This document shows, one piece after another, positions 1-64,000 of a stretch of DNA of 64,000 nucleotides. The stretch lies in contig NZ_JAHZTC010000004.1 in NCBI RefSeq assembly GCF_019599265.1, forward strand, positions 62,001-126,000, given 5' to 3'. The position numbers and the translations under genes are program-made. The stretch's first letter is position 1. Every line of letters begins with the position of its first letter. A model generated the notes under the pieces. The model was not told the DNA's origin and ran no database searches. It saw only the letters and a list, made by a program, of their open reading frames with translations. The DNA is from Pontibacter sp. HSC-14F20 (GTDB taxonomy: Bacteria; Bacteroidota; Bacteroidia; Cytophagales; Hymenobacteraceae).

Positions 1-2
1 TG

Positions 3-1118
3 CCGAAATGGATAGAAGTGCCGCTGGTGAAGCATGATTTTGCTAAGGACCCGACCAGGCACCACCGACCGTCTTTTGCTATAAACAAGCTATACCCGAA
101 CGTGAAACTGGTTTGGGAATATCAGGATGACAGCGATGTGGGGGCAGGTACGGCTGCGTACAAAAACCTGGTGATCGCCACCAACACAACCGGCCGGATC
201 TACGCCCTCGACCAGAAAACCGGCGAGCGCAAGTGGACTTACCGCACCAATGGCAAGATCTACTCGACACCGGCTGTGGCCAATGGCTATGTGGTAGTGG
301 GCTCGTCGGATAACAACATCTACTGTCTTTCGGCCAAAACAGGAAAACTGGTATGGAAATTCGCGGCTGACCGGCCTGTGCTCGGCTCGCCGCTGATTGA
401 GAAAGGTATAGCTTACATCGGTGCATCGGATGGCCATTTTCGGGCACTTGACCTGAAAACCGGTAAATTGCTGTGGGATTTTGACCAAGTGAACAACTTT
501 GTGGTGACGCAGCCATTGCTTTACCAGGGCAGGGTATACTTCGGCAGCTGGGGCAATGAGTTTTATGCCCTCGATGCGAAAACAGGGCAGCTTGCTTGGA
601 AATGGAGCAATGGCTCCAGCAACCGCATGTTCTCCCCGGCTTCGTGCTACCCGGTGGCCGCCAATGGCCGTATTTTTATCGTCGCCCCCGATCGTTTCAT
701 GACGTCACTGGATGCCAACACGGGCGAAGTGATATGGCGTGAGCAAATGAAAAAAGGCCGCGTGCGCGAGTCGATGGGCATTTCGAATGATGGCAGTCTT
801 GTTTATGTAAAAACGATGGAAGGGCAGGTATACGGCGTTTCCACGTCTGCCAACAACCTGCAGGTAGACTGGAAATCGACGCTGCAGCTGCCTTACGAAC
901 TGGCCCCTTCGGCTATTATCGAACACAACAATGTCGTATTGGTGCCATCTCACTCAGGCCTGGTCAGCGCACTTGATCGCCGGAAGGGGGAGGTACTTTG
1001 GAAATACAAAAGTTCAAACAGTCTCATGAACCCGGTGATGCCCCTCGGCAAAAACAGGGTAGTAGTGAGCACAATGGATGGGAAAATCGTTTGCCTGGAG
1101 TATAAGCCTGCCAAATAA
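3..1118 (+). CDS. PQQ-like beta-propeller repeat protein, 5'-truncated by window edge
   Basis: The reading frame is open back to the first bases of the window, so the true start lies upstream. The GTG at 18 is only the first possible start inside the window. What is visible is a beta-propeller of PQQ-type repeats, with recurring blades of the form (I/Y)YALDxKTGxxxW, for example around residues 60-75 and 100-115 counted from the GTG. In Bacteroidota this type of propeller is often the C-terminal half of a secreted calcineurin-like metallophosphoesterase. The segment just before the propeller (PLVKHDFAKDPT) fits that linker, but the phosphoesterase part cannot be seen here. The stop lies 53 bp before murQ on the same strand, so the two could be co-transcribed. 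Function beyond a propeller scaffold is not clear from this part. Confidence 0.8.
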   Translation, partial: PKWIEVPLVKHDFAKDPTRHHRPSFAINKLYPNVKLVWEYQDDSDVGAGTAAYKNLVIATNTTGRIYALDQKTGERKWTYRTNGKIYSTPAVANGYVVVGSSDNNIYCLSAKTGKLVWKFAADRPVLGSPLIEKGIAYIGASDGHFRALDLKTGKLLWDFDQVNNFVVTQPLLYQGRVYFGSWGNEFYALDAKTGQLAWKWSNGSSNRMFSPASCYPVAANGRIFIVAPDRFMTSLDANTGEVIWREQMKKGRVRESMGISNDGSLVYVKTMEGQVYGVSTSANNLQVDWKSTLQLPYELAPSAIIEHNNVVLVPSHSGLVSALDRRKGEVLWKYKSSNSLMNPVMPLGKNRVVVSTMDGKIVCLEYKPAK

Positions 1119-1171
1119 GGTATAGCAACAGGTATAGCGATTGATTAAGAAGGATTTATTTAAAACAAAAC

Positions 1172-1984
1172 ATGGAGATTACAACCGAGAAAGACTCGAA
1201 CTATAACAACCTGGAAAAGATGTCGGTGAGGGAAGTGCTGGAGAACATTAACCGGGAAGATAAAAGCGTACCCCTTGCTGTAGAAAAGGCGATTCCGCAA
1301 ATAGAGAAACTGGCCGAAGTAGTAGCCGACCGCATGAAAAAAGGTGGCAGACTGTTCTACATCGGTGCCGGTACAAGCGGCCGACTGGGCGTGGTGGATG
1401 CATCTGAGTGCCCGCCGACCTTCGGTGTGCCATTTGACATGGTGGTAGGTCTGATTGCCGGTGGTGACACAGCCATCCGCAAAGCGGTGGAGTTTGCCGA
1501 AGATGACATGGAGCAGGCCTGGGAAGACCTCAAAGAATACGCCCTCGACGAGCATGACGTGATTGTAGGTATAGCCGCTTCAGGCACAACGCCTTACGTG
1601 ATCGGTGGTCTGCGCATGGCCAATGAGTATGGCCTGGCGACTGGCTGTATCGTGTGTAACACGGGCAGTCCGGTGGCTGCAGAAGCACAATACCCGGTAG
1701 AAGTGGTAGCAGGTCCTGAGTTCGTGACGGGCAGCACCCGCATGAAAGCCGGCACCGCTCAAAAGCTGGTACTCAACATGCTCAGCACTACAGTGATGAT
1801 CCAGCTGGGCCGCGTGCGTGGCAACAAAATGGTCGACATGCAGCTGACGAACCACAAACTATACCACCGCGGCGTGCGCATGGTCATGGCGGAGACGGGT
1901 GCAGATGAAGCAACTGCATCTGTTTTGCTGGAGAAGCACGGCAGTGTGCGGAAAGCAGTGGCAAGCGTGCAGGTTTCGAAGTAG
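1172..1984 (+). CDS. murQ: N-acetylmuramic acid 6-phosphate etherase MurQ
   Basis: Cytoplasmic SIS-domain enzyme that cleaves the D-lactyl ether of MurNAc-6-phosphate to give GlcNAc-6-phosphate and D-lactate. The family signature GAGTSGRLGVVDASECPP is at residues 65-82 and includes E79, the equivalent of the catalytic Glu83 of E. coli. E110 in the FAEDD stretch matches the second Glu. The GSTRMKAGT motif is at 187-195. At 270 residues it has the short form common in Bacteroidota (E. coli has about 298). It is the first clear gene of a plus-strand set followed by an SSS transporter and a D-lactate dehydrogenase, which suits a MurNAc catabolic operon. The codons for VGIAASG carry the GGTATAG heptamer at 1568. 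Confidence 0.96.
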   Translation: MEITTEKDSNYNNLEKMSVREVLENINREDKSVPLAVEKAIPQIEKLAEVVADRMKKGGRLFYIGAGTSGRLGVVDASECPPTFGVPFDMVVGLIAGGDTAIRKAVEFAEDDMEQAWEDLKEYALDEHDVIVGIAASGTTPYVIGGLRMANEYGLATGCIVCNTGSPVAAEAQYPVEVVAGPEFVTGSTRMKAGTAQKLVLNMLSTTVMIQLGRVRGNKMVDMQLTNHKLYHRGVRMVMAETGADEATASVLLEKHGSVRKAVASVQVSK

Positions 1985-2101
1985 GGCCGAACATTACTGT
2001 CTTTCCGGCAAAACTTAGTAACTTACAATCATGTGCGGAAGCGTAAGGTATAGGCAGGAGTGCCGATGACCTGCTTTTGCGAATGAACAATTAACATTAT
2101 T

Positions 2102-3628
2102 ATGTCGCCAATTATCCTTCTCTCTTTCCTGATCGGCTATTTCGCGGTGCTGATAGGTATATCCTATTTTACTTCGAAAGGCGCTTCGGATAACTCCAGT
2201 TTCTTTATTGCCAACCGTAACTCGAAGTGGTACTTTGTGGCCTTCGGTATGATCGGTACTGCCTTGTCTGGCGTTACTTTCATCTCGGTGCCGGGTGCGG
2301 TGGTCAATAGTAGTTTCGGCTATTTTCAGTTTGTGCTCGGCAATACGGTCGGTTTTGTGCTGATCGCTTTTGTGCTGCTGCCGCTCTATTACCGCATGAA
2401 CCTGATCTCCATCTATACCTACCTGGAGAAACGTTTCGGCTACTGGAGCTATAAAACAGGGGCCATGATCTTTCTGGTGTCGCGTACTATTGGTTCGGCT
2501 TTCCGGCTATACCTGGTGGCCATCGTGCTGCAGCGCTTCATCTTCGACGCCTGGGATGTGCCTTTTGTGGCAACAGTAGCAATTTGCCTTGTCCTGATCT
2601 GGCTCTATACCCATAAAGGGGGCCTCAAAACTATCGTAATCACCGACACCCTACAGACCGTGTTTATCATTGGTTCTGTTATCTTTTCCATCATCTTCAT
2701 TGCCAATAGCCTCGACCTGAACATAGTGCAGACGTTTGAAGCGGTGAAGGATAGCTCTTACTCCAAAATATTCTTCTGGGAGGATTTCCTCGGAACCAAG
2801 AGCCACTTCCTGAAGCACTTTATCGGTGGTATTTTCGTGACGATCGCGATGACGGGTCTGGACCAGGACCTGATGCAGAAGAACCTGAGCTGCAAGAACA
2901 TTGGGGAGGCGCAGAAGAACATGCTCACGTTTACTGGTGTTTTCGTGTCGATCAATATTTTCTTCCTGAGTATGGGTGCCCTGCTGTACATGTACGCCGA
3001 AGCAAATGGCATCGATGTAAGCGCGCTGGCTACTCCTGACCATTTGTTTCCGGAAATTGCCCTGAACCACATGGCCATGATTCCGGCCGTTATTTTTATG
3101 CTGGGCCTGACGGCGGCTACCTTTGCCACCACTGACTCTGCCCTGACGGCACTCACAACGTCTTTCTGCGTGGACTTCCTGAACTTTACCAAAAAGGCCA
3201 ACCACGACGATGTGAAGCTGATTCGCACCCGTCACCTGGTGCACATCGGGTTCTCGGTGGTGATGTTGCTGGTGATCCTCGTGTTCAAGCTCATCAACGA
3301 CGATTCGGTAGTGAACGCCATCTTCAAAGCGGCTGGCTATACCTATGGTCCGCTGTTGGGTTTATTTGCTTTCGGTATGGCTAACAAGCGTGCCGTGGCC
3401 GACAAACTGGTACCTTACATCTGTATCCTTTCGCCCATCCTGACTTATGTGCTGGATACCAACTCTCTTGACTGGACTGGTTATGCCATGGGTTTTGAGC
3501 TGATTGTGGTGAATGCCGCTATCACCTTTATCCTGTTGCTGGTAACAAGCAAGCCAGGCGGTGGTATGATGATGGATGCCCTGGAAGAGGCCGAAAGAGG
3601 CACCAAAGTAAAACAAACAACTTATTAA
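2102..3628 (+). CDS. Sodium:solute symporter family protein, candidate MurNAc importer
   Basis: A 508-residue polytopic membrane protein of the SSS (solute:sodium symporter) family, with about 13 hydrophobic segments beginning at residue 3. The family-like stretches YTHKGGLKT (about 170), TGLDQDLMQKN (about 258) and TFATTDSALTALTTS (about 340) are visible. It lies 117 bp after murQ and ends 13 bp before the D-lactate dehydrogenase. In Tannerella forsythia an SSS-type protein (MurT) next to murQ takes up N-acetylmuramic acid. By that precedent and the operon context, the substrate here is inferred to be MurNAc or a related lactyl amino sugar. The sequence alone does not fix the substrate, and sialic acid or another sugar remains possible. 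Confidence 0.88.
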   Translation: MSPIILLSFLIGYFAVLIGISYFTSKGASDNSSFFIANRNSKWYFVAFGMIGTALSGVTFISVPGAVVNSSFGYFQFVLGNTVGFVLIAFVLLPLYYRMNLISIYTYLEKRFGYWSYKTGAMIFLVSRTIGSAFRLYLVAIVLQRFIFDAWDVPFVATVAICLVLIWLYTHKGGLKTIVITDTLQTVFIIGSVIFSIIFIANSLDLNIVQTFEAVKDSSYSKIFFWEDFLGTKSHFLKHFIGGIFVTIAMTGLDQDLMQKNLSCKNIGEAQKNMLTFTGVFVSINIFFLSMGALLYMYAEANGIDVSALATPDHLFPEIALNHMAMIPAVIFMLGLTAATFATTDSALTALTTSFCVDFLNFTKKANHDDVKLIRTRHLVHIGFSVVMLLVILVFKLINDDSVVNAIFKAAGYTYGPLLGLFAFGMANKRAVADKLVPYICILSPILTYVLDTNSLDWTGYAMGFELIVVNAAITFILLLVTSKPGGGMMMDALEEAERGTKVKQTTY

Positions 3629-3641
3629 GAATCTACCCCCT

Positions 3642-6467
3642 ATGAATATAGCCTTGCTTTTGGAGAGTGTTTTACCAAAAGCGCGCATAAGGGCACGCCT
3701 GATCGATGTGGTGTCCTACGCTTCTGACGCGGGCTTTTACTACCTCAGGCCAAAGGCCGTGGTGCAGCCGGTGTCAGAGGAAGAGATCAAACAACTTTTC
3801 GCTTTTTCGCACCAGCACAAAGTGCCGCTGACATTCCGTACAGCTGGCACCAGTTTGTCAGGGCAATCCATTACCGATGGTGTTTTAATAGACCTGAGCC
3901 AGTACTGGAACAAGGTGCTGGTAGAGCAGAAGGGGGGCCAGGTACGCGTGCAGCCCGGCGTGATTGGCGCCATTGTAAATGCGCACCTGCGTCCGTACAA
4001 ACGCAAGATTGGACCCGATCCGGCCAGTATCAACTCGGCTATGATGGGCGGCATCCTTTCCAACAACGCCAGTGGCATGTGCTGCGGCGTGAGCAAGAAC
4101 TCCTACCATACCACCCGATACATCAGCTTTGTGCTGCCAAATGGCAAGTGCTATACCACCGAAAAGCAAATTGATTATCTGCGCTTCAGCGAGGAATGCC
4201 CCGAGCTATACCTGACGCTGCAGCAAATCAAACAACAGATTCGAAGCAATCCGGAACTGCATTACCTGATCCGGCACAAATACAAAACCAAAAACACGGT
4301 TGGCTATTCCGTCAACGCCTTCATTGATTATGAGCACCCGCTGGATATCATGGCGCACTTGCTCATCGGGGCGGAGGGTACGTTGGGTTTCATCGCTGAG
4401 GCCGTGCTGCAAACCGTTCCTGATTATCCGGCCAAATCAACGGCGCTACTTTATTTTCCTGACATTTATGCCGCCTGCCAGGCCATCGTGCCGCTGACAG
4501 AGGCTGGTGCTGAGGCTGTGGAACTGATGGACCGTGCTTCGCTGCGCTCTATTGAGCACATGGCGGGAGTTCCGGCTGTTATCAAAACATTACCCGAAAC
4601 TGCAGCAGCTCTGCTGGTAGAGTTTCAGGCGAATACGCACGACGAAGTACAGGAGAAGATCCTCAAATTCATGGCGCTGGCACCAGAGTTGGCTTTACTG
4701 GAGCAACCGGTGTTTACAACTGATCCAATTGAGCAAGGTTTGCTGTGGAAAGTACGCAAAGGTATGTTCCCGGCCGTGGGTGCCGTACGTGCCAGCGGCA
4801 GCACGGTTTTGCTCGAAGACATTGCCGTACCTGTTGCCCAGCTTGGCGATGCCATACTTGACCTCCAGAACCTTTTCCACCAGTACGGTTATTATAACGC
4901 CATCATCTTTGGTCATGCCAAGGACGGCAACATCCACTTTGTGGTGACACAGGCTTTCGACACACCGCAGGAAGTTACCCGTTACGACCGCTTCCTGAAA
5001 GAAGTGGTGAAGCTGGTGGTGAAAAAATACGAAGGCGCCCTGAAGGCTGAGCACGGAACGGGTCGCAACATGGCGCCGTTCGTGGAAACCGAATGGGGGC
5101 CGGAGGTATACCGCATCATGAAGACGCTTAAGCAGATCGTTGATCCGGAGAACCTGCTCAACCCCGGCGTGATCATCAACCACGATAAAAACGCGCACAT
5201 TCAGAACCTGAAGGAGCTGCCGAAGGTGGAAGAAGAGGTGGACCGCTGCATGGAGTGTGGTTTCTGTGAGCACAAATGCCCGAGCCGCAACCTTACACTC
5301 ACGCCACGCCAGCGCATTGTAGTGCGCCGCGAGTTACTCAATCTGCAACGCAAAGGAAAAAAGAAAGAGCATAAAGAACTGCTAAACCAGTACCAGTATG
5401 ATGGCCTGGACACCTGCGCGGTAGACGGCCTTTGCGCCACTGCCTGCCCGGTTGACATCAACACCGGTGACCTGGTGAAGCGCCTGCGCCGTGAGAACCA
5501 CAGCGAACTGGCAAACAAGGTGGCGCTGCTGGTAGCCAAGAATTTCAGACCTGTTTCGTCAACCGTGAAGTTTGGTCTGCAGGCAGGGGCTGGGGTGAAC
5601 AAGCTTTTTGGAGCCAACACCCTGAGCCGGTTCACGGAAGAAGTAAAAGACATGATCCCGGCCTTCCCGCTCTGGACGAAGCAACTGGCCCCGGCACCAG
5701 GTATAGCCAAATCGATGGCTAATGCGACTGCTCCTGTGGCAGAGGCTGCTGTGGTTTATTTCCCGACCTGCATTTCGCGCACTATGGGCGCAGCAGAGTC
5801 TGGCAAGAAAAACATCATCGACACTTTCAAGAGTGTATCCGATAAAGTGGGCTTGAAGTTCACGATTCCGGAGAATGTGCAAGGGGCGTGCTGCGGGCAG
5901 ATTTTCTCGTCCAAAGGGTATAGCCAGGCTTATGCCTACACCGCCAACGAAACCATTGAGAAGGTATGGCAATGGACCGAAAAAGGCCGCCTGCCGCTGG
6001 TGCTCGATATTACCTCCTGCACCCAGACGCTAAAGAACTGCCGACCGGTACTCACAGCTGAGAACAAACACAAATTTGACGCCATCCAGATCATCGACAG
6101 CATCGACTACATTGCCGACTTTATTTTGCCAAAGGCTACGGTGCTCCGCAAAAAAGCGAATGTGGTGCTGCATCCGGTTTGCTCTTTGCAGAAAATGGGA
6201 CTGGAAGGGCGCTTTGTAGGTATAGCCAGACAACTGGCCGAAGAAGTGACGGTGCCCATGCACGCGGGTTGCTGCGGTATGGCCGGTGACAGAGGTTTCT
6301 TAGTTCCGGAGCTCACCGCTTCTGCCACAGCACCAGAAGCTGCGGAAGTGAAACAGCGTGAATACGATGGCTATTATTCTTCAGCTAAGACCTGCGAAAT
6401 GGCGATGACGGAGGCGGTTGGACGCAACTATGAGTCGATTGTTTATCTGCTGGATGAGTGTTTGTAG
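3642..6467 (+). CDS. FAD-linked D-lactate dehydrogenase with C-terminal Fe-S/CCG module
   Basis: A 941-residue flavoprotein. Domains in order: FAD_binding_4 (about 35-180, with RTAGTSLSGQS at 66-76), FAD-oxidase C-terminal domain (about 270-520), two ferredoxin-type cysteine clusters (CMECGFCEHKC near 534-545 and CAVDGLCATACP near 591-602), then a GlpC/heterodisulfide-reductase-like region with CCG motifs (ACCGQ near 749 and GCCGMAGD near 876). This arrangement is typical of membrane-associated quinone-linked D-lactate or D-2-hydroxyacid dehydrogenases. It would oxidise D-lactate to pyruvate and pass electrons through the Fe-S centres. It starts only 13 bp after the SSS transporter stop, and MurQ two genes upstream produces D-lactate, which makes D-lactate the likely substrate. 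Glycolate or another 2-hydroxyacid cannot be ruled out. Confidence 0.92.
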   Translation: MNIALLLESVLPKARIRARLIDVVSYASDAGFYYLRPKAVVQPVSEEEIKQLFAFSHQHKVPLTFRTAGTSLSGQSITDGVLIDLSQYWNKVLVEQKGGQVRVQPGVIGAIVNAHLRPYKRKIGPDPASINSAMMGGILSNNASGMCCGVSKNSYHTTRYISFVLPNGKCYTTEKQIDYLRFSEECPELYLTLQQIKQQIRSNPELHYLIRHKYKTKNTVGYSVNAFIDYEHPLDIMAHLLIGAEGTLGFIAEAVLQTVPDYPAKSTALLYFPDIYAACQAIVPLTEAGAEAVELMDRASLRSIEHMAGVPAVIKTLPETAAALLVEFQANTHDEVQEKILKFMALAPELALLEQPVFTTDPIEQGLLWKVRKGMFPAVGAVRASGSTVLLEDIAVPVAQLGDAILDLQNLFHQYGYYNAIIFGHAKDGNIHFVVTQAFDTPQEVTRYDRFLKEVVKLVVKKYEGALKAEHGTGRNMAPFVETEWGPEVYRIMKTLKQIVDPENLLNPGVIINHDKNAHIQNLKELPKVEEEVDRCMECGFCEHKCPSRNLTLTPRQRIVVRRELLNLQRKGKKKEHKELLNQYQYDGLDTCAVDGLCATACPVDINTGDLVKRLRRENHSELANKVALLVAKNFRPVSSTVKFGLQAGAGVNKLFGANTLSRFTEEVKDMIPAFPLWTKQLAPAPGIAKSMANATAPVAEAAVVYFPTCISRTMGAAESGKKNIIDTFKSVSDKVGLKFTIPENVQGACCGQIFSSKGYSQAYAYTANETIEKVWQWTEKGRLPLVLDITSCTQTLKNCRPVLTAENKHKFDAIQIIDSIDYIADFILPKATVLRKKANVVLHPVCSLQKMGLEGRFVGIARQLAEEVTVPMHAGCCGMAGDRGFLVPELTASATAPEAAEVKQREYDGYYSSAKTCEMAMTEAVGRNYESIVYLLDECL

Positions 6468-6564
6468 AAGGTATGGCGCGTGCGTCTACGCTCGTGACTA
6501 CGATAGAGGGGCTTCTGGACTAGGTATAGGTATAGCTTACATTGCTTTCTAGCAACTGAAAATG

Positions 6565-6773
6565 CAGGTATAGCTAACGTTATTGTTTCATAGCTTGCCC
6601 TGGCCGGGCGGGCCTTACTTTTTTGCTTGATGGGGGTAGGGGCCCTCGATAAAGAAAAAATCGAGGGGCCCTACCCCCACTCGCTGAACGCTCAAACAGT
6701 GGGTAGTCATTTGGTGCACCGGTCTGGTGCTATACCTTCGTAGCCCTCGTACAAGTTAGTCTTGCTATACCTG
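6565..6773. repeat. MITE-like intergenic repeat, copy A, with inverted heptamer ends
   Basis: A 209-bp non-coding element that begins with CAGGTATAGC (6565) and ends with CTTGCTATACCTG (6761-6773), so the ends are inverted. Inside is a CATAGCTTGCCCTGGCCGGG / GGGCCTTACTTTTTTGC segment shared with copies B and C. Next is a long GC-rich hairpin (GGGGGTAGGGGCCCTCGA with its complement across an A-rich loop, about 6630-6681), then CTCGCTGAACGCTC and GGTGCACCGG. It fills most of the 372-bp gap 6468-6839 between the convergent D-lactate dehydrogenase and the small minus-strand gene. Its arms are in the same order as in the copies at 50224 and 59514. A further tandem pair of the heptamer (6523-6535) lies just outside. 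No coding sequence is visible in the gap. Confidence 0.72.
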
Positions 6774-6839
6774 AGAGTGGTATTTTATCACAGTACTTCT
6801 ACCTGAAGAATTGTTAATAGCAGATAACACCCCTCTCGA

Positions 6840-7040
6840 TCATTTAATAATGATAAGCTCTAAAATTGACACTACTACGAGTAGTATAAAGGTGAGAAGG
6901 AAAGCTTTGTAGCCTTTAGTTTTGCCTTTATCATTCCGCCTTAGGAAGCCTATTATTAAATTCCAGAACGTAAGGCTTATACCCACTATAACTATTAAGC
7001 TTTTAGCTAAAGTGAGTATACCTAAGATTGTAGCACTCAT
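6840..7040 (-). CDS. Small two-helix membrane protein, hypothetical
   Basis: A 66-residue reading frame with two hydrophobic helices (about 5-32 and 46-64) separated by a basic loop RRNDKGKTKGYK, giving a hairpin topology. I do not recognise a family. No strong ribosome site precedes the ATG, which is common in Bacteroidota. The gene lies downstream of the DeoR-type regulator on the same strand, with 37 bp between them. The base composition is more AT-rich than its neighbours. Most likely a real small inner-membrane protein, but a chance frame is possible. Confidence 0.5.
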   Translation of the reverse strand: MSATILGILTLAKSLIVIVGISLTFWNLIIGFLRRNDKGKTKGYKAFLLTFILLVVVSILELIIIK

Positions 7041-7077
7041 AAAGAGCTGTGGTAATATCCTTATTGGCCAGTTCTAC

Positions 7078-7821
7078 TTACACCACCTCAATCATCGCGG
7101 CGTACTCTCTCAAGCTCGCATCCTCCGGCTTCAGATCTGTTACCAGGTAATGAATTGAATTCAGGTCGCATACCTTCATATTCTGGTCGGAGCCGAGTTT
7201 TTCGGCGATGGACATAATAGCGGTCTTCTTGGCCGAGCGAATCATGGCTTTCTTCACCTGCACTACTTCCCAGTCAGAGTCGGTGAGGCCGTCTTCTATG
7301 GAGAGAGAGTTGGTGCCCAGTATACAAAGGTCCACTTTGATTTCGGAGAGCTGGTTGACCACCTGTGCGCCGATCATGATGTGGGAGTTCTTGGATAGCT
7401 GACCGCCCAGCAAAATTACGTTGATGTTCGGGCGTTCGGCCAGTTCCAGCGCCATCAGCGGACTCACCGTAAAGAAATTGCAACGCAGCGTGTCTGGAAT
7501 CATACGGGCTACTTCGATCATCGTGGTACCGCCGCCAACCAGTATGCTCATGCCATCTTTCAGGAGGTCAATCACTTTGCGGGCAATCTCCTTCTTCGAC
7601 TCCTTCGCGTATACCTCTGACTGACTGAAAGGATAATGGAAAGACTTCGATAAAGCACCACCGTGTACCTTCAGAATCTGACCGCTTTCTGCCAGTTCGT
7701 TCAAATCTCTTCTAACCGTATCTTCCGACACGTTGAGCTTTAAACTCAAATCCGATGAAAGCACCTTGTTGTGCAGATTGATCTGCTTTATGATAAAAGC
7801 CTGCCGTTCCTCCTTAAGCAT
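7078..7821 (-). CDS. DeoR/GlpR-family transcriptional regulator
   Basis: A 247-residue regulator with an N-terminal winged helix-turn-helix (residues 1-57; recognition segment VSEDTVRRDLNEL at 31-43, then ILKVHGGA) and a C-terminal DeoR sugar-phosphate sensor domain (about 75-235, with GGGTTM near 97 and LGTNSL near 169). Members usually bind a phosphorylated sugar and repress sugar catabolic genes. Here it sits at the promoter-distal end of the minus-strand NagX-like and GH3 genes and is surrounded by MurNAc/GlcNAc salvage genes. It is therefore a plausible amino-sugar-phosphate regulator (AgaR/GlcNAc type). The effector cannot be read from the sequence. A Bacteroidota -7 box lies at 7848-7855, so it probably also has its own promoter. 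Confidence 0.9.
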   Translation of the reverse strand: MLKEERQAFIIKQINLHNKVLSSDLSLKLNVSEDTVRRDLNELAESGQILKVHGGALSKSFHYPFSQSEVYAKESKKEIARKVIDLLKDGMSILVGGGTTMIEVARMIPDTLRCNFFTVSPLMALELAERPNINVILLGGQLSKNSHIMIGAQVVNQLSEIKVDLCILGTNSLSIEDGLTDSDWEVVQVKKAMIRSAKKTAIMSIAEKLGSDQNMKVCDLNSIHYLVTDLKPEDASLREYAAMIEVV

Positions 7822-7847
7822 TATGTTTGTTTTTGATAGCTAAAAGC

Positions 7848-7855
7848 CAAATATA
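7848..7855 (-). promoter_or_regulatory. Predicted -7 box (TATATTTG) of the DeoR-type regulator
   Basis: On the minus strand the sequence reads TATATTTG, an exact match to the Bacteroidota -7 consensus TAnnTTTG, 27 bp ahead of the regulator ATG. The expected -33 TTG is not obvious, so this is a partial prediction. Confidence 0.4.
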
Positions 7856-7908
7856 GATTTTTTTCTGAAAATATACTGTCAGAATCTTTATATAGAGAAT
7901 CCCTTAAA

Positions 7909-7935
7909 GTCCTGAAAATTCTGATTCAGACAAAA
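7909..7935 (-). repeat. Short dispersed intergenic repeat, copy 1
   Basis: On the minus strand this reads TTTGTCTGAATCAG-AATTTTCAGGACT. It nearly matches the segment at 50133-50159 (TTTGTCTGAATCAG-GATTTATAGGACT). Both copies are intergenic. No coding potential is seen. It is a second small dispersed repeat type, distinct from the heptamer-bounded elements. Confidence 0.5.
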
Positions 7936-7985
7936 AAAACTGCCCCAGCTAAGGAACAGGCTTTCGTATATGTATAAGCTTTGGG

Positions 7986-9161
7986 CTATACCTTCACATA
8001 AATCTTTTTCTTGTCCATCCAGAAACCAATTACCCACATCACGAGCATGTAACTGAGTGCAAACATAAGGGAAGCGGCTTCCCCTGCTGACCAGCTCAGG
8101 AAGAGTTTGGTGTAGAGCCACTTTTGTAAGCTCATGTCGCCAATCCGGATGAAGTTAAGCAGCTTGATGACCAGTGTGGCGAAGGCGAAGATGAAGAGCG
8201 GATTCTTGCCGAATGCCTCGAAGAAGTAAGACCATTTCACAAAGCCCAACACTTCGATCACCAGCATCAGCCCGGCAATCAGCATTACGCTCAGGCCAAC
8301 GGAGTGCAGCACGTAAGAACTTGTCCAGATCGGCTTGTTGATCGGAAAATAGATATCCCAAACCAAAGCCATAGCCACCATTGCGGCGCCTGCCAGCAAA
8401 AGTTTAAAGACGGTGCTCAGGTTGTTGCCGCTTTTCTGGATGAAGAGTCCGGCAAAGTAACCGGCCAGCACGTTCACCGTGGCGGGCAGTGTGCTCAGTA
8501 ATCCTTCCGGGTCGAAAGGTATACCGAAGCCTTTGTAGAGGTTGGTTGCAGGTATAAACAGGTCGTCGAATTTGCGGGCGGCATTGCCGGCGATGCTATA
8601 CGGATCAGCGGAGTCGCCGAAGAAGAACATCACAGCCCAGTAACCCAACAGCACGACCACACTGAAAATAGCGGCTCCCCTGAACTTGAGGTAATGCACG
8701 GCCAGCGAAGCAATAAAGTAGCAAAGCGCTATACGCTGCAGCACGCCCATGATACGAACCGCCGTGAAATCCTTCAGCACGATAACTCCATCCGGATTGC
8801 GGGTGATAAAAGGGAAGAGGTTGAGGAACAGGCCAATCAGGAAGATAAGCACTGTGCGTTTAATCACCTTGCGCAGAAATACACTATCGGGTTGCCTTTC
8901 GAACTTGCGCATACTAAAGCTCATGGCATTGCCTACCACAAACAGGAAAGACGGGAAAACCAGATCGGTCAGCGTAAAGCCGTGCCAGGCAGCATGTTTG
9001 AACGGCGCGTAAATGCTGCCCCAACTACCGGGGTTGTTTACAACGATCATTAGCGCAATGGTGAGGCCCCGGAGCACGTCGAGTGAAAGGTAGCGCTCAT
9101 ACGTTTGCGGTCTGAGTAAACCTGCGCCTGTGAGGGGAGGGGCTGTAGAAAGTTTAGTCAT
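7986..9161 (-). CDS. NagX-like membrane protein (DUF5009/heparan-glucosaminide acetyltransferase-like)
   Basis: A 391-residue multi-pass membrane protein of the COG4299 group, related to the eukaryotic lysosomal enzyme HGSNAT and to bacterial NagX. The N-terminal signature RYLSLDVLRGLTIALMIVVN (about 23-42) and the following NNPGSWG and GFTLTDLVFPSFLF stretches are characteristic. About ten hydrophobic helices follow. Bacterial homologues occur with nag genes and are assigned to GlcNAc or chitobiose handling at the inner membrane, but the reaction is not established. Here the start is 92 bp downstream of the secreted GH3 enzyme that would release GlcNAc, and both are on the same strand. Import or trans-membrane acetyl transfer to an amino sugar is the inferred role. 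The stop codon is formed inside a CTATACC heptamer. Confidence 0.82.
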   Translation of the reverse strand: MTKLSTAPPLTGAGLLRPQTYERYLSLDVLRGLTIALMIVVNNPGSWGSIYAPFKHAAWHGFTLTDLVFPSFLFVVGNAMSFSMRKFERQPDSVFLRKVIKRTVLIFLIGLFLNLFPFITRNPDGVIVLKDFTAVRIMGVLQRIALCYFIASLAVHYLKFRGAAIFSVVVLLGYWAVMFFFGDSADPYSIAGNAARKFDDLFIPATNLYKGFGIPFDPEGLLSTLPATVNVLAGYFAGLFIQKSGNNLSTVFKLLLAGAAMVAMALVWDIYFPINKPIWTSSYVLHSVGLSVMLIAGLMLVIEVLGFVKWSYFFEAFGKNPLFIFAFATLVIKLLNFIRIGDMSLQKWLYTKLFLSWSAGEAASLMFALSYMLVMWVIGFWMDKKKIYVKV

Positions 9162-9253
9162 GGTATAAGGCGGTTAAGGTATAGATAGCAAGTGTTCAGG
9201 AGGTATAAAAAGATAGCCGTCCCATTTTCCCGGAACGGCTATACCTTGTTCAG

Positions 9254-12200
9254 TTATTTCACGGAAGCCTCTGCAGGCTGTTTCTCTTTGCTCTTGCCCA
9301 TGGCGTCGTACACCACTTGCAGCGCACCGGTGCGGGTATTGAGTTTGCTCAGCTTGCTGTTCTCGCGCGTAGGGTTAACGCGGTTGCTCAGAAACACATA
9401 CACCAGATTATTCACCGGATCAACCCAGGTATAAGTACCCGTGAAGCCGGAGTGACCGAAGCTCTCTACCGGAGCGCTTGGTGCAGCATTACTGTTTGGT
9501 GCACCCGGTTTAGCAGGACGATCGAAGCCGAGGGCGCGGTAGTTGCCCTGGTCGCAGAACTGGCATTTGCTATAGTTCTTCACTACGTTCTCAGCAATGT
9601 AGCGCTTGTTGGCATACATACCGTCATTCAGGTATAGGTGCATCAGTTTGGCCACATCATTGGAGTTGCCGAACAGACCAGCATGGCCGCTCACACCGCC
9701 CAGCATAGCCGCGCCTTCGTCGTGCACGGTGCCATGCAGCAGTTGCTTGCGGAAGTGCGGCTCCAACTCAGTTGGTACAATGCGCGTCGATGGGTAGTTT
9801 TTGTAGGGGTTGAACGTCAGTGTAGTAGCGCCGATAGGCTGGTAGATTGAGTTTTGCAGGTATGATTCAAAGCCCACACCGGTAATGTTTTCCACTACTT
9901 TTGGTGCAAGGATGAAAGACAGGTCACTGTATACATAGCCCGGCTTTTCGTTCAGCGGCGACTCCATAATTTCCTTGTAGATCTTGTCGGCATACTTGCG
10001 GTGGATGTATAGGTTATCAGCCACTTTAATCGGGAAACGAGCAGATGAATCAGCTTTGAAGGTGCGCCACTTGAAGTTGCCGTTTTTCTTCACTGTTTCT
10101 TTCCAGAACGGAATCCAGGATTTCAGGCGGGCCTGGTGTGTGAGAATGTCGCGGTAGTTGAGGTCGGCCTTGTTGGTTCCGGCAGCCATTGGCAGATAAG
10201 TACCCAGCGTCTGGTTCTCGTCAAAACGACCTTCGCCTTTCAAGCGCATCAGCGCGGCCATGGAAGTACTGATTTTTGTTACTGAAGCCAGGTCGTAGAG
10301 GTCATCTACGCGTACGGCTTGCTCCTTGTCATAGGTATGGAAACCGAAGGCTTTATGGTAAATTACCTTGCCATCTTTAGCTACAAGCACTTGTGCACCC
10401 GGAGCAGCTTCTTCACGAATGGCTTGGTGCACGAGCGAGTCTATACCTGCCAGATCCTGCGATTTCAAACCCACTGCTTCCGGCATAGAATAAGCCATGC
10501 GCCAGCCGCCTTTCGTCAGCAAACCGTCACCAATCTTGAAAGCGTTGCTCACCGTTACAGGCAGTTTGCCTGTGGCACCTATACCTCCGAAAATCAGTTG
10601 AGAGGCCAGGTCCTGCGTGATGGTATTTTCCTGGTAAGCAGCAATTACAGCATCGGCTTTGTCGAGACTCTCCATTTCGGCGAGGCTATACACGTTGCCA
10701 AACACACTCACGATGGTCTTCTTGTTGCGGATAAGCTCTTTCAGGAACAGGTTCATCTCGGCAGTGATACCGAAATTGCTACTGCCCGCCTTGAGTTGCA
10801 GCGAATGCACACCGGCGATGATCAGGTTGTAGTCCTTCAGTTTCTCCTTCATGCGCATCAGGTCTTCAATAGAGTTTGTCGGCTCTAAGAAGAAAGTATC
10901 CACTTGGGTATAGCGGGCGAGGTCGCGCTGGAAAGCGGTCTCCTTTTTCGTGCCGATGGCCAGTGCCGCTACCTTAAGCGTGTCGAGTGTCTGGATAGGC
11001 AGTATGTGGTTTTTGTTGCGCAACAGCGTGAGCGACGCTTCGGTCAGCTGACGGTTCAGGTATTGTGCGTGAGGGTTGTTAAGGTCGGCAATCAGGTTTT
11101 TCGTTTCGATCGGCTCCCACTTATCCAGGCCTGCCCATTGTTTGGCGGCAAGCACTTTGCGTACGCGGAAGTCAATCTCAGCTTGTGTGATTTCCTTGTT
11201 GGCAATGGCTTTCTTCACTTCTTCAATAGTTGTTTTCACGTCCATCGTGTTCAGCATTACGTCGTTACCGGCCAAAAGTGCTTTCACGTCTACAACGCCC
11301 GGAGGATAAAACTTGGCCACACCCTGCATGTTAAGGGCATCGGTAAACACAAGTCCTTTGTAGTTGAGTTCATTCTTAAGTAAGTCTGTTACGATCGGCT
11401 TGGAAAGGGTAGAGGCAAGGTTTGGTGTGTTGTCGAGCACCGGGATGTTCATGTGCGCTACCATCACGCTGCCCAGTCCTTTGTCCATCAGGGCACGGAA
11501 AGGGTGCAGCTCCGTGGAGTCGAGGCGGATGCGTGAGAAGTTGATCAGTGGCAGACCGTAATGCGAGTCTACGTTGGTGTCGCCGTGGCCCGGGAAGTGC
11601 TTGGCGCTGGCCAGCACGCGGTTGTCCTGCATACCTTTCATGTAAGCCAGTGATTTGCTGGCCACATTGTGCTTCTCTTCGCCGAATGAGCGGAAGCCGA
11701 TTACCGGGTTATTGGCGTTGTTGTTGATGTCTACGGTAGGTGCGAAATTCACATGCACGCCCAGGCGCTGGCACTGGCGGGCAATCTCGGCACCCATTTC
11801 GTAGATGAGTCTCTCGTTGTCGATGCCGCCCAAAGCCATCTGGTAAGGGAAGCGGATCGTGCTGTCGAGGCGCATGGCCAGACCCCACTCACCGTCGATG
11901 GAGATCATGAGGGGCACCTTGCTTTCCTGCTGGTAGCGGTTGGTCATTTTGGCCTGGCGCACCGGACCACCCTGGAAGAAGATCATGCCACCTACTTTAT
12001 AGGTCTTGACGATGTTACTGATGGAGTCGATGTGCGCCTGGTTCTTGTTGGAGTACACCGGAATCATGGTCAGCTGGGCAATGCGCTCTTCCGGTGTGAG
12101 GGTATTCATGATAGAATCGACCCAGGGGCTGTTGATGTACTGCAGGAACTCGGCGTCGCGGCCCGGGGTGAATGTAGCGGCTGTGGCTTTTTTGGTAGTA

Positions 12201-12301
12201 GCCTTACTTGTTTTTGCTTTTTTGGACTGGCCTTGCAGGTTGTTGGCGCCAAAAGTCAGCAACAGCGCGACGGCCAGCGAGAGATAATGGAGTGGTTTCA
12301 A
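9254..12301 (-). CDS. Secreted GH3 beta-N-acetylglucosaminidase (NagZ-type) fused to a beta-lactamase-like serine hydrolase
   Basis: A 1015-residue two-enzyme protein with a signal peptide (residues 1-25) and a Lys/Ala/Thr-rich linker. The GH3 domain (about 55-400) has KHFPGHGDT at 234-242, the His/Asp loop diagnostic of NagZ-type GH3 enzymes, and FTDALNMQGV at 319-328 with the probable nucleophile D321. A GH3 C-terminal-like region (about 420-600) follows. The last third is a class C beta-lactamase/PBP4*-like domain with the SVTK nucleophile motif near 670, a YSDLS motif, and HSGFTG near 949 in place of KTG. The GH3 part would remove GlcNAc from muropeptides in the periplasm. The serine hydrolase part may cleave an amide or D-amino ester of the same substrates. 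Such fusions are known in Bacteroidota. The partner genes fit murein turnover. Confidence 0.92.
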   Translation of the reverse strand: MKPLHYLSLAVALLLTFGANNLQGQSKKAKTSKATTKKATAATFTPGRDAEFLQYINSPWVDSIMNTLTPEERIAQLTMIPVYSNKNQAHIDSISNIVKTYKVGGMIFFQGGPVRQAKMTNRYQQESKVPLMISIDGEWGLAMRLDSTIRFPYQMALGGIDNERLIYEMGAEIARQCQRLGVHVNFAPTVDINNNANNPVIGFRSFGEEKHNVASKSLAYMKGMQDNRVLASAKHFPGHGDTNVDSHYGLPLINFSRIRLDSTELHPFRALMDKGLGSVMVAHMNIPVLDNTPNLASTLSKPIVTDLLKNELNYKGLVFTDALNMQGVAKFYPPGVVDVKALLAGNDVMLNTMDVKTTIEEVKKAIANKEITQAEIDFRVRKVLAAKQWAGLDKWEPIETKNLIADLNNPHAQYLNRQLTEASLTLLRNKNHILPIQTLDTLKVAALAIGTKKETAFQRDLARYTQVDTFFLEPTNSIEDLMRMKEKLKDYNLIIAGVHSLQLKAGSSNFGITAEMNLFLKELIRNKKTIVSVFGNVYSLAEMESLDKADAVIAAYQENTITQDLASQLIFGGIGATGKLPVTVSNAFKIGDGLLTKGGWRMAYSMPEAVGLKSQDLAGIDSLVHQAIREEAAPGAQVLVAKDGKVIYHKAFGFHTYDKEQAVRVDDLYDLASVTKISTSMAALMRLKGEGRFDENQTLGTYLPMAAGTNKADLNYRDILTHQARLKSWIPFWKETVKKNGNFKWRTFKADSSARFPIKVADNLYIHRKYADKIYKEIMESPLNEKPGYVYSDLSFILAPKVVENITGVGFESYLQNSIYQPIGATTLTFNPYKNYPSTRIVPTELEPHFRKQLLHGTVHDEGAAMLGGVSGHAGLFGNSNDVAKLMHLYLNDGMYANKRYIAENVVKNYSKCQFCDQGNYRALGFDRPAKPGAPNSNAAPSAPVESFGHSGFTGTYTWVDPVNNLVYVFLSNRVNPTRENSKLSKLNTRTGALQVVYDAMGKSKEKQPAEASVK

Positions 12302-12468
12302 AATGATATGAGTTAATTTGATATCAGATACACTGCAATTTAACAGAAATCAACTTAATGTGATTTTATTTGCGGTATTTTTTTCAATTCCTGCAAATAA
12401 AAGCAATATTAGAGGCGTCGTCAGAATTAGATTTGAATTTATATATTTACTTTATAAGTAAAAAATAC

Positions 12469-13383
12469 ATGAAGCGTCTTTCCTTACAGGTGATTAGCCT
12501 GTTGCTGTGTTGTGCCGCCCTTGCAAGCTGTGCCACAAACCCTTATGCCGCAACCAACAAGTCGTATAAAAAACAGGCCAAAGCCTACGCTAAATCGCTG
12601 CGGGCTATACCTGTGGCCCCGAACGGCGAGCATACTTATCGGCAAGGAGATTACTGGGTGGGCACCACCAACTTCAACTTGCGCAAACCCAACTTCGTGA
12701 TCATTCACCATACGGCGCAAAACTCCACCGAGCATACCCTGAAGACCTTTACTATGCCCTCTACTAAAGTGAGTTCTCATTACGTAATTGGTCGTGATGG
12801 CAAAGTATACCAGATGTTACACGATCACATGCGCGCCTGGCACGGCGGCAACAGCAGATGGGGCAGCAACACCGATCTTAACTCTTCTTCCATAGGTATA
12901 GAGCTCGACAACAACGGCTCCGAGCCTTTTCCGGAGGAGATGATCAATAGCCTGATTGCCGTATTGGGTAAGCTCAAAAAAGAGCACGGTATACCTGCTG
13001 AAAACTTCATAGGCCACGCCGATATCGCACCGGTCCGTAAAGTAGATCCAAGTCCGCTGTTCCCGTGGAAGACGCTGGCTGATAACGGCTTTGGGCTGTG
13101 GTTTGATGAAGGTGTGCTGGATAAAGAACAAGTACTGCGCGAAGTGCCTGTAGGTGGCGAAGGCGACCAGCCCCCTTTGCTGGTGATGGAGACGGTGCCG
13201 AAGCATGTGCTGCCCGAGCATTTTAACCCACTCGATGCCCTGCGCATCATCGGGTATGACGTGCGTAATCCGGAAGCAGCGGTACGGGCTTTCAAGATTC
13301 ATTTTATTCAGACAGATGTGGAGGCCCCCTTAACTGAGGACGAGAAGTTAATTCTTTATAACCTGTATCAGAAGTATTTGTAA
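12469..13383 (+). CDS. N-acetylmuramoyl-L-alanine amidase lipoprotein (Amidase_2)
   Basis: A 304-residue lipoprotein. The ATG at 12469 is chosen because it begins a classic lipoprotein signal with lipobox LASC (cysteine near residue 21); the upstream extension to 12370 adds an unlikely leader. The zinc amidase fold (Amidase_2, AmpD/PGRP type) spans about 60-210. FVIIHHTA near 74-81 gives the first zinc His, and GHADIAPVRKVDPSPLFPW near 182-200 gives the second His and the Asp ligand. The enzyme cuts the bond between MurNAc and L-Ala of the stem peptide, at the outer membrane or in the periplasm. It is transcribed divergently from the GH3 fusion over a 167-bp AT-rich spacer and is followed 30 bp later by the DD-carboxypeptidase. 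Confidence 0.93.
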   Translation: MKRLSLQVISLLLCCAALASCATNPYAATNKSYKKQAKAYAKSLRAIPVAPNGEHTYRQGDYWVGTTNFNLRKPNFVIIHHTAQNSTEHTLKTFTMPSTKVSSHYVIGRDGKVYQMLHDHMRAWHGGNSRWGSNTDLNSSSIGIELDNNGSEPFPEEMINSLIAVLGKLKKEHGIPAENFIGHADIAPVRKVDPSPLFPWKTLADNGFGLWFDEGVLDKEQVLREVPVGGEGDQPPLLVMETVPKHVLPEHFNPLDALRIIGYDVRNPEAAVRAFKIHFIQTDVEAPLTEDEKLILYNLYQKYL

Positions 13384-13413
13384 ATTGGGATATTAAACGG
13401 AAGCTCCTTGACT

Positions 13414-14769
13414 ATGACCAAACCCCTACTCACCCGCTATACCTTCCGGCTTATACCTTGCCTCAGCTTGCTCTTCCTGCTCGGCTGTAGCGCTGCCAAA
13501 CCCGTAGCGGAAGTACCTGTGACACCACCTTACGGACCGGCGGAGATTCAGCGGCAGGTGATGGAGGTGGCTGCTTTGCAGAAAAGCTTTGTGGGCTTTG
13601 TCCTCTATGACCCGGAACTGGGCCAGACAGTGGTGGAGCATAATTCCGACAAGTATTTCGTGCCGGCTTCCAACACAAAGCTGTTCACGTTTTATGCAGC
13701 TTCCAAAATGCTGGGCGATTCTATACCTGCGCTCAAGTACGTGGCCAAAGGCGATTCGCTGATCTTCTGGGGCACCGGCGACCCGACCTTCACGCATATG
13801 GATCTGCAGAACAATATTGCCTACGATTTCCTGAAAAACCGCAAAGAGAAACTTTACTACATTGAGGCACCCATGACCAGCACGCCCTTCGCCACCAATT
13901 GGGGCTGGGATGATTACAACTATTACTACCAGCCTGAGCGTAGCACTTTCCCGATCCATGGCAACATTATAAAGTTCAAGAAAGACAGCACCACGGACTA
14001 TACTACCACACCGGTTTTATTTAAGAAGCACGTGAAAGCTGATACCACCAAAAATGCGCACCGCGACACCTTTCGCAGAGCATGGCGCGCGAACGACATT
14101 GCCTACAACCCGAAACGAGCATCGATCGCCTTCTCGCAGGAAGTGCCTTTTATCACCTCGCCGGAGCTCACCGTGCAGCTGCTGGGTGACACCCTGAAGC
14201 GTCCAGTGAAACTGGTGAAACGGCCTATACCTGCGGGTGGTCAGATTCTTTACGGTCTGCCTGCTGATTCCGTGTTCAAGCGCATGCTGCAGGTGAGCGA
14301 CAACCTGATGGCTGAGCAATTGATGATGCTGAGCTCCGGCACCTTTTCTGACACGTTGTCAGTAGAGCGGGCTATCAAGTATGCCGTTCAGAATTACTTA
14401 TCTGACCTGCCGGACGCGCCGGTTTGGATCGACGGCTCTGGCCTTTCCTCCATGAATATGTTTACGCCGCGCAGCATCATTGCGCTTCTGCAGAAAATGC
14501 ACGCCGAGCGCCCGAGGGAGAAACTGCTCCCCATGCTGGCCGTAGGTGGAAGACCAGGCACTTTCCGGAATATCTACAAAGCGGATGTGCCTTTCGTGTT
14601 TGGCAAATCGGGCACGCTGGCGCACGTACACAACCAAAGCGGGTACATTATCACCAAGAGCGGCAAGCTGCTGATGTATAGCTTTATGAACAACAACTTT
14701 AACACATCCTCGGCAGAGATTAGAAGCGCTATGGAACGCATTATGACGGAGGTGCACGAGAAGTATTAA
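13414..14769 (+). CDS. dacB: D-alanyl-D-alanine carboxypeptidase/endopeptidase (PBP4, S13 family)
   Basis: A 451-residue penicillin-binding protein of peptidase family S13. I take the ATG at 13414 over the TTG two codons earlier. The N-terminus has a lipoprotein signal ending in LLGCS. The three active-site motifs are present: SNTK near residue 86 (nucleophile Ser), SDN near 295, and KSG near 397. The enzyme removes terminal D-Ala or cuts D-Ala-mDAP cross-links in the periplasm, supplying trimmed stem peptides to the NlpC/P60 enzyme of this cluster. It follows the amidase by 30 bp, so the two are probably one transcript. The product could act as carboxypeptidase, endopeptidase or both, as is usual for PBP4. 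Confidence 0.93.
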   Translation: MTKPLLTRYTFRLIPCLSLLFLLGCSAAKPVAEVPVTPPYGPAEIQRQVMEVAALQKSFVGFVLYDPELGQTVVEHNSDKYFVPASNTKLFTFYAASKMLGDSIPALKYVAKGDSLIFWGTGDPTFTHMDLQNNIAYDFLKNRKEKLYYIEAPMTSTPFATNWGWDDYNYYYQPERSTFPIHGNIIKFKKDSTTDYTTTPVLFKKHVKADTTKNAHRDTFRRAWRANDIAYNPKRASIAFSQEVPFITSPELTVQLLGDTLKRPVKLVKRPIPAGGQILYGLPADSVFKRMLQVSDNLMAEQLMMLSSGTFSDTLSVERAIKYAVQNYLSDLPDAPVWIDGSGLSSMNMFTPRSIIALLQKMHAERPREKLLPMLAVGGRPGTFRNIYKADVPFVFGKSGTLAHVHNQSGYIITKSGKLLMYSFMNNNFNTSSAEIRSAMERIMTEVHEKY

Positions 14770-14871
14770 GTAGGGGCTATTTTGGATTAATCAACCCGGA
14801 AGAGCAATCTTAAAAAAAAAGGCAATTAACAATTAAGTATCTATACCTGACCACACAAACAAACCAACACC

Positions 14872-15891
14872 ATGTTGAAACTAACGATACGCTCTTTTGA
14901 CCTGCCCCTGCGGCATACCTTTACCATCTCCTACGACTCCCGCGATGTACAGCCAACCATGATCGTGGAGCTGCAGCACGGCGAACACAAAGGTTATGGC
15001 GAGGCAACCAGCAATCCGTACTATGGCTTCACCATCGAGAGCATGACCCAGGCGCTGGAAAGCATCCGCGAGAAAATCGAGTCAACCGAGCTGACTTCGC
15101 CGGAGGAATTTTGGGCGCAGATGCAGCCGCATCTAACCAACCACCCCTTTGCTCTTTGCGCACTCGACCTGGCCGCTAACGACCTGTTCGGCAAAATGAA
15201 AGGCCAGCCGCTCTACAAAATCTGGGGCCTGGAGGCGAAGAACATGCCGCTCACCAATTATACCATCGGCATCGCCTCAATCGAAAACATGGTAAAGAAG
15301 CTGCAGGAAATGCCGTGGCCGCTTTACAAAATCAAGCTGGGCACGAAAGAAGACGTGGCGATCATCAAAGAGCTGCGCAAGCACACCGATGCTGTTTTCC
15401 GTGTAGACGCAAACTGCGCCTGGGGTGTGGAGGAAACCATCGAAAACTCGAAGCAACTGAAAGAACTGGGTGTGCAGTTCATTGAACAGCCCATGAAGGC
15501 CGACGATCTGGAAGGAATGAAGGAGGTATACAAGCGCTCCGTACTGCCCCTGATTGCCGACGAAAGCTGCATTACCGAAGCCGATGTAGCCAAGTGCCAC
15601 GGCCTGTTCCATGGTGTGAACATCAAGCTCACCAAATGCGGTGGTCTGACACCTGCCCGTCGTATGATCGCCGAAGCCAAGAGTCTGGGTATGAAAGTGA
15701 TGGTAGGCTGCATGACCGAATCCAGCGTAGGTATATCAGCCATCGCGCAGTTGCTGCCTATGCTCGACTACGTGGACATGGACGGCGCCCTGTTGCTGAG
15801 CAAAGATATCGCCTCCGGCGTCACCATCGACTATGGCAAAGTGAGCTACAGCGAAAACGTAAACGGTACGGGCGTTACCCTCAACGCATAA
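14872..15891 (+). CDS. L-Ala-D/L-Glu epimerase (enolase superfamily)
   Basis: A 339-residue dipeptide epimerase of the enolase superfamily (YcjG/YkfB type). It has the expected residues: KIKLG with the two lysines at 153 and 155, metal ligands D179 (VDANCAW), E205 (IEQPMK) and D230 (IADESC), and the opposite-face lysine K252 in NIKLTKCGG. It converts L-Ala-D-Glu, released from murein stem peptides, to L-Ala-L-Glu, which ordinary peptidases can degrade. It is cytoplasmic, so the dipeptide must be imported; the DUF819 protein two genes downstream is a candidate. The stop codon overlaps the start of the next gene in a TAATG arrangement, which suggests translational coupling. Confidence 0.94.
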   Translation: MLKLTIRSFDLPLRHTFTISYDSRDVQPTMIVELQHGEHKGYGEATSNPYYGFTIESMTQALESIREKIESTELTSPEEFWAQMQPHLTNHPFALCALDLAANDLFGKMKGQPLYKIWGLEAKNMPLTNYTIGIASIENMVKKLQEMPWPLYKIKLGTKEDVAIIKELRKHTDAVFRVDANCAWGVEETIENSKQLKELGVQFIEQPMKADDLEGMKEVYKRSVLPLIADESCITEADVAKCHGLFHGVNIKLTKCGGLTPARRMIAEAKSLGMKVMVGCMTESSVGISAIAQLLPMLDYVDMDGALLLSKDIASGVTIDYGKVSYSENVNGTGVTLNA

Positions 15892-16958
15892 TGGCCAATA
15901 AGGTATACACCGACCAACTGCCGGGCCGCACCTTGGTGGTAGAGGGGGAGGAGTTTCTGTTCTTTAGCGGGACCTCCTACCTGGGTATACCTGTCAACGA
16001 AGCTTTCAGGCATTGCGTGCTGGAAGGTATGGCCCGTTACGGCACCAACTACTCCAGTTCGCGCAATTCCAACCTGCAGCTGCGGGTGTTTGGGGAGGCG
16101 GAAGAATACTTGGCAAGGTATACCGGAGCTGAAGCCGCTTTTACAATGTCGTCAGGTTACCTGGCGGGGCAGGCGCTGGTGCAGACTTTGCAGGGAAGCG
16201 GACATTTTATCTATGCTCCCAACACGCACCCGGCGCTCTGGCGCAGCACCGCCGACGAAGTTACCGGCGACTACGATGCCTGGGTTGCTCCGATGCTGCA
16301 GCAGGTAAAGTCTGCGAAGGAAAGTCATATCATCCTAGTCTGTAATTCACTCGACCCGCTCAAAGCCCGTAACCACGGTTTCAGTTGGTTGAGCGCTTTG
16401 CCGAAAGACAAGCAGATTACGCTGATCGTCGACGATTCGCATGGTTTTGGGGTGACAGGTGAGGACGGCGCCGGTATATTTGAACAGCTGAATTCTCGAC
16501 TTCAGCAAAACATGCGGCTGGTGGTGGCGAGCTCCATGGGGAAAGCATTAGGTATACCTGCCGGTGTCGTGCTGGGTAATAAAAGTTTGGTCGACAGGTT
16601 GCGGCATAGTCACTATTTTGGTGGTGCTTCCCCGGCTATACCTGCGTACCTGTATGCCTTTTTGAAATGCGAGCCAGTGTTTAAAGAAGCCAGAGAGAAG
16701 CTGTTCACAAACATCAGTTATTTCCTGGAGCATTTGGAGCGGCCCGAGCAATTCAGTTACTTTGAAAGGTATCCGGTTTTCGGAGTGCGTGCGCATCGGC
16801 TGGCGGCATACCTGCAGGAACATGGCGTGATCATCTCCAGCTTCCGCTATCCAACACCTGCCGATGACCCGATCACCAGGGTAATTCTGAGCAGTGCGCA
16901 TCAGCAGGAGGATATTCAGCGATTAACGAGGTTGATCAATCAGTTTGAGCAGCCTTAA
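15891..16958 (+). CDS. PLP-dependent aminotransferase-fold enzyme (class I/II, alpha-oxoamine synthase-like)
   Basis: A 355-residue fold-type I PLP enzyme resembling the 8-amino-7-oxononanoate synthase/serine palmitoyltransferase group. I place the start at the ATG at 15891, which shares its A with the TAA stop of the epimerase; longer starts inside the epimerase gene have no support. Visible features are SGYLAGQA near 85-92, the cofactor-binding DDSHGFGVTG near 184-193, and the probable PLP lysine K218 in SSMGKALGIPAG. The reaction is not known. Coupling with the dipeptide epimerase hints that it works on an amino acid from the stem peptide, perhaps alanine or glutamate, but that is inference. 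A classical BioF role is less likely because no biotin genes are nearby. Confidence 0.85.
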   Translation: MANKVYTDQLPGRTLVVEGEEFLFFSGTSYLGIPVNEAFRHCVLEGMARYGTNYSSSRNSNLQLRVFGEAEEYLARYTGAEAAFTMSSGYLAGQALVQTLQGSGHFIYAPNTHPALWRSTADEVTGDYDAWVAPMLQQVKSAKESHIILVCNSLDPLKARNHGFSWLSALPKDKQITLIVDDSHGFGVTGEDGAGIFEQLNSRLQQNMRLVVASSMGKALGIPAGVVLGNKSLVDRLRHSHYFGGASPAIPAYLYAFLKCEPVFKEAREKLFTNISYFLEHLERPEQFSYFERYPVFGVRAHRLAAYLQEHGVIISSFRYPTPADDPITRVILSSAHQQEDIQRLTRLINQFEQP

Positions 16959-17067
16959 AAAGAATCCTACTATGACCGCTATTACAGCACCGGAGAAAGT
17001 CTATTACACCAATACATAGCTTATAATTTCTAACCCAACACCCCTTTAACAGGGAAGCCTGCACTAC

Positions 17068-18333
17068 ATGGAAGAAACCACCACCGCTACAGCACCTCTC
17101 ATCACCAACGATGCCGTGGTGCTAGGCATTCTCATCGTCATCCTTGCCATTATCTTCAAAACATCATCGAGTGAGCGTACCGTGTTCAAGAAATTCTACT
17201 CGGTTGTGCCATCGCTCCTGCTGTGTTACCTCATTCCAAGCTTACTGAACTCACTCAACATCATCTCCGGTGAAACGTCGGGGCTGTACGGAATGGCGTC
17301 GCGTTACCTGTTGCCGGCGAGTTTGGTCCTGTTCACCATTAGCCTCGACCTGAAAGAGATCTGGAAGCTGCGCCACAAAGCCGGGCTGATGTTCATCACG
17401 GGTACTGTGGGCATTGTTATTGGTGGTCCGCTGGCTATACTTATCGTCTCTACATTTGCGCCTGATATTGTAGGCGGAGCGGGACCTGATGCCGTGTGGC
17501 GCGGTCTCTCCACCATTGCAGGCAGCTGGATTGGTGGTGGCGCCAACCAACTGGCCATGTACGAAATTTTCCAGCCCAACCCGAACCTGTTCTCTGCCGT
17601 GATTGCGGTGGACGTGATCGTGGCTAACATCTGGATGGCCGTGCTGTTGTACGGTGCAGGCAGGTCCGAAAAGATAGACGCTTTCTTTAAAGCCGACAGC
17701 TCGGCTGTGAATGACCTGAAAAACAAAATCGAGAAGTACCGCCAGAGCATCATGAAAATACCGACGCTGCCAGACATTATGCTCATCGCAGGTGTTGGTT
17801 TTGGTATCACCGGTATAGCTCACTTCTTTGCTGATATCATCGCGCCCTGGATCGAGGCGAATGCGCCGGAACTGGCTCGTTTCAGCCTTACCTCCGGCTT
17901 CTTCTGGCTGGTAGTGCTGGCGACCACCTTCGGCATGCTCCTGTCTACCACCAAGGCCCGAAACCTGGAGGGTGCGGGTGCTTCCCGTATCGCCAGTATT
18001 TTCCTCTACATCCTGGTAGCTACCATTGGCATGCAGATGGACGTGACCGCCATCGTGAGTCAGCCGGGCCTGTTCCTGGTGGGTATCATCTGGATCTCGA
18101 TGCACATGCTGCTGCTCTTTGTTGTGGGTAAACTGATTAAAGCCCCGTTCTTTTTCCTGGCAGTGGGCAGTCAGGCCAACGTAGGCGGGGCAGCCTCAGC
18201 GCCAATTGTGGCGGCTGCTTTTCACCCGGCACTGGCACCGGTAGGGGTGCTGCTGTCGATACTGGGTTATGCGGTGGGTACCTATGGCGCTTATATCTCC
18301 GCCATACTCATGCAGCTGGTGGCGCCCCAGTAA
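17068..18333 (+). CDS. DUF819 integral membrane protein, candidate murein dipeptide transporter
   Basis: A 421-residue membrane protein of the DUF819 (YjcL-like) family with about 12 hydrophobic helices. Two internally similar Gly-rich segments can be seen, IAGSWIGGGANQLAM near 154 and GSQANVGGAASAPIVAAA near 368. This inverted-repeat look is typical of secondary transporters. The substrate of the family is not established. It sits between the dipeptide epimerase/PLP pair and the NlpC/P60 endopeptidase that would release L-Ala-D-Glu, so uptake of this dipeptide or a related stem peptide is the natural hypothesis. The 109-bp gap upstream holds only a 15-codon frame (16972-17019) of doubtful meaning. 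Confidence 0.85.
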   Translation: MEETTTATAPLITNDAVVLGILIVILAIIFKTSSSERTVFKKFYSVVPSLLLCYLIPSLLNSLNIISGETSGLYGMASRYLLPASLVLFTISLDLKEIWKLRHKAGLMFITGTVGIVIGGPLAILIVSTFAPDIVGGAGPDAVWRGLSTIAGSWIGGGANQLAMYEIFQPNPNLFSAVIAVDVIVANIWMAVLLYGAGRSEKIDAFFKADSSAVNDLKNKIEKYRQSIMKIPTLPDIMLIAGVGFGITGIAHFFADIIAPWIEANAPELARFSLTSGFFWLVVLATTFGMLLSTTKARNLEGAGASRIASIFLYILVATIGMQMDVTAIVSQPGLFLVGIIWISMHMLLLFVVGKLIKAPFFFLAVGSQANVGGAASAPIVAAAFHPALAPVGVLLSILGYAVGTYGAYISAILMQLVAPQ

Positions 18334-18416
18334 CGAATTATTATAGAAAGATAAATGTTTAGTGAATAATGTTGTCATCAGGCTCACGGGCTGACAGTCG
18401 ATTAAAAACCAATATC

Positions 18417-19625
18417 ATGATCAAAAAGAACCCATTTGTGCTGTTGCTTATACTGGTGCTTGCATCCTGTACCGGCACACAAAGCACTTCCTCTGACACC
18501 ACTACTGCGTCTAAAATAGAGGCTGCAGTTTCCCCGGCTAAAACGCATATCGATGCCGTGCGGCAACAGTTTGCACCCGACAAGCGGGTTGCGCTGTTTG
18601 ATGTGGAGCCCAAGGGCACTATACTTCGGGGCGAAACAAACATGCCTGAGGCCAAAGCAGCTTTGCTGAAGCGTTTGCAGGCAGCCGATGTGACGTTCGT
18701 AGACAGCATACAGGTGCTGCCGGAAGCAGAGCTGGAAGGAAAGAACCAGGCCATCGTAACCATTTCAGTTGCTAACCTGCGCTCGCAGCCAAAGCACTCT
18801 GCCGAACTAGCAACACAGGCTACCATGGGTACTCCGCTCAAAGTGTGGAAGAAGCAAAACGGCTGGTACCTGGTGCAAACGCCAGACCACTACCTGGCCT
18901 GGGTTGACTACGGCGGTGTGGCCCTGATGGACCAGACAGCTTTCAACAACTGGCAGCAGGGCAAAAAGCTGATCTATACCAATACCTATGGCTTTGCGCA
19001 TGCTGCGGCAGACAAAAATGCCTCAAGTGTATCGGATATGGTATACGGTGATGTGGTGGTACTCAAGAACAAGACAAAGGACTTTTATGAAGTAGCTTTC
19101 CCGGACGGTCGCACTGGTTTTGTTGCCGCTGCCGAAGCCATAGATTTCAAGGAGTGGGTAGCGACCCGCAAACCAACCGAAGAGAATCTGGTAGCCTCCA
19201 GCAAAGAAATGCTGGGGATGCCATACCTGTGGGGCGGAACTTCTGTGAAAGGAATGGACTGCAGCGGTTTTACCAAAACCATTTTCTTTATGAACGGGCT
19301 GGTATTGCCACGCGATGCTTCGCAGCAGGTGCATATTGGCGAGCTGGTTAACACGGACAAAGGGTGGGGTGATATGCGTCCGGGTGATCTGTTGTTTTTT
19401 GGTGTGCCAGCTAAAGACGGCAAGCCGGAGCGTGTGGTGCACGTGGGTATGTGGATTGGCGGTAACCAGGAGTTTATACATTCTGCTGGCCGCGTACGCA
19501 TCAACAGCATGAACCCATCTGCCGAAAACCACGATGCTTCTGAACTGGCCCGCTTCCTGCGTGCCAAACGCGTATCGCCGGAAGCTACTCTTGTAGATCT
19601 GCGCGAAAAGCCACTCTACGAGTAA
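18417..19625 (+). CDS. NlpC/P60 gamma-D-glutamyl endopeptidase lipoprotein with SH3 domains
   Basis: A 402-residue lipoprotein. The ATG at 18417 is preferred because it starts a lipoprotein signal (LVLASC, cysteine near residue 18); the frame's earlier start at 18369 adds an unlikely leader. After a spacer there are two SH3-like domains (about 120-240; VANLRSQP is a clear SH3 start), then a C-terminal NlpC/P60 domain with the triad C282 (MDCSGF), H342 (VVHVGMW) and H355 (FIHSAG). The arrangement matches YkfC-type dipeptidyl peptidase VI, which cuts between gamma-D-Glu and the diamino acid when L-Ala is free. That would yield L-Ala-D-Glu for the epimerase of the same operon. A terminator follows at 19659. 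Confidence 0.93.
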   Translation: MIKKNPFVLLLILVLASCTGTQSTSSDTTTASKIEAAVSPAKTHIDAVRQQFAPDKRVALFDVEPKGTILRGETNMPEAKAALLKRLQAADVTFVDSIQVLPEAELEGKNQAIVTISVANLRSQPKHSAELATQATMGTPLKVWKKQNGWYLVQTPDHYLAWVDYGGVALMDQTAFNNWQQGKKLIYTNTYGFAHAAADKNASSVSDMVYGDVVVLKNKTKDFYEVAFPDGRTGFVAAAEAIDFKEWVATRKPTEENLVASSKEMLGMPYLWGGTSVKGMDCSGFTKTIFFMNGLVLPRDASQQVHIGELVNTDKGWGDMRPGDLLFFGVPAKDGKPERVVHVGMWIGGNQEFIHSAGRVRINSMNPSAENHDASELARFLRAKRVSPEATLVDLREKPLYE

Positions 19626-19658
19626 GCTATAGAGAAGGTACAGCATTGATTGAAATGA

Positions 19659-19689
19659 AAGGCAGTGGCGAAAGCTACTGCCTTTTTTA
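19659..19689 (+). terminator. Rho-independent terminator after the NlpC/P60 gene
   Basis: An AGGCAGT...ACTGCCT stem with an inner GGC-GAAA-GCT loop region is followed by CTTTTTTATT. It closes the plus-strand murein-peptide operon. Confidence 0.75.
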
Positions 19690-19984
19690 TTATTTCAATC
19701 TGAATGAGAAATCCGGAATCCTTATACTGACCGCATTATACCATTTCCTTCTCACGCACTTTTGTATCAAGCAATTGTAAATTCCTAGGTCGCTAGTTCT
19801 GTGTCTTTTAGAACATATGGCAGGAGGCCATAGGATTATAGATTTATTATTTTCTAAAACAATAATTCCTGGATTAGGTAAAAAATAATGAATTGAAAAT
19901 TACTTTTATAAAAAATTAGCAGAAGTAATTTGATTTTATACCGCTTATTGCCGTACTTTATATTATTAGAAGAAAACTGATCGC
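19690..19984. other. AT-rich intergenic region upstream of the ROK gene
   Basis: About 295 bp without coding signs between the terminator and the ROK regulator. A possible Bacteroidota promoter is seen at 19929-19961: TTTG, 21 bases, then TACTTTAT, which is a weak match to TAnnTTTG. Several runs of TTTTA and AATTA occur. No clear operator or structured RNA was recognised. Confidence 0.35.
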
Positions 19985-21238
19985 ATGAGCGCATTTCTGG
20001 CATTGGAAGAAGGGTATCTGGAAAAGCTCAACCACGTGGAGCGAAAGAAGCACCTTCAGAAGATTAAGATTGTGAGGCACTTGTATGTAAAAGGTGCTCG
20101 CTCTAATGCTGATATTTGCAACCGCTTCAATATCAGTTCTCCTACTTCCATGGCCTTGCTCAACGAACTGATGACCGAGGGACTGGTGGAGAAGCAGGGT
20201 CGTGGCGAATCAGTCGGAGGCCGCAAGCCGGAGCTGTACGGACTGCGCAACAACTCCCTTTTCGTGCTGAGCATCGAAATGGAAAAGTTCAGCACCCGCA
20301 TGGCGATTTTTGATGGCACGAACAACAACATCACTGGCACCCATACCTTTCCAATAAGTCTTTCCAAAGACCTTAGCGCAATCGAGGAGCTATACCTACA
20401 CGCCAGCAGTTTAGTGCTTTCGGCAGGTATAGATGCTGACAAACTGATGGGCATTGGCCTGAGTATGCCAGGCCTTGTTTCGTCCCGCGAAGGCAATAGC
20501 TATACCTATCTGCTGACGGGCCAGGACGAAACACCGCTGCAGGACTTGCTGGCCCTCAGGTTCAGTAAGCCGGTTTACATTCAGAACGACGTGAAGAGCA
20601 TCACCCTGGCCGAATACCGTTTTGGAGCGGCGCAGGGCAAACGCGATGTGCTGGTACTCACGCTGGACTGGGGTATCGGTCTGGGAGTTATTATGGATGG
20701 AAAGTTACGTGCCGGCACCTCGGGATTTGCGGGTGAGTTCGGGCACATTCCTTTTATAGAAAATGGCGTGCTGTGCCATTGCGGCAAGCGCGGCTGTCTG
20801 GAAACCGTAGCTTCGGGAAGTGCATTGGCCCGCATGGCCCGCGAAGGACTGCAGGCCGGTCAGGATACTTTACTAAAAGCGCTGGCAGGGCCGGAAACTG
20901 AGAAAATAGAGCCGCAGACTATCATTCAGGCTGCACACGAAGGTGACCAGTACGCCATCAATATGCTCGCCGAAACAGGCCGGAATCTGGGCAAAGGTAT
21001 AGCCATGCTTATCCAGCTGTATAATCCGGAGCTGATCATTATTGGCGGTAAAATGGCAGAAGCCAGGCAATACCTCACCACCCCGATACAGCAATCGATC
21101 AACACGTACTGTATGACGCAGCTGCGTGAGCAGACTGAAATCGTGCTTTCCAGGCTGGGAGCGCAGGCAGGTATACTGGGGCCGGTGGCTACGGTAATGG
21201 AGCGCATTTTTGAGCACCGCATCGAATCAACGAAATAA
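19985..21238 (+). CDS. ROK-family protein with N-terminal HTH (NagC/GlcNAc-kinase-like)
   Basis: A 417-residue ROK protein. Residues 1-75 carry a winged HTH (ICNRFNISSPTSMALLNELM near 45-64, then a GGRKPELYGL wing). The rest is the sugar-kinase-like ROK fold with GEFGHI near 252-257 and the zinc motif CHCGKRGC (C264, C266, C271). The HTH makes it a transcription factor of the NagC/Mlc/XylR type, although some ROK proteins keep kinase activity. It precedes NagB by 41 bp and is followed by GH20 and a GlcNAc-type transporter. It therefore probably senses GlcNAc or GlcNAc-6-P and controls this set. Whether it also phosphorylates GlcNAc, for which no other kinase is seen here, is open. Confidence 0.9.
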   Translation: MSAFLALEEGYLEKLNHVERKKHLQKIKIVRHLYVKGARSNADICNRFNISSPTSMALLNELMTEGLVEKQGRGESVGGRKPELYGLRNNSLFVLSIEMEKFSTRMAIFDGTNNNITGTHTFPISLSKDLSAIEELYLHASSLVLSAGIDADKLMGIGLSMPGLVSSREGNSYTYLLTGQDETPLQDLLALRFSKPVYIQNDVKSITLAEYRFGAAQGKRDVLVLTLDWGIGLGVIMDGKLRAGTSGFAGEFGHIPFIENGVLCHCGKRGCLETVASGSALARMAREGLQAGQDTLLKALAGPETEKIEPQTIIQAAHEGDQYAINMLAETGRNLGKGIAMLIQLYNPELIIIGGKMAEARQYLTTPIQQSINTYCMTQLREQTEIVLSRLGAQAGILGPVATVMERIFEHRIESTK

Positions 21239-21279
21239 CAGAACAACGAAACACAACATCACATTATAGCACAAAGAAA

Positions 21280-23199
21280 ATGGCACGATTAAATCTTCTG
21301 GAAGAAACCCGTTTTGAAAAGCTTCCGGTTACCGTTTACTCCGATGAACATGTCGCCTCAGTGAAAGTGGCACAGCGTATAGCGGAGCTGATCAGGTATA
21401 AACAAGGACGCAATGAAAAAGCTGTGCTCGGTCTGGCTACGGGTGCCACACCCATAAAGGTATATGCCGAACTGGTGCGCCTGCATCGCGAAGAAGGACT
21501 TAGCTTCCGCAATGTGATCACCTTCAACCTGGACGAGTACTACCCGATGCAGCCGACTGCGGTGCAGAGCTATGTCACGTTCATGAACGAGAACCTGTTC
21601 GACCTCATCGATATCAACAAAAACAATGTGCATATACCTGATGGCACCCTGCCGCAGGAAAGAATACACGACTACTGCCTGGAATACGAGCGCAAGATTG
21701 AAGCCGTAGGCGGCCTGGATCTGCAGCTGCTGGGCATTGGTCGTACAGGTCACATCGGTTTCAACGAGCCGGGTTCTGCGCCAAACTCCGGTACACGCCT
21801 GGTTACGCTCGATGACCTGACTCGCCGTGATGCTTCCCGTGACTTTGGTGGTAAGGAAAATGTGCCGCGCAAAGCCATCACAATGGGCATTGGTACCATA
21901 TTCAAAGCCCGCGAAATTATTCTGATGGCCTGGAGTGGTAAGAAAGCGCCGATCATTAAGAAAGCAGTGGAAGGCGAAATGTCGAGTGATGTTCCGGCTA
22001 CGTACCTGCAACTGTCAGACAATGTGGAGTTTGTGCTGGACATGGATGCCGCTTCGGACTTGACCCGCTTCAACACGCCATGGTTGGTAAAAGATTGCCC
22101 ATGGGATGATGCGCAGATCAAGAAAGCGGTTATCTGGCTGTCGCAGACGATGAAGAAGCCGATCCTGAAGCTGACCGAGGAAGACTACAACAACAACGGT
22201 ATGGCCCAATTGATCACCGAAAAGGGTACAGCCTACGAAATCAACATTGACATCTTCAACAAACTGCAAAGCACCATTACCGGCTGGCCGGGTGGTAAGC
22301 CCAACGCCGACGACAAGCGCCGTCCGGAGCGTGCCGAACCGGCCCACAAGCGCGTGGTGATCTTCTCGCCACACCCGGACGATGATGTGATCTCGATGGG
22401 GGGTACGTTCATCCGACTAGTGGATCAGGGGCACGATGTGCATGTGGCCTACCAGACTTCCGGCAACACAGCTGTGTGGGACGATGACGTGCTGCGCTAC
22501 ATGGAGTTTGCCATTGACTTTAATAAGAGCATCGGGCAGGAGACGAATCACCTGGAAAATATCTACGACGACATGCGTGGCTTCCTGGAGAACAAGCAGC
22601 CAAACCAGCTCGATACACAGGAAATCCGCGATGTGAAAGGCTTTATCCGCAAGAGTGAAGCCATTGCCGGTGCCCGCTATGCTGGTCTCGACGATAATCA
22701 CATTCACTTTATGGCGCTGCCATTCTACGAAACAGGCAAGACGGTGAAGAAGCCGGTGACTGATATTGACGTGGAACTGACCATCGAACTACTGCAGCAA
22801 GTGAAGCCGCATCAGGTGTTTGCCGCCGGCGACTTTGCCGACCCGCACGGCACGCACATCGTTTGCTTCAACATTGTGTTGGCTGCCCTTACCCATCTGC
22901 GCGAAACCGAGGAGTGGGCCAAAGACTGCTGGCTGTGGATGTACCGTGGTGCCTGGCACGAATTTGCTACGCACGAGATCGAAATGGCTGTGCCGTTGTC
23001 GCCGCAGGAAGTGGAACGCAAGCGCAATGCCATCTTTAAGCACCAGTCACAGAAGGACTATCCGGTATTCCCGGGCGACGATGCGCGCGAGTTCTGGGTG
23101 CGTGCCGAAGAGCGCAACCGCGAAACCGCCAAGAACTACGATGACCTGGGCCTGGCCAATTACGAGGCCATGGAAGCTTTCGTGAAATGGAAATTCTAG
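21280..23199 (+). CDS. nagB: Glucosamine-6-phosphate deaminase fused to PIG-L/LmbE deacetylase-like domain
   Basis: A 639-residue two-domain protein. Residues 1-290 are NagB: GLATGATP at 51-58, FNLDEYYP at 82-89 with the catalytic D85, and RTGHIGFNEPG at 155-165 with H158 and E163. The residue equivalent to E. coli D141 is Thr156, as I recall for this long type. Residues from about 350 onward form a PIG-L/LmbE domain with the zinc motif SPHPDDD near 362. NagB turns GlcN-6-P into fructose-6-P and ammonia. LmbE domains usually deacetylate GlcNAc-containing substrates, so the fusion might couple deacetylation with deamination. No nagA is in the window. The gene is flanked upstream by the ROK gene and downstream by a strong terminator. 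Confidence 0.95.
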   Translation: MARLNLLEETRFEKLPVTVYSDEHVASVKVAQRIAELIRYKQGRNEKAVLGLATGATPIKVYAELVRLHREEGLSFRNVITFNLDEYYPMQPTAVQSYVTFMNENLFDLIDINKNNVHIPDGTLPQERIHDYCLEYERKIEAVGGLDLQLLGIGRTGHIGFNEPGSAPNSGTRLVTLDDLTRRDASRDFGGKENVPRKAITMGIGTIFKAREIILMAWSGKKAPIIKKAVEGEMSSDVPATYLQLSDNVEFVLDMDAASDLTRFNTPWLVKDCPWDDAQIKKAVIWLSQTMKKPILKLTEEDYNNNGMAQLITEKGTAYEINIDIFNKLQSTITGWPGGKPNADDKRRPERAEPAHKRVVIFSPHPDDDVISMGGTFIRLVDQGHDVHVAYQTSGNTAVWDDDVLRYMEFAIDFNKSIGQETNHLENIYDDMRGFLENKQPNQLDTQEIRDVKGFIRKSEAIAGARYAGLDDNHIHFMALPFYETGKTVKKPVTDIDVELTIELLQQVKPHQVFAAGDFADPHGTHIVCFNIVLAALTHLRETEEWAKDCWLWMYRGAWHEFATHEIEMAVPLSPQEVERKRNAIFKHQSQKDYPVFPGDDAREFWVRAEERNRETAKNYDDLGLANYEAMEAFVKWKF

Positions 23200-23210
23200 A
23201 TTAAACAATG

Positions 23211-23259
23211 ACAGCTGAAACGAAGCAAATTGCTTAGCTTTGTTTCAGCTGTTTTTTTA
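23211..23259 (+). terminator. Rho-independent terminator after nagB
   Basis: CAGCTGAAACGAAGC pairs with GCTTTGTTTCAGCTG across a short loop, followed by TTTTTTTATTT. It ends the ROK-nagB transcript 12 bp after the stop. Confidence 0.85.
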
Positions 23260-23447
23260 TTTGTCGGGTTTGTAAAATTGACCCTGATTTAACCAAATGC
23301 AGGGCTTGTTACAATTTGTTTTGTCATCCTGTAAGGATCTTGTTAAAAAACAGCATAGGCTGAACTTCTTAGGTATAAGCCTTTTTTGTCAACCAAGCAG
23401 CACCGTTTTCAAGCATTACCAACACCATCAAAACACGCATTTCTGAT

Positions 23448-25787
23448 ATGACTTTCAGAAAAAATATTCTTACCCTTTTGCTCTCGATTTTCTGCACGGC
23501 AGGTATAGCTACGCTTTCGCAGGCGCAGGTAAAGCCTGAATCGTTGTCGCTGATACCGCAGCCCGTGAAACTGACCACCCAAAAGGGTGGCTTCCTGGTT
23601 CAGCCCTCCACTAAGGTATATGTGGACCCTAAAAATGATGATCTGCTACGTGTAGGCGAGTTTTTGGCCCAGCACATAGAAGGGGCAACCGGTCACAAGC
23701 CGGAGGTGATTCAGAAGAAGCCGAAGAAAAAAGAGACTAACCTGATCTATCTGACACTGAAGACAGACAACGATACGCTGGGTGCAGAAGGCTATACCCT
23801 GGATGTAAAGCAAGGTCACATTACACTGGCTGCGAAAGAAACACACGGTATATTCCTGGGTATACAAACCATGCGCCAGTTGCTGCCTGCCCAAAAAACA
23901 TCAGAATCGGCGCTTATACCTGCGCTTCAGATCGTGGACAAACCCCGCTATATCTGGCGTGGCATGCACCTGGATGTGACCCGCCACTTCTTCCCGGTGG
24001 AGTTCGTGAAGCAGTACATCGATTACCTGGCGATGCACAAGCTAAACAGCTTCCACTGGCACCTGACAGATGACCAGGGCTGGCGTATCGAGATCAAAAA
24101 GTACCCGAAACTGACCGAAGTAGGCGCCTGGCGCGACAGCACCCTGATCGGCCACTACTGGGACCTGCCACAGACTTACCGCAAGCGTCGTCATGGTGGC
24201 TACTATACCCAGGAGCAAATCAAAGAAGTCGTGAAGTATGCACAGGACCGCTTCATTAACGTGGTGCCGGAGATTGAAATGCCGGGCCATGCACTGGCTG
24301 CGCTGGCTGCTTATCCGGAACTTTCTTGTACCGGAGGACCACATAAAGTAGAATCGAAGTGGGGCATTTTTCCTGATATTTTCTGTGCCGGCAACGAGCA
24401 GACGTTTACCTTTCTGGAAAATGTACTGACCGAGGTGATGGAGCTTTTTCCGAGTAAAGTTATTCATGTAGGTGGCGACGAAGCCCCGAAAACCCGCTGG
24501 AAGGTATGTCCGAAATGTCAGAAACGCATTGCCGACGAAGGCCTGAAAGATGAACACGAGCTGCAGAGCTATTTTGTGCAGCGCATGGAGAAATTCGCGA
24601 ACAAGAACGGCCGCATTATCATCGGCTGGGACGAGATTCTGGAAGGGGGGCTGGCACCGAATGCCTATGTGATGTCCTGGCGCGGTACCAAGGGAGGTAT
24701 AGCCGCAGCCAAAGAAAAGCACTATGTGGTGATGTCGCCGGGCACGCCCCTGTACTTTGACTATTACCAGGGCGAGCGAGATCTCGAACCGACCACCATA
24801 CACGGGTATAACCCGCTCTCCAAGGTATACGCCTACGATCCGACGCCAAGCGAACTGTCAGCCGAAGAGAAAAAGTACATCCTGGGTGCGCAAGCTAACA
24901 TGTGGACCGAATACGTTTCTACTGAAGGGCACCTAGAGTATATGGTGTTCCCGCGCATATCTGCCCTAAGTGAAGTATTGTGGACACCTGCCAAGCTGAA
25001 AGACTGGAAAAGCTTCCAGAACCGCATGACGGAGCAGTACAAGCGCTATGATGCGTTGGGTGTTAACTATGCCCGCAGCGCTTTCAATGTGATACAGCAA
25101 CTGCAGGTAGACACGGCCAGCAATAGAGCCAACGTGACTTTTGAGACCGATGCGGCAGATGTTACCATCCACTATACTTTAGACGGATCTGAGCCAAATA
25201 CGAGATCGCAGGTATACAAAGGACCGTTCTCGCTCAACAAAACAGCCACTATCAAAGCCGGTTCTTTTGTAGACGGCAAGCTGGTTGGCAAGGTAAGCAC
25301 CCGCACTTTCGAGGCGCACAAAGCCCTGAACAAGAATATAACACTTACCACTCCCGCTCACCAGAACTTTGCTAGCCAGTCAAAACTAGTAGACGGTCTG
25401 AAGGGATCAACCGATCAGTATGATGGCCACTGGGTGGGCTTCCTGGACACAGACGTGGAGGCGATCGTTGATCTTGGGAAGGAGCAGCCGATCAAAAGGA
25501 TGAGTACCAGCTTTATGCAGAACATTGGCTACCGTATTTTCCTGCCCGTTCAGGTAGAGTATGCGCTGTCCGTGGATGGCATCCGGTATGTGACTGTGGA
25601 CACGATCGACGACCCCAACCCACTAGGGGCAGAAGGCATTACGACCCACGAAGTTGCTGCCACAATTCCGCTTACCCGCGCCCGCTTCGTGAAAGTGAAG
25701 GTTCGCAGTGTAGGAGTGAGCCCTGATAAGTACCCGTCGGTCGGACAGAAAACATGGCTGATGCTGGACGAGATTGTGGTGGAGTAA
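23448..25787 (+). CDS. GH20 beta-N-acetylhexosaminidase, secreted
   Basis: A 779-residue secreted enzyme with a signal peptide (about 1-26). In order: GH20b (about 30-150), GH20 TIM barrel (about 155-510), a chitobiase-C-like beta domain (about 545-620, HYTLDGSEPNT) and an F5/8-type carbohydrate-binding-like domain (about 640-779). The catalytic pair is D344-E345 in HVGGDEAPK, with DLVxxHKLNSFHWHLTDDQG-type substrate loops near 195-210. It removes terminal GlcNAc or GalNAc from oligosaccharides outside the cytoplasm, by substrate-assisted catalysis. It lies after nagB and before a GlcNAc-type transporter. The substrate may be chitin fragments, glycans or peptidoglycan. Confidence 0.95.
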   Translation: MTFRKNILTLLLSIFCTAGIATLSQAQVKPESLSLIPQPVKLTTQKGGFLVQPSTKVYVDPKNDDLLRVGEFLAQHIEGATGHKPEVIQKKPKKKETNLIYLTLKTDNDTLGAEGYTLDVKQGHITLAAKETHGIFLGIQTMRQLLPAQKTSESALIPALQIVDKPRYIWRGMHLDVTRHFFPVEFVKQYIDYLAMHKLNSFHWHLTDDQGWRIEIKKYPKLTEVGAWRDSTLIGHYWDLPQTYRKRRHGGYYTQEQIKEVVKYAQDRFINVVPEIEMPGHALAALAAYPELSCTGGPHKVESKWGIFPDIFCAGNEQTFTFLENVLTEVMELFPSKVIHVGGDEAPKTRWKVCPKCQKRIADEGLKDEHELQSYFVQRMEKFANKNGRIIIGWDEILEGGLAPNAYVMSWRGTKGGIAAAKEKHYVVMSPGTPLYFDYYQGERDLEPTTIHGYNPLSKVYAYDPTPSELSAEEKKYILGAQANMWTEYVSTEGHLEYMVFPRISALSEVLWTPAKLKDWKSFQNRMTEQYKRYDALGVNYARSAFNVIQQLQVDTASNRANVTFETDAADVTIHYTLDGSEPNTRSQVYKGPFSLNKTATIKAGSFVDGKLVGKVSTRTFEAHKALNKNITLTTPAHQNFASQSKLVDGLKGSTDQYDGHWVGFLDTDVEAIVDLGKEQPIKRMSTSFMQNIGYRIFLPVQVEYALSVDGIRYVTVDTIDDPNPLGAEGITTHEVAATIPLTRARFVKVKVRSVGVSPDKYPSVGQKTWLMLDEIVVE

Positions 25788-25907
25788 GCCATCACTCAAA
25801 TTTTAAGGTTGTAACACCTGATATCCGCGAGATAAATTTTATATTGTACCCTAATCCCCGGCCTAATCACCGGAAAGTTTTGCACCTTATCTATACCTAA
25901 ACTTAAC

Positions 25908-27203
25908 ATGACTAAAGTAGCCCCTTCTACAAACAGCGAAACCGGGCAGGAGAATGCTTCTGGTGGGTACATGCGCTCGATCATCATTATCGGAGCGCTG
26001 TTCTTTATCTTCGGCTTCGTTACCTGGCTCAACGCCATCCTGATTCCGTATTTTAAAATTGCTCTGGAACTCAACAACTTCCAGTCGTATCTGGTGGCTT
26101 TTGCGTTCTACATTTCCTATTTCGTGATGGCTATACCTTCGGCCTGGGTGCTCAAAGCGACTGGTTTTAAGAAAGGTATGTCGGTTGGTTTGCTGGTGAT
26201 GGCAGTCGGGGCATTGTTGTTTGTGCCTGCCGCGCTTACCCGTACGCTCGATCTTTTTCTGATCGGTCTTTTCGTGCAGGGAACGGGTCTGGCTGTGCTG
26301 CAGACGGCTTCTAATCCGTACATTACCATCCTGGGTCCGCTGGAGAGTGCTGCCAAACGCATCAGCATCATGGGTGTCAGCAACAAAATCGGCGGTGTGT
26401 TGGGGTCAATTATTCTGGGTGCCATCGTGCTATCAAATGCCGATGAGGTTGTGGCCAAACTGGAACTAATGAGCGCGGCTGAAAAAGCCATCGAACTGGA
26501 CACTATGGCATCTAAAGTGATCATGCCATACCTGATTATCATGGGTGCATTGGTAGCACTGGCCGTTGTTATTTATTTTTCATCCTTGCCGGAAGTGGAC
26601 ACTGACCAGGAAGACGAGACTGTGGCTGCGGCCAACGTGAATAAGACAAGCATTCTGCAGTTTCCGCACCTGTTGCTAGGCGCTTTTACCATGTTTGTAT
26701 ATGTGGGCGTTGAAGTAATGGCTGGTGATACGATTGTCAGCTATGGTGCCGCGCAGGGTATACCGTTCACAACGGCCAAGTTCTTTACTTCCTTTACACT
26801 GGGAGCCATGGTGCTGGCTTATTTTGTGGGCGTTGCCACCATCCCGAAATATATCCGTCAGGATAAAGCCCTGAAGATATCCGCCATATTAGGCATCGCC
26901 TTTACGATTGCTGCTATTATGACGAGTGGTATGGTATCGGTGCTGTTTATTGCCTTGCTGGGTCTTGCCAATGCGCTTATGTGGCCGGCCATTTTCCCGC
27001 TGGCTATTGCAGACCTGGGTCGTTTTACCAAGATCGGTTCTTCGCTGATTATCATGGGTATAGCCGGTGGCGCCATTCTGCCACTTATTTACGGTGCCCT
27101 GGCCGATTCTATTAATCCACAGCAGGCTTACTGGATCATGGTGCCGTGCTACCTCTTCATCCTGTACTATGCGATGGCCGGGCATAAGATCAGAACCAAG
27201 TAA
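25908..27203 (+). CDS. Sugar MFS transporter, NagP/FucP-like
   Basis: A 431-residue major facilitator of the FHS (fucose/glucose-galactose) group, with 12 hydrophobic helices. Family motifs include FFIFGFVTWLNAILIPYFK near 36-54 and LQTASNPYITILGP near 130-143. Homologues next to nag genes are N-acetylglucosamine permeases (NagP). The position after nagB and the GH20 hexosaminidase points to GlcNAc uptake. The substrate is inferred from context and family. A strong hairpin terminator follows at 27219. Confidence 0.88.
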   Translation: MTKVAPSTNSETGQENASGGYMRSIIIIGALFFIFGFVTWLNAILIPYFKIALELNNFQSYLVAFAFYISYFVMAIPSAWVLKATGFKKGMSVGLLVMAVGALLFVPAALTRTLDLFLIGLFVQGTGLAVLQTASNPYITILGPLESAAKRISIMGVSNKIGGVLGSIILGAIVLSNADEVVAKLELMSAAEKAIELDTMASKVIMPYLIIMGALVALAVVIYFSSLPEVDTDQEDETVAAANVNKTSILQFPHLLLGAFTMFVYVGVEVMAGDTIVSYGAAQGIPFTTAKFFTSFTLGAMVLAYFVGVATIPKYIRQDKALKISAILGIAFTIAAIMTSGMVSVLFIALLGLANALMWPAIFPLAIADLGRFTKIGSSLIIMGIAGGAILPLIYGALADSINPQQAYWIMVPCYLFILYYAMAGHKIRTK

Positions 27204-27218
27204 AAATTCCAATAGCTA

Positions 27219-27262
27219 AAACAGCAACAGGAGCCTCTTGCGGGGCTCCTGTTGCTGTTTTA
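27219..27262 (+). terminator. Strong terminator hairpin after the NagP-like gene
   Basis: AACAGCAACAGGAGCC and its exact complement GGCTCCTGTTGCTGTT form a 16-bp stem, with an A-run before and TTTTAG after. It can act in both directions, separating the transporter from the minus-strand small lipoprotein gene. Confidence 0.85.
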
Positions 27263-27334
27263 GAGGGTATGTGAATGGTGTATGGCTACCGCTCAGTAGC
27301 CACTTTACAGGTATAGCCCAGGTATAGCGCTTTA

Positions 27335-27487
27335 CTATATAGTATTTGGCAAGGTTGTTGTTTCTGCAGCCACAGGCGCTGTTGCTTCCGGAGTGTCTAC
27401 AGCCTGCACCGTGTTGTTTTCGCAGGATGAAACTAAGGCAAGGATAAGTAGGGTCAGCAGCAGCACCCCATATAGTCTGTTCAGCAT
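27335..27487 (-). CDS. Small lipoprotein, 50 residues, hypothetical
   Basis: A short gene found by reading the minus strand: ATG at 27487, TAG at 27335. The product starts MLNRLYGVLLL and has a clear lipoprotein signal with lipobox VSSC (cysteine at 22), followed by a short Thr/Ala/Pro-rich tail. It has no recognised domain. Many Bacteroidota genes of this kind encode tiny outer-membrane-anchored or periplasmic lipoproteins. The 130 bp before the NagP terminator contain two heptamers (27310, 27321). Confidence rests on the textbook signal peptide. Confidence 0.6.
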   Translation of the reverse strand: MLNRLYGVLLLTLLILALVSSCENNTVQAVDTPEATAPVAAETTTLPNTI

Positions 27488-27654
27488 GGCTTCTCCAGTT
27501 TATAATGCCAGAAGGTTGGCACCTGGATAATTACGCAGGCAGTGTCAGCTTAGTTGGGGTGCAGCTTCCAAAGCCGCAAAATATTTTTTATAGGACGGAA
27601 ACCATGGATTTTAAGATTTTAAAATAATTGCACTAAATACGATCGAAAGCATGA

Positions 27655-27683
27655 TTGGGTGTTCAGTTGAATACATACATTTG
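27655..27683 (+). promoter_or_regulatory. Predicted Bacteroidota promoter for the His/Gly/Lys-rich lipoprotein
   Basis: TTG at 27655-27657 and TACATTTG at 27676-27683 are separated by 18 bp. The -7 box fits TAnnTTTG exactly. It lies 48 bp ahead of the ATG at 27732. Confidence 0.55.
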
Positions 27684-27731
27684 TGCCTGCTAAAAAGATT
27701 CTAATTCTCATAATCATAACATAAACTAAAT

Positions 27732-28124
27732 ATGCATCGCCTAAGACTCCTACTTCTTATTGTACTGTCTGTAGCCACCATGGCGTCTTGTACCACCTCC
27801 CGCAAGAAAAACAGCAATACCGGCCAAGTCATTATCATTAAAGACAGCAAAGCCGGCGGCGGCCACCACAAAGGGTATAAAAAAGGCTGGACCAAGAACA
27901 CAAACAATCCGCACCACCCGCGCACTACCAACCCTGGCCATACCAAGCACAAAAATGGAAAGGGAGGCAACACGGTTATTATCGTAAATAACAACAATAC
28001 CACCGTTAGGCAGGGAGCGCCAAAAGGAAAGCCGGGACATGGTAATCACCACAACGCCGGAAAAGGAAAAGGTGGCCATGGAAAAGGCAAGGGCAATCAC
28101 GGGAAAGGAAGAGGCGGTAAATAA
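27732..28124 (+). CDS. His/Gly/Lys/Asn-rich small lipoprotein
   Basis: A 130-residue lipoprotein with signal peptide and lipobox MASC (cysteine near 20). The mature part is low-complexity and very basic. It is rich in HKG, GKG and NNN runs, and a VIII or VIIV strand (about 32-37 and 81-84) precedes each basic block. The C-terminus is repeated (H)GKGKG units. No enzyme motif is visible. It may bind polyanions, metals or the cell surface, but this is a guess from composition. The downstream 75-residue lipoprotein at 28569 has a similar start and may be a short relative. Own promoter (27655) and terminator (28164) make it a single-gene unit. Confidence 0.75.
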   Translation: MHRLRLLLLIVLSVATMASCTTSRKKNSNTGQVIIIKDSKAGGGHHKGYKKGWTKNTNNPHHPRTTNPGHTKHKNGKGGNTVIIVNNNNTTVRQGAPKGKPGHGNHHNAGKGKGGHGKGKGNHGKGRGGK

Positions 28125-28163
28125 GCGATCGTCAGACTCTTTATTTTCCTTCAACAGGTATAG

Positions 28164-28192
28164 GCAGGTCCGGTTTCGGACCTGCTTTTTTT
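28164..28192 (+). terminator. Rho-independent terminator after the 130-residue lipoprotein
   Basis: GCAGGTCCG-GTTT-CGGACCTGC, a perfect 9-bp stem, is followed by seven T. A heptamer lies directly before the stem (28157). Confidence 0.88.
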
Positions 28193-28568
28193 ATGTTTCA
28201 TATTTTTGATTTGGGCCTGTTGATAACAATAACATAGGTTGCATTTCGAAAATTCTACAGGTATAGACAGCCTGTATTGATTGCGGAATAGCCTTTCGTA
28301 TACCTTTCCCAGACGATGAAAAACTAAAGGCCCTTACACGAACAAATCCTGCTGTATTCGGCTCTGGAAGTAAAGAAAGCTTAAAAAATATGGACGAACC
28401 TGTGCGATCGATCAGCCGACCGAAGATGAACCACAAGCAAGTAATGCTAATCTCGGAGTTGGTACCTTTTTAAGTAGTATAAATCAATGTTAAATCTGAA
28501 CAATTTTGAATTATATAGGTATATAGTTTATACTAGATACTCGATACTAACCTAATAATCAGAATCAT
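28193..28568. other. AT-rich intergenic stretch, no convincing gene
   Basis: About 375 bp between the terminator and the next small lipoprotein. One heptamer is at 28260. A minus-strand frame of 81 codons (28191-28436) crosses it, but it has no ribosome site, no signal and no recognisable sequence, so I do not call it a gene. The last 70 bp are AT-rich with TATA-like runs and probably hold the promoter of the next gene. Confidence 0.4.
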
Positions 28569-28796
28569 ATGGCCTTGTTAAGATTTACTCTACTCATTGT
28601 TCTGGTAAGCACCCTTGCAACCCTTTCTTCATGCTCCCCTGTGAGCCGCGGCAGCAAAGCTATTGTTGTAGATGATTATAGTAGCATGCGCTATGTCAAT
28701 GGCAAGCAAGACAGGGTGCACAAAAAGTGGAAGTCAAAATCATCGTATACCCCGAAAAACAACAAAGTAGCGAAACGAAAATCTGCTGACTGGTAG
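28569..28796 (+). CDS. Small basic lipoprotein, hypothetical
   Basis: A 75-residue protein with a lipoprotein signal and lipobox LSSC (cysteine near 22). The mature 53 residues are basic (KSKSS, KNNK, KRKS) and have no known domain. The N-terminus and the basic mature part resemble, in style, the 130-residue lipoprotein 450 bp upstream. It precedes the DUF4112 gene on the same strand by 67 bp. The function is unknown. Confidence 0.65.
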   Translation: MALLRFTLLIVLVSTLATLSSCSPVSRGSKAIVVDDYSSMRYVNGKQDRVHKKWKSKSSYTPKNNKVAKRKSADW

Positions 28797-28863
28797 TTCC
28801 AAGACATGCAGCTGAGGAAGGGTAGGGTTACTACTTTTGTCTAAAGGTTGCGTATAGGCAGCT

Positions 28864-29361
28864 ATGGAAATGGCAAATACACACTATACCCGCACACCCC
28901 GCACCGAAAACCTGAAGTGGGTAGACCGGATAACTCACCTGATGGACAATCAGTTCCGTCTGCCGGGCACCAACTGGCGGTTTGGCCTGGATCCTATTCT
29001 CGGGCTTTTTCCGGTGGTGGGCGACCTGGCATCGTTCAGTGTGTCCGCCATGCTGATTCTGACCATGGCCCGCCACGGGGCCAGCGGCAAAATGGTCACC
29101 CTGATGTTGCTTAATGTGGCACTGGATGCCCTGTTCGGCAGTATTCCCATTCTCGGCAATATCTTTGACTTCGCCTTTAAAGCCAACGATCGCAATGTGC
29201 GCATGCTAAGGGCACATTACGAAGAAGGCAAGTACCAGGGAAGCGGCAAGAAAATCATTGTCGGCGTCATCATCGGGGTTTTCGTAATAGCCATTTTGCT
29301 TATTTGGGCGATGTGGGAATTACTGGCCTTTGGCTATCAACTGGTGCAGGGTTGGTTCTAA
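28864..29361 (+). CDS. DUF4112 membrane protein
   Basis: A 165-residue protein of the DUF4112 family. Family-like stretches are WRFGLDPILGLFPVVGDL near 38-55 and FGSIPILGNIFDFAFKANDRN near 90-110. The central region is hydrophobic, and there is a transmembrane segment near the C-terminus (about 130-155). Its function is not known. It has no clear operon partner; uvsE on the opposite strand converges with it, only 6 bp away. Confidence 0.85.
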   Translation: MEMANTHYTRTPRTENLKWVDRITHLMDNQFRLPGTNWRFGLDPILGLFPVVGDLASFSVSAMLILTMARHGASGKMVTLMLLNVALDALFGSIPILGNIFDFAFKANDRNVRMLRAHYEEGKYQGSGKKIIVGVIIGVFVIAILLIWAMWELLAFGYQLVQGWF

Positions 29362-29367
29362 AGGAGC

Positions 29368-30261
29368 CTAAATCCTACCAAGTTCCTTCGCTACAGCTAC
29401 TGCCTTGTGAGCACTGGCTTCCTTGTCTTTTATCTCCAGCATAATATCCATATCAATACCCTCGGTTTCCACCAGGAAATCGTGAAAAGCCTGTTCTGTG
29501 ATACTTTGCACATGCTTGCCTTTCCGCTCTCCCGGCGATTGGGCGCTGTAGTCTACCATCAGGATACCGTCACGTTCGGGCTGCCAGGTTTGTGCCGCCA
29601 GCATCACTGCCTCGGGCATGGGTTCTCCGTTGTTCACACACTCATGATGCAGGTTGTCGAAAATGATAGGCATACCTGTCAGTTCGTGTAGCACGAGGCA
29701 GTCGGTTAAGCTGTAGGTACGGTCGTCGTTTTCGACACAGAGGCGGGCCTTCACCGCCTCGGGTAGCATGGTATGGAATACCTCTGCAAACCGATTGAGA
29801 GCCGACTCCTTGTCGCCATAGGCACCGCCACCATGTATTTGCAACTTAGCTGTAGAGTCAAGGCCCATCAGGTCGAGAACGCTGCACTGGTATACCAGTT
29901 CGGCGATGCTGTTCTGCACCGTTTGGGGGGTAGGGGAGTTGAGGACTACAAACTGATCAGGGTGCATGGAAATACGCAGGTTATGCCGCTTGATGTAATC
30001 TCCGAGCCGGCGCAGGGTCAGTTTAAAATGTTCCTGCCAGTTATAAGTATTGATGGGGTGCGATGCGAAAGGTACCAGATCGGACGTGAGCCGGAAAAAT
30101 TGCAAACCGTGTTCTACGTTAAACTCCAGAATGCGACGCAAACAGCTCAGGTTTTGCTCTACAGTTTGTATAAGTCGCTCTTCCGAATAAGAGGCGAGTC
30201 GAAAAGTGCGGGAGGAGGAACAGTCGAGTGTCTGGTTTATGCAGGGATATCCGATCTTCAT
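29368..30261 (-). CDS. uvsE: UV DNA damage endonuclease UvsE
   Basis: A 297-residue TIM-barrel endonuclease of the UVDE family. Visible signatures are RLTSDLVPFASHP near 57-69, RISMHPDQFVVLNSP near 95-109, LQIHGGGAYGDK near 140-151, LCVENDD near 174-180, and FDNLHHE near 201-207. These hold the metal-binding His, Glu and Asp residues. The enzyme nicks DNA 5' to UV photoproducts and starts an alternative excision repair pathway. This fits a pigmented, surface-living Bacteroidota. It converges on the DUF4112 gene. Confidence 0.95.
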   Translation of the reverse strand: MKIGYPCINQTLDCSSSRTFRLASYSEERLIQTVEQNLSCLRRILEFNVEHGLQFFRLTSDLVPFASHPINTYNWQEHFKLTLRRLGDYIKRHNLRISMHPDQFVVLNSPTPQTVQNSIAELVYQCSVLDLMGLDSTAKLQIHGGGAYGDKESALNRFAEVFHTMLPEAVKARLCVENDDRTYSLTDCLVLHELTGMPIIFDNLHHECVNNGEPMPEAVMLAAQTWQPERDGILMVDYSAQSPGERKGKHVQSITEQAFHDFLVETEGIDMDIMLEIKDKEASAHKAVAVAKELGRI

Positions 30262-30342
30262 AAGGTATAGAGGTATGGCTATACCCTAACCTACGCACAA
30301 GTGGATTGTTTTGCCGAAGATCAGATTTCAGGAGAGCGTCTT

Positions 30343-30990
30343 TTAACGCTTTATTTCGTAGCCGGTATTGTCTTTAAAGAGACGGTTGTAATTCTCTTTC
30401 TCCTCTATACGTCGCTTGAGTTCCTGGATCATGAGCAGTTGCTGCAGTTTCTGGTTCTGTTTTCCTTCCTTCGAAAACATATCATATAACAGTGAAATGG
30501 GGCTAAGCGCAGTAGGGGCCATCGGTGGTGGCGGAGGGCCAGGCTCCAGTTCGGGGCGGTAACCTTTGCGCTTTACATACTCCGGTTCTTCCTTTTTCAT
30601 GTTGCGCAGCGCCCGCTGTATCAGTTCTTCAGAAGGTCGGCTGGTGATCTCTACCTCCCCTAGCATCACGCTGTCAGGCTGCAGAATAATATTAACGCGG
30701 AGTTCTGAAACAGGCAGGTTGCGGGGCAGGTATAGCATGGGCTTGAAACCAACGGCCCGTATCAGTAGCGTGTCGCTTTGGTCAATATCGATCAGGAAAC
30801 TGCCGTTTTCGTCGGAGATTACACCATAGTTCGTTCCGTATCGGATAACGCCCGCGCCAGGTATAGGAGTGGTTTTGTCGGGCTCGAACACGGTGCCACT
30901 CACGCGAATGTTGCGCTGCGCCAGGGCCGGCAATGTGCTTACCAGTAACAGGACAGAAAGAAGCAGTAGTCGCAGCAGGTGTAAGGGCAT
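30343..30990 (-). CDS. Secreted carboxypeptidase-regulatory-like domain protein
   Basis: A 215-residue protein. I choose the ATG at 30990 because it begins a normal signal peptide (MPLHLLRLLL to PALAQ). A CarboxypepD_reg-like beta domain follows (about 25-105; VSGTVFEPDKTTPIPGAGV at its start, ILQPDSVMLGEVEI at its end), as found at the N-termini of TonB-dependent receptors. The C-terminal half is charged and Pro-rich (PPPPPMAP) and ends in a helical Gln/Glu/Arg-rich region. No receptor barrel is attached. It may be a stand-alone periplasmic adaptor. The function is unknown. Confidence 0.75.
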   Translation of the reverse strand: MPLHLLRLLLLSVLLLVSTLPALAQRNIRVSGTVFEPDKTTPIPGAGVIRYGTNYGVISDENGSFLIDIDQSDTLLIRAVGFKPMLYLPRNLPVSELRVNIILQPDSVMLGEVEITSRPSEELIQRALRNMKKEEPEYVKRKGYRPELEPGPPPPPMAPTALSPISLLYDMFSKEGKQNQKLQQLLMIQELKRRIEEKENYNRLFKDNTGYEIKR

Positions 30991-31199
30991 GTTACAGCAA
31001 AGGCCACTTTGGCAGAGGCAAAAGATTAATGTCAATACGCCGGAAAAGGCTAAAAAGTATGCCGCGGCTAAAATAAACAGTAGCAGTGCGGCATGGTGCT
31101 AAGTTACTAAAATTTAGCGTAAAACAGGCTTAAATAGCGAAAGCCCATAGCTACGGGCGCTACAGGCTTTCAATAATAGGTATACGATGAGCTAATTTA

Positions 31200-31937
31200 T
31201 TAGTTTCTGTTCAGGTTATTCCCAGAATTCGTGTTTGTTCCGGGCTGATTATTATTGGTCCCGGAGTTGTTCATCTGGTTGTTATTATTCATTTGATTCT
31301 GATTCTGCATCGTACCAGAGTTATCGAGCTGGTTGGTGCCGTCGTTACTCATACCCCAATAGTTGGCACGTTTCTCCTGATACTGGCGGTACTGTTCCTT
31401 CGATAATATAGATTGCAGTTCACGATCGGTCTCTTCCATAATCTGCTCACGTTGCGTGTCCAGATTTGATGCAGCTGTGGTATTGTCCTGTGTGTTTGTG
31501 TTCATGTTGCCACGCGTGTCGGTCATCGTGCCGCCATCCTTGTCATAGCGGTCTTTCTCAGTAGTGGCCATATTATCAATGTCTTCTGCTACCTGTCCAC
31601 CCATACGGTTGGTTTCGTTGTAATTGAACTCCAGCTCGCTCAGGCGACGCTCCCGTTCATACAATACCTGCCGCACCCGGTTTTGGGTAGTGGTGTCGAG
31701 GCTCATATCTGTTGCCATCTGGCTGGCTATACGCTCTGAGTTGCTGCGCCACATGGCATCGGAGCCGCTCATATCGGTTGTGGTGCCCATGGCTGTTTCA
31801 TTGCCTCTGATATTGCTTTGGTTTACGTTTTCGTCCTGGTTAGCATCTGCTGTTTCGTAGGTTTTGCCCCTGTCTTCGGAACAAGATGCAAACAACATGG
31901 CACTCATTATAGCTATGGAATAAAATACCTTTTTCAT
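31200..31937 (-). CDS. Asn/Gln-rich lipoprotein with Spy/CpxP-like helices, hypothetical
   Basis: A 245-residue lipoprotein (lipobox FASC, cysteine near 19). The middle (about 65-200) is helical and charged. It has two segments reminiscent of the periplasmic Spy/CpxP type: LDTTTQNRVRQVLYERERRL near 80-99 and ELQSILSKEQYRQYQEKR near 173-190. The C-terminal tail is low-complexity, made of N, Q, G and M residues with repeated MNNN/QMNN units. The relation to Spy is a resemblance only. The 340-bp gap on its upstream side (31938-32279) contains no gene. Confidence 0.65.
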   Translation of the reverse strand: MKKVFYSIAIMSAMLFASCSEDRGKTYETADANQDENVNQSNIRGNETAMGTTTDMSGSDAMWRSNSERIASQMATDMSLDTTTQNRVRQVLYERERRLSELEFNYNETNRMGGQVAEDIDNMATTEKDRYDKDGGTMTDTRGNMNTNTQDNTTAASNLDTQREQIMEETDRELQSILSKEQYRQYQEKRANYWGMSNDGTNQLDNSGTMQNQNQMNNNNQMNNSGTNNNQPGTNTNSGNNLNRN

Positions 31938-32212
31938 CTCTTAAATACGCTAAATTAAAAATATTAAAACACTGCCTCTTTGATTAAAATAGTATAAAAC
32001 AAATATGGCTTGTTCTGATGTTTTACGACGATGAAAATGATAGGTTTATGTGGTTTATGCTGTCAGGTTAATGTTTAAGGGGTTTGATGTGCTTTAGGAA
32101 GCTTTTAAGTAGCTTTTTAGGACGTTGGAACTACTTCTTACATTTTGTTGAAAGCTTAATGTAGTCGAGCTGGTCAAGTTATTGAATATAATAAAATATA
32201 TATGAAGGTATA

Positions 32213-32262
32213 GCTTTAAATACAGAGAGCCATCCTAGTAGATAGCTCTCTGTATTTAAAGC
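32213..32262 (-). terminator. Long perfect hairpin downstream of the metallophosphoesterase gene
   Basis: GCTTTAAATACAGAGAGC and its exact complement form an 18-bp stem with a 14-base loop, starting 18 bp after the minus-strand stop at 32280. A heptamer is fused to its left foot. A clear T-tract is missing, so it may be an RNA 3'-end protector rather than a strict terminator. The rest of the gap 31938-32279 is AT-rich and without features. Confidence 0.55.
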
Positions 32263-32279
32263 GGGTAGGATAGAATCTC

Positions 32280-33515
32280 TTAAGCTTTTTTCAACTCAAA
32301 CACTGTTATCTCAGGCAGGAAACCTACACGACCTGGATAACCGATAAAGCCAAGACCGGTGTTTACGTAAATGTGCTGCTGACCGCGCTTGTAGAGGCCT
32401 GCCCACTGCTTGTACACATACTGCACAGGACTCCATTTCAGGCCAGGTATGTTTACTCCAAACTGCATTCCATGGGTATGGCCCGATAGAGTAAGGTCAA
32501 TATCCGGGTACTTTTGATTGATCTCGCCGTCCCAGTGTGAAGGGTCATGAGAGAGCAGCACCTTAAACGGACTGTTTTCTGAGCCACTGTAAGCTTTGTT
32601 CAGGTCGCCATATTTCGGAAAACCCACCCGGTTGCCCCAGTTCTCCACGCCCAGTACGGAGATGTACTCGCCATCTTTTTCGATAAGGCGGTTTTCGTTC
32701 AGCAACACATCCCAGCCCATGCTGCGCTGTGTATTTATCAGCGTCTGAAGGTTGCCGGCCTTTTTCTCGGGACTTTCCCAGCTCACGTAGTCGCCGTAGT
32801 CGTGGTTGCCGAGCACTGAAAAAACGCCCTGCTTCGCTCTTATTTCTTTCAGGGCATCCACATGCGGTGTCAGTTCTGTGGCGACATTGTTTACGATATC
32901 GCCAGTAACAAACACCAGGTCGGCTTCCTGCTTGTTGATCAGGCGCACAGCTTCTTTGAGCGGTTCTGTAGAAGTAAAGCTGCCTGTATGCAAGTCGGAG
33001 ATCTGGAGCATCCTAAAGCCATCAAAAGCAGCTGGCAGATTCAGTATACGTAGTGTGACACGTTTCACGCGGTAGTCGTAGGCGCCTTTCACCATACCGT
33101 AAATAAAAGCGGAAAAAGGCACTGCCGCGACCATAAGGCCCATCTGACTGAGGAATTTACTGCGAGACGGGTCAAAAGTCGTTTCTCCGCTATTCACATT
33201 GTTGAATACCACCTTGCCCAGGCGCAGCGTGTCATCCACGAACAGGAAGAGCACCACGACCAGCTTGGAGGCAAAAATGATGAAAAGAGTACTGGCCAGG
33301 TATGTTTTGAAAGCATCAGGTGGTGTGCCTCGCGTGAAAGAGGCCAGCGCAAAAGTGCCAGCCGTGATGACAAAAACAGCCCAGTGCACAAAATAAATGA
33401 TACGCTGGGTGCTGGTTGAAAGGTTTTGGCTGACGGTTTTGATAGCCTGGAAGACGTAAAAGTCCACCAGGAACAGGATGAAAACTACTATTCCGATCGA
33501 AAAGTATCGTTGCAT
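32280..33515 (-). CDS. Membrane-anchored calcineurin-like metallophosphoesterase (YkuE/YaeI-type)
   Basis: A 411-residue protein. The ATG at 33515 starts a hydrophobic helix (MQRYFSIGIVVFILFLVDF), whereas the frame's earlier start adds a charged stretch without sense. Four or five membrane segments occupy the first 150 residues. The catalytic domain (about 155-400) has the full metal motif set: DLHTG, VTGDIVN, LGNHDYGDY, LSHDP and LSGHTHGMQFG. The enzyme likely hydrolyses phosphomono- or diesters at the outer face of the membrane; some relatives act on lipid A precursors or nucleotides. Substrate unknown. Confidence 0.88.
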   Translation of the reverse strand: MQRYFSIGIVVFILFLVDFYVFQAIKTVSQNLSTSTQRIIYFVHWAVFVITAGTFALASFTRGTPPDAFKTYLASTLFIIFASKLVVVLFLFVDDTLRLGKVVFNNVNSGETTFDPSRSKFLSQMGLMVAAVPFSAFIYGMVKGAYDYRVKRVTLRILNLPAAFDGFRMLQISDLHTGSFTSTEPLKEAVRLINKQEADLVFVTGDIVNNVATELTPHVDALKEIRAKQGVFSVLGNHDYGDYVSWESPEKKAGNLQTLINTQRSMGWDVLLNENRLIEKDGEYISVLGVENWGNRVGFPKYGDLNKAYSGSENSPFKVLLSHDPSHWDGEINQKYPDIDLTLSGHTHGMQFGVNIPGLKWSPVQYVYKQWAGLYKRGQQHIYVNTGLGFIGYPGRVGFLPEITVFELKKA

Positions 33516-33677
33516 GGTATATGGTTGGTGCTGCATCAGAACAGCCGAAGCAGCTTCAGGTTTTAAAAATTGTATGTGACTATAAAAAAGCCGGTCTGGT
33601 AGCCGGCGTTTCATGAACTATTTTTAGTCTAAACAGATTCACTTAACAATCTTTTATCTAACAAAATCTGTACCGCA

Positions 33678-34402
33678 GTGAAACACGAAGCTACGTCTGC
33701 ACTTTTGGCATACGACACCGCCAACCTCAACATCAAAACCTGGGCCGAAGAAGACCGTCCCGAGAAAAGCTGCTGCTCAAAGGCAAGGCTGCCCTAAGCG
33801 ACGCCGAGCTGATTGCCATCCTGATCGGCTCTGGCACGCCAAAACTGACCGCTGTGGACGTTGCCAAACTGATACTGGCAGCTGTGGGAAACAACTTGAA
33901 CGAACTGGCTAAACTAACCGTGAAGGATCTAACTGAAATTAAAGGTATAGGAGAAGCAAAAGCCATTTCGATTGTAAGTGCGCTTGAACTGGGCCGCCGT
34001 CGCAAAGAGACCGCTGCTGCTGCCAAAACCCGCATCACCTGCTCCACCGACATTTACAATTACATAAAACTCCAGCTACCGGACCTGCCGCACGAAGAGT
34101 TCTGGATAATATTGCTCAACCGCGCTAGCGTGGTGATGAAAAAGGAGAGCATTAGCAGTGATGGAGTGGCCGGCACGGTGGCCGACCCGAAAATGATCTT
34201 CACGAAAGCGATTGAACAGTTGGCGAGCTCCATTATCTTGGTGCACAATCACCCGAGTGGTAACACTAAACCCAGCGCCGCCGATATTGCCCTTACCAAG
34301 AAAATGAAAGAAGCCGGATCTTTCCTGGATCTGCCAATTCTGGATCACTTCATTTTTACAGATAACGACTATCACAGCTTTGCGGATGAAGGGTTTTTGT
34401 GA
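33678..34402 (+). pseudogene. radC: RadC-family JAB/MPN protein with a single-base frameshift
   Basis: The C-terminal 182 codons from 33854 are intact and carry the HhH part (LTEIKGIGEAKA) and the JAB/MPN zinc motif HNHPSGN followed by an Asp at the usual spacing. The N-terminal part is also present (GTG at 33678, then IKTWAEEDRP), but the C-run at 33759-33761 is one base short. After it the normal RadC sequence REKLLLKGKAALSDAELIAI continues in another frame. Adding one C would restore a protein of about 242 residues. Either the gene is recently broken or the missing C is a sequencing error in a homopolymer. RadC proteins are linked to DNA metabolism, but their exact role is not settled. Confidence 0.8.
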
Positions 34403-34505
34403 GTTTGAGAGAATGTTATACCTGTCATTTCTAGTGCAGCGAGAAATTTGAATTTTAAACTCTTTGTCTTAGATTTTTTACTGCTATTCGAAATTTTAGA
34501 AAAAG

Positions 34506-34706
34506 CTAATCTTCCTCTAAAATTTCCTTCACACGCCCAACTTCGCCTGTCTCGAGCCTCACTTTGATGCCGTGCGGGTGATTGAGGGATTTGGTAAGAA
34601 TAGCTTCCACATACCCTTCTGTGAGGTCGCCGGTGCGCTGGTCTTCTTTGAGCACGATGTTGACGTGGGAGCCGATTTTGATGTTGCTACGTTTGGTGCC
34701 GTCCAT
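34506..34706 (-). CDS. YwbE-family small protein
   Basis: A 66-residue protein that matches the YwbE (DUF2196) family in length and pattern: IKIGSHVNIVLKEDQRTG near 9-26, then EGYVEAILT and HPHGIKVRLETGEVGRVK. The fold is a small beta barrel of unknown function, found widely in bacteria. It lies 5 bp downstream of the next minus-strand gene (34712-35230), and the two are probably co-transcribed. Confidence 0.85.
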   Translation of the reverse strand: MDGTKRSNIKIGSHVNIVLKEDQRTGDLTEGYVEAILTKSLNHPHGIKVRLETGEVGRVKEILEED

Positions 34707-34711
34707 AAGGT

Positions 34712-35230
34712 TTAGCGTTTGGTTTGCGGTTTGGAGGTGATGTGGAGGAACTCTTCCTCATCGTTTAGGCTCCAGCGCACAGGAGCCGTGATGTCCTGCT
34801 TCACAATTTCTACTTTCTTGATCTGCTCCAGGTTAGCCAGTATCAGGCTAGTGTCTTTTACAAGCTGGTTGTTGATGACTACTCTCAGATTTTGCTGTGC
34901 CGCAGGTATACCGTACTGGGTGTAGATATCTTGTAACGTGGACCATTCTGCCGTGGACTTGGCCTTGATGAGAACGGCTCCGTCTCTGGCTTTTTCACCA
35001 AATTTATCTGTAGCTTTTTCGTGTTTTAGTACCTCAGCACTTTCAATGTGTTTCGCAGCTATCAGTGCCAGACTAGCCTGCACTACCTGCCTCCCATCGA
35101 CCTCAATATAAGGCTGAGGTTGCGGCACCATACCTTGCTTTTGTTGCTCTTTTGGGTGAATCAGCTCTTGTTGCGCAAAGGCCTGTAGACTGCACCCTGC
35201 GATTAGGAGTAAGAATATAAGTTGTTTCAT
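34712..35230 (-). CDS. Periplasmic protein with TonB-receptor plug-like segment
   Basis: A 172-residue exported protein with a signal peptide (1-20, AFAQ). The region YIEVDGRQV to DGAVLIKAKS (about 41-91) resembles the stretch of TonB-dependent receptor plugs in which a carried Gly-Asp loop is followed by an IESAEVLKHEKATDKFG segment. A second similar segment, RVVINNQL to IKKVEIVK (about 115-143), suggests an internal repeat. There is no barrel. It may be a stand-alone plug-like adaptor of unknown role. It is followed at 5 bp by the YwbE gene. Confidence 0.68.
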   Translation of the reverse strand: MKQLIFLLLIAGCSLQAFAQQELIHPKEQQKQGMVPQPQPYIEVDGRQVVQASLALIAAKHIESAEVLKHEKATDKFGEKARDGAVLIKAKSTAEWSTLQDIYTQYGIPAAQQNLRVVINNQLVKDTSLILANLEQIKKVEIVKQDITAPVRWSLNDEEEFLHITSKPQTKR

Positions 35231-35296
35231 GGGGTATTTTATGAGTGTAGGTTTCTGCTTTGGGTTAGATTGTTAGTTTCAGTTTATAGCGGGCTC

Positions 35297-35334
35297 GTGT
35301 AGCGGTAAAGCTATCGCAAGCTTTACCGCTACAC
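35297..35334 (-). terminator. Perfect 16-bp hairpin between minus-strand genes
   Basis: GTGTAGCGGTAAAGCT pairs exactly with AGCTTTACCGCTACAC over a 6-base loop (ATCGCA), 5 bp after the stop at 35339. The T-tract is weak. Probably an end-of-transcript signal for the split lipoprotein gene. Confidence 0.55.
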
Positions 35335-35338
35335 CTTG

Positions 35339-35722
35339 TTACCTGCTTTTGTTTTTTTGTTCTTTCGAAAACTCCAGCATGTGTGCCATTTGCTGGTACC
35401 ATTCAGCGTATGCTCCGTCTGGCTTGAACTTGCTATCAAACTCTTTGAAGTATAGTTCTGCTTGTTCACTTCCTGATACAGCTGCTATTAACAAGCGATT
35501 ACCCAACTCCATTTTCTCTTCTGTATACTCTGCAGAAGCTTCATTTTGACTCTTCCAATGTGTTGATTTGTATTCTCGTAGCGATTGGTCAATTTGACTT
35601 TGGCTATACTTTATCTTTAGATTCAATTCTTTTCTTTGCTGGAGTTTACCACTAGCATAGTAAAAATACTCCGTTAGCCACTTCTCTCTTACCAGCTCTC
35701 GATTAATACCTACTGCCAGAAT
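35339..35722 (-). pseudogene. Downstream part of a lipoprotein gene split by an in-frame stop
   Basis: The frame continues, without a shift, from the TAA at 35723-35725 of the gene upstream. It reads ILAVGINRELVREKWLTEY, then a helical charged stretch, and ends at 35339 (about 127 codons). There is no ATG or ribosome site at its beginning; the first possible start is a TTG at 35626. This suggests that one codon of a longer gene (about 247 residues) has become TAA. The alternative is a second short gene read from the TTG. No domain is recognised. Confidence 0.5.
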
Positions 35723-36082
35723 TTATACTTTTTGTAGTTGAAGAATATCCTGCCCCAATAATATTTCATACGCTTCAACTGCACTCCAAAAGTCTATGAT
35801 ACTGTCATTGCCGCATTCTGACAACACAAACTCAGAGTATATCTTTTTCCCATTTTGTGATTCAGAATAGCTGCATAGTAGAAGCTTGCTACCATTTGAA
35901 ATGATGAAAGCTGTGTCTGGCTCTTGTCCTGCAAAGGTTGAGGCTGCACACTTTTCACATTCATCATTAGGTGCGCTTGTGCTAATTGCTACTTCTTTTT
36001 TTGCTTCCTGCCCAACTTCTTTTTGCTGCTTTGAAGCACAACTAGTAAAAAGTAAGAAGAGAAGCAAATACAAGTTCTTCAT
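35723..36082 (-). CDS. Lipoprotein, probably truncated by an in-frame TAA
   Basis: A 119-residue frame with a lipoprotein signal (lipobox FTSC, cysteine near 15). A mature part with ECEKCAAS (two Cys near 42-45) follows, then a beta-rich region LLLCSYSESQNGKK and FVLSECGND. The stop is followed in frame by about 127 more sense codons (35339-35722), so this may be the first half of a broken gene. No family is recognised. It may still be made as a short lipoprotein. Confidence 0.65.
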   Translation of the reverse strand: MKNLYLLLFLLFTSCASKQQKEVGQEAKKEVAISTSAPNDECEKCAASTFAGQEPDTAFIISNGSKLLLCSYSESQNGKKIYSEFVLSECGNDSIIDFWSAVEAYEILLGQDILQLQKV

Positions 36083-36158
36083 AATTCTGATTGCAAGTAA
36101 CTACTGTATAAACGTTACCATGACGCTTATACACCATACACAGAGCTGATTTTCGATC

Positions 36159-36332
36159 CTACCGCTTAGGCTTCCGGATATTCCACCACGTATTGAAAAT
36201 CGCCAAAGCCAATCCCGCTCCGATGAAAGCCCAGCCGATGTATTTGTTCTCAAAGAAATGCCCGATACTGATGACAGCACCTGTCACAGCTAATAGCACA
36301 GCAATAAATCCGACCAGATTGAATGATTTCAT
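36159..36332 (-). CDS. Small two-helix membrane protein, 57 residues
   Basis: A short gene read directly from the minus strand: ATG at 36332, TAG at 36159. The product has two hydrophobic helices (LVGFIAVLLAVTGAVISIG near 6-24 and YIGWAFIGAGLALAIF near 31-46) with a short FENK link, and it ends in basic residues (IRKPKR), so the loop and tail fix the topology. No known family. The surrounding gap (36083-36477) has nothing else that I recognise. Confidence 0.6.
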   Translation of the reverse strand: MKSFNLVGFIAVLLAVTGAVISIGHFFENKYIGWAFIGAGLALAIFNTWWNIRKPKR

Positions 36333-36477
36333 ATGCTTTGTTCAGGTCCAAGTATAAGCGATGTTCAGAGTTTGCTTCAGGTAAGTTACATAGAATATCC
36401 TAAATGTTCTGTCCTATCTACCGGGTTTCTCCCTAACCCGCAAACACCTCAGCATTCTAAATCCCAAACTCCCCAGC

Positions 36478-38148
36478 TCAAAACAGCTCCTTTAGCCATT
36501 GAAAAAATTTAGGTCGGGTATAGGCAACAGCGCCTATGTCAGGTGTGTCAGTTGGATGAATGGGATTACCGAGTATATCTAGTGATGCGGGCGCAAAAGG
36601 CGAAGGAAGAGACACGGCTATACCTTGCCTGATCAAAGGTGATTTTTTCTGAAGGCTATACCTGTCGCGCAGAGTTTTCAGATCAAGCGGATAGCCCAGC
36701 GGGCCCGCCGTGCCAGGCGCCAGCAAGTGCGGGTCAGCCACTATACCTGTTGGAGCGCCGTTCATTGTCTCCTGTCGGGTAGCCTCCTTAAAATCGTGGA
36801 GGGAGGTATAGCGATCATCGCCCCACACAAAGGTATAGCGGTCATGCTCGCTGAAGTAGGCGTTGTTGTGAAAGGAGACACCTATGGTGGTGTCGGTAGC
36901 CACCACCATAGGTGCTCCGTTGCGGCTGTAGAAGATGTTGTTGAAAAACCTGACGTTATGGTGACCGCCGCTCTTGAAGAACACGCCTCCGCCTGAAGGT
37001 GCTACAGAGCTGTCAGCAAAAATGGTGTTGTTATACACGAGTAAGTCCAGGTTGCCGCCTCTGTCATAGTTCTCCACCCAAAGCGTGATGCCCTTGTAAT
37101 CATTTTTGCGTCCGTCGTTTTCCGAGATGTTATACCTGACCACGTTGTTGCGCATCGGCCGGGCCCACTCAAACTGCGCGATCAGAAAACCTGCCCCGTC
37201 ATTGTCGTGCGAGTAGTTGTACTGCATCACAGAGTTGGTCACGCCGCCGTCTAGGTCAAAGCCACCGCCGTCGCAACCGCTGCCCGCGCTCATGTTGAAG
37301 GTCTCGTTATATTGGATGGTGATGTCGTTGGCATCCCAGGCCCAGATGCCGATCGGTCCTCCGCAATTCTTGTTCTGCATACCTGAAGTATGCACCACAC
37401 TGTGCTCGATTGTGCCTCCGTCCACGTCTGACAGCACGATGCCGCTTCCGCTGTGCTTTTCGGGGAGGATTAGCCCGTATATTTTGTACACATGGCACTG
37501 CCCGATGTAGATATTTTGGTGCGCGTAGCCGGTTTTGGTATGGTCGAACTGTCCGTAGGTGTTGATGCCGACCGAGTCGATGTCGTGGACTATGGCATGC
37601 GTAATGCGGGCATCGCGAAAGCCGCTGTTACCGTTCCAGGCACCCAGCGTTATCCCTGATTTGCGGAAGCCGCTCACTTCCACTTGATCAATGATGATGT
37701 GTGGTAGCTTCACATTGCCGGGCAGGTCGTTGTAGAAAAGGATGCCGTGGTTGGTATTGCGGGTATAGCCACTGCCCCGGAAGTTCAGGTCCCGGATTTC
37801 TATACCTGCCACATTGTGCGCATAAAAGCCGTACCTGCCACCCGCATCAATGGTGGCGCGGCCTTCGCCATAAGAACTGATGACCAGCGGAGCACCTTCG
37901 CCCTGGAGATTTTCCTGGTGAAAATAAAGTCCGCCCGAAAAGGTATGGGCGCCTTCGAACAGCAGAGAATCACCTGGGCTATACCTGTGCTTGTTCGCTT
38001 TGGCAATGCTGCGCCAGGCGGAAGCAAGAGACGTGCCTGGGTTGGCGTCATTGCCCCTGGGGCTGATGTAGTAGGTATGTGCCAAGGTATAGGGTGCTAA
38101 GCAAAGAGACAGACAGGTGTAAAAAAGTAGCGCCAGGGCCAGTTTCAT
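36478..38148 (-). CDS. Secreted right-handed parallel beta-helix protein (pectate-lyase-like)
   Basis: A 556-residue exported protein with a signal peptide (1-23, ending TLAH). The opening YYISPRGNDANPGTS is the usual start of secreted beta-helix proteins with a DUF1565-like N-cap. Repeating coils of the kind NITIQYNET, NSVMQYNYSHDNDG and NNVVRYNIS fill residues about 100-470. The catalytic lysine or arginine of true pectate lyases is not obvious. It probably binds or cleaves a polysaccharide outside the cell; the substrate cannot be told. Eight or more heptamers lie in this gene, an unusually high density. Confidence 0.82.
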   Translation of the reverse strand: MKLALALLFYTCLSLCLAPYTLAHTYYISPRGNDANPGTSLASAWRSIAKANKHRYSPGDSLLFEGAHTFSGGLYFHQENLQGEGAPLVISSYGEGRATIDAGGRYGFYAHNVAGIEIRDLNFRGSGYTRNTNHGILFYNDLPGNVKLPHIIIDQVEVSGFRKSGITLGAWNGNSGFRDARITHAIVHDIDSVGINTYGQFDHTKTGYAHQNIYIGQCHVYKIYGLILPEKHSGSGIVLSDVDGGTIEHSVVHTSGMQNKNCGGPIGIWAWDANDITIQYNETFNMSAGSGCDGGGFDLDGGVTNSVMQYNYSHDNDGAGFLIAQFEWARPMRNNVVRYNISENDGRKNDYKGITLWVENYDRGGNLDLLVYNNTIFADSSVAPSGGGVFFKSGGHHNVRFFNNIFYSRNGAPMVVATDTTIGVSFHNNAYFSEHDRYTFVWGDDRYTSLHDFKEATRQETMNGAPTGIVADPHLLAPGTAGPLGYPLDLKTLRDRYSLQKKSPLIRQGIAVSLPSPFAPASLDILGNPIHPTDTPDIGAVAYTRPKFFQWLKELF

Positions 38149-38203
38149 AGTAAACGGTGTTCAGGTATAGGTATAACCAGAAGGCAGTTATACCTGTCGG
38201 AGT

Positions 38204-40066
38204 CTATTTATTGATGCCGCTGTTGGGCATTTCCAGTTCCGATACGTGCAACGGACGAAGCATGGATGTTTTCTTGTGCTGGTGCTCCTGCATGCGCTGG
38301 AGTATATCGTCGAGTAATTCCACAGCTCTCAGCACGTAGGGCCCTTTATTGAGCATCACACAGTCGGCACGCTGCGACATGGCCGCATCCGTAATCTCGG
38401 CCCTTGACGGACGCCCTTTCTTGGCAAGCGACTCCAGTACCTGCGTGGCCCAGACTACGGGTATATGTGCTGCCTCCGTTATCCACAGAATCTCCTCCTG
38501 TACCTCGGCCAGCCGTTGCCAGCCGCACTCCACAGCCAGGTCGCCTCGGGCAATCATCACGCCCACCGGATGGTTTTTCATGACGGTCAGGAGCAGGTGC
38601 GGCAGGTTACGGAATCCTTCCTTGGTCTCAATTTTAAGGATGATGCCCAGGCGGGGAGGGGCTTTCAGGCGTTTGAGTTCCTTGTGCAGCGCCTCAATCA
38701 TCTCGGGGTGGTTCACGAAAGAGAGGCTCACGGTGTCGGCATGTTTCACCACAAAAGCCAAGTGCTTGCAGTCCTGCTCTGAAAGTCCGTTCAACTGCAA
38801 ATCGCTTTCGGGCAGGTTAATGCCCTTATCATGCAACAGACGACTCCCTGACTCTTTGGCTTCAGTAATTTTCACGAGCAGGGCATCGTCGCTCACGTTC
38901 ATGATCACCCCCGCTATTTTGCCATCGTCAAACAAAATCGGTTGGCCTGTTTTCACGCGAGTGAACACCTCGGGCAGGGTACAGGCAATACGTGCAGGTT
39001 TCACAATGTGGCCTTCGGCGTCGTAGAGGGCAGGTTCGCCAGGCATTTCGTCTTTAGTGAGCACCAGCAAATCGTCTTTGCGCAGGTAAATGGGCGCCAC
39101 GCTGGCAGGCAATTCTCCCACTTTAGCGCTGCGCTCTAAGGCGCTCTTTTTATTGATAGTAAGTTCAGTGCCGGTGCCGATGTAAGATGATTTGAACAGA
39201 TGCGCGATCACTCCCTTTTCTTTGCGCTGCATCACGGTGAAAGAACGTTTACGGCCACGCGTATCCTTAAATCTGAGCTTATCGCCCTGTTGCAGTTGTG
39301 CTACCCAGGCCTCGTCGAGCGGCAGGCTGGCATCTGTGGGCACCTCGCTTTCCACATCAGCAGGGGCGAGCCATACCTTGGCGGGGGATACAAGCTGTCC
39401 CAGTTCGTTTTGTATCGGGCGGATGGGCAGCAGGGCGGGGCCGGGTGTGAGCGGACCGGTGCGCAGTTTGGGGCCCATCAGGTCCATCAAAATTTTGCAG
39501 CTATGGCCTGTTTCTTTTTCAGCCTTCCGGATAGACTGCACCATCGTTTCCCATACCTGCTCGTCGTCGTGGGCACAGTTGATGCGGGCGCAGTCCATAC
39601 CTGCCAGCAGCATGCGCTTGACCAGTTCGTAGTCCTGCGCCAGTTCGGTGGAGAAGGTGACCATAATGCGGGTGCTGCGTTTAGGAGGCCGGGCTCCCAA
39701 TAGTTCGCTAGTATGCTTTTCGAGCAGCTCAACGCTCTCGGCATGCGTCACAGGTATAGGTTTTTGAGTAGGCGCACAATCGAGCAAATGGCAGAGCATG
39801 TTGTGCACCGCCTGCAGACTAGCCAATACATGTCCTTCAGAGCGACCCAGCGACGAGAGTCCTAAACGGGCCAGGTTCTCCTGCAACTGCCGTATGTCGT
39901 GCTGACGCAGCGAGAGGTAGTGCAGCAGGTTGCGGGCACTTGTACGGAAAGACGGATGCACGCTTTTGATAGCGGGCGTAAACTTCTTTTCCAGACTAAG
40001 AGCGTCCTGGTGCAGCACATCCAGCTGCGAAATCATCTCGTGAAGGTGTTTCTGGTCTGTTCGCAT
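38204..40066 (-). CDS. Atypical pyruvate kinase-like protein, 620 residues
   Basis: A pyruvate kinase barrel with unusual extras. Residues 1-125 are a helical N-terminal extension. The barrel then starts at RIMVTFSTELAQDYE, where the normal form is KIVxTIGPxxx. Active-site elements are present: CARINCAHD, LMDLMGPKLRTG, the KIETKEGF segment for the metal Glu, MIARGDLAVE for the Asp, and VVWATQVLESLAKKGRPSRAEITD. A long B-domain insertion (about 210-370) is present, and the usual C-terminal allosteric domain is missing. It could be a true but non-allosteric pyruvate kinase or a relative with a different acceptor. It is not next to other glycolytic genes. Confidence 0.8.
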   Translation of the reverse strand: MRTDQKHLHEMISQLDVLHQDALSLEKKFTPAIKSVHPSFRTSARNLLHYLSLRQHDIRQLQENLARLGLSSLGRSEGHVLASLQAVHNMLCHLLDCAPTQKPIPVTHAESVELLEKHTSELLGARPPKRSTRIMVTFSTELAQDYELVKRMLLAGMDCARINCAHDDEQVWETMVQSIRKAEKETGHSCKILMDLMGPKLRTGPLTPGPALLPIRPIQNELGQLVSPAKVWLAPADVESEVPTDASLPLDEAWVAQLQQGDKLRFKDTRGRKRSFTVMQRKEKGVIAHLFKSSYIGTGTELTINKKSALERSAKVGELPASVAPIYLRKDDLLVLTKDEMPGEPALYDAEGHIVKPARIACTLPEVFTRVKTGQPILFDDGKIAGVIMNVSDDALLVKITEAKESGSRLLHDKGINLPESDLQLNGLSEQDCKHLAFVVKHADTVSLSFVNHPEMIEALHKELKRLKAPPRLGIILKIETKEGFRNLPHLLLTVMKNHPVGVMIARGDLAVECGWQRLAEVQEEILWITEAAHIPVVWATQVLESLAKKGRPSRAEITDAAMSQRADCVMLNKGPYVLRAVELLDDILQRMQEHQHKKTSMLRPLHVSELEMPNSGINK

Positions 40067-40119
40067 TTTAATTAGGGGTATAGCATATTATCAAACTATA
40101 GAGTTGGGGATAGGGTTGT

Positions 40120-41058
40120 TTAAAAACTGTTCACCATGGCCCGGTGCAAGGAAATGGAACTCCAGTAGCCACTTGCAATAATTCGGCGGATGCTGTGCAG
40201 CGGGTCGTGCGGGTCACGTTTATCGGCCAGTTGAAAAGCCGCTACCAGGCCACGCTGTTTCAGTTCAGGTATAGCCTCGGGGTTCCAGAGTCCGAATGGG
40301 TAAGCGAAGTATTCAGTTGGTTTTCCTGTGATCTCGGCCAGTTGCCGCGATGGTTTTTCTACTTGTGTTACCCAGTCCTTGCCTTGGTATTTTTTCACGT
40401 TCTGGTGGTCCCAGGTATGCGAGCCAATCACGTGCCCTTTGTCTGAAAGTTCCTTTACCTGCGCTTTGGTCATGTAGTTAGGCCTGCCGAGCGATACGGT
40501 CATGATGAAGAAAACGCCTTTGAAACCGTACTTTTCCAACTCAGGTGCTGCCACGCTAAACTGACCCAGGCTGGTGTCATCGAAAGTGAGCATCACAGGC
40601 TTTTCGGGAAGCAGGGCACCAGTGGTCAGGTAGGCCATCAGTTGGTCGGGTAGCACGGTTTGGTAACCGCTGTCGGCCAGCATTTTGAGGTGGTCCTTGA
40701 AGCGCTCCTCCGGTATAATATAATCCTTGGCCTGTTTAGAATCCTTTTCTCGCCAGTCGCGCACCTGGTGGTAACACAGAATGGGTACTTGTTTGCGGGC
40801 GATGATGGTTTCAGCATCGGCGATGGAGTTGGCTGCCAGGGCCACAGGCTGATCCGGACCGGCAGGTATAGCTGCCTGCAATTGCAGACTGTCAGGTATA
40901 GCGGTGTCGGAATGGGCAGATGCAACAGGTATAGCGGCTTCGACAGGCGACAGGGTATCGGCGGTTTTGCCTTCCTGCACACAGGACGAAAAGCCAACAA
41001 GCAACACGAATAATAAAGCAAAAACAGGTAGGCGGAAACGGAAGTAAGGGGATTTCAT
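40120..41058 (-). CDS. Polysaccharide deacetylase (CE4/NodB) lipoprotein
   Basis: A 312-residue lipoprotein. I start at 41058 (MKSPYFRFRLPVF), giving a lipobox FSSC. A low-complexity linker of about 60 residues (three AIP units, each coded by a heptamer at 40865, 40895 and 40928) leads to a NodB domain (about 85-310). The domain has QVPILCYHQV, TFDDTSLGQF with the two metal or catalytic Asp, and SHTWDH with the two metal His, all conserved CE4 motifs. It would remove N-acetyl groups from a glycan such as murein or poly-GlcNAc at the cell surface. The substrate is not known. Confidence 0.88.
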   Translation of the reverse strand: MKSPYFRFRLPVFALLFVLLVGFSSCVQEGKTADTLSPVEAAIPVASAHSDTAIPDSLQLQAAIPAGPDQPVALAANSIADAETIIARKQVPILCYHQVRDWREKDSKQAKDYIIPEERFKDHLKMLADSGYQTVLPDQLMAYLTTGALLPEKPVMLTFDDTSLGQFSVAAPELEKYGFKGVFFIMTVSLGRPNYMTKAQVKELSDKGHVIGSHTWDHQNVKKYQGKDWVTQVEKPSRQLAEITGKPTEYFAYPFGLWNPEAIPELKQRGLVAAFQLADKRDPHDPLHSIRRIIASGYWSSISLHRAMVNSF

Positions 41059-41191
41059 GGCAGGATTTGTAAATGTCATAATGATAGCGATTTTTCAGCT
41101 ATTTTCCGAGTTATTGAAGAGAATAACCGCTACCTTAAGCTACCATTCCTAAGAGAATCGTTAACCGCTCAATCTATACCTGAAACCGCCT

Positions 41192-42814
41192 ATGGCAGCT
41201 ATTCCCTTTACCCGCGAGGCCATGTTGCGCCAGCTTTCCGATGTACCGGCCTGGGATGTGCTGGTGATTGGCGGAGGCGCCACAGGTTTAGGAACAGCTC
41301 TGGATGCTGCTTCGCGCGGGTATAGGACGCTTTTGTTCGAGCAGTCCGATTTTGCGAAAGGCACTTCGAGTCGCAGTACCAAGTTGGTGCACGGCGGGGT
41401 GCGCTACCTGGTGCAGGGCAATATTCGGCTGGTATTCGAAGCGCTGCGGGAGCGGGGAATTCTCCTGCGCAACGCCCCGCATGTGGTGTCGGTGCAGCCT
41501 TTTGTGTTACTTTGCTACACTTGGTGGCAGCGCTTTTTTTATGGCACCGGCCTCACACTCTACGATTTGCTGGCTGGCAGGTATAGCCTGGGTCGCACCG
41601 CCTGGTGGAGCCGCAAAACCGTGCTCGAGCGCATGACGAATATCAAATCCGAAAACCTGAAAGGCGGTATCGTGTACTATGACGGGCAGTTCGACGATGC
41701 CCGGCTGGCCTTGAACATCGCCCAGACCTGCGCTGAGCAAGGTGCAACGGTGCTGAATTATGTTCGCGTGACTGGTCTCACCAAAGATGCCCAGGGAAAA
41801 GTGAACGGTGTGGAAGCGCTAGATATCGAAACCAGCCAATCCTATACCTTGCGGGCCAAAGCGGTGGTGAATGCAACAGGCGTATATGTAGACGACATCC
41901 TGCAACTCGACAAACCCACCAAGAAACCATTGGTAATGCCGAGCCAGGGCGTACATGTGGTACTTCATAAATCTTTTCTGCCGGGCGACACTGCCTTGAT
42001 GATTCCTAAGACCCCCGATGGCCGTGTGCTCTTTGCTATACCCTGGCAAGGCCACGTGCTGGTCGGCACGACCGATACACCGCTGCAGCAGCTGAGTCTG
42101 GAGCCTGTTGCGCTGGGAATCGAGATTGATTTTATTCTGCAAACTGCTGGAGCTTATCTGCAGAAGTCCCCGACCCGACAGGATGTGCTGAGCGTGTTTG
42201 CCGGCCTTCGTCCCTTAGCTGCTCCAAGCAACTTAACCGGTAGTACCAAGGAGATTTCACGGAGTCACAAATTGCTGGTAGCACCCTCATGGCTGATTAC
42301 CATTACGGGCGGCAAATGGACCACCTACCGCCAGATGGCAGAAAACGCAGTGAACGCTGCCATCCGGGTAGCGGGTCTGCCGGCTATACCTTGTCGTACG
42401 GAGAAATTGGCTATACACGGTGCTATACCTTCGTCAGCTATACCTGTGTCGGATAATCCAAGCGCACTTGCCATTTACGGCAGTGATGCAACGGCTTTGC
42501 AGGCGCTGATGCAGTCCGAACACGAACTGGCCCATAAGCTGCACCCTGACTTTTGCTATACCTTAGCGGAAGTGGTTTGGGCGGTGCGGTACGAAATGGC
42601 CCGTAGCGTGGAGGATGTGCTGGCCCGGCGATTGCGGGTGTTGTTCCTTGATGCCCGTGCTGCGCTGGAAATGGCGCCTTTGGTAGCCGAAGTCATGGCA
42701 CGCGAGCTCAATCGCGATGAGGTATGGCGGCGGGAGCAAATTGCAGCTTTCGAAATGCTCGGGAGACACTATCTGCCAAGAGTCACTGAAAAGCCGGCTA
42801 TGCGGGCACATTGA
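41192..42814 (+). CDS. glpD: FAD-dependent glycerol-3-phosphate dehydrogenase GlpD
   Basis: A 540-residue membrane-associated flavoenzyme that oxidises sn-glycerol-3-phosphate to dihydroxyacetone phosphate and feeds the quinone pool. The FAD motif VIGGGATGLG is near 25-34, followed by the conserved SSRSTKLVHGGVRYL segment near 60-74. The C-terminal DAO_C-like region has the ELAHKLHPDF and VVWAVRYEMARSVEDVLARR stretches. The start ATG at 41192 is 10 bp after a heptamer (41174). Three heptamers occur within 61 bp at 42384-42444, giving the residues AIP repeatedly. It stands alone, without glpK or glpF next to it. Confidence 0.95.
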   Translation: MAAIPFTREAMLRQLSDVPAWDVLVIGGGATGLGTALDAASRGYRTLLFEQSDFAKGTSSRSTKLVHGGVRYLVQGNIRLVFEALRERGILLRNAPHVVSVQPFVLLCYTWWQRFFYGTGLTLYDLLAGRYSLGRTAWWSRKTVLERMTNIKSENLKGGIVYYDGQFDDARLALNIAQTCAEQGATVLNYVRVTGLTKDAQGKVNGVEALDIETSQSYTLRAKAVVNATGVYVDDILQLDKPTKKPLVMPSQGVHVVLHKSFLPGDTALMIPKTPDGRVLFAIPWQGHVLVGTTDTPLQQLSLEPVALGIEIDFILQTAGAYLQKSPTRQDVLSVFAGLRPLAAPSNLTGSTKEISRSHKLLVAPSWLITITGGKWTTYRQMAENAVNAAIRVAGLPAIPCRTEKLAIHGAIPSSAIPVSDNPSALAIYGSDATALQALMQSEHELAHKLHPDFCYTLAEVVWAVRYEMARSVEDVLARRLRVLFLDARAALEMAPLVAEVMARELNRDEVWRREQIAAFEMLGRHYLPRVTEKPAMRAH

Positions 42815-42853
42815 CGAATTTTTTCCGAAATTGCAGCAAAATTACCCAACCTC

Positions 42854-43486
42854 ATGCAACGACCCTTCAAAATCATCATAATGGCCGGCATTGCGCTGGT
42901 ACTTTTCTACTTTGTGCGCGAGTCTTTCCTGAGCGACGACAATTACCTGATTCCACTGAAAAAAGAGCGGGAGGAAAAAGATCTGTCGTTTCGCGGCCGC
43001 ACGAACAGCCCATTTGAGGAAGCCGACCGCAGGATGTTCACCAACCTGGTCTACTACGAGCCCAACCTGGATTACCGCGTGAACGTGAAGCTGGAAGATA
43101 TTTCCCCGAAAGACACCGTGCACATGCCCATGACCAACGGCAGCACCGAGGCCTATATGCGCTATGCCATCGCCAACTTTGAGCTAAACGGAGAGCCGCA
43201 GCGTCTGACGCTCTACAAAAAGGTGAAAGAGGAAGAAGAAAAGCTGTTTGTGCCTTTCACAGATAAAACCAACGGTTTCGATACCTATGGCGGCGGCCGC
43301 TACCTGGATGTGCCGCTCAAGGAAGGCGCTAAAACAGCCACCCTCGATTTCAACCGTGCCTACAGTCCTTTTTGTGCTTACAACCCTGAGTACGTGTGCC
43401 CGGTGCCACCCAAAGAAAACCGCCTGACCGTGGCAGTAGAGGCTGGTGAGAAGAACTACGAAAAAGTGCATCCGGTGGTGGAGTAG
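42854..43486 (+). CDS. DUF1684 protein with N-terminal membrane anchor
   Basis: A 210-residue protein with one N-terminal transmembrane helix (about 7-22) and a DUF1684 domain. Diagnostic stretches are RGRTNSPFEEADR near 47-59, LYKKVKEEEEKLFVPFTDKTNGFDTYGGGRYLDVPL (described by position, about 121-157) and DFNRAYSPFCAYNPEYVCPVPP near 166-188. The function of the family is not known. It begins 39 bp after glpD on the same strand and is likely co-transcribed with it. Confidence 0.85.
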   Translation: MQRPFKIIIMAGIALVLFYFVRESFLSDDNYLIPLKKEREEKDLSFRGRTNSPFEEADRRMFTNLVYYEPNLDYRVNVKLEDISPKDTVHMPMTNGSTEAYMRYAIANFELNGEPQRLTLYKKVKEEEEKLFVPFTDKTNGFDTYGGGRYLDVPLKEGAKTATLDFNRAYSPFCAYNPEYVCPVPPKENRLTVAVEAGEKNYEKVHPVVE

Positions 43487-43608
43487 ATTTGGGGCAATCC
43501 TTTGTCAAGAAGTCAAAAGACAAAACCTTTTGGAACAAAATAATCCTTAATTTTGGGGAATAGCTTCAACCGAACGGGGCTATACCTTACAGAACAACAA
43601 AAATAACC

Positions 43609-46026
43609 ATGCTGATTTCATTCGACTGGCTGAAACAACTCATTTCTATAGATAAAACCGCTGAAGAAACAGGCGCCTTGCTGACGGGCTCTGGTCTGGA
43701 AGTGGAAGCAATTCACAATTTCGACCAGGTAAAAGGCGGTCTGGAGGGCATCGTGATCGGCGAAGTGCTCACCTGTGAGCGCCACCCGGATGCTGATCGC
43801 TTGAGCGTGACCACTGTGGATATCGGTACAGGCGAGCCAAGCCAGATTGTGTGCGGTGCACCCAACGTATCGGCCGGACAGAAAGTGGTAGTGGCGACCG
43901 TAAATAGCACGCTTTACCCAAGCGGTGGGGAGCCTTTCAAAATCAAAAAGTCGAAGATACGCGGCGCTGCTTCAGAGGGTATGATTTGCGCTGAAGATGA
44001 GATTGGCGTCGGTACCTCCCATGCCGGCATCATGGTACTTGATACTGACCTGCCAAACGGTACGCCTGCCGCTGAGTATTTCGGTTTGGGTTCTGATAAG
44101 GTGTTCGAAATTGGTCTGACGCCAAACCGCGCTGATGCTGCTTCGCACTTGGGTGTTGCCCGCGATCTGAAAGCCCTTTTGCGTGTGCCGTACACCTTGC
44201 CTTCCGTAGAAAGCTTCAACGTGAGCAATACGACCCGCCCGATTGAGGTGGAGATTGAGAACATAGAAGCTTGTCCGCGCTATGCGGGTGTGACGGTGAG
44301 CGGTGTAAAGGTTGGTCCATCGCCGGAGTGGCTGCAGAAGCGCCTGCGTGCCATCGACCTGGCTCCGATCAACAACATCGTGGATGTGACCAACTACGTG
44401 CTGCACGAGCTCGGTCAGCCACTGCACGCCTTTGACGCTGACAAAATCAAAGGCGATAAGATAGTGGTGAAGACGGCCGAAGCCGACAGTAAATTTGTAA
44501 CGCTGGACGGTATAGAGCGCAAGCTCAAGGCGAATGACCTGATGATCTGCAACGCCGCTGAGCCTATGGCGATTGGTGGAGTATTCGGTGGCAAAGAGTC
44601 GGGTGTGGGCGAGGAAACGACGAGTGTTTTCATCGAAAGTGCTTACTTCTCGCCGGACTACATCCGTCGCACAGGTATGGCGCACGGCCTCAAAACTGAC
44701 GCCTCTTTCCGTTTTGAGCGCGGCACCGACCCGAACATGGTGATTACCGCTCTGAAGCGTGCTGCTTTACTTATACAGGAAGTGGCTGGCGGTGAGATTA
44801 GCTCCGAGATTGTAGACGTATACCCACAGCCGGTTCAGGACTTAGAGTTATCTCTGGATATCGAGCGGGCTCATACCTTGATTGGTCAGCACATCGGTGC
44901 CGAGCGAATGAAGACCATCTTAACCGACTTAGGTATAGAAATCACCGGTGAAACGGAAGAGAAACTGCATGTGTTGGTGCCGCCGTTTAAAGTAGATGTA
45001 ACCCGCGAGGCGGATCTGGTGGAAGAAATTCTGCGCATCTACGGCTTTAACAACATCGAGGTGAGCGAGCATATGGCCACCACCTACATGGCCAGCTTCC
45101 CGAAGCCTGACCCAGAGCACATCACAGGCACCATACTGGATTATATCTCAGCTAATGGTTTCCACGAGATCATCACCAACTCTATCACCAATTCCAACTA
45201 CTATGCTGCCGGCGGAGAAGAAGAGATGGCCGGTCTGGTGAAAGTGCTCAACTACAACAGCGAGGACCTCGACGTGCTGCGCAAAAGCATGGTGTTTTCG
45301 GGTCTGGAAGTGCTGCGCTACAACATTAACCGCCGTCAGCGCGACCTCAAGGTATACGAACTCGGCAAGGTATACGAGCAACTGGAGGACGGTTACAAGG
45401 AGACCCGCAAGCTGGCGCTCTACATGGTAGGCAACACCACCGCCGAAAGCTGGAAGCAGCCCGCTCAGAAAGTGGCTTTCCATGATCTGGCAGGTATGGT
45501 GCAGAACGTGCTGCAGAAACTCAATGCTGCCGACTACGAAGTGCAGGCCATTGATCAAAGCTGCTACATGCGCCAGGGCATCACCTATGTGAAGAACGGC
45601 ACTGTGATCGCGCAGGTTGGTTTGCTGGACGCCGTCGTGACCAAAGCCATGGACGTGAAAGAACAGGTATGGTACGCCGAACTGAACTGGGAATACCTTA
45701 TCAAGAAATACAAAGACAAACTGGTGGCCGAGGAGCTTCCGAAATTCCCGGAAGTGCGCCGCGACCTGTCGCTTGTGGTAGACAAGAACCTGACCTTTGA
45801 GCAACTGAAGCAGGTGGCCCTGCGCACCGAGCGTAAGCTTTTACAAGGTGTGAATGTATTCGATGTGTACGAAGGCGACAAGATAGAAGCAGGCAAGAAA
45901 GCCTATGCTTTGAGCTTCACGTTGCTGGACCGCCAGCAAACTTTGACCGACAAAGTGATCGACGGCGTGATGAACCGCCTGATGCAGCAATTTGAGAAAC
46001 AGCTGGGAGCCATTATCCGCAAATAG
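43609..46026 (+). CDS. pheT: Phenylalanyl-tRNA synthetase beta subunit
   Basis: An 805-residue beta chain of the PheRS tetramer. In order: EMAP-type tRNA-binding domain (about 40-150), B3/4 editing domain (about 215-365), B5 domain (about 405-475), the catalytic-like core (about 490-690) and the C-terminal FDX-ACB anticodon-binding domain (about 712-805, starting FPEVRRDLSLVV). The length is normal for Bacteroidota. The next gene starts 2 bp after the stop, so the coiled-coil protein, zapA and rny may share its transcript. The alpha subunit is not in the window. Confidence 0.97.
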   Translation: MLISFDWLKQLISIDKTAEETGALLTGSGLEVEAIHNFDQVKGGLEGIVIGEVLTCERHPDADRLSVTTVDIGTGEPSQIVCGAPNVSAGQKVVVATVNSTLYPSGGEPFKIKKSKIRGAASEGMICAEDEIGVGTSHAGIMVLDTDLPNGTPAAEYFGLGSDKVFEIGLTPNRADAASHLGVARDLKALLRVPYTLPSVESFNVSNTTRPIEVEIENIEACPRYAGVTVSGVKVGPSPEWLQKRLRAIDLAPINNIVDVTNYVLHELGQPLHAFDADKIKGDKIVVKTAEADSKFVTLDGIERKLKANDLMICNAAEPMAIGGVFGGKESGVGEETTSVFIESAYFSPDYIRRTGMAHGLKTDASFRFERGTDPNMVITALKRAALLIQEVAGGEISSEIVDVYPQPVQDLELSLDIERAHTLIGQHIGAERMKTILTDLGIEITGETEEKLHVLVPPFKVDVTREADLVEEILRIYGFNNIEVSEHMATTYMASFPKPDPEHITGTILDYISANGFHEIITNSITNSNYYAAGGEEEMAGLVKVLNYNSEDLDVLRKSMVFSGLEVLRYNINRRQRDLKVYELGKVYEQLEDGYKETRKLALYMVGNTTAESWKQPAQKVAFHDLAGMVQNVLQKLNAADYEVQAIDQSCYMRQGITYVKNGTVIAQVGLLDAVVTKAMDVKEQVWYAELNWEYLIKKYKDKLVAEELPKFPEVRRDLSLVVDKNLTFEQLKQVALRTERKLLQGVNVFDVYEGDKIEAGKKAYALSFTLLDRQQTLTDKVIDGVMNRLMQQFEKQLGAIIRK

Positions 46027-46028
46027 TT

Positions 46029-46325
46029 ATGCCAAAGGAAAAACAACTGCAACAGCTTCAGTCGATTGAGAACAAGGTGCGCCAGCTCCTAAACCGCCAC
46101 ACCGACGCGCAACAGAAGCTTGCCGCCGCGCAGGAAGAAATTAAAATGCTGGAGTCGCAGCTGCAAGAGCGGGAACAGCAAATAAAAAATTTTCAAAATC
46201 AAGAGAATATTGTTAAGATTGTAGATGCGATAGCAGGAAACACTGCAAATTCGACAGAGTTAAAGCTGAAGTTAAACGAATATATAAGGGAAATTGATAA
46301 GTGTATCGCCTACTTACGTGACTAG
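46029..46325 (+). CDS. Coiled-coil protein between pheT and zapA, ZapB-like candidate
   Basis: A 98-residue protein. Residues 1-56 are a predicted coiled coil with regular heptads (Gln, Leu and Glu rich). A conserved-looking C-terminal helix pair follows, NSTELKLKLNEYIREIDKCIAYL (about 74-96). Its start is 2 bp after pheT, and zapA begins 90 bp after its stop. The size and the coiled coil resemble the cell-division factor ZapB, and the placing next to zapA supports a link to the Z-ring. This is inference; the homology to ZapB is not shown. It is probably a conserved Bacteroidota family. Confidence 0.75.
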   Translation: MPKEKQLQQLQSIENKVRQLLNRHTDAQQKLAAAQEEIKMLESQLQEREQQIKNFQNQENIVKIVDAIAGNTANSTELKLKLNEYIREIDKCIAYLRD

Positions 46326-46415
46326 CGGGAGGCAGTGAGCTGGAGCCGGACATACGGCAGGCCATTGTCAGGAAGCAAAGAAACGGAGTAGCCCTATACC
46401 TAAAAAACGCAACGG

Positions 46416-46700
46416 ATGGGTGAATTAGCTATTAAGATTCGCATCGCAGAACGCGAGTATCCGATGCGGGTGAAGGAAGAAGAAGAAGAAAGGCTTCGGG
46501 TGGTGGGTAAACTTTTGAACGAGCGCCTGCGCTTTTTCAAAGACCAGTTTGGCATACAGGACAAGCAGGACTTGCTGGCTATGGTGGCTTTTGAAACCAT
46601 GGTGGACAAGCTGAAGCTCGAGGATGACAAAAATGCCCATCTCGACAAAGTAGGTGCGCAACTGAGCGTGCTCGACGAGCTCTTATCAACAAATAAGTAA
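46416..46700 (+). CDS. zapA: Cell division protein ZapA
   Basis: A 94-residue ZapA-family protein. It has the N-terminal beta hairpin with IRIAEREYPMRV (about 7-18) and a long C-terminal helix (about 22-90), including LLAMVAFETMVDKLKLED. ZapA binds FtsZ and helps to bundle its protofilaments at mid-cell. The position between a coiled-coil gene and rny is the usual one in Bacteroidota. A heptamer lies 21 bp before the start (46394). Confidence 0.92.
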   Translation: MGELAIKIRIAEREYPMRVKEEEEERLRVVGKLLNERLRFFKDQFGIQDKQDLLAMVAFETMVDKLKLEDDKNAHLDKVGAQLSVLDELLSTNK

Positions 46701-46817
46701 ACCAAACCGAGACTGCTCCCTAAGTAGTCTCTTTAACTACAGTGTGGTTTGTAAAGCCACTTCACTGTCCTGCTGCAGGAACTGCTATTGTTTTTATAAA
46801 CCATAAAAGCGTATAGT
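46701..46817 (+). ncRNA. Structured intergenic segment between zapA and rny, possible small RNA
   Basis: The 117-bp gap can fold into three successive hairpins: 46709-46731 (GAGACTGC/GTAGTCTC, 8 bp), 46740-46767 (CAGTG/CACTG below a GTGGTT/AGCCAC upper stem with a GTAA loop) and 46768-46780 (TCCTG/CAGGA). In many bacteria the 6S RNA gene lies directly after zapA, which makes a small RNA here plausible. The segment is shorter than a normal 6S RNA and does not show the single long bulged hairpin. A structured leader for rny is an equally good reading. Confidence 0.35.
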
Positions 46818-48383
46818 ATGTCCGATATTTTAATCATTTTAATCACCGCCATTGTCGCGCTCGGAGTCGGCGTGTACATTGGGCGCGTACTCCTGCAAAA
46901 GGTATACAAACAGCAGGAGGAAGCTGCCCGCCAAAAGGCAAAATCCATCATCCGCGAAGCTGAAATCAACGCCGAGGGCATCAAAAAAGACCGCATGCTG
47001 GAGGCTAAGGAAAAATTCCTGAAGCTGAAGTCTGAGTTCGAAGAAGAATCGAACAAGAAGAAGAATATCATCATCCAGAACGAGAACAAAGTAAAGCAGC
47101 GCGAGCAGCACGTGGCCAAGCAAATGGAGCAGACCAAGCGCCGCGAAACTGAACTCGACAAGGAGAAGGAAGCCCTCGACCACCAACTGGAAGTTCTCAA
47201 GAAACGCAAAGAAGAAGTAGAGCAGCAGCACAACGAAGTAGTAGCCCAACTGGAGAAAATAGCTGGTCTGACCGCCGCTGAAGCCCGCGAGCAAATGGTA
47301 GAGGCCCTGAAAAGCGAAGCCACGTCGCATGCATCTTCTTACGTGAAGGATATTGTGGCCCAGGCCAAACTCACCGCTACCAAAGAAGCCAAGAAAATTG
47401 TGGTGGAAACCATACAGCGTACTGCTGCGGAGCATGCCATCGAAAACTGCGTGTCTGTTTTCAACATCGAAAGCGACGACATCAAAGGCAAGATCATCGG
47501 TCGTGAAGGCCGTAACATTCGCGCTCTGGAAGCTGCAACTGGTGTGGAAATCATCGTAGATGATACTCCGGAGGCGATCATCATCTCTGGTTTCGATCCG
47601 GTTCGCCGCGAAATTGCCCGTCTGTCGCTGCACCGTTTGGTTGCCGACGGTCGTATCCACCCGGCTCGCATTGAGGAGGTGGTTTCGAAAACCCGCAAAA
47701 ACATTGAAGAAGAGATCGTGGAAATCGGTGAGCGTACTGCCATCGACTTAGGTATACATGGTCTGCACCCGGAACTGATCAAGATGGTGGGCCGTATGCG
47801 CTTCCGCTCGTCTTACGGACAAAACCTGTTGCAGCACTCACGCGAAGTAGCCAACCTGTGCGCCACCATGGCCGCAGAACTTGGTCTGAACGTGAAACAC
47901 GCCAAGCGCGCCGGTCTGTTGCATGACATTGGTAAAGTAACCCCAGATGAGCCGGAATTGCCACACGCGATCATCGGTATGGAGCTGGCCAAAAAATACA
48001 AGGAGCATCCGGATATCTGCAACGCCATTGGCGCTCACCACGATGAGATTGAGATGACAGCGATGATTTCTCCGCTGATTCAGGCTTGCGACGCTATTTC
48101 TGGCTCGAGACCAGGTGCCCGCCGCGAGATCATGGAGTCCTACATCAAGCGTCTGAAGGATCTGGAAGCTGCCGCTGTATCATTCGACGGTGTGAACCAG
48201 TGCTACGCCATTCAGGCTGGCCGCGAGCTCCGCATCATGGTAGACGCCGACAATGTGAGCGACGAAAAAGCCGCACAGCTTTCATTTGACATCTCTCAGA
48301 AGATTGAGAAAGAAATGCAGTACCCAGGCCAGATCAAAATCACGGTTATCCGCGAAATGAGAGCCATCAGCTACGCCAAGTAA
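46818..48383 (+). CDS. rny: Ribonuclease Y
   Basis: A 521-residue membrane-bound endoribonuclease that starts mRNA decay. It has an N-terminal transmembrane helix (about 3-25), a long charged coiled coil (about 30-200), a KH RNA-binding domain (about 210-270, [14 protein letters not shown]) and an HD domain (about 335-430). The HD metal residues are visible in [16 protein letters not shown] and GAHHDE. It ends with a normal C-terminal region ([14 protein letters not shown]). The terminator at 48405 closes the transcript. Confidence 0.97.
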
Positions 48384-48404
48384 GGATAGCATCAGGTATA
48401 AAAT

Positions 48405-48442
48405 AAAAAGCCGCCTGTTACTGTTGTAGCAGGCGGCTTTTG
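48405..48442 (+). terminator. Rho-independent terminator between rny and dps
   Basis: AAAAGCCGCCTG pairs with CAGGCGGCTTTT (12 bp) over a 12-base loop, with A and T runs on both sides. It probably serves both converging genes, rny and dps. Confidence 0.85.
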
Positions 48443-48472
48443 CATTAAACTAAACCAATCGTCACTTAATTC

Positions 48473-48946
48473 TTAGCTCAGGAAAGCCTTCAGCATCCAA
48501 AGCGTTTTTTCATTTTCGTTGATGTCTTCGCTTACCAGCGCTACCGTACCTTCGTCGTCACGCTCGGCAGCCAGCGCCAGAATATCACGTTCCAGGCTTA
48601 CAATCACAGATAGATTCTGGTGCGTCGCTTCAACCGTTTCGCGGTCGCCGGTTAGGCTTGATGCCTCCTGTATGCTCGACACACGCAGGTAATCCGAGAA
48701 GGTATGCAGTGGCTTCTGTCCGATGGTCAGGATACGCTCTGCCAGCGCATCGATGCGGGCCAGCGCGCTGTTGTACAATTCCTCGTACTTGGCATGCAGC
48801 TGGAAGAAGTGTATGCCCTTGATGTTCCAATGGAAACCGCGCAGGTTCTGGTAGTAAATGTGATAGTTGGCCAGCAACTCGTTCAATTTGTCGGCAATAT
48901 CTACTGAATCTTGTTTCTCTAGTCCAATGTTCGTCAGCTTATTCAT
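48473..48946 (-). CDS. dps: DNA protection during starvation protein Dps
   Basis: A 157-residue ferritin-like Dps. The ferroxidase-site residues lie in NLRGFHWNIKGIHFFQLHAKYEELY (described by position, about 34-58). The fold continues with RIDALAERILTIGQKP (about 63-78) and the C-terminal helix. The dodecamer stores iron and binds DNA, consuming hydrogen peroxide. It is transcribed divergently from oxyR, as is common, which supports control by OxyR. A Bacteroidota promoter lies at 48975-49005, and a candidate OxyR half-site at 49024-49044. Confidence 0.95.
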   Translation of the reverse strand: MNKLTNIGLEKQDSVDIADKLNELLANYHIYYQNLRGFHWNIKGIHFFQLHAKYEELYNSALARIDALAERILTIGQKPLHTFSDYLRVSSIQEASSLTGDRETVEATHQNLSVIVSLERDILALAAERDDEGTVALVSEDINENEKTLWMLKAFLS

Positions 48947-48974
48947 AGTTCTATATTTTGGTTGTTTGTATATA

Positions 48975-49005
48975 CAAATATATCCAAATTGCGATTATAA
49001 ACCAA
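48975..49005 (-). promoter_or_regulatory. Predicted dps promoter
   Basis: On the minus strand there is a TTG (49003-49005), a 20-bp spacer and TATATTTG (48975-48982), a full match to the Bacteroidota consensus. It is 29 bp ahead of the dps ATG. Confidence 0.6.
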
Positions 49006-49023
49006 ATCGATTATATTGATGCG

Positions 49024-49044
49024 GGTATAGAGATAATCTATACC
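49024..49044. promoter_or_regulatory. Candidate OxyR operator: facing heptamers GGTATAG-N7-CTATACC
   Basis: A 21-bp perfect inverted repeat with seven central bases. Its core is ATAG-N7-CTAT, the spacing of the E. coli OxyR binding half-site (ATAGntnnnanCTAT). It lies in the 183-bp region between the divergent dps and oxyR genes, about 85 bp before oxyR and 20 bp upstream of the predicted dps -33 box. It is built from two copies of the abundant heptamer facing each other, so the match to an OxyR site could also be a product of heptamer density. Confidence 0.5.
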
Positions 49045-49129
49045 TTAGCGGGTGGAAGCTAAAAAGTCTGCCTGCCTGGGGTGACTGGAATGTTGAGATA
49101 GAACGCCTCCATACTATACGTTTGATAGC

Positions 49130-50080
49130 ATGACACTGGTACAATTAGAATATTTATTGGCGGTAGACACGCACCGTCATTTTGCGACAGCGGCAGACCA
49201 CTGTTTCGTGACACAGCCTACTCTGAGCATGCAGCTGCAAAAGCTGGAGGAGGAGCTAGGGGTACAGTTATTTGACCGGAGCAGAGTGCCCGTGCGGCCC
49301 ACCGAGATTGGGAAGGAAGTGATTGCCCAGGCCCGTATTGTGGTGGCGGAGTCGAAGAAGATACGGGAGATTGTGCAGAACCAGAAGCAGGAATTGAGCG
49401 GTGAGTTGCGGGTAGGCGTTATACCTACCTTGGCACCATACCTGATTCCGCTGTTCGTGACGAGCTTTATGGAGAAGTACCCGGATGTGCGGCTGGTGGT
49501 GCAGGAGCTGCTGACCGAGGAAATCGTGCAGAAGCTGAACTACGAACTGCTGGATGTTGGCTTGCTGGTGACGCCCCTTGACGGCAAGTCTATAAAGGAG
49601 TTGCCGCTGTTTTACGAAGCTTTTGTGGCCTATATCAACCCGGCTCACCCATTGGCTAACAGCAAGGCTATAAGCCCGGAGCAGCTCGACCTGAACGAAC
49701 TGTGGGTGCTCAACGAAGGGCACTGTTTCCGGAGCCAGGTGCTCAACATCTGTAACCGGGGTGGTGGTACAACCCCTTCCGGCCACTTCGACTACAAGAG
49801 CGGCTCCCTCGAAACCCTTAAACGCATCGTAGAAACCCAGCGCGGGCTCACGCTGCTACCCGAACTCTCCGTACTCGATATACCTGCTGAGAAGCAGTTG
49901 CTCGTTCATACCTTCCGGGAGCCGCAGCCGCAGCGGGAAGTAAGCCTGGTCGTGCACCGCAGCTTCCTGAAAAAACGCCTGATCGAGGCCTTGCAAGATG
50001 AAATTGTAGCCGCTATACCTGCACACATCCGTAACCGAAAAAAGCAGCAGGTAGTGGGAGTGAAGAAGTTGGGGAGTTGA
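49130..50080 (+). CDS. oxyR: LysR-type peroxide sensor OxyR
   Basis: A 316-residue LysR-family regulator. The N-terminal HTH (about 1-60) includes HFATAADHCFVTQPTLSMQL. The effector domain (about 90-300) carries the redox cysteines C199 and C208 in the GHCFRSQVLNIC segment, at the same residue numbers as in E. coli OxyR. This makes it a true peroxide sensor rather than a general LysR protein. It activates antioxidant genes such as dps, which is divergently transcribed. The gene is convergent with sucD beyond a repeat-rich gap. Confidence 0.96.
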   Translation: MTLVQLEYLLAVDTHRHFATAADHCFVTQPTLSMQLQKLEEELGVQLFDRSRVPVRPTEIGKEVIAQARIVVAESKKIREIVQNQKQELSGELRVGVIPTLAPYLIPLFVTSFMEKYPDVRLVVQELLTEEIVQKLNYELLDVGLLVTPLDGKSIKELPLFYEAFVAYINPAHPLANSKAISPEQLDLNELWVLNEGHCFRSQVLNICNRGGGTTPSGHFDYKSGSLETLKRIVETQRGLTLLPELSVLDIPAEKQLLVHTFREPQPQREVSLVVHRSFLKKRLIEALQDEIVAAIPAHIRNRKKQQVVGVKKLGS

Positions 50081-50132
50081 GGAGGTTGAAAGAGCAAGAG
50101 AGGTCAAGGACTGTTTGAATTCTGCTTAAGTG

Positions 50133-50159
50133 TTTGTCTGAATCAGGATTTATAGGACT
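50133..50159 (+). repeat. Short dispersed intergenic repeat, copy 2
   Basis: TTTGTCTGAATCAG-GATTTATAGGACT, nearly the same as the segment read on the minus strand at 7909-7935. It lies in the gap between oxyR and the larger repeat B. Two copies in the window suggest a dispersed family. Confidence 0.5.
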
Positions 50160-50223
50160 GTTTTGCAAGATTTAACACACCCCTGCTCTTCCCGTGAGGG
50201 GAATTTCTGGCGTTGCCGTCACC

Positions 50224-50421
50224 AAGGTATAGCAAGAATAACTTGACCCTTGAACTATGAAACAGATTACTTAAGCCCGGTGCACTCTTGACGATTTTGT
50301 GTTTGAGCGGTCAGCGAGTTTAAAAGCGTCTTGACTTTTTTGCTTACTTTTTTTGTGAAGACAAAAAGTAAGGCCCGCCCGGCCAAGGCAAGCTATAAAA
50401 CAATAGCATTTGCTATACCTG
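50224..50421. repeat. MITE-like intergenic repeat, copy B, inverted relative to A
   Basis: About 198 bp bounded by AAGGTATAGCAAG (50224-50236) and TTGCTATACCTG (50410-50421). Read on the minus strand, it contains ATAGCTTGCCTTGGCCGGG, a CCTTACTTTTTG-type hairpin, CTCGCTGACCGCTC and GTGCACCGGG, in the same order as copy A. The central GC-rich hairpin of A is replaced by a CTTACTTTTTGTCTTCAC / AAAAAAAGTAAG hairpin. It fills most of the 463-bp gap between the convergent oxyR and sucD genes. No gene is seen in the gap. Confidence 0.7.
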
Positions 50422-50475
50422 CATAGGTGATGCTACGCCAGCAAGGTATATCCGCTACTATCACCGCATAAAACA

Positions 50476-50507
50476 AAAAGGGCTGCTTCATCAGAAGCAG
50501 CCCTTTT
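50476..50507 (-). terminator. Terminator of sucD
   Basis: AAAAGGGCTGCTTC-ATCA-GAAGCAGCCCTTTT, a perfect 14-bp stem with a 4-base loop, 38 bp after the sucD stop. A/T runs on both sides allow action in both directions. Confidence 0.9.
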
Positions 50508-50544
50508 CTATGATTATACCTCTAATCAGGTATAGCAAATCAAA

Positions 50545-51438
50545 TTAAGCGTTGATCATGCCAGCTTTCTGCAGCACCTCTACCATCGTAGCACCAATCT
50601 CAGCAGGAGAATCTACCACGTGAATGCCATTCTCGCGCATGATCTTCATTTTAGCAGCAGCTGTATCGTCAGCACCACCTACAATCGCACCTGCGTGACC
50701 CATGCGACGACCAGCTGGAGCAGTCTGGCCAGCAATGAAACCTACAACTGGCTTCTTGTTGCCAGTCTCGCTGATGTACTGCGCAGCCATCGCTTCGTAG
50801 TTACCACCAATCTCACCGATCATCACAATTGCGTCTGTTTCAGGGTCTTCCATCAGCAGTTGTACTGCATCTTTGGTTGGCGTTCCGATGATCGGGTCAC
50901 CACCGATACCGATAGCTGTAGAGATACCCAGGCCAGCTTTCACAATCTGGTCAGCAGCCTCGTACGTCAACGTGCCTGACTTGGACACGATACCAATACG
51001 ACCTGGCTTGAACACGAAACCTGGCATGATGCCAACTTTTGCCTCACCTGGCGTAATCACACCCGGGCAGTTTGGACCGATAAGGGTCACATCTTTGCCT
51101 TTCAGGTAGTTTTTGGCCATCACCATGTCTTTCACAGGAATGCCCTCTGTAATCGCTACGATTACTTTGATGCCCGCATCAGCAGCTTCCATAATCGCGT
51201 CGGCAGCGAAAGCGGGTGGCACGAAAATGATGGAAACATCGGCTCCCGTTCTCTTCACAGCGTCTTCTACTGTGTTGAAAACCGGCAGGTCGAGGTGGTT
51301 GTTGCCGCCTTTACCTGGTGTAACACCACCCACTACGTTGGTGCCGTACTCGATCATCTGAGAGGCGTGAAAAGAACCTTCGGAGCCCGTGAAGCCCTGT
51401 ACGATCACTTTCGAATCTTTATTTACTAAAACACTCAT
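50545..51438 (-). CDS. sucD: Succinyl-CoA synthetase alpha subunit
   Basis: A 297-residue alpha chain of the TCA-cycle enzyme that interconverts succinyl-CoA and succinate with phosphorylation of ADP or GDP. The CoA-binding Rossmann domain (about 4-100) and the ligase domain (about 150-285) are present. [19 protein letters not shown] and the phospho-His motif [10 protein letters not shown] (His near 248) are all visible. The beta subunit (sucC) is not adjacent, as is usual in many Bacteroidota. A strong terminator follows. Confidence 0.96.
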
Positions 51439-51607
51439 GTGTATCTTATTAAGTTGATGAATGATGGTCTAAAATAAGGTAGTGCAAAAATAGGCTTTTT
51501 TGCGGCGCTTCCAAAAAATAGTTATAGCTAATATAGCCTCTAAATCAGCTTGGCGGAACGTGAACAGGTATACCTGTTGTTGTAGGCAGGGCAGGGAGCT
51601 ATACCTG

Positions 51608-51636
51608 TTAAGTATAATTTTTATTACGTACCTTTG
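51608..51636 (+). promoter_or_regulatory. Predicted promoter of the PLP synthase gene
   Basis: TTA at 51608-51610 and TACCTTTG at 51629-51636 are 18 bp apart. The -7 box is an exact TAnnTTTG match and lies 27 bp before the ATG at 51663; the -33 element is imperfect. Confidence 0.45.
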
Positions 51637-51662
51637 CACCCGTATCTCAAAAAAGCACTCAA

Positions 51663-52649
51663 ATGAAATACCTGAATCATATAACCGAGGCAATCGGTAA
51701 CACACCCTTAGTAAAGCTGAACAAGGTAACCGAAGGCATTAAAGCGACGGTACTGGCCAAAGTAGAGTACATGAACCCAGGCAACTCCGTGAAGGACCGC
51801 ATGGCAATCAGAATGATTGAAGATGCCGAGAAAGCCGGAATCCTGAAGCCGGGCGGCACGATCATTGAAGGCACGTCAGGCAACACAGGTATGGGACTGG
51901 CGCTGGCAGCTATCGCGAAAGGTTATAAGTGCATTTTTACGCTAGCCGACAAGCAGAGCAAGGAGAAAATGGATATTTTGCGTGCCGTTGGTGCCGAGGT
52001 ACGTGTGTGCCCGACCAACGTAGCCCCTGACCATCCGGATTCGTACTACTCGGTGGCCAAGCGCCTGAATGAAGAGATTCCGAACTCATTTTACCCGAAC
52101 CAATACGACAACATGTCGAACTGGGCGGCGCATTACGAGTCTACCGGTCCAGAAATCTGGGAGCAGACAGAAGGCAAAGTGACGCACTTTATCACTGGTG
52201 TAGGTACAGGCGGTACAGTAACCGGTATCTCCCGTTACCTGAAAGAAAAGAACCCGGATGTAGTAACTGTAGGTATAGACACGTATGGTTCTGTGTTCAA
52301 GAAGTACAAGGAAACCGGTATTTTTGACGAGAACGAAATCTATTCTTACGCCACAGAAGGTATAGGCGAAGACATTCTGCCTAAGAACGTGGACTTCGAT
52401 GTGATCGACCAGTTTGTAAAAGTAACCGACAAAGATGGCGCCGTGATGACGCGCAGACTGGCCAAAGAGGAAGGTTTGTTTGTAGGTTGGTCTTGCGGTA
52501 CGGCCGTGTATGGTGCGCTGGAATATGCCCGCGAGAACAATCTAACGGAAGATGATGTTATTGTAGTGTTGCTGCCAGACCACGGTACCCGTTACCTGGG
52601 CAAAATCTACAACGACGACTGGATGCGCGCGCAGGGCTACATCGATTAA
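51663..52649 (+). CDS. Cysteine synthase/cystathionine beta-synthase family PLP enzyme
   Basis: A 328-residue fold-type II PLP enzyme. The cofactor lysine is K44 in GNSVKDRMA, the substrate loop TSGNTGMGLA is at 71-80, and the phosphate-binding Gly loop GVGTGGTVTG is near 179-188. The C-terminal DDVIVVLLPDHGTRYLGK resembles the catalytic core of cystathionine beta-synthases (DSxRNYxxK-like position) more than CysK. It would form cysteine from O-acetylserine and sulfide or cystathionine from serine and homocysteine. There is no regulatory CBS-pair domain. It has no obvious partner gene. Confidence 0.88.
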   Translation: MKYLNHITEAIGNTPLVKLNKVTEGIKATVLAKVEYMNPGNSVKDRMAIRMIEDAEKAGILKPGGTIIEGTSGNTGMGLALAAIAKGYKCIFTLADKQSKEKMDILRAVGAEVRVCPTNVAPDHPDSYYSVAKRLNEEIPNSFYPNQYDNMSNWAAHYESTGPEIWEQTEGKVTHFITGVGTGGTVTGISRYLKEKNPDVVTVGIDTYGSVFKKYKETGIFDENEIYSYATEGIGEDILPKNVDFDVIDQFVKVTDKDGAVMTRRLAKEEGLFVGWSCGTAVYGALEYARENNLTEDDVIVVLLPDHGTRYLGKIYNDDWMRAQGYID

Positions 52650-52734
52650 ATACCCCGGTATAGCTAAATTGAATCCTTAGAATTTGGTGGAGGCATCCAA
52701 CTTACGTAACTTGTACTGTGATAACTACAAAGGA

Positions 52735-52766
52735 TTTGAAATAAATTACAGGATCACTAAATTTAG
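52735..52766 (+). promoter_or_regulatory. Predicted promoter of the response regulator gene
   Basis: TTTG at 52735-52738, a 19-bp spacer, then TAAATTTAG at 52758-52766, near the Bacteroidota TAnnTTTG. It lies about 58 bp ahead of the ATG at 52824. Confidence 0.5.
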
Positions 52767-52823
52767 AAACGTTAGCTTTAAAGAAACGGCTTGCGTAATA
52801 ATACAAGCTGGAATAGGTTAGCT

Positions 52824-53261
52824 ATGAGAAAAATATCAGGCGTACTTCTTATTGACGACGACGATACTACAAATTTCCTGAACCAGCGTCTGCTCGAGCG
52901 GATGGAGGTAACAGACAACATACGCACATTTGTGAATGGTAAGCAGGCGTTTGACTATCTGTATAATGTAAGTAACAACAACTACGAGCAGACGGATGCA
53001 AATTATTTTCAGCCGGAACTGATCTTCCTGGACATCAGCATGCCGGTGATGGATGGATTTGAAATGCTGGACCTGTATGAGCGGCTGGACCCCGAGTTCA
53101 GGAAAAACATCATACTGGCCGTGCTGACAACTTCTACGCACCCACAAGACACGGATGCCGCCCAGAAATATTCGGCAGAGTACCTTACCAAACCGCTTAC
53201 AGCAGAAAAAGTAAAAAACCTGATCAGTAAGCATTTTAGCTCCACCAATCAGGAGGCTTAA
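52824..53261 (+). CDS. Single-domain response regulator (CheY-like)
   Basis: A 145-residue receiver domain without an output domain. I choose the ATG at 52824 (MRKISGVLLIDDDD), since the longer frame from 52791 has no start context. The acidic pocket LIDDDD is near 8-13, the phosphoacceptor is D70 in FLDISMPVMDG, the Thr/Ser is in VLTTST near 97-102, and the Lys of LTKPL is near 122. Proteins of this kind in Bacteroidota act in phosphorelays or with histidine kinases encoded elsewhere. No kinase is nearby. A terminator follows at 53280. Confidence 0.92.
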   Translation: MRKISGVLLIDDDDTTNFLNQRLLERMEVTDNIRTFVNGKQAFDYLYNVSNNNYEQTDANYFQPELIFLDISMPVMDGFEMLDLYERLDPEFRKNIILAVLTTSTHPQDTDAAQKYSAEYLTKPLTAEKVKNLISKHFSSTNQEA

Positions 53262-53279
53262 GGGGTTGTAGGTATAAAG

Positions 53280-53327
53280 ACGAGCCGATGTGCTGACTCT
53301 AGCAAGAGCAGCGCATCGGCTCGTTTT
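53280..53327 (+). terminator. Terminator of the response regulator
   Basis: CGAGCCGATG pairs with CATCGGCTCG (10 bp), extended by an inner TGCTG/CAGCG, followed by TTTTATTTTT. Confidence 0.85.
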
Positions 53328-53436
53328 ATTTTTGAACGCCAGGTATACGGAAAGAGCGTGAGGAATATTAACCGATTTTAGGTTATACCTGAAGAATAGT
53401 AGGTATAGGCGACTACAAAGGGAGGTTGCGCTATAC

Positions 53437-54288
53437 CTAGAACGAGAAGCCAAAATTGGATTTGATCAGCAGGTTCAGAATCACGCCCCCGCCGGCCAGC
53501 AGCAAACCAATCCCGATCAGTTTTTCAATATCCTGCATCTTTCCCTGCCGTTTTTTCACCAGGTTGCCTCCAATAGCCCCAAGTGCAAAAGCTGCCATTA
53601 GCGGCAGGCTGCGGCTCCAGATCACATTGCCGAGCAGGTAGTGGCTGATGAATCCCGTAAAGCTGGTAATAACCAAAATGAAAAGTGAAGTAGACGTGGC
53701 GATCTGAGAAGGCATCCGGAACAGCTTGATCATCATGGGCGTTTGCAGGAAACCGCCCCCAATGCCAAATAAACCGGCTATTATACCTGAGGCAAACCCA
53801 AACACTGAAACCACACCACCGTTGAGCCGGTAAGCCAGGTGCTTGGCCCTGTTTTTCCGGATAAAGGAAGTCGGCACCCGACGGATGCGGTACATCATGC
53901 CGGAATGGCGCTGCATCCGCTCTTTTTTCTGAGGCTTCACCATAAAGAAGCCCACTGTCAGCACGAAAAGCGCAAATATGACCTGCAGCTCTGAGACCGG
54001 TAAAAAAGCTACCATAAAAGCACCCAGCACCGTGCCGGCCACCGCCGGAAACTGAATAAGCGAACCCACCAGGTAGTCGATGCTGCGGTCGCGTAGGTTA
54101 AAGGCAGAGGCAATGATAGAAGCCGGCACCAGCGCCGACATGGTCGCACCGATGGCTATTTCGATGTTGTATCCGAAGAAGATGATCAGGATCGGCACCA
54201 TGAACACGCCTCCTCCGAAACCGATGATGGTGCCAAACCCACTCACGAGCGCACCCACGACAAAAATGATGAATTCCTCCATTTGCAA
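53437..54288 (-). CDS. Sulfite exporter TauE/SafE family membrane protein
   Basis: A 283-residue membrane protein with two DUF81-type halves (about 6-115 and 160-280), each with several helices. Family motifs GFGTIIGFGGGVFMVP near 18-33 and IAGLFGIGGGFLQTPMM near 168-184 are clear. Members export sulfite, sulfoacetate or other organic anions. The substrate here is unknown. It lies 43 bp downstream of the adenine deaminase on the same strand, which may mean co-transcription but not a related job. Confidence 0.9.
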   Translation of the reverse strand: MQMEEFIIFVVGALVSGFGTIIGFGGGVFMVPILIIFFGYNIEIAIGATMSALVPASIIASAFNLRDRSIDYLVGSLIQFPAVAGTVLGAFMVAFLPVSELQVIFALFVLTVGFFMVKPQKKERMQRHSGMMYRIRRVPTSFIRKNRAKHLAYRLNGGVVSVFGFASGIIAGLFGIGGGFLQTPMMIKLFRMPSQIATSTSLFILVITSFTGFISHYLLGNVIWSRSLPLMAAFALGAIGGNLVKKRQGKMQDIEKLIGIGLLLAGGGVILNLLIKSNFGFSF

Positions 54289-54331
54289 AGCCCCGCAGGG
54301 CCGTGGTATTATACCTTTTATGCAAGGTATA

Positions 54332-55966
54332 CTATTCAGCTACAGGTACGAATTTAAAGTCATCTCCGTTAAACAATCCTTTGTCGCTGAGCTTGAGCGA
54401 AGGTATAACCAGCAGTGCCATGAACGAGAGCGTCATGAAAGGGGAGGCCAGTTTACTGCCCATCTCCTTGCTCATGCGGTCGATAGCCGAGTAAGCCTGG
54501 GCCACCTCATAGCCGTCTGCCGCCGACATAATACCTGCGACCGGCAGTGGTAACAATTGCTCATTATCGCCATCCACGGCAGCCACGCCACCTTTTGCAC
54601 TGATGATCAGGTTCACGGTGCGAGCGATGCTTTCGTCGTCTACACCCACGGCAATAATGTTATGCGAGTCGTGGCCAACGGAGGAGGCGATAGCACCGCG
54701 CTGTATACCTACATTCTTGATAAAGGCCACTGCTGGCTCGGCATTCTCATACCTGTTCACAACGGTTATCTTGAGCACATCCTGCGGCACATCTGACTGG
54801 ATAAAGCCATTTTCGATTTTCGGCTCCGCCCATATCTGGTGCGTGATCAGTTGCCCGTCAAACGCCTCAATCACCCGGATCTTACTGGCGCTGTCGGCTG
54901 GCAGTCGGAACTGCTCCGGCGTTTTCGGTTCGGTATTGAAATTGTTGATCTCCTCACTTGGCGTGAAGGTGATTTTAGACTTGCCCTTTTCTGCTACCAA
55001 CTCCCCATTGATGTAGGTTGCTTCCACCACAAAATCCTCGAGGTTATTGACCAGGATAAAGTCAGCAGGATCGCCTTCGCGCAGCAAGCCGACTTCCAGC
55101 TTGTAATGCTCGACCGGGTTGAGGCAGGCGGCACGCAGCACATGGAACAGGTCATGGTTTTTGGCAAGGGCGCGTTTCACGAGCAGGTTCAGGTGGCCTT
55201 CCACGAGGTTGTCAGGGTGTTTGTCGTCGGAGCAGAACATGATGCTGTCCGGATGGCTGGCGAGCAAAGGTATAAGCGCTTCAAAGTTCTTGGCGGCACT
55301 TCCTTCCCGGATGAGGATCTTCATGCCTACCGCTAGTTTGTCGAGCGCCTCTTCTGCTGTAAAGCACTCGTGATCGGTGGTGATGCCGGCCGATGCGTAA
55401 AGGGCAGCCTGTTCGCCGCGCAATCCGGGTGCATGACCGTCCACTGCTTTGCCGTATTTCTTGGCCAGTTCGATTTTCTCCATCACCACAGGGTCGCGGT
55501 GCAGCACGCCGGGCCAGTTCATCATCTCGGCCAGGTACTTTATTTCGTCGCGCTGGAACAAGGTTTCGATGTCGGCAGCCGTTATCTCAGCACCGGCTGT
55601 TTCAAAAGGAGTGGCCGGTACGCAGGAGGGAGCCCCGAAATAAAACTTAAAGGGTACCTTTTTTCCGTTTTCCACCATGTACTCTACGCCAGCTATACCC
55701 AGCACATTGCCGATCTCGTGCGGGTCCGACACCGTGGCCACCGTGCCGTGCGGCACGGCCAGTCGGGCGAATTCGGAAGGTACAAGCATGGAGCTTTCCA
55801 CGTGTACGTGGGCATCTACAAAGCCGGGCAAAATATAACTGGAAGAGGAGGTGGCCTCACGAACTATTTTAGAAATGCGGCCGTTTGACACATGGACCGT
55901 TCCCTCAAAAATCTCTTGCTGGTGCAGGTCAATAATGCGTCCGCTTACGGTATAGGAGGTATGCAT
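54332..55966 (-). CDS. ade: Adenine deaminase
   Basis: A 544-residue amidohydrolase-superfamily enzyme that converts adenine to hypoxanthine. The metal motif DAHVHVESSM is near 50-59, DPHEIGNVLG near 81-90, and GHAPGLRG near 171-178. The C-terminal half has the adenine deaminase signature VGHDSHNIIAVG (about 430-441), which is absent in other amidohydrolases. The length is normal. The reading frame is intact. It allows salvage of adenine through hypoxanthine. Confidence 0.95.
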   Translation of the reverse strand: MHTSYTVSGRIIDLHQQEIFEGTVHVSNGRISKIVREATSSSSYILPGFVDAHVHVESSMLVPSEFARLAVPHGTVATVSDPHEIGNVLGIAGVEYMVENGKKVPFKFYFGAPSCVPATPFETAGAEITAADIETLFQRDEIKYLAEMMNWPGVLHRDPVVMEKIELAKKYGKAVDGHAPGLRGEQAALYASAGITTDHECFTAEEALDKLAVGMKILIREGSAAKNFEALIPLLASHPDSIMFCSDDKHPDNLVEGHLNLLVKRALAKNHDLFHVLRAACLNPVEHYKLEVGLLREGDPADFILVNNLEDFVVEATYINGELVAEKGKSKITFTPSEEINNFNTEPKTPEQFRLPADSASKIRVIEAFDGQLITHQIWAEPKIENGFIQSDVPQDVLKITVVNRYENAEPAVAFIKNVGIQRGAIASSVGHDSHNIIAVGVDDESIARTVNLIISAKGGVAAVDGDNEQLLPLPVAGIMSAADGYEVAQAYSAIDRMSKEMGSKLASPFMTLSFMALLVIPSLKLSDKGLFNGDDFKFVPVAE

Positions 55967-56053
55967 GGATAGGACTGTCTTGTGGATATAAAATGCCCGC
56001 TGATGGGGATTGAACCCGTAAATTACTTTATATTTGCGTTAAATTAAGTCGTT

Positions 56054-56209
56054 TTGAGAAAGATAATTTCATACATACTACTGGCGGGATTTTTGGCAAC
56101 CGGCCCTTTGGCTGGCTGTACGACCAAAACACCGCAACAGAAAAAGACGGCCTCCTACTTGAAAAAGAGCAAGAAAGGCAACGTGCCCTGCCCTTGCGAT
56201 TCGAACTAA
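56054..56209 (+). CDS. Small lipoprotein with C-terminal CPC motif
   Basis: A 51-residue frame read directly from the sequence, starting at TTG 56054 and ending at TAA 56207-56209. It has a lipoprotein signal (lipobox PLAGC, cysteine at 22), a Lys/Thr-rich middle and the end CPCDSN with two cysteines. The start is a TTG because no ATG is available. It lies 16 bp before cmk on the same strand and could share its transcript. The function is unknown; the CPC tail suggests metal or thiol chemistry, but that is a guess. Confidence 0.6.
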   Translation: MRKIISYILLAGFLATGPLAGCTTKTPQQKKTASYLKKSKKGNVPCPCDSN

Positions 56210-56225
56210 CTCCTGACAGCTTACC

Positions 56226-56927
56226 ATGAAAAAAATTGTAATCGCCATAGATGGCTACTCCTCGTGCGGAAAAAGTACAACGGCCAAGCTGGTGGCTGCC
56301 GAACTAGGCTACGCTTACATCGATACCGGTGCTATGTACCGGGCGGTTACGCTTTATTTTCTGGAGCATCACGTCAGTCTCACTAACCCCAAAGAGGTGA
56401 ACGATGCCCTCGATAAGATAGATATCACGTTTCACTACAACCCAAAGGCCAAAAGAAACGAAGTATTCCTTAATGGGCTGAATGTGGAGGATGAGATTCG
56501 CAAGATGTACATTTCCAACCAGGTGAGTGAGGTGAGTGTGGTAAAGGAAGTGCGCCGCGCCATGGTAGCCCAGCAGCAGAAGATGGGCAGAAAACGTGGT
56601 GTAGTGATGGACGGACGCGACATTGGAACAGCTGTGTTTCCGGATGCGGAGGTAAAAATATTTATGACCGCCGATGTGGATACCCGTGCCCGTCGACGTC
56701 AGGATGAGTTGCTGGAGAAGAAGCAACTTATCAATCTTGATGAAATAAAGCAGAACCTGCAAAAGCGTGACCTGATCGACTCGACCAGGGCTGAGAGTCC
56801 GCTGCGTCGAGCCGACGATGCTTTTTTGCTGGATACTTCGCACATGACCATCGACGAACAGGTGGAGTTTGTGCTTAATAAGGTAACTTCCCGTATCTTC
56901 AACGGTGATTTTGCTTTACAGGAATAG
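56226..56927 (+). CDS. cmk: Cytidylate kinase
   Basis: A 233-residue NMP kinase that phosphorylates CMP and dCMP. The P-loop GYSSCGKSTTAK is at 9-20, then DTGAMYRAVT near 37-46, the CMP-specific insert with NGLNVEDEIR near 83-92, and DGRDIGTAVFPDA near 127-139. The length is normal. It begins the pair cmk-ispH with only 12 bp between them, a conserved order in Bacteroidota. Confidence 0.96.
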   Translation: MKKIVIAIDGYSSCGKSTTAKLVAAELGYAYIDTGAMYRAVTLYFLEHHVSLTNPKEVNDALDKIDITFHYNPKAKRNEVFLNGLNVEDEIRKMYISNQVSEVSVVKEVRRAMVAQQQKMGRKRGVVMDGRDIGTAVFPDAEVKIFMTADVDTRARRRQDELLEKKQLINLDEIKQNLQKRDLIDSTRAESPLRRADDAFLLDTSHMTIDEQVEFVLNKVTSRIFNGDFALQE

Positions 56928-56939
56928 AGGAAAGAAGAG

Positions 56940-57824
56940 ATGAACGTAACGATAGACAAAAATTCCGGTTACTGCTTCGGCGTCGAATTTGCCATACAGA
57001 TGGCGGAGGATGAAATGGAGAACTGCGAGGAACTCTATTGTCTGGGCGATATTGTGCACAACAGCATGGAAGTGAAGCGCCTGTACCAAAAGGGCCTTCG
57101 CATCATCGACCGGGAACAGCTTAAAGAACTGCGCGATACCAAAGTGCTGATCCGGGCGCACGGCGAGCCACCGGAAACCTATAAGACAGCTTTAGAAAAC
57201 AACATCGAACTGATAGACGCTTCCTGCCCGGTGGTGCTCAAACTGCAGAACCGCGTAAAGCACGCCTTCGATGCGGACAAAACCAAAGGCGGCCAGATCG
57301 TGATTTACGGTCAGGTGGGCCATGCCGAAGTAATCGGACTGGCAGGCCAGACAGGTGACGAAGCCATTATCGTGACCACGGAGGAGGATCTGGATAAGAT
57401 CGATTTCTCGCGTCCGGTTACTCTTTTCAGCCAGACCACCAAAAGCACCAAAGGCTTTTACCACATCAAATCGCTCATCGAAGAACGCATACAGCAGGCA
57501 AAGCAGGACAGCACAGCTTTCAACGCCAACGACAGCATCTGCCGTCAGGTGTCTAACCGCGAGCCGCAACTAACCAGGTTCTCAGTGGAACACGATGTGA
57601 TCATTTTTGTGAGCGGCAAGAAAAGTTCTAACGGGAAAGCCCTCTACAGCGTGTGCAAGCAGCATAACCCCAACAGTTACTTTGTGGAGAACGAAGAAGA
57701 GCTGGAAAGAGAGTGGTTTGCCAATGCTGCGAGTGTAGGTATATGCGGCGCTACTTCCACGCCTATGTGGCTGATGCAGCAGGTAGCCGACAGTATCAAA
57801 AAATTTGACCTCGAAACAGTATAG
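56940..57824 (+). CDS. ispH: 4-hydroxy-3-methylbut-2-enyl diphosphate reductase IspH
   Basis: A 294-residue iron-sulfur enzyme of the MEP isoprenoid pathway. It yields IPP and DMAPP from HMBPP. The three cluster cysteines are in YCFGVEF (C12), DASCPVV (near 92) and GICGATSTP (near 268), at the usual spacing. HGEPPE and GHAEVIGLAGQ hold substrate-binding His residues. The MEP pathway supports carotenoid and quinone synthesis. The terminator at 57867 follows. Confidence 0.96.
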   Translation: MNVTIDKNSGYCFGVEFAIQMAEDEMENCEELYCLGDIVHNSMEVKRLYQKGLRIIDREQLKELRDTKVLIRAHGEPPETYKTALENNIELIDASCPVVLKLQNRVKHAFDADKTKGGQIVIYGQVGHAEVIGLAGQTGDEAIIVTTEEDLDKIDFSRPVTLFSQTTKSTKGFYHIKSLIEERIQQAKQDSTAFNANDSICRQVSNREPQLTRFSVEHDVIIFVSGKKSSNGKALYSVCKQHNPNSYFVENEEELEREWFANAASVGICGATSTPMWLMQQVADSIKKFDLETV

Positions 57825-57866
57825 CGATAATCCTATACTACAAAATAGTGGCTTTTTAGCTACATT

Positions 57867-57897
57867 TAGGCTTTGCTTCGGTAAAGCCTATTTTTTT
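57867..57897 (+). terminator. Terminator of the cmk-ispH operon
   Basis: TAGGCTTT-GCTTCGGT-AAAGCCTA is followed by seven T. An 8-bp stem with a stable loop, 43 bp after ispH. Confidence 0.82.
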
Positions 57898-57911
57898 AAC
57901 GCACCATCCAC

Positions 57912-58454
57912 ATGAGACGCATTTTACGCTATTTTCTGAACGGACTACTTATTGTAGCACCCTTCACCATTACAGTATGGATCATTGTGGCCATCATCGA
58001 CTGGATGAATAGCCTTTTCGACTTAGGTATACCTGGGCTGGGAATTATGCTCATGTTTGTCCTGCTTACCCTGATTGGTTTTATCAGCTCGTCCTTCTTC
58101 GTGAAACCCTTTATCGTCATCACAGGGCGCTGGTTTAACAAAGTGCCGCTGGTGGGCATCGTCTATTCCAGTATCAAAGATCTGTTCGATGCCTTTGTGG
58201 GCGACAATCAGAAGTTTAACAAGCCCGTGATGGTGAAGATGTCAGAGGACTCAGATAACCTGAAGTTCGGTTTCGTGACGCAGGATGCTTTCAGCTCTGT
58301 AAATGTAGAAGACCGCGTAGCCGTATACTTCCCGCACTCTTATAACTTTTCGGGCGAGCTGTTTGTGGTGCCCAAGCGCAACGTGGTATACCTGGACCTG
58401 CCGAGCAGCGATGTGATGAAATTTGTTGTTTCGGGAGGTGTGTCAAAGCTTTAA
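57912..58454 (+). CDS. DUF502 membrane protein
   Basis: A 180-residue protein of the DUF502 family. Two N-terminal transmembrane helices (about 8-31 and 45-72) are followed by a cytosolic domain with PLVGIVYSSIKDLFDAF near 79-95 and HSYNFSGELFVVPKRNVVYLD near 143-163. The function is not known. In plants the homologue is COV1. It stands between ispH and an alpha/beta hydrolase on the same strand. Confidence 0.88.
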   Translation: MRRILRYFLNGLLIVAPFTITVWIIVAIIDWMNSLFDLGIPGLGIMLMFVLLTLIGFISSSFFVKPFIVITGRWFNKVPLVGIVYSSIKDLFDAFVGDNQKFNKPVMVKMSEDSDNLKFGFVTQDAFSSVNVEDRVAVYFPHSYNFSGELFVVPKRNVVYLDLPSSDVMKFVVSGGVSKL

Positions 58455-58585
58455 ATGAGCAGGGGCTATACCTTTCACCTCAGTAAAAAGCCCCTTCAGC
58501 TGAACTAACTAAAATTTTAAGCCTGAACATGTATCTTATTTGTATGCATGCCGAATAAGTAAAGGAGAGAACACATTGCGCCAGG

Positions 58586-59407
58586 ATGCCATATATTATT
58601 CATAACGGTACGAAGCTGCATTACAGGGTGCTGGGGCAGGGCACGCAGCCTTTACTGGCTTTCCATGGCTATGGGCAGAGCTGCAGCTATTACCAACCGA
58701 TGGGCCATGCGCTCGGCAGTGACTATACCATCTACGCCTTCGACCTGTTTTTCCATGGTCAAAGCAGTCTGCACAAAGAGAACATGCCGCTCGACAAGGA
58801 TTTTCTGCAGGAGTTGGTTAGTTTGTTTCTCAAGAAGGAAAAGATAGATCACTTCTCGCTGATGGGCTTTAGCATGGGGGGAAAATTCGCACTGACACTG
58901 GTGGAACGCTTCCCAGAGCGCATCGACGAGCTTTTCCTGATCGCGCCGGACGGCATCAAGACTAGCTTCTGGTACAATATTGCCACCTACCCGGGTTGGC
59001 TGCAGCAGCTCTTCAAGCGCACCGTGCTTAAGCCAGAGCCCTTCTTCCGACTTTTGAATGTGCTGAACAGGTATAACATGATTCACAAAAGTCTGGTCCG
59101 CTTCGCCCGCTTCCAAATGGACAGCACCGAGAAGCGCTTGCGGGTATACCGCAGTTGGATCGGCTTCCGCGAACTCAACTTCGACATCCGCGAGATTGTG
59201 CGACTCCTCAACCACAACCAGGTGCCGGTTACAATGTTTCTCGGCGAGTTTGACCAAATCATCTCTCCCAAGCGGGTAAGTGTGTTTATAAAAGCCCTGC
59301 ACAAAGGGGAGCTGGTGGTGCTCAAAGCCGGTCATTCGCATTTGCTGCAGGAGGTTGCGGAGTTGCTGCATAAGAAACGAACTCAATCTATACCTCCGAT
59401 TGGGTAA
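58586..59407 (+). CDS. Alpha/beta hydrolase
   Basis: A 273-residue cytoplasmic alpha/beta hydrolase. The nucleophile elbow is GFSMGG near 93-98, the oxyanion side has HGYGQS near 28-33, the acid is probably the Asp of GEFDQI near 218, and the His is in GHSHLL near 249-254. A lid region with many aromatic residues spans about 125-190. The substrate is unknown; such enzymes range from esterases to epoxide or C-C hydrolases. A heptamer ends the gene (59387). Confidence 0.88.
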   Translation: MPYIIHNGTKLHYRVLGQGTQPLLAFHGYGQSCSYYQPMGHALGSDYTIYAFDLFFHGQSSLHKENMPLDKDFLQELVSLFLKKEKIDHFSLMGFSMGGKFALTLVERFPERIDELFLIAPDGIKTSFWYNIATYPGWLQQLFKRTVLKPEPFFRLLNVLNRYNMIHKSLVRFARFQMDSTEKRLRVYRSWIGFRELNFDIREIVRLLNHNQVPVTMFLGEFDQIISPKRVSVFIKALHKGELVVLKAGHSHLLQEVAELLHKKRTQSIPPIG

Positions 59408-59592
59408 GTAGTAAAGGCTGTTGTAGGTATAGCTTCATGGCGTGGGTATCCACGTTCGTTCTGCTATGGTGGGGCCTCTGGCCTAGGTATAGCTTTTTAG
59501 CTATTGCCTTTTGCAGGTATAGCAAGATGTATTATTTCATAGCTTCGCCTGTGCGGCGGGCACTTACTTTTTTGCTTACTGGGGGTAGGGGG

Positions 59593-60324
59593 CACTACTG
59601 TTCGAAACCTTGTCAAGTGACGAATTTTTCCATTTTGGCAGGGTCCCCTCCGCAGAGCAGCACGATCTGTCTGACTATTTCCACGTCCAATTCCTGGGCA
59701 AAGCGCAGCCTGGCGCGGCGGTCGCTGTCGAGCTTGTTGAGCTTGCGGTAGACGATGAGCAGCAGGGCCACGATCAGGGTCATGTAGCGCATGACCTGGA
59801 TGCCGTTCACGTCCCGGGTGAGCAGGTGCTCGAGCTGCAGGTGCTGCTTGAGGAACTTGATGAGCACCTCGATCTGCCAGCGCTCCCTGTAGATAGCCGC
59901 TACCTGGTAGGCATCCAGCCAGGCGATGTTGGTGACAAAGCAGATCTGCTCCCCCGATTCCAGGGTGGCCTTGACCAGGCGCAGGGGCTTTTCGAGGTAG
60001 CTTCCGGGCTTTTCCCGGAAGCTCACCCAGGCATCGCTCAGCACGGTGAGGGTCGTCCCCTCGGGCTGCTGCCCCACGGCCAGCAGCTCCTCCATCACCC
60101 GAAGGCTTGCTTTGCCCCCCTCCAACAGCGAGAGCAGCAGCAGTTGGAACATCACCCGCCCGCTGAGCTTCTTGACCTGGTGGTCCACCCGCGTCCGGGC
60201 CGCCAGCTGCGAAAGATCCGCTTCAGGGATAAATGCCAATAAGTCCTTTGCCTTCATCTCAACCTCCTTCCCGATAAAATTCCTATCATAGAATACGTAC
60301 CTTAAAAGGTTTCGAACAGTAGTG
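59593..60324 (-). mobile_element. IS4-family insertion sequence, internally deleted
   Basis: A 732-bp element with perfect 19-bp terminal inverted repeats (CACTACTGTTCGAAACCTT at 59593-59611 and its complement at 60306-60324). It carries one minus-strand transposase gene that lacks the middle part. It is inserted at the tip of the hairpin inside repeat C. No target duplication is visible, since the two flanks are arms of an inverted repeat rather than direct copies. Its GC content is clearly higher than that of the surroundings. It can probably move only with help from a complete copy elsewhere. Confidence 0.85.
59613..60257 (-). pseudogene. IS4-family transposase with deleted catalytic centre
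   Basis: A 214-codon frame starting at ATG 60257, which has a strong GGAGG ribosome site just upstream. Residues 1-83 match the N-terminus of IS4-type transposases (MKAKDLLAFIP, QLLLLSLLEGGKASLRVMEELL). The frame then passes directly into the C-terminal part, with FVTNIAWLDAYQVAAIYRER and WQIEVLIKFLKQHL, the YREK-type signature containing the catalytic Glu. The roughly 150 residues with both catalytic Asp are missing, and the protein is much shorter than the usual 370-400. It keeps an open frame but should not be active. Confidence 0.85.
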
Positions 60325-60501
60325 GCCCCTACCCCCAGTAAGCAAAAAAACAAGACCCTCCAAATCGAGGGCCCCTACCCCACTCGCTGACCGCTCTTGA
60401 CAGGGGGACCCCTTCACCCCCAACAGTGGAGTGTCAAAAGGTGCACCTAGCACCATAGTCTGCTCCGTTGATTCAGGTACAAGTTAGTCTTGCTATACCT
60501 G

Positions 60502-60835
60502 CCGGTGGTCATGTGCTACAACGCTTATACCTACAAACTAGCAGTAGCAGAAACTCCCCTTCTTGGGGGATGTTATTCGTGTATAAGCAACCGCACCTTC
60601 AACTCCTATACCTGAAATTGAGCTGCTACAGAGATTCCCTTCTTGGGAGGGGCAAGGGTGGGTTATAGCAACTGCCTGTCCTCCCTTTAACCAAGGTCCT
60701 TTCAGGATGACAGACAGGAAAGCAGTAGCAGAAAAATACCTCACTTGGGGTAGGGGCCCCTGTATGAAGGTCCAGACAAATTAATCCTTTCTGATTCCGA
60801 AAATCCTGACCCTGATGCGTCGTACGTAAACCATT
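60502..60835. other. Intergenic region with degenerate repeat pieces
   Basis: About 330 bp between repeat C and the aspartic-protease gene. GCAGTAGCAGAAA appears twice (60541 and 60722), and a TCCCCTTCTTGGGGGA-type inverted piece and its near copy TTCCCTTCTTGGGAGGGG are seen at about 60555 and 60629. One heptamer lies at 60605. A GGGGTAGGGGCCCC piece at about 60758 recalls the hairpin of copies A and C. It looks like decayed repeat material with no gene. Confidence 0.5.
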
Positions 60836-61339
60836 ATGCTTAAATTGGCGCTGATGAAAGAGGAGAACCTAAAAAAGCCCAAACCAGAGAAAAAGATCAT
60901 CGGCAGGCGCGAAATGGTGGCCTTTCCGGAGTTGGATATCGATGAGATAGAGGCCAAGATCGACACCGGTGCTTATACCTCGGCAATTCATTGTTCGGAT
61001 ATTCATGAGGAAACCCGCGCCGACGGAACAAAAGTGATCTGTCTGGACTTACTAGACCCGTCGCACCCACAGTACAATCACAAAAAGCTAACTTTTTCAG
61101 ACTATAGCCTACGCGATATCCGTAACTCGTTTGGGGACGTGCAGGAGCGCTACGTTATCAAGACCATGATCAAGCTTTTCGACGAGCTGATAGAGGCGGA
61201 GTTCTCACTATCGGACCGCAGCGATATGAAGTACCCGGTGCTCATTGGTCGCAAATTGCTCAAGGGTCGGTTTACGGTAGACGTTTCCCGTAAAAACGTC
61301 TCACTCAAATTCAACAACAAACAAAAGAAGAACAAATAG
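60836..61339 (+). CDS. Retropepsin-like aspartic protease of the RimK-associated (ATP-dependent zinc protease, PF05618) family
   Basis: A 167-residue protein. Residues about 20-160 form a small beta-barrel aspartic-protease-like fold with the motif [13 protein letters not shown] near 40-52 (DTGA is the retropepsin-type active-site loop) and [18 protein letters not shown] near 135-152. The family is called ATP-dependent zinc protease in databases, though the DTG motif argues for aspartic chemistry. The start may be the ATG at 60836 or the in-frame ATG at 60854. It is followed 5 bp later by the RimK-like ligase, so it probably processes a peptide tag made by that ligase. Confidence 0.85.
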
Positions 61340-61344
61340 TTTTT

Positions 61345-62247
61345 ATGAAAATAGCGATTCTCTCTCGCAACGCTAAGTTGTACTCTACCCGCCGCCTGGT
61401 GGAAGCTGCCCAGCAACGCGGCCACGAAGCCGTGGTGCTCGACCATCTGCGCTGCGACCTTGTGATTGAGCAGGGCGACCCGCACATTCTCTACAAGGGA
61501 GAACGCTTGACTGATATCGATGCCATCATCCCGCGCATCGGGGCTTCGGTTACCTTTTACGGTACGGCCGTGGTGCGTCAGTTTGAGATGATGAAAGTAA
61601 GAAGCGCCGTGGACTCGCAGAGCATCGTGCGCTCCCGCGACAAACTACGTAGCAGCCAGATCCTGTCACGTGCCGGATTGGGTATGCCCAAGACTGCCTT
61701 TACCAATTATTCCAAGGAGACTTCTATGCTGGTGAAGGAAGTGGGCGGAGCGCCGCTGGTGATCAAACTACTTGAAGGAACGCAGGGCCTGGGTGTGGTG
61801 CTGGCCGAAACCAAAAAAGCCGCTGAATCGGTGATTGAGGCATTTCATAACCTGAAGGCCCGTATCATTGTGCAGGAATTTATTGCTGAGGCAGCAGGCG
61901 CCGATATACGTGCTTTTGTAGTGAACGGCGAAGTGGTTGGCGCCATGAAGCGTCAGGGCAAGGAGGGCGAGTTCCGCTCTAACCTGCACCGTGGCGGCAA
62001 TGCCAACCTCATCAAGCTCAGCCGTCAGGAGAAGGCCGCTGCTTTGTTGGCCGCCAAATCGCTGGGGCTGGGCGTGGCCGGTGTAGATATGCTGCAGTCC
62101 AAACGCGGACCGCTCATTTTGGAAGTGAACTCCTCGCCGGGGCTGCAAGGTATAGAGAAGGCAACCAATAAAGACATCGCTTCTAAAATAATTGAGTACG
62201 TAGAAGGGCTGGTGCAGAAGAAGAAGGCCAAACGAGTAAACGAATAG
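61345..62247 (+). CDS. rimK: RimK-like ATP-grasp amino acid/peptide ligase
   Basis: A 300-residue ATP-grasp ligase of the RimK family. The N-terminal domain (about 1-90) is followed by [21 protein letters not shown] near 94-114 and the ATP-binding loop [15 protein letters not shown] near 140-154. [24 protein letters not shown] near 248-271 holds the metal-binding Glu/Asn. RimK of E. coli adds glutamate to ribosomal protein S6. Other family members make poly-glutamate or add glutamate to small molecules. The gene lies 5 bp after a protease of the RimK-associated type and 1 bp before an AspA/AstE-type deacylase. The target here is open. Confidence 0.92.
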
Positions 62248-62248
62248 C

Positions 62249-63190
62249 ATGCCTGAAACCATTAAGATCAACGGTGTAAGTATAGACCGTGGAGAGAAAG
62301 TGCTTACCCGGCTTGTTATCTCGAAACTCCCCAGCGGTACTGTTATCGATATTCCGGTTTATGTGTTTCGCTCGGTGCATGACGGACCAGTCCTTTTGCT
62401 GATGGCCGGTATGCACGGCGACGAGGTGAACGGCACAGAGATCATCCGCCGCATGATCACAAAAAAAATGCTGTACCCGCTCAAAGGTACTATCATTGCG
62501 GTGCCCATTTTGAACATCTATGGCTTCCTGAACTTTTCGCGCGACGTGCCCGATGGCAAAGACGTGAACCGCAGCTTTCCCGGGAACAGGGAAGGTTCGC
62601 TGGCAAGCCGTGTGGCGCACCGTTTTATGAAAGAAGTGATGCCTTTTATTGACTACGGCGTGGATTTCCATACAGGTGGCTCCAGTCGGGGTAACTACCC
62701 GCAGATACGCTGTGTGCTGGCCGAACCTAAAAATCAACAATTGGCCGAGGCCTTTGCTGCGCCTTTCACACTAAATGCATCCCATCGACAGGGCTCGCTC
62801 CGAAAGGAAGCTGCTAAACTAGGCAAACATATTCTGGTATATGAAACCGGTGAGTCGCTTCGCTTCGATGAGCGAGGTATAGCAACAGGTATAGAGGGCA
62901 CTTTGCGCTTGATGCACCACCTGGGTATGGGTACTTCAGCGCCTGCTCCGACAGAGCCGACCACCATTTGCATGAAGGATATTTGGGTGCGCGCCAAAAA
63001 TGCGGGCCTGTTCCGAAGCCATGTGCAGGAAGGGGGCTATGTGAAAAAAGGTCAGGTAGTAGGCACGATCACGGATCCGTACGGCGAAATGGAAGTGCGC
63101 CTGAACGCCCCGGCTGCCGGTTACATAGTAGGCCTCAATAACATGCCCGTCGTGAACCAGGGAGATGCCTTAATGCACATTGCTTTTTAA
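62249..63190 (+). CDS. Succinylglutamate desuccinylase/aspartoacylase family protein
   Basis: A 313-residue zinc carboxypeptidase-like deacylase (M14 family, AstE/AspA). The first zinc motif is GMHGDEVNG near 53-61 (His and Glu), with NRSFPGNREG near 107-116 (Arg for carboxylate binding), DFHTGG near 136-141 for the second zinc His, and the catalytic Glu in YETGESLRF near 197. The C-terminal beta domain (about 245-313) resembles a biotinyl/lipoyl-like hammerhead (VRAKNAGLFRSHVQEGGYVKKG). It is the third gene of an operon with a protease and a RimK-like ligase. It may remove an N-acyl or glutamyl group that the ligase adds. Confidence 0.9.
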   Translation: MPETIKINGVSIDRGEKVLTRLVISKLPSGTVIDIPVYVFRSVHDGPVLLLMAGMHGDEVNGTEIIRRMITKKMLYPLKGTIIAVPILNIYGFLNFSRDVPDGKDVNRSFPGNREGSLASRVAHRFMKEVMPFIDYGVDFHTGGSSRGNYPQIRCVLAEPKNQQLAEAFAAPFTLNASHRQGSLRKEAAKLGKHILVYETGESLRFDERGIATGIEGTLRLMHHLGMGTSAPAPTEPTTICMKDIWVRAKNAGLFRSHVQEGGYVKKGQVVGTITDPYGEMEVRLNAPAAGYIVGLNNMPVVNQGDALMHIAF

Positions 63191-63198
63191 GGTATAGT

Positions 63199-63617
63199 TG
63201 TCTCGTCCTGATATAAGTTGACGGGTTTGAGACGAAGTTACTTTTTAAGTTGAGACCTCCAATGCGTTTGTGTTGGAGGTTTTCTTTTTCCACTGTTTTA
63301 CCTCTAGTTTCTGCTGGGCGTGCATCTGCTCAGGTGTCAGGAAATGACACGGAAGGTGGGAAATGGCACGAGAGGTGGGGCCTGCGGGTGTTGTAGATGC
63401 TCACTGCCTGAGCTATCACCTGCACTGCCTCCAGGTGGTGGGCAAAGCCCCGCTCGAGGGCAAACACATCCTTCAGAATACCGTTCACCCGCTCGGCCAC
63501 CGCGTTCTGGTAGGGGACGTACTTTTGAGTCATGCTCGGCTTTATCCGGGCCTTTTTTCTCTGCTGCTTTTTCCATATAAGGTTGATTTTAGTGTCAACC
63601 TATTTCAGGACGGGGCA
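63199..63617 (-). mobile_element. IS3-family element, 419-bp internal deletion derivative
   Basis: The ends begin with TG and close with CA, and they carry imperfect inverted repeats of about 25 bp (TGTCTCGTCCTGATATAAGT at the left, and the complement of ACCTATTTCAGGACGGGGCA at the right). A 3-bp target duplication AGT flanks it (63196-63198 and 63618-63620). Inside are only the start of orfA and the end of orfB. The AGT duplication and the ends are typical of IS3. It sits right after the deacylase gene, 8 bp from its stop. Confidence 0.8.
63330..63576 (-). pseudogene. IS3-family transposase remnant (orfA start, orfB end)
   Basis: The frame begins at ATG 63576 with MEKAAEKKGPDKAEHD, which resembles the start of an IS3 orfA. 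Near 63530 a deletion joins it to the last 60 or so codons of orfB (YQNAVAERVNGILKDVFALE near the fusion, ending AVSIYNTRRPHLS), in another frame. The AVAERVNGILKDE-type and YNxRRPHxxL-type motifs are the rve-domain C-terminus. All catalytic Asp are lost, so no active product is expected. Confidence 0.75.
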
Positions 63618-63672
63618 AGTAGATAAAAAAACACAGTTCATCCCGAAGTTTAGGAATGGGATGAAACATAAG

Positions 63673-63715
63673 AACCTCCTGTTTTGTGGTTGTATGACCA
63701 TTAAAACAGGAGGTT
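63673..63715 (+). promoter_or_regulatory. Hairpin sequestering the ribosome site of the right-end transposase
   Basis: AACCTCCTGTTTT (63673-63685) and AAAACAGGAGGTT (63703-63715) form a perfect 13-bp stem. The second arm holds the AGGAGG ribosome site 4 bp ahead of the ATG at 63719. A transcript entering from outside would fold and hide the site. This is a known style of control in several IS elements. A second small inverted repeat, TTCATCCC/GGGATGAA, lies upstream at about 63637-63666. Confidence 0.65.
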
Positions 63716-63718
63716 TTT

Positions 63719-64000
63719 ATGTTTACTACTTCTAAAAACGCATCTTCCGCGCCTGAGGTTCTCTCCCAGGCCCGTTTTTTCTCCCACCGCCTGGAGGATT
63801 TCCTCGCTCCCTTCCTGGTGCAGCTCGACCGGCTGCTGGACCACCGCCTTGTTTTGACCTTCCAGGCCCTGTGCCAGGCACTGGTGCGCCACCGCAGCCG
63901 CTCCTCGGGCCTGCTTTTGAGCGAGCTGGGCGGGGTGCTGCTCTCCCCCCACAAGGCGCCGGCCGGCACCAAGCGCCTCTCCAACCTGCTGCGCAGCCAG
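63719..64000 (+). CDS. Transposase (DDE, IS4/IS701-like), N-terminal part, runs off the window
   Basis: An open frame of 94 codons from ATG 63719 to the window end, without a stop. It starts MFTTSKNASSAPEVLSQARF and includes FQALCQALVRHRSRSSGLLL, LSELGGVLLSPHKAPAGT and KRLSNLLRS, typical of IS4/IS701-type transposase N-termini. The AGGAGG ribosome site sits in a hairpin (63673-63715). The GC content is higher than in the neighbouring genes. The catalytic domain must lie beyond the window. Family assignment is provisional. Confidence 0.7.
   Translation, partial: MFTTSKNASSAPEVLSQARFFSHRLEDFLAPFLVQLDRLLDHRLVLTFQALCQALVRHRSRSSGLLLSELGGVLLSPHKAPAGTKRLSNLLRSQ

Follow-up and report, generated by a model that had tools for sequence, protein, structure and literature searches.

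In Pontibacter sp. HSC-14F20, dps and oxyR are transcribed divergently from a shared spacer of 183 bp (48947 to 49129; all positions are those of the window, the whole stretch of 64,000 nucleotides that was analyzed). Within this spacer lies the palindrome GGTATAGAGATAATCTATACC, in which the heptamer GGTATAG faces its complement CTATACC across 7 bp; as the initial annotation had reported, it encloses the motif ATAG-N7-CTAT. This motif occurs three times in the window versus 0.51 expected, and 1 of 100 shuffled sequences reaches that number. The features of the locus are collected in Table 1.

Table 1. Genes, repeats, and predicted promoter elements of the dps-oxyR region, in window coordinates.
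Feature	Position	Strand	Basis
dps, ferritin-like, 157 aa	48473..48946	-	Pfam PF00210, E 2.7e-20; adjoins oxyR in 36/37 same-genus loci
dps -7 box TATATTTG (TAnnTTTG, predicted)	48975..48982	-	20 bp from the -33 box
IR3, ATCGATTTGGTTTAT in the dps direction	48997..49011	-	AT-N11-AT in all 36 dps sites and 40 of the 41 others
dps -33 box TTTG (predicted)	49003..49006	-	nearly invariant in 36 species
IR2, ATCAATATAATCGAT in the dps direction	49006..49020	-	AT-N11-AT at the same offset in all 36 dps sites and in 40 of 41 others of the regulon
Facing heptamers GGTATAG/CTATACC superposed on IR1 (GGTATAGAGATAATCTATACC)	49024..49044	.	spacer sequence
IR1, ATAG-N7-CTAT, distal putative OxyR half-site	49027..49041	.	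36 of 36 genus sites begin and end with AT
Candidate relocated oxyR -7 box TACGTTTG (predicted, weak)	49117..49124	+	like TATACG motifs in 8/9 heptamer-clade species
oxyR, LysR family, 316 aa, C199 and C208	49130..50080	+	PF00126 and PF03466

The assignment of the second gene to OxyR, proposed initially from its C199 and C208, finds support. Its product matches PF00126 (LysR helix-turn-helix) and PF03466 (substrate-binding domain), both above the gathering scores, and PRK11151 (OxyR) is the best of 52 NCBIfam models, at 230 bits, below the curated cutoff of 329. The best relatives of solved structure are OxyRs, with Pseudomonas aeruginosa OxyR (4x6g) matched at E 6e-50, and translation together with alignment to solved OxyR places the redox cysteines in GHC199FRSQVLNIC208.

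Comparison of the spacer in relatives, which the initial annotation had suggested, revealed that 36 of the 37 Pontibacter genomes keep both the dps-oxyR pair and the element, the latter always being offset by 25 bp from the -33-box motif. Because the spacers showed many gaps in a global MAFFT alignment, we used the conserved -33 motif to anchor the sites; the species are related, and counts of sites are therefore not independent. Beyond the genus, the element also accompanies dps in Rufibacter and Sabulibacter, and in Daejeonella and some Mucilaginibacter the operator precedes an oxyR that has no dps beside it.

When the 36 genus sites were aligned in the direction of dps, three AT-N11-AT inverted repeats emerged (IR1, IR2, and IR3), with ATAG-N7-CTAT as IR1. 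Thus, the palindrome described initially as an OxyR-like half-site is present, but that description was incomplete: it covers one-third of the operator, IR2 and IR3 lying toward dps. The centers of IR1 and IR2 are 21 bp apart in all sites, leaving a 6-bp gap, and IR3 is IR2 shifted by 9 bp, 30 bp from IR1, with the dps -33 box inside it. The predicted dps promoter is of the Bacteroidota type, TTTG-N20-TAnnTTTG, in fixed register with the three repeats; its -33 and -7 boxes match the consensus that PMC7366714 quotes for the housekeeping sigma factor of Bacteroidota, and, counted from where IR1 starts, the -7 box ends after 66 bp at dps and catalase sites alike. The arms of IR2 and IR3 are degenerate (ATAA, YRAT/YTAT), and their conservation is partly that of the promoter because the two repeats overlap the -33 box. 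Transcription starts are predictions, so the placement of the repeats at -65, -44, and -35 is approximate.

This layout resembles that of known OxyR targets. In Escherichia coli, three ATAG-N7-CTAT repeats are found at -66, -44, and -35 of oxyS in the oxyR-oxyS region, and OxyR touches different sets of repeats when oxidized and when reduced (PMC5002191). The two loci share the ATAG-N7-CTAT motif, the three inverted repeats, the 9-bp step from IR2 to IR3, the divergent oxyR, and the position of the activated gene's promoter on the IR2/IR3 side. They differ in that IR1 and IR2 are 22 bp apart in E. coli (7-bp gap) and 21 bp apart in Pontibacter (6-bp gap), where, moreover, the promoter has TTTG and TAnnTTTG boxes, the partner gene is dps rather than a small RNA, and the IR2 and IR3 arms are degenerate. 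OxyR sites of P. aeruginosa, ATAG-N7-CTAT-N7-ATAG-N7-CTAT (PMC5720770), are likewise tandem half-sites ahead of catalase and peroxidase genes, again with a gap of 7 bp instead of 6. Given the 21-bp distance between its centers, in place of 22 bp, we class the Pontibacter element, on comparative grounds, as a spacing variant of the OxyR-type operator.

The heptamer that coincides with IR1 has a distribution of its own. GGTATAG occurs 6,460 times in the 4.64-Mb genome, ∼15 times the reversed-sequence control. Only nine Pontibacter species (genomes G000, G003, G005, G009, G010, G014, G015, G016, and G028) have such an excess, ∼10- to 22-fold, the other congeners being at ∼1 to 4 times the control; the nine group together in the OxyR tree as a single clade (support, 98/95). 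In the window, A precedes the heptamer (position -1) in 90 of 114 copies and C follows it (+7) in 67 of 114, giving cAGGTATAGC. Neither spacer copy has both of these flanking bases, there being G and A around the left copy and A and A around the right one.

One reading in the initial annotation was that dense heptamers had created a look-alike, two of them having come to face each other across 7 bp and to resemble an OxyR site by chance. The abundance of the heptamer allows for this: at its density, the genome should hold about 2.2 pairs that face each other across 7 bp. Five occur (P about 0.08), so that pairs of this spacing, which the initial annotation had asked about, are not clearly enriched; facing heptamers with gaps of 0 to 30 bp are (114 versus 70 expected). 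Against a chance origin, however, the core persists in fixed register with dps in the 27 congeners in which the heptamer is only modestly above the control; the exact ATAG-N7-CTAT is present in all nine species of the heptamer clade and in 12 of the 27 others. It is the flanks that vary. At this site, three of the nine species of the heptamer clade have GGTATAG on the left, one has CTATACC on the right, and the 27 others have neither. The window's genome alone has the complete facing pair, its closest relative (L002) having CTATACT, and neither heptamer copy carries C at +7. We therefore reject the look-alike as extremely unlikely.

The other four facing pairs with a 7-bp gap (L068 to L071) include no strong match to R1, a sequence model that we trained on the dps sites only. 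Two of them are symmetrical stem-loops in DNA without obvious genes, AAGCAGGTATAGC-TAATT-GCTATACCTGCTT at about position 1041 of L068 and GCAGGTATAGC-TGTAG-GCTATACCTGC at about position 1014 of L071, and are reminiscent of uptake-sequence or terminator arrangements.

The other reading offered initially gave the heptamer a role within the OxyR site. In the window's species, such a role could fall, for example, to a heptamer-binding protein that competes with OxyR or helps it. Such an addition would agree with the complete facing pair and with the strong overrepresentation of the heptamer in the clade, but the pair is lost even in the closest relative, occurring in one of nine heptamer-clade species, and its flanks deviate from the heptamer consensus. 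The proposal finds no support here, and we regard it as very unlikely. Because the core is conserved independently of the heptamer and the flanks are not, the site appears to be the older element of the two: as judged by sequence comparison, the heptamer is superposed on an older, putative OxyR-type site via species-specific flanking bases. With high probability, then, the palindrome is an arm of a real OxyR docking site of ancient origin, and its likeness to the heptamer is a local coincidence.

Genome-wide searches connect the same element with other genes. The dps-promoter pattern had 19 matches in 36 genomes versus 1 for the backwards control; nine of these lie ahead of catalase genes and one ahead of katG, six belong to dps and/or oxyR, and three are unexplained. 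R1 had two strong matches in the window's genome, at dps-oxyR (3.9e-9), which was in the training set, and ahead of a catalase gene (5.3e-9), which was not; the third-best match reached only E 0.08. In relatives, R1 matches lie before genes for catalases, a catalase with a signal peptide, KatG, and thioredoxin. The right arm of IR3 ends in AT in 40 of 41 non-dps regulon sites even though it lies outside the R1 columns; the 41 leave out weak R1 matches without a recognizable target (L214, L216, L217, L220, and L228). All 37 genomes of the genus have a match with E < 1e-3, partly by construction. Of the 13 genomes outside the genus that have an OxyR orthologue, 6 reached this threshold and 7 lacked a strong match; none of the 9 genomes without an orthologue reached it.

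These distributions also bear on which protein reads the site. T-N11-A is the general LysR box, and these genomes carry further LysR family genes, so the operator could be real and yet serve another LysR family member or another redox regulator. We see only a slim chance of this: 36 of 37 congeners, as well as members of other orders, have the site next to oxyR, strong matches outside the genus are restricted to genomes with an OxyR orthologue, and the target classes are peroxide or thiol genes. The initial proposal that OxyR uses the site is thus strongly supported by conservation, recovery of a regulon, and co-occurrence with OxyR. It is highly likely that the palindrome represents IR1 of an OxyR operator with three repeats that controls dps.

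The repeats, their spacing, their register with the promoter, and the target genes are evident from sequence; for OxyR binding, the redox shift, and the direction of regulation, we infer the following scheme as the most likely one. OxyR dimers would sit on IR1, and the oxidized protein (C199-C208) would in addition occupy IR2, just upstream of the -33 box; from IR1 and IR2 it would recruit RNA polymerase and activate dps. In the reduced state, the second dimer would move 9 bp to IR3 and cover the -33 box, keeping dps expression low. Alternatively, OxyR may bind, yet IR3 may reflect nothing but promoter conservation, with no redox shift. IR3 does overlap the -33 box at the dps and catalase promoters; this mechanism is a credible though unlikely one, and the thioredoxin operators speak against it. 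They have the same three repeats (L229 to L256), but the -7 box is 10 bp, or one helical turn, further from IR1, IR3 contains no TTTG, and its right arm, CTAT, is conserved nonetheless.

Thioredoxin operators with 19 to 22 of 22 arm positions matched were found in 14 of 30 genomes, whereas shuffled sequences matched at most 16; none was found in the window's genome or in any of the nine heptamer-clade species. Since their -7 box ends ∼76 rather than 66 bp from IR1, IR3 falls roughly at the usual place of IR2. Tentatively, the three-repeat, redox-shifting OxyR operator may be shared between Bacteroidota and Gammaproteobacteria, with Bacteroidota adjusting its output by placing the promoter a helical turn further along it. 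If so, thioredoxin would respond to reduced OxyR differently from dps.

Regulation of oxyR itself may differ within the genus. Reading from IR1 toward oxyR, 19 of the 27 congeners that do not belong to the heptamer clade have a -7-like box, and in 13 TTTG directly adjoins IR1. In most of these congeners, IR1 would therefore lie within the divergent oxyR core promoter, and autorepression is predicted. Neither box is present in any of the nine species of the heptamer clade, eight of which have a TATACG motif just ahead of the oxyR ATG. The IR1-overlapping oxyR promoter appears to have been lost or moved in the window's clade, and direct occlusion of oxyR is therefore not predicted there; TACGTTTG, a few bases before the oxyR start, may be a relocated promoter with a very short leader. 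The sole congener without a dps match beside oxyR (L025, genome G001) has IR1- and IR3-like repeats upstream of oxyR, with the right arm of IR2 decayed; this single case would fit a repression-only use of the operator.

OxyR-dependent induction of dps is already known in Bacteroidota. The available portions of PMC7999485 describe it for Prevotella intermedia and cite Porphyromonas gingivalis and Bacteroides fragilis as well, and they name no sequence for the operator; Pontibacter shares with P. intermedia the apparent link between OxyR and dps and differs in that its operator is defined by comparison. Our literature search found no described OxyR site for Pontibacter, and the Bacteroidota reports, in their available portions, concern OxyR-dependent expression only. 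The present analysis provides a sequence-defined putative OxyR operator and a small regulon for Pontibacter and its relatives, and it tells an older regulatory site apart from a heptamer that is spread through the genomes of one clade and lies over the site by coincidence. The three-repeat layout of E. coli recurs here, combined with Bacteroidota promoters and a 6-bp gap.
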